A DNA stretch of 14,391 nt, from assembly GCA_919901855.1 (NCBI GenBank), contig CAKKQC010000069.1:1-14391 (forward strand). Reading direction: 5' to 3'. The notes below the pieces were generated by a model. The model saw only the letters and a list, made by a program, of their open reading frames with translations, was not told the origin of the DNA and ran no database searches. Positions 1-14,391 of this stretch are shown in pieces (positions within the stretch are counted from its first letter, which is position 1; each line of letters opens with the position of its first letter). The stretch comes from a bacterium. GTDB lineage: Bacteria; Oederibacteriota; CAKKQC01. A program made the position numbers and the translations under genes.

Positions 1-50
1 CGAGTCTATTCGACCTCAGATCGCCAGGACTTGACTGGCTCGTTCATATC

Positions 51-79
51 AGGAGTTACTCGGGGACCTCGTAACTCCT
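51..79. other. Perfect 9-bp hairpin
   Basis: Bases 51-59 (AGGAGTTAC) and 71-79 (GTAACTCCT) are exact reverse complements around an 11-base loop. The hairpin sits just left of the repeat core that begins near 85. There is no T-run on either side, so it is not a canonical intrinsic terminator. It may be an end structure of the repeat, comparable to the hairpins at both ends of the copy at 12577-12909. What lies to the left of the window is unknown. Confidence 0.5.
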
Positions 80-84
80 TCGGA

Positions 85-295
85 GGTCTCGTCACCGTTC
101 GCTCGCCGTTGCGGCTGATACCCAAGCGACCTGGATCCCCACCAACTGCTGGTGAGCGACTGCCTGCGTAGGAACGCGAGCAGTCGCAGCCAGACCTGGT
201 GGCACCTAACCAGCGACGCCGCGTGCTGTGCTCGCCCACTTGCGGACGCAAGTGCGCTGACTTCGACCTCCTCCTCCCGCACCCGGCAGACTAAC
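85..295. repeat. Dispersed structured repeat, copy A (core only)
   Basis: This stretch aligns with 12660-12870, with roughly four in five bases the same by eye from about 87 to 232, and again around 260-278 (a pyrimidine-rich block also found at 1573-1591). It contains two adjacent hairpins conserved with the distant copy: CACCA/TGGTG at 140-154 and GCGACTGC/GCAGTCGC at 156-187. A further perfect stem, CACTTGC/GCAAGTG, lies at 237-254. The strong inverted ends seen in the copy at 12577-12909 are not recognisable here, so this is probably a decayed or end-less copy. No convincing gene lies in 1-385; the open frames in it are side effects of the G+C content. Confidence 0.75.
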
Positions 296-385
296 GCCTC
301 ATCAGCCTCACCCCAACCCCCGTGATGCCGTGGAACCGGCTTCGGCCCCCGCCTCCCGCGGCCGGAACCGACCAGGGGCGGGGAG

Positions 386-937
386 TTAGGACCAGGAGGA
401 GAGGAAGCGGGAGAGGATGGTGGAGTCGGCGAGAAGGTCGGAAAGGGAGCGGACGGAGGCTTCGAGCGCCGGGCGGTCGATCGTGGCACGGTGGCGTCCG
501 ATGAGGAAGCGCACGTCTTCCTCGTCGCGCGGCCGGCCGGAGATCACCTTGTGGAGGATGAGATCGGCCACGCCGCAGACCTTGACCGGGTAGCCCGCGA
601 CATCCATCGTGGCCGCCCGCTTGATGGCCTCCTCCTCGAAGGGGAGCTGGCCGAACACGATGTCGACCGGCAGGCCGTTCGCGGTCGTGGCGGGCAGGAC
701 CCGGGTTTCCCCGGCGAATCCGACCGGATCGGGGGTGCGAGCCTTGAGGTGCCGGAGGAGCCGCGGGACCCAGGCATCCGGCGTGCTGTCCCCAATCCAG
801 ACCGTCACATCCGCATCCATCGTGGTCCGCGTGCTGCCCCAGAGGATGGCGGCCGCCCCCCCAATGAGCATGTACGGGAGTCGTTCCTGGTCGAGCGCTT
901 CGGCGACCGCGCGGAGGCCTTCCTCCAGCCTCGTCAC
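386..937 (-). CDS. Nucleotidyltransferase, MNT/AbiEii-like
   Basis: A protein of 183 residues with the hallmarks of the DNA polymerase beta-like nucleotidyltransferase superfamily. It has a Gly-Gly turn at 26-27 (LIGGAAAILWG), the metal-binding Asp pair in TTMDADVTV at 41-43, and a third acidic position in PVDIVFG near residue 92. A late motif (SGRPRDEEDV, 133-142) resembles the AbiEii/DUF6036-type toxins. Such proteins transfer nucleotides to RNA or protein and usually act in toxin-antitoxin or abortive-infection modules; the substrate cannot be read here. I chose the GTG at 937 because the upstream gene stops at 940-942, leaving two bases between them. A much longer open frame runs upstream to 1369, but it overlaps that gene and is not family-like. 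The two genes look co-transcribed. The family assignment is firm; the toxin role is inferred from context. Confidence 0.85.
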   Translation of the reverse strand: MTRLEEGLRAVAEALDQERLPYMLIGGAAAILWGSTRTTMDADVTVWIGDSTPDAWVPRLLRHLKARTPDPVGFAGETRVLPATTANGLPVDIVFGQLPFEEEAIKRAATMDVAGYPVKVCGVADLILHKVISGRPRDEEDVRFLIGRHRATIDRPALEASVRSLSDLLADSTILSRFLSSWS

Positions 938-939
938 GG

Positions 940-1173
940 TCAGCGGGGGAGGAGGGCGAGGCGTTCGTGCATGAGGCGGACGCCCGCGTAGTCCTCGGGG
1001 ACCGGGGCGGGAGGCGGACCGAAGCGGCGTTCGTGCCATTCGAGCATCTCGCCGGCCCACTGGAGCGCTTCCTGGGGACTGACGCGGTTCGCCGGGTCGT
1101 CGTCGCGGTGCCAGCGTTCGAACGCCTTCCATTGGGCGAGCCGGGTCTGCCATGCCTCCGCGACGTTCATCAT
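940..1173 (-). CDS. Small protein upstream of the nucleotidyltransferase, possible antitoxin
   Basis: This encodes 77 residues, rich in Trp, Glu and Arg, predicted by eye to be mostly helical (LAQWKAFERWHRDDD, then ALQWAGEMLEWHERRF), with a Pro-rich turn near 52-60. I do not recognise the family. It ends two bases before the nucleotidyltransferase start, so the pair is almost certainly translated from one message. An acidic small protein in front of a nucleotidyltransferase is the usual antitoxin-first layout, but that function is inference. Two ATG codons are adjacent, at 1173 and 1170. A -10-like TACAAT ends at 1178, so the second ATG is at the spacing expected for a leaderless start. There is no Shine-Dalgarno sequence. 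Confidence 0.65.
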   Translation of the reverse strand: MMNVAEAWQTRLAQWKAFERWHRDDDPANRVSPQEALQWAGEMLEWHERRFGPPPAPVPEDYAGVRLMHERLALLPR

Positions 1174-1177
1174 CACT

Positions 1178-1183
1178 ATTGTA
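1178..1183 (-). promoter_or_regulatory. -10-like element TACAAT, probable leaderless promoter
   Basis: On the minus strand TACAAT (five of six bases match TATAAT) is followed by AGTG and then two ATG codons. The gap to the second ATG is 7 bases, the usual distance from a -10 element to the transcription start. No clear -35 element is visible. It would drive the small protein and nucleotidyltransferase pair. Confidence 0.45.
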
Positions 1184-1237
1184 CCGGCTGGGGCGCGGAG
1201 GGGGGCGGGGATGGGCGTGGCCGATCTGCCTCCGCGG

Positions 1238-1628
1238 GACGGGTCCTGCCAGTGGCCGAGTGGAGGTCTCTTCGGCACGCTCGGTAGAGGCGGCGCGGGT
1301 CCTGTCGGAGGGACGGGTCGGGTGGGCACTGGATCGAGGTTTCCGCGGACCGCTCGGCGGTCTGGCCAAAGCTCGCCTCGCTGCCGTCGGCCTCGCGGTG
1401 GCGCGCGTCCTCCATCGCTCGTGCGTCCCGCAGTCAGTCGCGTACGGCCGCCGATGGGCAGTCTCCGCCAGCCAGTTGGCCCATGTCGGCCGTCCGCGAC
1501 CGGGCCGCGCGGCGATGTCGGATCGGCCTCCGAGCTCCGCGTCAACCTCGATCCACTGCCCAACGCTGCACGCCTTCGACCTCCTCCTCCCGTCCTCCGG
1601 CTAGCCGAGGAGCCACTGTCACCCGTCC
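1238..1628. repeat. Inverted-end repeat, copy B (composite)
   Basis: Bases 1238-1308 are identical over 71 bases to 12591-12661. The right end (GCCACTGTCACCCGTCC, 1612-1628) is the imperfect reverse complement of the left end (from GACGGGT at 1238), so the unit has inverted ends like the copy at 12577-12909. The pyrimidine block at 1573-1591 also matches the copies at 260 and 12823. The middle differs from those copies and contains a further inverted-ended unit. It lies between the divergent small-protein gene and hicB and abuts the valS fragment at 1630. No protein-coding gene is supported in 1174-1742. Confidence 0.75.
1311..1562. repeat. Inner inverted-end unit nested in copy B
   Basis: Bases 1323-1341 and 1544-1562 form an inverted repeat of 19 bases with one mismatch (core GGATCGAGGTT / AACCTCGATCC). 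The left arm is preceded by GACGGGTC, the same start as the outer unit, so it looks like a diverged family member inserted into, or duplicated within, the outer one. The interior shows no gene. Confidence 0.55.
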
Positions 1629-1629
1629 T

Positions 1630-1690
1630 TCAGAGTTGGGAGAGGCGTTCGGAGAGGCGGGCGAGGCGGGCTTCGAAGTCGGCGATGGCG
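1630..1690 (-). pseudogene. valS 3'-end fragment, copy 1 (61 bp)
   Basis: This matches the true valS end at 4736-4796 base for base with only two differences (at the Leu codon before SQL's end and in the Glu codon of the FEARL block) and no gaps. It includes the TGA stop at 1632-1630. It has the same orientation as valS and encodes only the last 19 or so residues plus the stop, without a start. Similarity ends abruptly at 1690, ten bases before the hicB -10 element. On the other side it abuts the repeat ending at 1628. It is a non-coding remnant and one of three direct copies. Confidence 0.9.
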
Positions 1691-1699
1691 AGTGAGGCG

Positions 1700-1708
1700 T
1701 GATAACAT
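1700..1708 (+). promoter_or_regulatory. Extended -10 element of hicBA
   Basis: TGATAACAT fits an extended -10 (TG, one base, then TAACAT). It starts nine bases after the valS fragment ends and lies 34 bases before the hicB GTG start. No good -35 is visible, which is acceptable for an extended -10 promoter. Autoregulation by HicB is usual in the family but not shown here. Confidence 0.4.
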
Positions 1709-1742
1709 CGAATGAGATGGGGATGGAGATCGGAGGCCGGAC

Positions 1743-2084
1743 GTGAGCAGGCAAGCCGCAACGATGCATGCGAAGGCGGGAAGGGCGGCTCCCGCCAACC
1801 TGCCTGTCGAGATCTTCCAGGAGGGCAAGGTGTACGTCGCCCACTGTCCCGCCCTGCGGCTGGCTTCCCATGGTCCTACCCGGGAAGCGGCACAAGCAGC
1901 GCTGAAGGTGACCGTCGGGATCTTCTTCGAGGAGATCGAGCGGAAGGGCACCCTCGAGGCTGTCCTTGTGGAATGCGGCTGGCGCGTGGATCGGGCATCG
2001 GGCAAGGAGCCACCACGGCTCGTGCCTCCCCGGATCACGACCAGCCACTTGGCCGTTCCCGCCTCGATCCATCTCCCGGCCTGA
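1743..2084 (+). CDS. hicB: HicB-like antitoxin
   Basis: This is a 113-residue protein with the HicB partial RNase H-like fold pattern: a beta-strand start (VEIFQEGKVYVAHCPAL, 22-38), then the conserved HGPTREAAQAAL block (43-54) and an FFEEIERKGTL helix (61-71). The family neutralises the HicA mRNA interferase. It has no obvious C-terminal ribbon-helix-helix or HTH domain; the tail ends in VPASIHLPA, as in short HicB forms. The GTG start at 1743 is set by GGAGG at 1732-1736, six bases upstream; an ATG at 1764 is a possible alternative. The residues before about 20 are not family-like. A broken hicA follows after nine bases, so the antitoxin may now be an orphan or serve another toxin. Confidence 0.85.
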   Translation: MSRQAATMHAKAGRAAPANLPVEIFQEGKVYVAHCPALRLASHGPTREAAQAALKVTVGIFFEEIERKGTLEAVLVECGWRVDRASGKEPPRLVPPRITTSHLAVPASIHLPA

Positions 2085-2093
2085 GCAGGCCGG

Positions 2094-2210
2094 GTGGGCA
2101 GGCTCACCCCACTCGATCCGCAATCGTTCCGGCGCTTCCTGCGTGCCCACGGATGGGAGTTCTCCAGAATCGCGGGAGACCACGAAGTCTGGAACGCGGC
2201 GGGGAGCTAG
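2094..2210 (+). pseudogene. hicA: Truncated HicA toxin
   Basis: From the GTG at 2094 a frame of 38 codons reads VGRLTPLDPQSFRRFLRAHG and then WEFSRIAGDHEVWNAAGS before TAG. This is the first half of a HicA double-stranded RNA-binding-like domain: the helix before HGWEF, then the GDHEVW segment holding the catalytic His (residue 30, usually in a GSH motif). HicA proteins are normally about 60-80 residues, so the last strand and helix are missing. The frame is lost exactly where the second valS fragment begins. The stop TAG at 2208-2210 lies inside a CTAG shared with the valS-fragment stop on the other strand. The gene is nine bases behind hicB, in the antitoxin-first order known for some hic loci. 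It is most likely inactive. Confidence 0.75.
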
Positions 2211-2418
2211 AGCTGGGAGAGGCGTTCGGAGAGGCGGGCGAGGCGGGCTTCGAAGTCGGCAATCGCGGCACGGGATTCGGCCACGAGGGCGGGGGAGCCT
2301 TGGCGACGAAGTCGGCGTTGGCGAGAGTGGCTTTGCGCTTCCCGAGCAGGCCAGTAGGTGCGTCACGTTCCTTCTCGAGACGGGCCTTCTCGGCCGCGGG
2401 GTCGGCGGGCTTCGGGAG
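2207..2418 (-). pseudogene. valS 3'-end fragment, copy 2 (212 bp, frameshifted)
   Basis: This aligns end to end with the true valS end at 4736-4948, with about nine in ten bases the same by eye. It covers the C-terminal coiled-coil arm and the stop, which is TAG here rather than TGA. One base is missing from the G-run at 2291-2297 compared with 4820-4827, so the reading frame is broken, and there is no start. Similarity stops at 2418, sixteen bases from the AbiEii stop codon. At the other end it cuts into hicA. It is therefore a dead duplicate in the same orientation as valS, placed exactly between two toxin-antitoxin modules. Confidence 0.92.
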
Positions 2419-2434
2419 CGAGAGGTGAGGGCGC

Positions 2435-3808
2435 CTAGCGAGTCTCCACTACGTGGCCGCTGCGGCCGTAGCAGGGGTCGCCGGTCTGGTCCCTGTGCGG
2501 CTTCATGGCCGTATCCCCGGTCTTCCGCGTGAAATGGCGACCGCACGAGGAGCACTCGACAATGTAAACGGTGCCCGATGACCCGGTGTACCTGCGAGAG
2601 CCCGTCACGCGCCGGTGCGTGAGCGGCGCCGTCAGCGGTCCCGTCGCGGAGAACTCGACCGGGGCAACAGGTTCGAACGGTCGCGTCGTCACCTTCACAC
2701 TCTGGATCATGCCCACCGAGTAGCTGCGTAGAGCGCGGGGGGCGACCTTCATGGCATAGAAGAGGAGGTTCCCTGCCCGGTTCCTGCGCAGCGAGTACGG
2801 TTCCACCAAGCGTGTGCTGCCGTTGTACCCGAGTTCCACGCAGAGGTGGTTCGCGGCCGCGAAACGGATCTGCTCCAGCGGGATCCGGGCCCGCCAGACG
2901 GTGATCGAGGGCGGCGGCGACCATCCCACGTCGACGTTGGCGTCCGGCGAACCGGCGGATGGCCCTGCCGGTCTCGGGGCTTCGCCGAAGAGCCAACGGA
3001 ACAGCCCGCCCAGGTCCCGCCAGAACGGTTCAAAGGGAGGCAGGACGGGAAGCTGGTGCGCGAGCATGTTCGCCCACTCGGACTCCAATTCGGCGCGAAA
3101 GGGGGAGGCCTCCAGGATGCGAAGGGTGGGAACAGGCACACCCTTGGCATTGCACTTCAGGACGAGCGTTTCGCGCAGGGCTGCGGGATCCACTCCCAGA
3201 TCGGGACGCCGATAGAGATTCACGATGTCGTAGAGGTCACGGGGCCGGCTGCGTTCGCCCATCGCCCTGATCTTCTCGGCGAAGAGTTCGAGAAAGCTGT
3301 AGCAGAGAACGGAGAACGCGGGGGAGGGATTGTCCGGATATGGATGGAAGACCGGCCGCGTTTCCGGTGGGCGCGCGACGGCCTCATCGGCCGTGAGGTC
3401 GATCTTGATGCGGGCCACTTCGGGCGCCTGACGGGCTCCCCGGTAGTACACGCGGCCCTCGACGGATCGGCCGTGCTTTCGCCGTTCGAATACGGGCGGA
3501 CGAGCCTCGAAGTCAATGCCGGATTCCTCGGTGATCCGGGCGAGCATCGGTGAAAAGAGGTCGCTGAGCGCATCGGGTGCGAGCGGACCGTCGTCCCGTA
3601 TGGTGAAGTCAAGGTCTTCGGAGAACCGGTACGTCTCGAGATAGCACTTCTTGAGGCAAGTACCACCCTTGAATACCCACTTTTCGCTGAGTGGGGGCGT
3701 GGAGCCGATGCCGCGGAGAAGCCAGCCGAGCGCATGGTCCTTCTCGATGATGTCTTCCCGCAAGCCCCATTCCCGAACCCGCTCCTCGATGTCCGACCGG
3801 CTGATCAC
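2435..3808 (-). CDS. abiEii: AbiEii nucleotidyltransferase toxin with WYL-like and zinc-ribbon-like tail
   Basis: This protein has 457 residues from the GTG at 3808, which overlaps the AbiEi stop as GTGA. The AbiEii nucleotidyltransferase domain fills about 1-275: WVFKGGTCLKK (44-54), the metal-binding pair in RFSEDLDF (61-68), the third acidic residue in IKIDLTADE (135-142), and the late basic motif EKIRAMGERSRPRDLYDI (178-195). After a Pro/Gly linker (278-300) comes a WYL-like segment (about 318-378: ELGYNGSTRLVEPYSLRRN, IQSVKVTTRPFEP). A Cys-rich end follows (C419, C422, H438, C446), resembling a zinc ribbon. AbiEii toxins transfer nucleotides to tRNA or other targets and give phage resistance by abortive infection. 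All catalytic motifs are present, so it should be active. A longer in-frame extension to 4339 overlaps abiEi and is rejected. Confidence 0.93.
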   Translation of the reverse strand: MISRSDIEERVREWGLREDIIEKDHALGWLLRGIGSTPPLSEKWVFKGGTCLKKCYLETYRFSEDLDFTIRDDGPLAPDALSDLFSPMLARITEESGIDFEARPPVFERRKHGRSVEGRVYYRGARQAPEVARIKIDLTADEAVARPPETRPVFHPYPDNPSPAFSVLCYSFLELFAEKIRAMGERSRPRDLYDIVNLYRRPDLGVDPAALRETLVLKCNAKGVPVPTLRILEASPFRAELESEWANMLAHQLPVLPPFEPFWRDLGGLFRWLFGEAPRPAGPSAGSPDANVDVGWSPPPSITVWRARIPLEQIRFAAANHLCVELGYNGSTRLVEPYSLRRNRAGNLLFYAMKVAPRALRSYSVGMIQSVKVTTRPFEPVAPVEFSATGPLTAPLTHRRVTGSRRYTGSSGTVYIVECSSCGRHFTRKTGDTAMKPHRDQTGDPCYGRSGHVVETR

Positions 3809-4659
3809 GAGGGCTCGCCCTGGTCGGAGAAGACGACGTTGACCCTGAGGTTCCATCGTCTGACGATTCGGCCCCTGCCCTTGATCGTCGTATCCAGGAG
3901 GGAATATCCGGCACTCAGGCGCTGCCGGCACGCCTGAATCAGCTCGGGCGCGTTGATCGCCAGCCGCTCCACCAGATATCCGAGACGCTTGTAGGCCGTC
4001 CGATTGTCCAGCCGTTGGCAGTAGTCCAGCAGCAACGCGTAGTCCTTGTGCTGGCTCCTGCAGTACGCCAGCAGCACGTCGCTCGTGTGCCTGACTCCGC
4101 CCGCGAGTGCGGGATCGGCGACGATATCCGCGATCGTCCGGCTGGGATCGGACACGCGCACCCGGACCCGCCCCCGCCAGACCCAGCGGGTGCCGAAGAG
4201 CAGACGTTCGGGCCGGGTGGTCAACACGAAGCCGGTTCCCTGGATCACGGGGTGCCGGCTCCGGATATGGCGTGCGGTCATGACCACGATGTCCCGGAAT
4301 ACCTGTTCCGTGAGACCCCAGTGTTCGCACGCGCTCCATCCGCCGATGTAGCAGGGAGCAAAAAGATGGTGTGCCAGGACCCAGGGATCCACGTGCCAGT
4401 CGGCTGGCCGGTCGGCATCGAGGGGTGTCGGGGCATAGAGTCCGTGACTGACTCGGGTGAGCCAGCCCCGCGAGGCGAGGCCGGCGAGGAGCCGCCTGGT
4501 CTCCGCATGGCCCAGGCCCAGTATCCGGGCTCCGTCGGTTACGGTCAGCAGGCCCGGGGTCTTGGAGAGCTGCACCAGCTTCCTCCGAGTGGCCCCGGAG
4601 ATGCCCTCGCCCGAGGGGGAATGGGCGGTATATTGGGAGCGTTCTTTATCGATTCTCAT
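3805..4659 (-). CDS. abiEi: AbiEi antitoxin and repressor
   Basis: A protein of 284 residues. The N-terminal winged helix-turn-helix lies at about 25-78 (LLTVTDGARILGLG, then the TRRLLAGLASRGWLTRVSHG wing ending in LYAP). The AbiEi core follows, with YIGGWSACEHWGLTEQ (104-119) and the signature DPSRTIADIVADPALAGGVR (171-190). In studied AbiE systems this protein binds inverted repeats before its own gene, represses the operon, and counters AbiEii without tight complex formation (type IV). It starts 76 bases after the valS stop, with ATG at 4659 and no strong Shine-Dalgarno. It is translationally coupled to abiEii by a four-base overlap. The pair lies between the genuine valS end and the second valS fragment. 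Confidence 0.94.
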   Translation of the reverse strand: MRIDKERSQYTAHSPSGEGISGATRRKLVQLSKTPGLLTVTDGARILGLGHAETRRLLAGLASRGWLTRVSHGLYAPTPLDADRPADWHVDPWVLAHHLFAPCYIGGWSACEHWGLTEQVFRDIVVMTARHIRSRHPVIQGTGFVLTTRPERLLFGTRWVWRGRVRVRVSDPSRTIADIVADPALAGGVRHTSDVLLAYCRSQHKDYALLLDYCQRLDNRTAYKRLGYLVERLAINAPELIQACRQRLSAGYSLLDTTIKGRGRIVRRWNLRVNVVFSDQGEPS

Positions 4660-4677
4660 GGAACTATTCGCACTCGC

Positions 4678-4705
4678 AGTATATCACCTCGGCCAAAGCG
4701 TGAAA
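4678..4705 (-). promoter_or_regulatory. Possible abiE promoter
   Basis: On the minus strand TATACT (4683-4678, five of six to consensus) is preceded by a 16-base spacer and TTTCAC (4705-4700), a weak -35. It lies in the 76-base gap between the valS stop and the abiEi start and would give a leader of about ten bases. AbiEi operators are expected here, but I see no clear inverted repeat. Confidence 0.4.
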
Positions 4706-4735
4706 TCCTCAGGTGGAGCGGTGGGGTGGGTGGGC

Positions 4736-7399
4736 TCAGAGCTGGGAGAGGCGTTCGGAGAGGCGGGCGAGGCGGGCCTCGAAGTCGGCGATGGCGGCAC
4801 GCGATTCGGCCACGAGGGCGGGGGGGGCCTTGGCGACGAAGTCGGCGTTGGCCAGTGTGGACTTTCGCTTCTCGAGGAGGCCGGTGAGGGCGGCGCGCTC
4901 CTTCTCGAGACGGGCCTTTTCGGCCGCGGGGTCGGCGGGCTTCGGGAGGGCGAGGAAGAGGCTGTAGCCGGGGATGTGGATGGTCACATGGGGTGACGGA
5001 GGGGCGTCGCCGGCGGCCATCACACTGAGCTTCGCCTTGCACAGCGTCTCGACGTAGCCGAGCTTGAGGGGTTCCGCCAGCGCCGCGGGGTCGGCGGTGG
5101 CTTCGGCCCGGGCCGCGACGGTCACGGTCTCGGCCGGCTCGATCCCGGTCTCGTGCCGGAGCGTGCGGATGGCGGAGACGATCCCGAGCGTGACGGCCAT
5201 GGTCTTGCCGGCCTGGTCGGTCCCCGGGGCGGGTTTGGGCCAGGGCTCGAGCATGAGGAGCGGCCCATGGCCCGGGAGCTTGGGGAGCCTCTGCCAGAGC
5301 TCTTCGGTGATGTAGGGGACGACCGGGTGCATTAGCTTGAAGGTCCGGTCGAGGACGGCGCACAGGGTCCACGTTGCGGCGGGGCGCCGCACTTGGTCCT
5401 TGAGAGCAGGCTTCGCGAGCTCGAGGTAGGTGTCGCAGAGTTCGTGCCAGAAGAAGGTCTCGAGCAGGAGCGCGTACTCGCTGAACGAGTAGCGCTCGAG
5501 CGCCTGGGTCGCCTGCGCCACGACCTCGTCGGTCCTCGTCAGGATCCAGCGGTCGGCCAGGGAACGGTTGGCAGGCGGCTCCGCAGTCGGCGTATAGCCT
5601 TCAAGCTCGCCTAAAGCGAAACGGCCAGCGTTCCATATCTTGTTCATGAAGTTGCGGCCGTGCTCGACCTTCTCGGGCGACATCCGGAACGACTGCCGGA
5701 GGGTCTCCTGACCCGTGAGCGTGAACCGGGTGGCGTCGGTCCCGTATTGGGCGAAAAGATCGAGGGGGTCGACGACGTTCCCCTTGGTCTTGCTCATCTT
5801 CTTCCCCTCGGGGTCGGTCACCAGGGAGTTGAACACGACGGTGTGGAACGGGCGCTTTCCCGTGAACTTGAACCCGGCCATCATCATCCGCGCCACCCAG
5901 AGGAAGATGATGTCCGCGGCGGTCACGAGGACGGACGTGGGGTAGAACGTGGCGAACCCGAGCCGCTTCATCTCGGCCTCGTCCGGCCAGCCGAGCGTCG
6001 AGAACGGCCACAGGGCGGAGGAGAACCAGGTGTCGAGCGAGTCGGGGTCCTGGTCCACGGCCCCGCCGCACTTGGGGCACTTGGCCGGGGCGGAGCGGGC
6101 GACGATCGTCTCCTTGCACTCCCGGCAGTACCAGGCCGGGATGCGGTGGCCCCACCAGAGCTGGCGCGAGATGCACCAGTCCCGGATGTTCCGCATCCAC
6201 TCGAAGAAGACGGCGGGCGCATTGTCGGGGAGGAGCCGGACGGCGTCCGGGTCGTCGGGCCGGGTCTCGCCCAGCTCGACCGCCCGGATCGCGGGCTCCG
6301 CCAGCCCCTTCATCTTCATCCACCACTGGAGGGAGACGAGCGGCTCCAGCCGGGTGTTGCACCGCTGGCAGTGGGCGATCGGGGACCGGCGGGGTTCGAC
6401 CTTGACCAGGAGGCCCTTCGCCTCGAGGTCGGCGACCACGCGGTCGCGGGCCTTGAACCGGTCCAGCCCGGCGTACGGGCCCCCGTGCTCGTTCACGGAC
6501 GCGTCCGGATTGAAGATGTTGATGATCGGGAGCTTGTGGCGGGCCCCGATCTCGAAGTCGTTCTGGTCGTGGCCGGGCGTGATCTTGAGCGTGCCCGTCC
6601 CGAACTCGCGGTCGACGTAGGCGTCGGCGATGACCGGGATCTCGCGGTCGAGCAGGGGGAGGATCGCGGTCTTGCCCACGATCGCCTTATGGCGGTCGTC
6701 GTCCGGATGCACGGCCACGGCGACGTCGCCGAGCATGGTCTCGGGACGGGTGGTGGCGACCACGGCCTCGCCCCCGCCCTGGAGCGGGTACTTGATGTGC
6801 CAGAGCGACCCGTCGAGGTCCTGGTGCACGACCTCGAGGTCCGAGATTGCGGTCTGGCACCGCGGGCACCAGTTCACGATCCGCTCGCCGCGGTAGATAA
6901 GCCCCTCGTCGTACAGCCGGACGAAGTGCTCGATGACGGCCTGCGAGAGCCCCTCGTCCATCGTGAACCGCTCGCGGTCCCAGTCGCAGGAACAGCCCAT
7001 CAACTTCAACTGTTCGACGATCCGGTTGCCGTATTTCTGTTTCCAGGCCCACGCGCGCTCGAGGAAGGCGTCGCGGCCCAGGTCGCGCCGGGTCTTGCCC
7101 TCCTTCTTCAACTCCCGTTCGAGCATGACCGTGACCGCGATGGAGGCATGGTCGGTGCCCGGGATCCAGCAGGCGTTGTAGCCCTGCATGCGCTTCCACC
7201 GCGTCAGGATGTCCTGGAGCGTGTTGTTGAGCGCGTGGCCCATGTGGAGCGACCCCGTCACGTTCGGCGGCGGGATCACGATCACGAATGGGGGCTTGCC
7301 CGACGCCGGGTCGGCGTGGAAGGCCTTGGCGTCGAGCCAGCGCTGGTAGAGGGGGCCCTCGACGGCCTTGGGATCGTATCTTGGCGCGAGTTCGGCCAC
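4736..7399 (-). CDS. valS: Valyl-tRNA synthetase
   Basis: This 887-residue class I synthetase charges tRNA-Val. The HIGH signature is HMGH at 52-55 (VTGSLHMGHALNN). The CP1 editing domain shows TTRPETMLGD (216-225) and the segment from FGTGTLKI through GHDQNDFEIG (266-285). A zinc-binding pair appears as CREC and CPKC (425-428, 441-444). The second signature is KMSKTKGN (534-541), with Thr in the last KMSKS position, a tolerated variant. The tail from about 825 is the Leu/Glu/Arg-rich coiled-coil arm typical of ValRS (LEKERAALTGLLEKRKSTL onward). The start is a GTG at 7399, two bases after the stop of the upstream membrane protein, with AAGGAAAGG as a plausible ribosome site. It is the last gene of a three-gene operon. 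Its final 213 bases are the source or homologue of the two fragments at 2207 and 1630. Confidence 0.98.
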   Translation of the reverse strand: MAELAPRYDPKAVEGPLYQRWLDAKAFHADPASGKPPFVIVIPPPNVTGSLHMGHALNNTLQDILTRWKRMQGYNACWIPGTDHASIAVTVMLERELKKEGKTRRDLGRDAFLERAWAWKQKYGNRIVEQLKLMGCSCDWDRERFTMDEGLSQAVIEHFVRLYDEGLIYRGERIVNWCPRCQTAISDLEVVHQDLDGSLWHIKYPLQGGGEAVVATTRPETMLGDVAVAVHPDDDRHKAIVGKTAILPLLDREIPVIADAYVDREFGTGTLKITPGHDQNDFEIGARHKLPIINIFNPDASVNEHGGPYAGLDRFKARDRVVADLEAKGLLVKVEPRRSPIAHCQRCNTRLEPLVSLQWWMKMKGLAEPAIRAVELGETRPDDPDAVRLLPDNAPAVFFEWMRNIRDWCISRQLWWGHRIPAWYCRECKETIVARSAPAKCPKCGGAVDQDPDSLDTWFSSALWPFSTLGWPDEAEMKRLGFATFYPTSVLVTAADIIFLWVARMMMAGFKFTGKRPFHTVVFNSLVTDPEGKKMSKTKGNVVDPLDLFAQYGTDATRFTLTGQETLRQSFRMSPEKVEHGRNFMNKIWNAGRFALGELEGYTPTAEPPANRSLADRWILTRTDEVVAQATQALERYSFSEYALLLETFFWHELCDTYLELAKPALKDQVRRPAATWTLCAVLDRTFKLMHPVVPYITEELWQRLPKLPGHGPLLMLEPWPKPAPGTDQAGKTMAVTLGIVSAIRTLRHETGIEPAETVTVAARAEATADPAALAEPLKLGYVETLCKAKLSVMAAGDAPPSPHVTIHIPGYSLFLALPKPADPAAEKARLEKERAALTGLLEKRKSTLANADFVAKAPPALVAESRAAIADFEARLARLSERLSQL

Positions 7400-7401
7400 G
7401 G

Positions 7402-9411
7402 CTACCGGCCTTTCCTTGCGAGGGCGAGGTGGTCGAGGACTTCCTTGCGGGCGGCGAGGACCCGGGCGTCACCGGTGGCCGGGAGCCGCTTGAGGGCGGT
7501 CTCGAGCGGCGTGATGGCCTCCCGGAACCGGCCCGCCCTGATGTACACGTAGCCCAGGGTGTCGAGATACGTGGGGTCCCCGGGGACCTGCTTCACCGCG
7601 AGCTTGGCCAGCTCCACCGCCTCGTCCAGGCGCGTCGAGCACTCGGCGAGGTAGTAGGCGAGGTTGTTCGTGATGTCCTCGCGCAGGGGGTGCAGGGCGT
7701 GCGCGGTATCCAGGGCCGGGATCGCGCGGCGCAGGGCGGTCTTGCGCTCGAAGATCATGGAGAGCTGCTTGTAGACGTTTTCGTCGTGGTACCCGAGGGC
7801 AAGAGCCTTCTGGACGTAGTGCATGGACTCGTCCACGGTCCGCCCGGTCCAGTCGAACCGGCCCGAGTTGAACGCGGCGACCGAGAAGCGGAAGGCGAGG
7901 AACCGGTTCCGCGGCGAGTGCTCGAGGCCCCAGCCGTAGTAGGCGTAGGCCATCTCGTAGTTGTTGTAGCCGACCTGGCGGTCGCCCTCGAGGAGCATGC
8001 GGTCGGCGTAGAGGACGTTCCAGATGGGGCGCATGGAGAGCAGCCCGGCCGCCGCGACAAGGCCCCAGGCCATGATCCGACGTCTCAAGGGTACGTCTCC
8101 TTCGACTCCGACCGCTTCGCGGTCTCCGCTCAGGACGGGCCTTCGGCCCGCCGCAGCGAGCATGCCGATCGAGGCGAAGAGCACCCAGCTCGGAGGGACG
8201 ACGCGGAGCGGGAAGTTCATCAATCCATCCGCGGCCACGGTGGCGATGACGCCCACCGCCGCGAGCCCGTACCAGTCGCCCGACCGGTGGACGGCCGCGG
8301 CCCAGCGCAGGGCGCAGACGAGGAACCAGATCCAGAGGCCCAGCCCGACGATGCCGAGCTCGGCCAGGATCTGGAGGTGGTCGTCGTGCGCGTACATCTC
8401 CTGGCTCGCGAAGAAGTGGCCGGGCGAGCCGATCGCGGCCCGCGTCTTCAGCCGGCGCAGGGGGTACTCGGCGCAGTAGCCGCCGAGCCCGGTGCCGAAT
8501 AGCGGGTGGTCCCGGGCGATCCGGGCGCAGACCTCGGCGTTCAGGAGCCGGAACCGGGCGGAGTAGCCCTGCGGGTTCACGGCGTCGGTGAGACGCTCGA
8601 GGACGGGGACGGGCGGCCGGCCGCCCACGGAAGCCGAGCTCACGAGGGTGAACCCGATGAGCCCGGCGACCGCGGCGGAGAGGAGCCAGGTCCGGTTCGC
8701 GGCGAACAGGGCGCGGCCGCGCGCGTCGGCGGCGAGCAGCCCGATCTGGACCGCCGTGCCGACCCCGAGGCCGAACCAGGAGCTGCGCGTCCAGCTCAGG
8801 AAGATCCCGAGCGCGAGCACGGCGAGCAGGAGCGTGAGGAGGTCCTTGGTCTCCTCCCGCTCGGTCACGAGCCAGCGCGCGAAGACGAGCGGGAAGACGG
8901 CGGCGAGGTAGTTGCCGAAGAAGACGGGGTTGCCGAGGGTGGAGAACACCCGCGGGCGGAAGTGCGACGCCCACTCCACGGGGTCAAAGCCAAGATACTG
9001 GGCGATGCCGTACAGCCCCGCGATGGACGCGGCGATCATGATCGCGTCGAGGAGCGGCTCGCGCGAGGCGAGGGAGCCGGAGAGCGCCATGACGGTCAGC
9101 ATCGCGCCGAGGAAGAGGGCGGCGGCGAGACCCTCGCCCGCCGCGGGGGTGCCGGCCAGCGAGAACACGGCCACGGCGGCGACCGCGGCGGCGGGGAGCG
9201 CGACGGGCGTGGCGGGGGCCAGGGGCGCGCGGAACGCGAGGACGCGGGCGAGCCCGGCGCCGACCAGGAGGGCGGCGGCCAGCGCCAGCACGACGCTCTT
9301 GGGCAGGCCCGAGGCGTCCTGGATCAGGCCGGGCGCGATCGCGAGCGGCAGGAGATAGGCGCAGACGATCAGCACGCCCTGCACGAACCGGGTCAGCGGC
9401 AGCCGCGGCAC
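7402..9411 (-). CDS. O-antigen ligase/polymerase-like membrane protein with C-terminal TPRs
   Basis: This is a 669-residue protein. About the first 455 residues hold some ten or more hydrophobic segments and the WzyC/O-antigen ligase pattern: STLGNPVFFGNYLA (157-170), SWTRSSWFGL (206-215) with the conserved Arg, and a large loop ending in MYAHDDHLQILAELGIVGLG (339-358), whose His and Glu match the family's active-site region. Such inner-membrane enzymes join or polymerise undecaprenyl-linked glycans on the periplasmic side. From about 470 it continues as TPR-like helices (VGYNNYEMAYAYYGWGLEHS, YLDTLGYVYIRAGRFREAI), a common tail in this family. It starts with GTG, seven bases after the protease stop, and is coupled to valS downstream. 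Whether it ligates O-antigen, polymerises another glycan or modifies pilin cannot be decided from sequence. Confidence 0.88.
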   Translation of the reverse strand: MPRLPLTRFVQGVLIVCAYLLPLAIAPGLIQDASGLPKSVVLALAAALLVGAGLARVLAFRAPLAPATPVALPAAAVAAVAVFSLAGTPAAGEGLAAALFLGAMLTVMALSGSLASREPLLDAIMIAASIAGLYGIAQYLGFDPVEWASHFRPRVFSTLGNPVFFGNYLAAVFPLVFARWLVTEREETKDLLTLLLAVLALGIFLSWTRSSWFGLGVGTAVQIGLLAADARGRALFAANRTWLLSAAVAGLIGFTLVSSASVGGRPPVPVLERLTDAVNPQGYSARFRLLNAEVCARIARDHPLFGTGLGGYCAEYPLRRLKTRAAIGSPGHFFASQEMYAHDDHLQILAELGIVGLGLWIWFLVCALRWAAAVHRSGDWYGLAAVGVIATVAADGLMNFPLRVVPPSWVLFASIGMLAAAGRRPVLSGDREAVGVEGDVPLRRRIMAWGLVAAAGLLSMRPIWNVLYADRMLLEGDRQVGYNNYEMAYAYYGWGLEHSPRNRFLAFRFSVAAFNSGRFDWTGRTVDESMHYVQKALALGYHDENVYKQLSMIFERKTALRRAIPALDTAHALHPLREDITNNLAYYLAECSTRLDEAVELAKLAVKQVPGDPTYLDTLGYVYIRAGRFREAITPLETALKRLPATGDARVLAARKEVLDHLALARKGR

Positions 9412-9418
9412 GGCGGGC

Positions 9419-10528
9419 TCAGGCCCCCGATTGATCGAGCTGGCGGGCGAGGGCCTCGAGCATCTCGCGCGAGACGAGCCCGACGAGCCGGCCGCCGTCG
9501 AGGATGAGCGCCACGGGGGCGCCGCGCTCGGTGAGCCGGCGGGCCACGGCGTCCAGCGGGTCGCCGGCGCCGACGACCACGGGCGGGCGCATGACGTCGG
9601 ACACGGGCAGGCCGGTGCCCCCCTCGCGCGCGAGGCCGGCCACGAGGTCCGGGTGGGCGAGGACGCCCACCACTCGGCCGCGCGAGACGACGGGGTAGTG
9701 GCGGGGGACGCCCTCCAGGAGGCGGGGCACGAGCTCGCCCAGGGGGGTCTCCGGCTCGACGGCGAGCGGCTCCTGCGGCAGGAGGTGCTCGGCGCGGAGG
9801 TGCTCGAGGGCGGAGCGGGTCCGGACCTGCTGGGTCTCGGCCTGCCCGGCGAAGTAGAGGAGGACGGCGATCACGACCAGGAGGGGGTTCTCGACGAGGA
9901 CGCCCGCCAGGCCCAGCAGGACGAGGAGGACGGTGCTCACGTGCATGGCGAGGACCGTCGCCCGGGCGTAAGACCGGCCGGACAGGGCGAGCGCGGCGCG
10001 GAAGACCCGGCCGCCGTCCATGGGGAAGGCCGGGAGGAGGTTGAAGAGGCCCAGGGCCATATTGACCTTGAACAGCAGGACCGTGAACTGGGTGAAGAGC
10101 GTGGGGTTCTCCATCACGTCCTGGAGCCTGAACGGGTTGAACGGGTCCACGATGAACTCGACGTTCGGCAACCACCAGATGAACCAGAACACGATCGTGG
10201 CGAGGACGAGGTTGAACCCGGGCCCGGCGAGCGACATCAGGATCTCCTGCCGGGGCACGTCGGGCATCCGGTCCATGGACGCGATTCCGCCGATCGGAGT
10301 GAGCAGGATGCTGCCCACCCGGATGCCGAACCGCTGGGCCACCATCGAGTGCGCCAGCTCGTGCATGGCGATGCAGGTGAACAGGACGGCCCATATGAGG
10401 AGGGCGGTGAGGGCGGAGTGGAGGCCGCCGGTCCCGGCGGCGAGGGCGATCAACCCGATGAACACCAGGAAGGTCCAGTGAAGGACGATCGGGATGCCCC
10501 GGACGGTGAGAATCTTCAATCCACGCAT
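9419..10528 (-). CDS. Site-2 protease (M50) with two CBS domains
   Basis: A 369-residue membrane metalloprotease. The zinc motif HELAH is at 56-60, after the hydrophobic segments at about 12-32 and 40-56. The partner motif NLLPAFPMDGG (163-173) supplies the third zinc ligand, Asp171. Further hydrophobic stretches lie at 103-120 and 192-226. A pair of CBS domains fills the C-terminus (about 250-302 and 308-362; each has the HYPVVSRGRVVGVL-like strand pattern), as in the group III S2P (SpoIVFB/Rip-type) family, where they sense ligands such as adenylates. It cleaves substrates within the membrane; the substrate is unknown. The ATG at 10528 lacks a good ribosome site, and a -10-like TAGGCT lies eight bases upstream. 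It is first in the operon with the glycan ligase and valS. Confidence 0.93.
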   Translation of the reverse strand: MRGLKILTVRGIPIVLHWTFLVFIGLIALAAGTGGLHSALTALLIWAVLFTCIAMHELAHSMVAQRFGIRVGSILLTPIGGIASMDRMPDVPRQEILMSLAGPGFNLVLATIVFWFIWWLPNVEFIVDPFNPFRLQDVMENPTLFTQFTVLLFKVNMALGLFNLLPAFPMDGGRVFRAALALSGRSYARATVLAMHVSTVLLVLLGLAGVLVENPLLVVIAVLLYFAGQAETQQVRTRSALEHLRAEHLLPQEPLAVEPETPLGELVPRLLEGVPRHYPVVSRGRVVGVLAHPDLVAGLAREGGTGLPVSDVMRPPVVVGAGDPLDAVARRLTERGAPVALILDGGRLVGLVSREMLEALARQLDQSGA

Positions 10529-10536
10529 GGTTATTT

Positions 10537-10542
10537 AGCCTA
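10537..10542 (-). promoter_or_regulatory. Possible -10 element of the protease-ligase-valS operon
   Basis: TAGGCT fits the TAnnnT core of a -10 element and lies eight bases before the ATG at 10528, so transcription would begin at or very near the start codon. The 54-base gap after the rpiB-like gene is the only space for an operon promoter. The match is weak, and the genes could instead be read through from upstream. Confidence 0.3.
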
Positions 10543-10558
10543 ACACGGGCGTTCCCTG

Positions 10559-10572
10559 CGGCGTTACCGCCG
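10559..10572. other. Small hairpin after the rpiB-like gene
   Basis: CGGCG (10559-10563) and CGCCG (10568-10572) pair around a four-base loop, ten bases after the stop codon of the isomerase. There is no T-run, so it is at best a weak terminator or processing site between this gene and the protease operon. Confidence 0.3.
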
Positions 10573-10582
10573 GTCCAGGCAG

Positions 10583-11101
10583 CTAGCCCCGGTCTAGCCG
10601 CACCGTCTGGAGGTAGCGGCGGATATACCGGGCGTCGCGCACGGGGTCGGGGGCGAACGGCCGGGTCAGCCAGGCCTTCGCGATCGCGAGCGCCTTCGCG
10701 GGCGTCATATGGTCGCCCGAGAGCGCGAGGAAGTTGGTGTTGTTGTGCGTCCTCGTTTCGCGCGCCGCGGCGACCGTCGCGGGGTTCGCGGGCAGGACGC
10801 CCGGGAGCTTGCCCGCCACTATCGCGATGCCGATGCTCGACCCGCAGACGCCGATGCCGACCGCCGTCCGGCCGCCGGCGCGGCTCACGGGCCGGGCGAC
10901 GCGGAGGGCGACTTGGGGGTAGTCCACGCGCTTGGGGCTATGGGTGCCGACATCTACCACGCGGAAACCAAGTTTCCGCAGCCGTGGCTTGAGCCACTCC
11001 TTGAGGCCGAACCCCCGGTGGTCGGCGCCGAGGTAGATCGTCTTGCCCGTATGGGGGCCGACCGGCACCAGCGTCCCGCGAACATTGACGGTTGCCATCA
11101 T
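10583..11101 (-). CDS. RpiB/LacAB-family sugar-phosphate isomerase
   Basis: This encodes 172 residues. Family features are LGADHRGFGLKEWL (24-37), the DVGTHSPKRVDYP block (50-62), the catalytic Cys in VGVCGSSIGIAIVAGK (C86), and the HNNTNFLALSG segment (119-129). The family interconverts ribose-5-phosphate and ribulose-5-phosphate, or allose or galactose 6-phosphates. The usual CGTG after the catalytic Cys reads CGSS here, and the protein carries about 20 extra N-terminal residues, so the substrate may not be ribose-5-phosphate. The ATG at 11101 overlaps the preceding stop as ATGA; a second ATG at 11098 lies seven bases after GGAGG (11106-11110) and could be the one used. It is coupled to the beta-helix protein gene. 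Confidence 0.87.
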   Translation of the reverse strand: MMATVNVRGTLVPVGPHTGKTIYLGADHRGFGLKEWLKPRLRKLGFRVVDVGTHSPKRVDYPQVALRVARPVSRAGGRTAVGIGVCGSSIGIAIVAGKLPGVLPANPATVAAARETRTHNNTNFLALSGDHMTPAKALAIAKAWLTRPFAPDPVRDARYIRRYLQTVRLDRG

Positions 11102-12552
11102 TCGTCCTCCCGCATGGCCATGCATCCGAGATCCACGGGCCCCCGGTCGGGAAGCGGCCGGCGGCCGAAGTCGACCCCGCCCATGGCCGGGATGCGCAAC
11201 CCCAGGCCGCGGGCGGGGGAGCCGGCCTTCAGCCGGACATCGGGTTTCGCGAGATCGACCAGCAGCGGGTCCGCGTTGACCTCGCGGACGCCGCTGATGT
11301 GCTGGGCGAACAACCGGAACGAGCCATCGGCAAGCCCGGGCACCTCGAACCGCGCCGCCCCGCCGGTGCGGTGGTAGAGGTTGTGCAGGAACTTGTTCGC
11401 CCGCACGTCGAACCCGGACTTCACCAGGGGCACGTCTCCGGCCGTGTCCGCGACGAAGAGGTTGTTCGCGATGAGGTGGTCGCGCGTGTCACTCAGGAAC
11501 TTGAGCGCCGGGGCCTTCCGCGCGATCACGGTGTTGTTGTAGGTCAGGCACCCGGTGGCCTGCCAGAACGTGATCCCGCCGTAGTCGTTCTGGAGTCCGT
11601 CGTTGACCGACAGGTTAAACCGGGTCACGCATCCGGTGCAGGGCCAGAGCGCGGGGTCCCAGGAACAGATCAGGAACCCGGCGCCGTCGTTGTCGTGGCT
11701 GTGGTTGTACTGGAGCACGCAGTCCGTGCACCCGCCGTCGAGGTCGAACCCGCCGCCGTCGGCGCCCCGGCCCCCCGTATGGTTGTCCCACGCCTCGCAG
11801 AACTGGATCACGCTGCGGAGCGACCACGCGTACCAGATCGCGACCGGCGAGTGGTCCTTCGGGTCGACCCCGAGCCCGGTTCGCCACGCCCGGCAGTGCT
11901 CGATGACGCCGTCGCGGGAGCAGAACGGGACGATCCCGTCGCCGCCGATGTCGTGGACGTCCACGTGCGCGATGCGGAAGTCCGGGAAGAACTCCGTCGA
12001 GAACGAGCCGTCGCACGCGAACTGGATGCCGCACGAGGCGTTCCAGATCTCGCACCCCTCGATCACCGCGCCCGTGATCATCGGGGCAGGAGCCCCCCGG
12101 CCGCGGAAGTGGATGCCGGGGCCCGAGGTGTCGTGGATCCGGCAGTCGTCGATCACGAACCCGTGGCCGGTCTCCTCCTGGGAGAGGAAGACGCCGGAGG
12201 TGCCGCCCTCGATCTTGCGGGTGGGGTTGGACGCGTTCGTGCTCGTGAGCTCGAGCCCCGAGATCCGCCAGCCGCCGACGGGCCGCGCGGCCGCGACCGC
12301 GTGGGTCTCGCCGCCGTGGATCGCGGGCCGGGGCCCGGTGCCGAAGGCGCCCAGCAGGATCGGGTTGGCGGGGTCGCCGCGGCCATTGAGCACCATCGGC
12401 TCGTGCCAGGCACCGCCGCGCGCGAGGAGGAGGCGGTCGCCGGCCCGGAACTCGCGGGCGGCGGCATGTTTGAGCGTGCGCCAGGCCGCGCCCTCGGACG
12501 TCCCCGGGTTGGTGTCGCTGCCGGCTGTCGCGTCGACGTAGTACGTGCTCAC
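11098..12552 (-). CDS. Right-handed parallel beta-helix (pectate-lyase-like) protein
   Basis: A protein of 484 residues. The N-terminus (YYVDATAGSDTNPGTSEGAA, then WRTLKHAAA) is the usual opening of secreted parallel beta-helix proteins. The body is built of short Gly/Asn/Asp-rich coils typical of PbH1 repeats (VIDDCRIHDTSGPGIHFRG, VIEGCEIWNASCGIQF, VLQYNHSHDNDGAGFLI), ending in a helix cap near LKAGSPARGLGL. The fold serves polysaccharide lyases, epimerases and hydrolases; which one is not readable. No signal peptide precedes the domain: the only start is the GTG at 12552. There is no Shine-Dalgarno, but TATAAT lies nine bases upstream. It forms a two-gene unit with the isomerase, which could process a sugar released by it, but that is speculation. 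Confidence 0.85.
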   Translation of the reverse strand: MSTYYVDATAGSDTNPGTSEGAAWRTLKHAAAREFRAGDRLLLARGGAWHEPMVLNGRGDPANPILLGAFGTGPRPAIHGGETHAVAAARPVGGWRISGLELTSTNASNPTRKIEGGTSGVFLSQEETGHGFVIDDCRIHDTSGPGIHFRGRGAPAPMITGAVIEGCEIWNASCGIQFACDGSFSTEFFPDFRIAHVDVHDIGGDGIVPFCSRDGVIEHCRAWRTGLGVDPKDHSPVAIWYAWSLRSVIQFCEAWDNHTGGRGADGGGFDLDGGCTDCVLQYNHSHDNDGAGFLICSWDPALWPCTGCVTRFNLSVNDGLQNDYGGITFWQATGCLTYNNTVIARKAPALKFLSDTRDHLIANNLFVADTAGDVPLVKSGFDVRANKFLHNLYHRTGGAARFEVPGLADGSFRLFAQHISGVREVNADPLLVDLAKPDVRLKAGSPARGLGLRIPAMGGVDFGRRPLPDRGPVDLGCMAMREDE

Positions 12553-12561
12553 GAGGAGGTC

Positions 12562-12567
12562 ATTATA
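12562..12567 (-). promoter_or_regulatory. Consensus -10 TATAAT next to a GTG start
   Basis: A perfect TATAAT on the minus strand lies nine bases before the GTG of the beta-helix gene, with no -35 match and no ribosome site (the intervening bases are pyrimidine-rich). The transcript would start on or within two or three bases of the GTG. It lies just outside the repeat beginning at 12577. Confidence 0.55.
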
Positions 12568-12576
12568 GCTACTGGC

Positions 12577-12909
12577 ACCCGTCCCGCAGTGACGGGTCCT
12601 GCCAGTGGCCGAGTGGAGGTCTCTTCGGCACGCTCGGTAGAGGCGGCGCGGGTCCTGTCGGGGGCCTCGTCACCGTTCGCTCACCATTGCGGCTGAGGCC
12701 CAAGCATCCTGCTTCACCTACCACTGCTGGTGAGCGACTGCCTGCACAGGAATGCGAGCAGTCGCAGCCGGACCTGCTGGTCGCCTCACCACCGACGCCG
12801 CCGGTTGGTTCGCGAAGCTGACTTCGGCCCCCTCCTCCCGCGCCGCCGGAGTTGGCAGGCCAGCGCCTCAGAGACCTCCACTCGGCCACTGCCACCCGTC
12901 TCTGACGGG
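12577..12909. repeat. Inverted-end structured repeat, copy C (most complete)
   Basis: About 333 bases with inverted ends. Bases 12603-12623 and 12871-12891 are perfect reverse complements, and the arms extend with small differences to 12591 and 12900. Each outer end carries a hairpin of CCCGTC/GACGGG (12578-12596 and 12895-12909). Bases 12591-12661 are identical to 1238-1308, and the core (about 12662-12806) matches 87-232. The core has the two-hairpin module at 12720-12731 and 12734-12765. The size, inverted ends and lack of an open frame fit a MITE-like or other non-autonomous element. It occupies the whole gap between the secreted TPR protein and the beta-helix gene. The right-hand hairpin begins one base after the TPR gene's stop and might end its transcript, although no T-run follows. 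Confidence 0.82.
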
Positions 12910-12910
12910 A

Positions 12911-14086
12911 TCAGTACCCGCCGTGGGGGGTGATTTCCTTGGCGAAGTCGCTCCAGGAGAAGTGGCGCTTGAGGAACTCTTTCGCGCGCTTGTGCGAGTG
13001 CCACGGGTCCGGGAGCTTGAGCACCTTCTTGTAGTCTTCCTTGGCGCCTTTCCGGTCGCCCGCGAGGTCGCGCGCGTTGCCGCGCTTGAGGTGCACGGCC
13101 GAGATCCAGGGCGCGCGGCTGTCCGTCGTGACCGCGACCGTGAGCGCGTCGAGGGCCTCCGGGAGCCGGCGGAGGCCCATGAGCGCGATGCCACGGTAAT
13201 AATGGAAGGCGGCGGCCTCGTGCGCGAACGTGGAGCCCGGCGTCCGGGCGATCTCGAGATCCCGCGCGGTCTCGGCGAGCGTTTCCGCCCAGCGTCCGGA
13301 GAAGGCGAGCGCCTGCGCATACAGGGAGTGCGCGAGCGGCGAGGTGGGCCGCTCGCGGACCATCATCTCCGCGTACACGATCGCCTTTTCCGGCGCCGGA
13401 TCGAAGACCGTATAGAGGAGGGCGAGCGTGCCCTGCGCGTCGGTGCGCATCCACTGCGACCGGGTCGCCGCGCGCTCGAGCATGCCAAGCGCTTCCTCGC
13501 GGTTCGAGCGGCCGACGATGAACCGCGAGAGCCAGCGGAGCGTCCACGGGAGCTGGGAGGCCGCGTACTCGTAGAGCCCCAACCCGAAATACGCCTCCTC
13601 CCCGAACGGGGAGCAGGAGACGAGCGGCCGCAGGACGAGGATGGACTCGCGCGCGCCCATGGCGGCGGCGGCCCACTTGCCCCGGAGCATCTGCCAGTGC
13701 GCCTTCACGCCGAGCGCGCCGCCGAGGAAGAACTGGCCCTCGCATGCCATACCCGGACGGCCCGCGAGGCCGCGCGAGAGCCGGATGGCCTCCTCGAGGT
13801 AGCCGGTGAGGACCGCCGATTCGTCGTCCGACGGCGTCCGGTACCAGTACCGGGCCTGCCACCAGAGCGCGGTCGCCAGCAGGGTCGGGCCGGCGGGGTG
13901 GTCCGGGTGGTCGGTCCGGAGCCTGACAAAAGTCTCCCGCGCCCGGTCGAAATCCAGGTCGTATAGCTCGCGGGCGCCCTTCTCCGCCGCCCGCTCGATG
14001 TCGGGGGACATGGCCGCGGCGGGGCCGGGGGCTCCCGCGGCGGCCAGGCTCAGGGCGGCGAACATGGTGGTAATAGCCTTGCGCAT
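12911..14086 (-). CDS. Secreted TPR-like protein of unknown function
   Basis: A protein of 391 residues with a Sec-type signal peptide (MRKAITTMFAALSLAAAGAP, with likely cleavage after AAA near 25). The mature part is a run of helix pairs with TPR spacing: LYDLDFDRARETFVRLRTDH, EAYFGLGLYEYAAS (with a conserved-looking aromatic surface), SLYAQALAFSGRWAETLAET, YYRGIALMGLRRLPEALDAL and GNARDLAGDRKGAKEDYKKV. It ends in a basic KRAKEFLKRHFSW segment. TPR proteins of this kind are periplasmic or outer-membrane scaffolds; no enzyme motif is seen and I do not recognise a named family. The ATG at 14086 has no clear ribosome site. The gene is transcribed away from the next gene, at 14250. Confidence 0.82.
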   Translation of the reverse strand: MRKAITTMFAALSLAAAGAPGPAAAMSPDIERAAEKGARELYDLDFDRARETFVRLRTDHPDHPAGPTLLATALWWQARYWYRTPSDDESAVLTGYLEEAIRLSRGLAGRPGMACEGQFFLGGALGVKAHWQMLRGKWAAAAMGARESILVLRPLVSCSPFGEEAYFGLGLYEYAASQLPWTLRWLSRFIVGRSNREEALGMLERAATRSQWMRTDAQGTLALLYTVFDPAPEKAIVYAEMMVRERPTSPLAHSLYAQALAFSGRWAETLAETARDLEIARTPGSTFAHEAAAFHYYRGIALMGLRRLPEALDALTVAVTTDSRAPWISAVHLKRGNARDLAGDRKGAKEDYKKVLKLPDPWHSHKRAKEFLKRHFSWSDFAKEITPHGGY

Positions 14087-14129
14087 CTGGCAGTCAATAG
14101 TGCCACAGCCCCGCCTCCCAGTCTAGGTG

Positions 14130-14141
14130 CGTCCGCGGACG
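14130..14141. promoter_or_regulatory. Palindrome in the divergent intergenic region
   Basis: CGTCCGCGGACG is a perfect 12-base palindrome midway between the divergent starts at 14086 and 14250, and 51 bases before the TATAAT of the rightward gene. It could be an operator for either gene. In DNA this G+C rich a chance palindrome is possible. Confidence 0.3.
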
Positions 14142-14191
14142 GACGCCTTGGGGTTGCTCCGGACGTCGCAACTCCGGGTGCCCTGGTGTTC

Positions 14192-14197
14192 TATAAT
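14192..14197 (+). promoter_or_regulatory. -10 element TATAAT
   Basis: A consensus TATAAT on the plus strand, 52 bases before the ATG at 14250. No convincing -35 lies at 16-18 bases upstream. It stands out as an A/T hexamer in a G+C-rich region and would give a leader of about 45 bases holding the AGGAGG ribosome site. Confidence 0.5.
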
Positions 14198-14249
14198 CAG
14201 GGCCTGAGGGCAGGGAGCGGATCGTAATGGACCGAGGAGGAAGAGACGT

Positions 14250-14391
14250 ATGCGTACACTGCTGACCGTACTGGGCACCGTGCTGGCACTGACCCCCGTC
14301 GCCGCGACCGCGGATGACTGGATGACCGCGTACGCGGGTCTTTCGCGGACGAGCTACGTCGCGGGAGAGGCCCTCGCGCCGCCGTTCGCGC
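14250..14391 (+). CDS. Secreted protein, 5' part only
   Basis: The ATG at 14250 follows AGGAGGAAG (from about 14235), a strong ribosome site. The 47 visible residues begin with a signal peptide (MRTLLTVLGTVLALTPVAATA, probably cut after ATA), followed by DDWMTAYAGLSRTSYVAGEA and then LAPPFA, where the window ends. The W..Y.....RT.Y......PPF pattern resembles the opening of PQQ-type beta-propeller repeat proteins, but too little is visible to be sure. It is divergent from the TPR-like gene. Confidence 0.75.
   Translation, partial: MRTLLTVLGTVLALTPVAATADDWMTAYAGLSRTSYVAGEALAPPFA

Follow-up and report, generated by a model that had tools for sequence, protein, structure and literature searches.

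Partial gene ends flanking toxin-antitoxin modules in an Oederibacteriota genome suggest entry by homologous recombination

INTRODUCTION

The 3' ends of protein-coding genes are used as integration sites by e14 and phage 21, which integrate in icd, and by SCC, which integrates in rlmH. The minimal mobile elements of Neisseria are cassettes that are swapped between conserved genes by homologous recombination.

Restriction-modification genes can insert with a long target duplication of variable length, on the order of 100 bp, in the accounts given in PMC3874152, PMC1643837, and PMC3031569, and insertion with long target duplication is attributed to Nobusato 2000 and Furuta 2010 in the descriptions in PMC3874152 and PMC1643837. 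Homology-facilitated illegitimate recombination and circularization followed by a single crossover are described for S. pneumoniae, A. baylyi, P. stutzeri, and E. coli (PMC3240628). Homology-facilitated illegitimate recombination (HFIR) has also been proposed for the sequentially displaced type VI secretion system (T6SS) effector-immunity modules of Vibrio cholerae and for Rhs orphan arrays (PMC5361080). Here we describe a valS locus with three copies of the gene's 3' end and toxin-antitoxin (TA) genes between them, together with the same anatomy at other genes, and compare both with these systems.

MATERIALS AND METHODS

The window, i.e., the whole stretch of DNA analyzed (14,391 bases), is the complete contig C69 of a 4.68-Mb genome assembled in 91 contigs and 93% complete. 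The phylum sample comprised 45 genomes, and G001 was the sole same-family relative compared. Approximately 1.8 Mb of the 4.68-Mb genome was scanned for direct repeats, with cargo ignored. Outside the window, genes were called from open reading frames (ORFs) and GC-frame reading, and selected proteins were checked with Pfam; VapB and VapC of contig C43 were identified by eye, with additional support for the PIN toxin. Third-position shares of substitutions were compared with 1/3 and with 1/2, the latter being roughly the share that decay of one copy could give.

RESULTS

BLAST finds exactly three matches to the valS 3' end in the whole 4.68-Mb genome, all on contig C69 and in one orientation (Table 1). 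The initial annotation had reported three same-orientation copies that include the stop codons, and BLAST and alignment bear this out. Copy A ends the intact valS gene. Copy B aligns with it at 89.5% identity over 218 columns, is short by one net base, and is a frameshifted valS tail; copy C differs from A at two of 61 bases, without gaps. Neither B nor C is a working gene end, because B is frameshifted and C retains only 58 coding bases. The likeness among the copies stops at the stop codon (TGA in A, TAG in B, and TGA in C), the far side of copy C abuts sequence further downstream, and the majority of the substitutions between A and B lie at third codon positions. Chance is excluded as the source of the three ends. 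Polarized against G001, a single relative, the valS ends are tied at eight sites to eight; copy A is presumed to be the incoming end, which arrived with the AbiE unit.

Table 1. Positions of features at the valS locus (coordinates of the window) and of gene-end repeats elsewhere
Feature	Position	Strand	Remarks
valS	4736..7399	minus	887-aa ORF; PF00133, PF08264, PF10458 (Val_tRNA-synt_C to residue 887); intact
Copy A	4736..4955	minus	Working valS end; alignment with B and C; BLAST self match 4736-4960
Copy B	2207..2425	minus	Displaced valS end, ~217 nt, TAG stop; 89% to A; BLAST 2209-2425, 89%, E 4e-78
Copy C	1630..1690	minus	Displaced valS end, 58 nt and a TGA stop; 97% to A; BLAST 1630-1690, 97%, E 2e-22
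abiEi antitoxin gene	3805..4659	minus	PADLOC AbiEi, E 3e-81; Pfam AbiEi_4 and AbiEi_1 just below cutoffs
abiEii nucleotidyltransferase toxin gene	2435..3808	minus	PF08843, E 8e-45; PADLOC AbiEii, E 2e-132, residues 1-393 of 457
hicA remnant	2094..2210	plus	38 aa; PF07927 positions 5-25 of 58, E 0.005
HicB-like antitoxin ORF	1743..2084	plus	113 aa; ORF and position beside hicA
fhs, DUF4143 insert	C10:212151-212226 and 213452-213527		98.7%
Zinc-ribbon gene, DUF4143 insert	C6:291014-291084 and 292428-292498		
URO-D gene, DUF4143 insert	C60:15103-15199 and 16570-16666		
Porin-like gene, AbiE plus large gene insert	C2, L276:9622-9762 and 5117-5257		
APH-like gene, MNT-HEPN insert	C9:1462-1508 and 2482-2528		
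246-aa gene, VapBC plus glycosidase insert	C43:10859-11531 and 7746-8418		
L292 (genome G032, another family of the phylum), DUF4143 insert			Repeat of 255 nt, 98%

An AbiE pair lies between copies A and B, as the initial annotation had proposed and as Pfam and PADLOC now confirm: an AbiEi regulator gene is adjacent to one for an AbiEii nucleotidyltransferase. The two genes overlap by 4 nt, the product of abiEii has a C-terminal extension containing Cys, and 9 nt separate the end of abiEii from copy B. Copies B and C enclose a HicB-like gene and a truncated hicA; the stop codons of hicA and copy B overlap within a common CTAG. With 38 residues and a match to profile positions 5 to 25 of 58 only, the HicA toxin is truncated at the copy B stop, and the pair as it stands does not include a full-length HicA. 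The product of the neighboring ORF has no match in Pfam or PADLOC; from its likeness to HicB and its adjacency to hicA we take it to be a HicB-like antitoxin gene. The earlier designation of this pair as hicBA thus holds for the HicB-like ORF and the hicA match but not for a complete toxin.

No comparable valS-tail repeat was found at the other valS loci, with 117 examined including that of the window and 93 having more than 2.5 kb downstream. The L066 locus was considered as a second case and rejected, its repeat being of only 34 nt. In G001, a different TA-like pair, MazE-like antitoxin and Fic/Doc, comes directly after valS, without a repeat.

The same anatomy, in which repeats of a gene 3' end surround a small insert, recurs at six more genes in the 1.8 Mb scanned and at one gene in another family (Table 1). 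The copies are from 42 to 673 nt long over these loci (61 and 217 nt at valS), and in most cases the similarity stops at the stop codon. A TA gene or an AAA/DUF4143 gene is present inside every such insert, and in five inserts the module makes up 89 to 96% of the length. These loci show that valS is not special as a target. They also make it scarcely credible that the repeats are assembly artefacts of a metagenome-derived contig: the window is the whole of one contig in a 91-contig draft, but the copies are merely 81 to 99% identical and the anatomy is found on seven contigs of this genome and in one other assembly.

The scan returned several other repeats. A 52-bp repeat on C74 and a 53-bp repeat on C71, considered as gene ends, are interspersed elements; the HepT repeat on C8 and a repeat on C73 could not be linked to any gene end; and the repeat at C7:18515 is a piece of an antitoxin-like gene rather than of a host gene. 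On contig C60, an element associated with tRNA-Ser has perfect 41-bp repeats and a 415-aa integrase-like ORF. Duplicated gene starts were seen at GH51, with carbohydrate genes as cargo, and at the C22 PIN gene, and an operon junction is duplicated at the C62 PIN gene; the bias toward 3' ends is therefore not absolute. Ends of this kind may be favored because the anchor gene stays intact. A family-based scan of the phylum found mainly AT-rich, noncoding repeats around the modules of other genomes, and L292 was the sole gene end among them.

The initial annotation had compared the valS locus with site-specific integration at tRNA and tmRNA genes. A tyrosine or serine integrase, since lost or acting in trans, could place modules at gene 3' ends and let the element restore the end. 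This would account for a rebuilt gene end, a displaced native end, and similarity that runs from inside the gene to the stop codon, and the C60 element provides an integrase-like ORF in this genome. However, at least seven unrelated genes are targets, the repeat lengths vary over the range given above, and no common sequence at the insert ends was noticed by eye in the eight events listed. Most inserts are too small for a recombinase and nearly filled by module genes. The initial annotation had noted no integrase near valS, and reading of the ORFs in the valS, fhs, zinc-ribbon, URO-D, and APH inserts turned up none. We consider an integrase unlikely, and the tRNA/tmRNA comparison is not supported in view of the six other unrelated genes, the range of repeat lengths, and the different coding versions described below.

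Of 63 modules from four families in this genome, 9 have flanking repeats of at least 50 bp, and three of these are not clearly coding. None was found in 200 random windows (Fisher p 2e-6) or in 28 valS controls. Most modules of these families lack such a repeat, so other entry routes must exist. The association bears on a plain duplication of gene ends within the genome, with TA genes arriving independently at a later time. Duplicated gene starts with other cargo do exist (GH51), but all seven loci with gene-3'-end repeats recognized in the 1.8 Mb enclose TA or DUF4143 genes, and together with the excess over random windows this leaves plain duplication very improbable.

Several features indicate how the two ends of a pair are related. 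Nine pairs of ends differ by 120 substitutions in total, of which 91 affect the third codon position (p 2e-21 against 1/3 and p 6e-9 against 1/2). The C43 pair supplies 50 of the 120; without it the count is 54 of 70 (p 8e-14). In the displaced C43 end, 223 codons are still in frame at 7% divergence. The C-termini of the zinc-ribbon and URO-D pairs are different in kind (VRFEDSAPLIA versus VRFSDGGTEGGPQPV and LRWGST versus LRWGR), and stop codons differ within the valS pair and the porin pair. Since the third-position bias, the C-termini, and the stop codons all point to two lineages, the paired ends are different coding versions of a single gene end rather than a target duplicated at insertion. 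In addition, an identical core diverged on both sides is present in the zinc-ribbon (41 nt) and URO-D (48 nt) pairs, as expected around a crossover.

These observations weigh against a long target duplication, in which modules would insert in a transposon-like manner and the second end would be copied from the target itself. The outer anatomy is the same as that of restriction-modification insertions with variable duplications of about 100 bp, as far as these are described in PMC3874152 and PMC1643837. However, copies made in this way would be the same at the outset, and decay of the displaced one would affect every codon position; instead, third-position differences predominate and some C-termini differ in kind. 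We regard target duplication as improbable, to about the same degree as an integrase.

Where the matter can be judged, the displaced end seems to be the native one: at fhs an intrinsic-terminator-like sequence follows its stop codon, and at the zinc-ribbon gene it adjoins the neighboring gene (GTPase-like, ychF by sequence). Both cases are suggestive only.

DISCUSSION

The modules probably entered beside a foreign copy of the neighboring gene's end, through homologous recombination and one nonhomologous joint, with displacement of the native end. Because the copies are different coding versions, homologous recombination with the DNA of a relative is favored over an integrase or a target duplication. 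Both donor and recipient versions, which a homologous junction would bring together, are found in the form of two coding versions and of the zinc-ribbon and URO-D cores.

At valS, the three ends would be scars of two successive entries of TA units at the 3' end, and each incoming DNA would have brought the valS end of a related lineage with a module directly behind it. A crossover in the common gene end would join the resident gene body to the foreign end and, after it, the module. The other joint, a nonhomologous one, would connect the far side of the module with the interior of the resident gene end, and the native end, truncated on its 5' side, would be displaced beyond the module. The product would be a whole chimeric gene, the module, and a truncated native end. 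Such an event could proceed by ligation of gene end and module into a circle followed by a RecA-dependent single crossover or by homology-facilitated illegitimate recombination of linear DNA, and an integrase would not be needed. The entry would be tolerated since the valS coding sequence remains whole, and the similarity would halt at the stop codon because donor and recipient sequences are unrelated past the gene.

The initial annotation had proposed that modules entered one after another. Entry at the valS 3' end, with the end rebuilt and the old end pushed downstream, agrees with this proposal; the serial order, with HicBA first and AbiE later, would be the natural reading of the three nested ends. 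The order of entry, the identity of the native copy, the circular or linear step, the donor, and the involvement of RecA and DNA uptake are all inferred from the scars. The genome contains a ComEC homologue, which is common and proves nothing.

Like e14, phage 21, and SCC, the incoming DNA would rebuild the gene end, make the old end its far border, and accrete in tandem. Those elements have a dedicated recombinase and a fixed site, whereas here no recombinase turned up among the insert ORFs read and no common site was noticed by eye. The minimal mobile elements of Neisseria likewise depend on homologous recombination, with no known mobility genes, but their homology is two-sided and they are not known to leave a gene-end repeat.

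The resemblance to restriction-modification insertion lies in a small selfish unit of TA-like character, without a recombinase of its own, and in long direct repeats of variable length on the order of 100 bp. In contrast, the cargo here consists of TA and AAA/DUF4143 genes, the sites are mostly gene 3' ends, and the repeat does not have the properties of a target duplicate made at insertion; compared with those insertions as known by description, the ends would be imported rather than duplicated. The reactions of homology-facilitated illegitimate recombination share the single homologous anchor and the single nonhomologous joint, and their products are likewise a chimeric gene and a partial repeat that has been displaced. 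They are known from transformation and conjugation in the laboratory, whereas here the process is deduced from scars left in nature, and TA modules are involved time and again. As in T6SS arrays, modules would enter successively at a conserved anchor and older 3' ends would be pushed downstream. In those arrays the toxin gene itself is replaced, whereas here an unrelated housekeeping gene is a mere anchor and stays functional.

A more speculative extension, to which we give a rather low probability, is that a module and one gene end form a self-perpetuating, integrase-free mobile element in which the gene end is the address label. Recombination by the host across the two ends would free a circle with the module and one end and leave the gene intact; by a single crossover, the circle would reenter that gene in any relative and rebuild the two-ended state, and the TA cargo would punish loss. 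Inserts that consist almost wholly of module fit such a unit, which would possibly leave and reenter by the same route.

What distinguishes these loci from known systems is the TA or DUF4143 cargo, the unrelated anchor gene, and the evidence for an imported end. The scars bear on how small, integrase-free TA units move from chromosome to chromosome. They provide a signature searchable in any genome, namely, a partial end of the neighboring gene beyond the module that differs at third codon positions. With this signature, import by homologous recombination can be told apart from a target duplication of the transposon type, and the third-codon-position test could be applied to published restriction-modification insertions.

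Toxin-antitoxin genes downstream of valS

Toxin-antitoxin-type genes also occupy the site downstream of valS, the valyl-tRNA synthetase gene, in a relative from the same family (G001), since the genes for an antitoxin resembling MazE and for a Fic/Doc toxin come directly after valS (L088:1162-1789). In a Thermoanaerobaculia genome, the final 34 nt of valS, including the stop codon, recur 41 nt downstream (L066, near 12637-12744). Within the window, the AbiEii protein continues at its C terminus past the end of the PADLOC model (2435-2630), and this extension includes a stretch (CSSCGRH) that contains Cys and resembles a zinc ribbon.

Other repeats and mobile elements

The start of a GH51 gene (L219 and neighbors) provides a mirror case of the gene-end repeats: its initial 160 nt, beginning exactly at the ATG, recur upstream, and the two copies (C7:36724-36883 and 40994-41153) enclose GH95-type and other genes. 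On contig C60, a 41-bp sequence resembling the 5′ part of a tRNA-Ser is perfectly repeated at a distance of ∼8 kb (L268:1082-9215), with an integrase-like open reading frame (ORF) of 415 amino acids adjoining one end of the pair; this locus has the appearance of a conventional integrative element that targets a tRNA. Beyond the displaced fhs end on C10 (past 213527) lies a small defense cluster, in which a DUF488-like ORF is accompanied by an HsdM-like gene of type I restriction-modification; both were identified by eye.

The MITE-like element of the window has 29 full or partial matches in its own genome, G000. Two partial copies border, one on each side, a nucleotidyltransferase ORF and its small companion, which are possibly another MNT-type toxin-antitoxin pair.

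Features of the window outside the valS repeats
Feature	Position	Description
MITE-like interspersed element	12591-12900; also 76-222 and 1238-1311	∼310 bp; terminal inverted repeats of ∼34 bp
DUF6036/DUF2204-type nucleotidyltransferase ORF and small companion ORF	389-1170	

Toxin-antitoxin and DUF4143 content of the genome

Along the entire length of another contig (L264; C70:1-13506), AbiE pairs and AAA/DUF4143 genes are arrayed, mostly on the same strand. The genome as a whole codes for ∼18 DUF4143 ATPases and has 11 matches to AbiEii and 31 to PIN, and its toxin-antitoxin and DUF4143 load is heavy.
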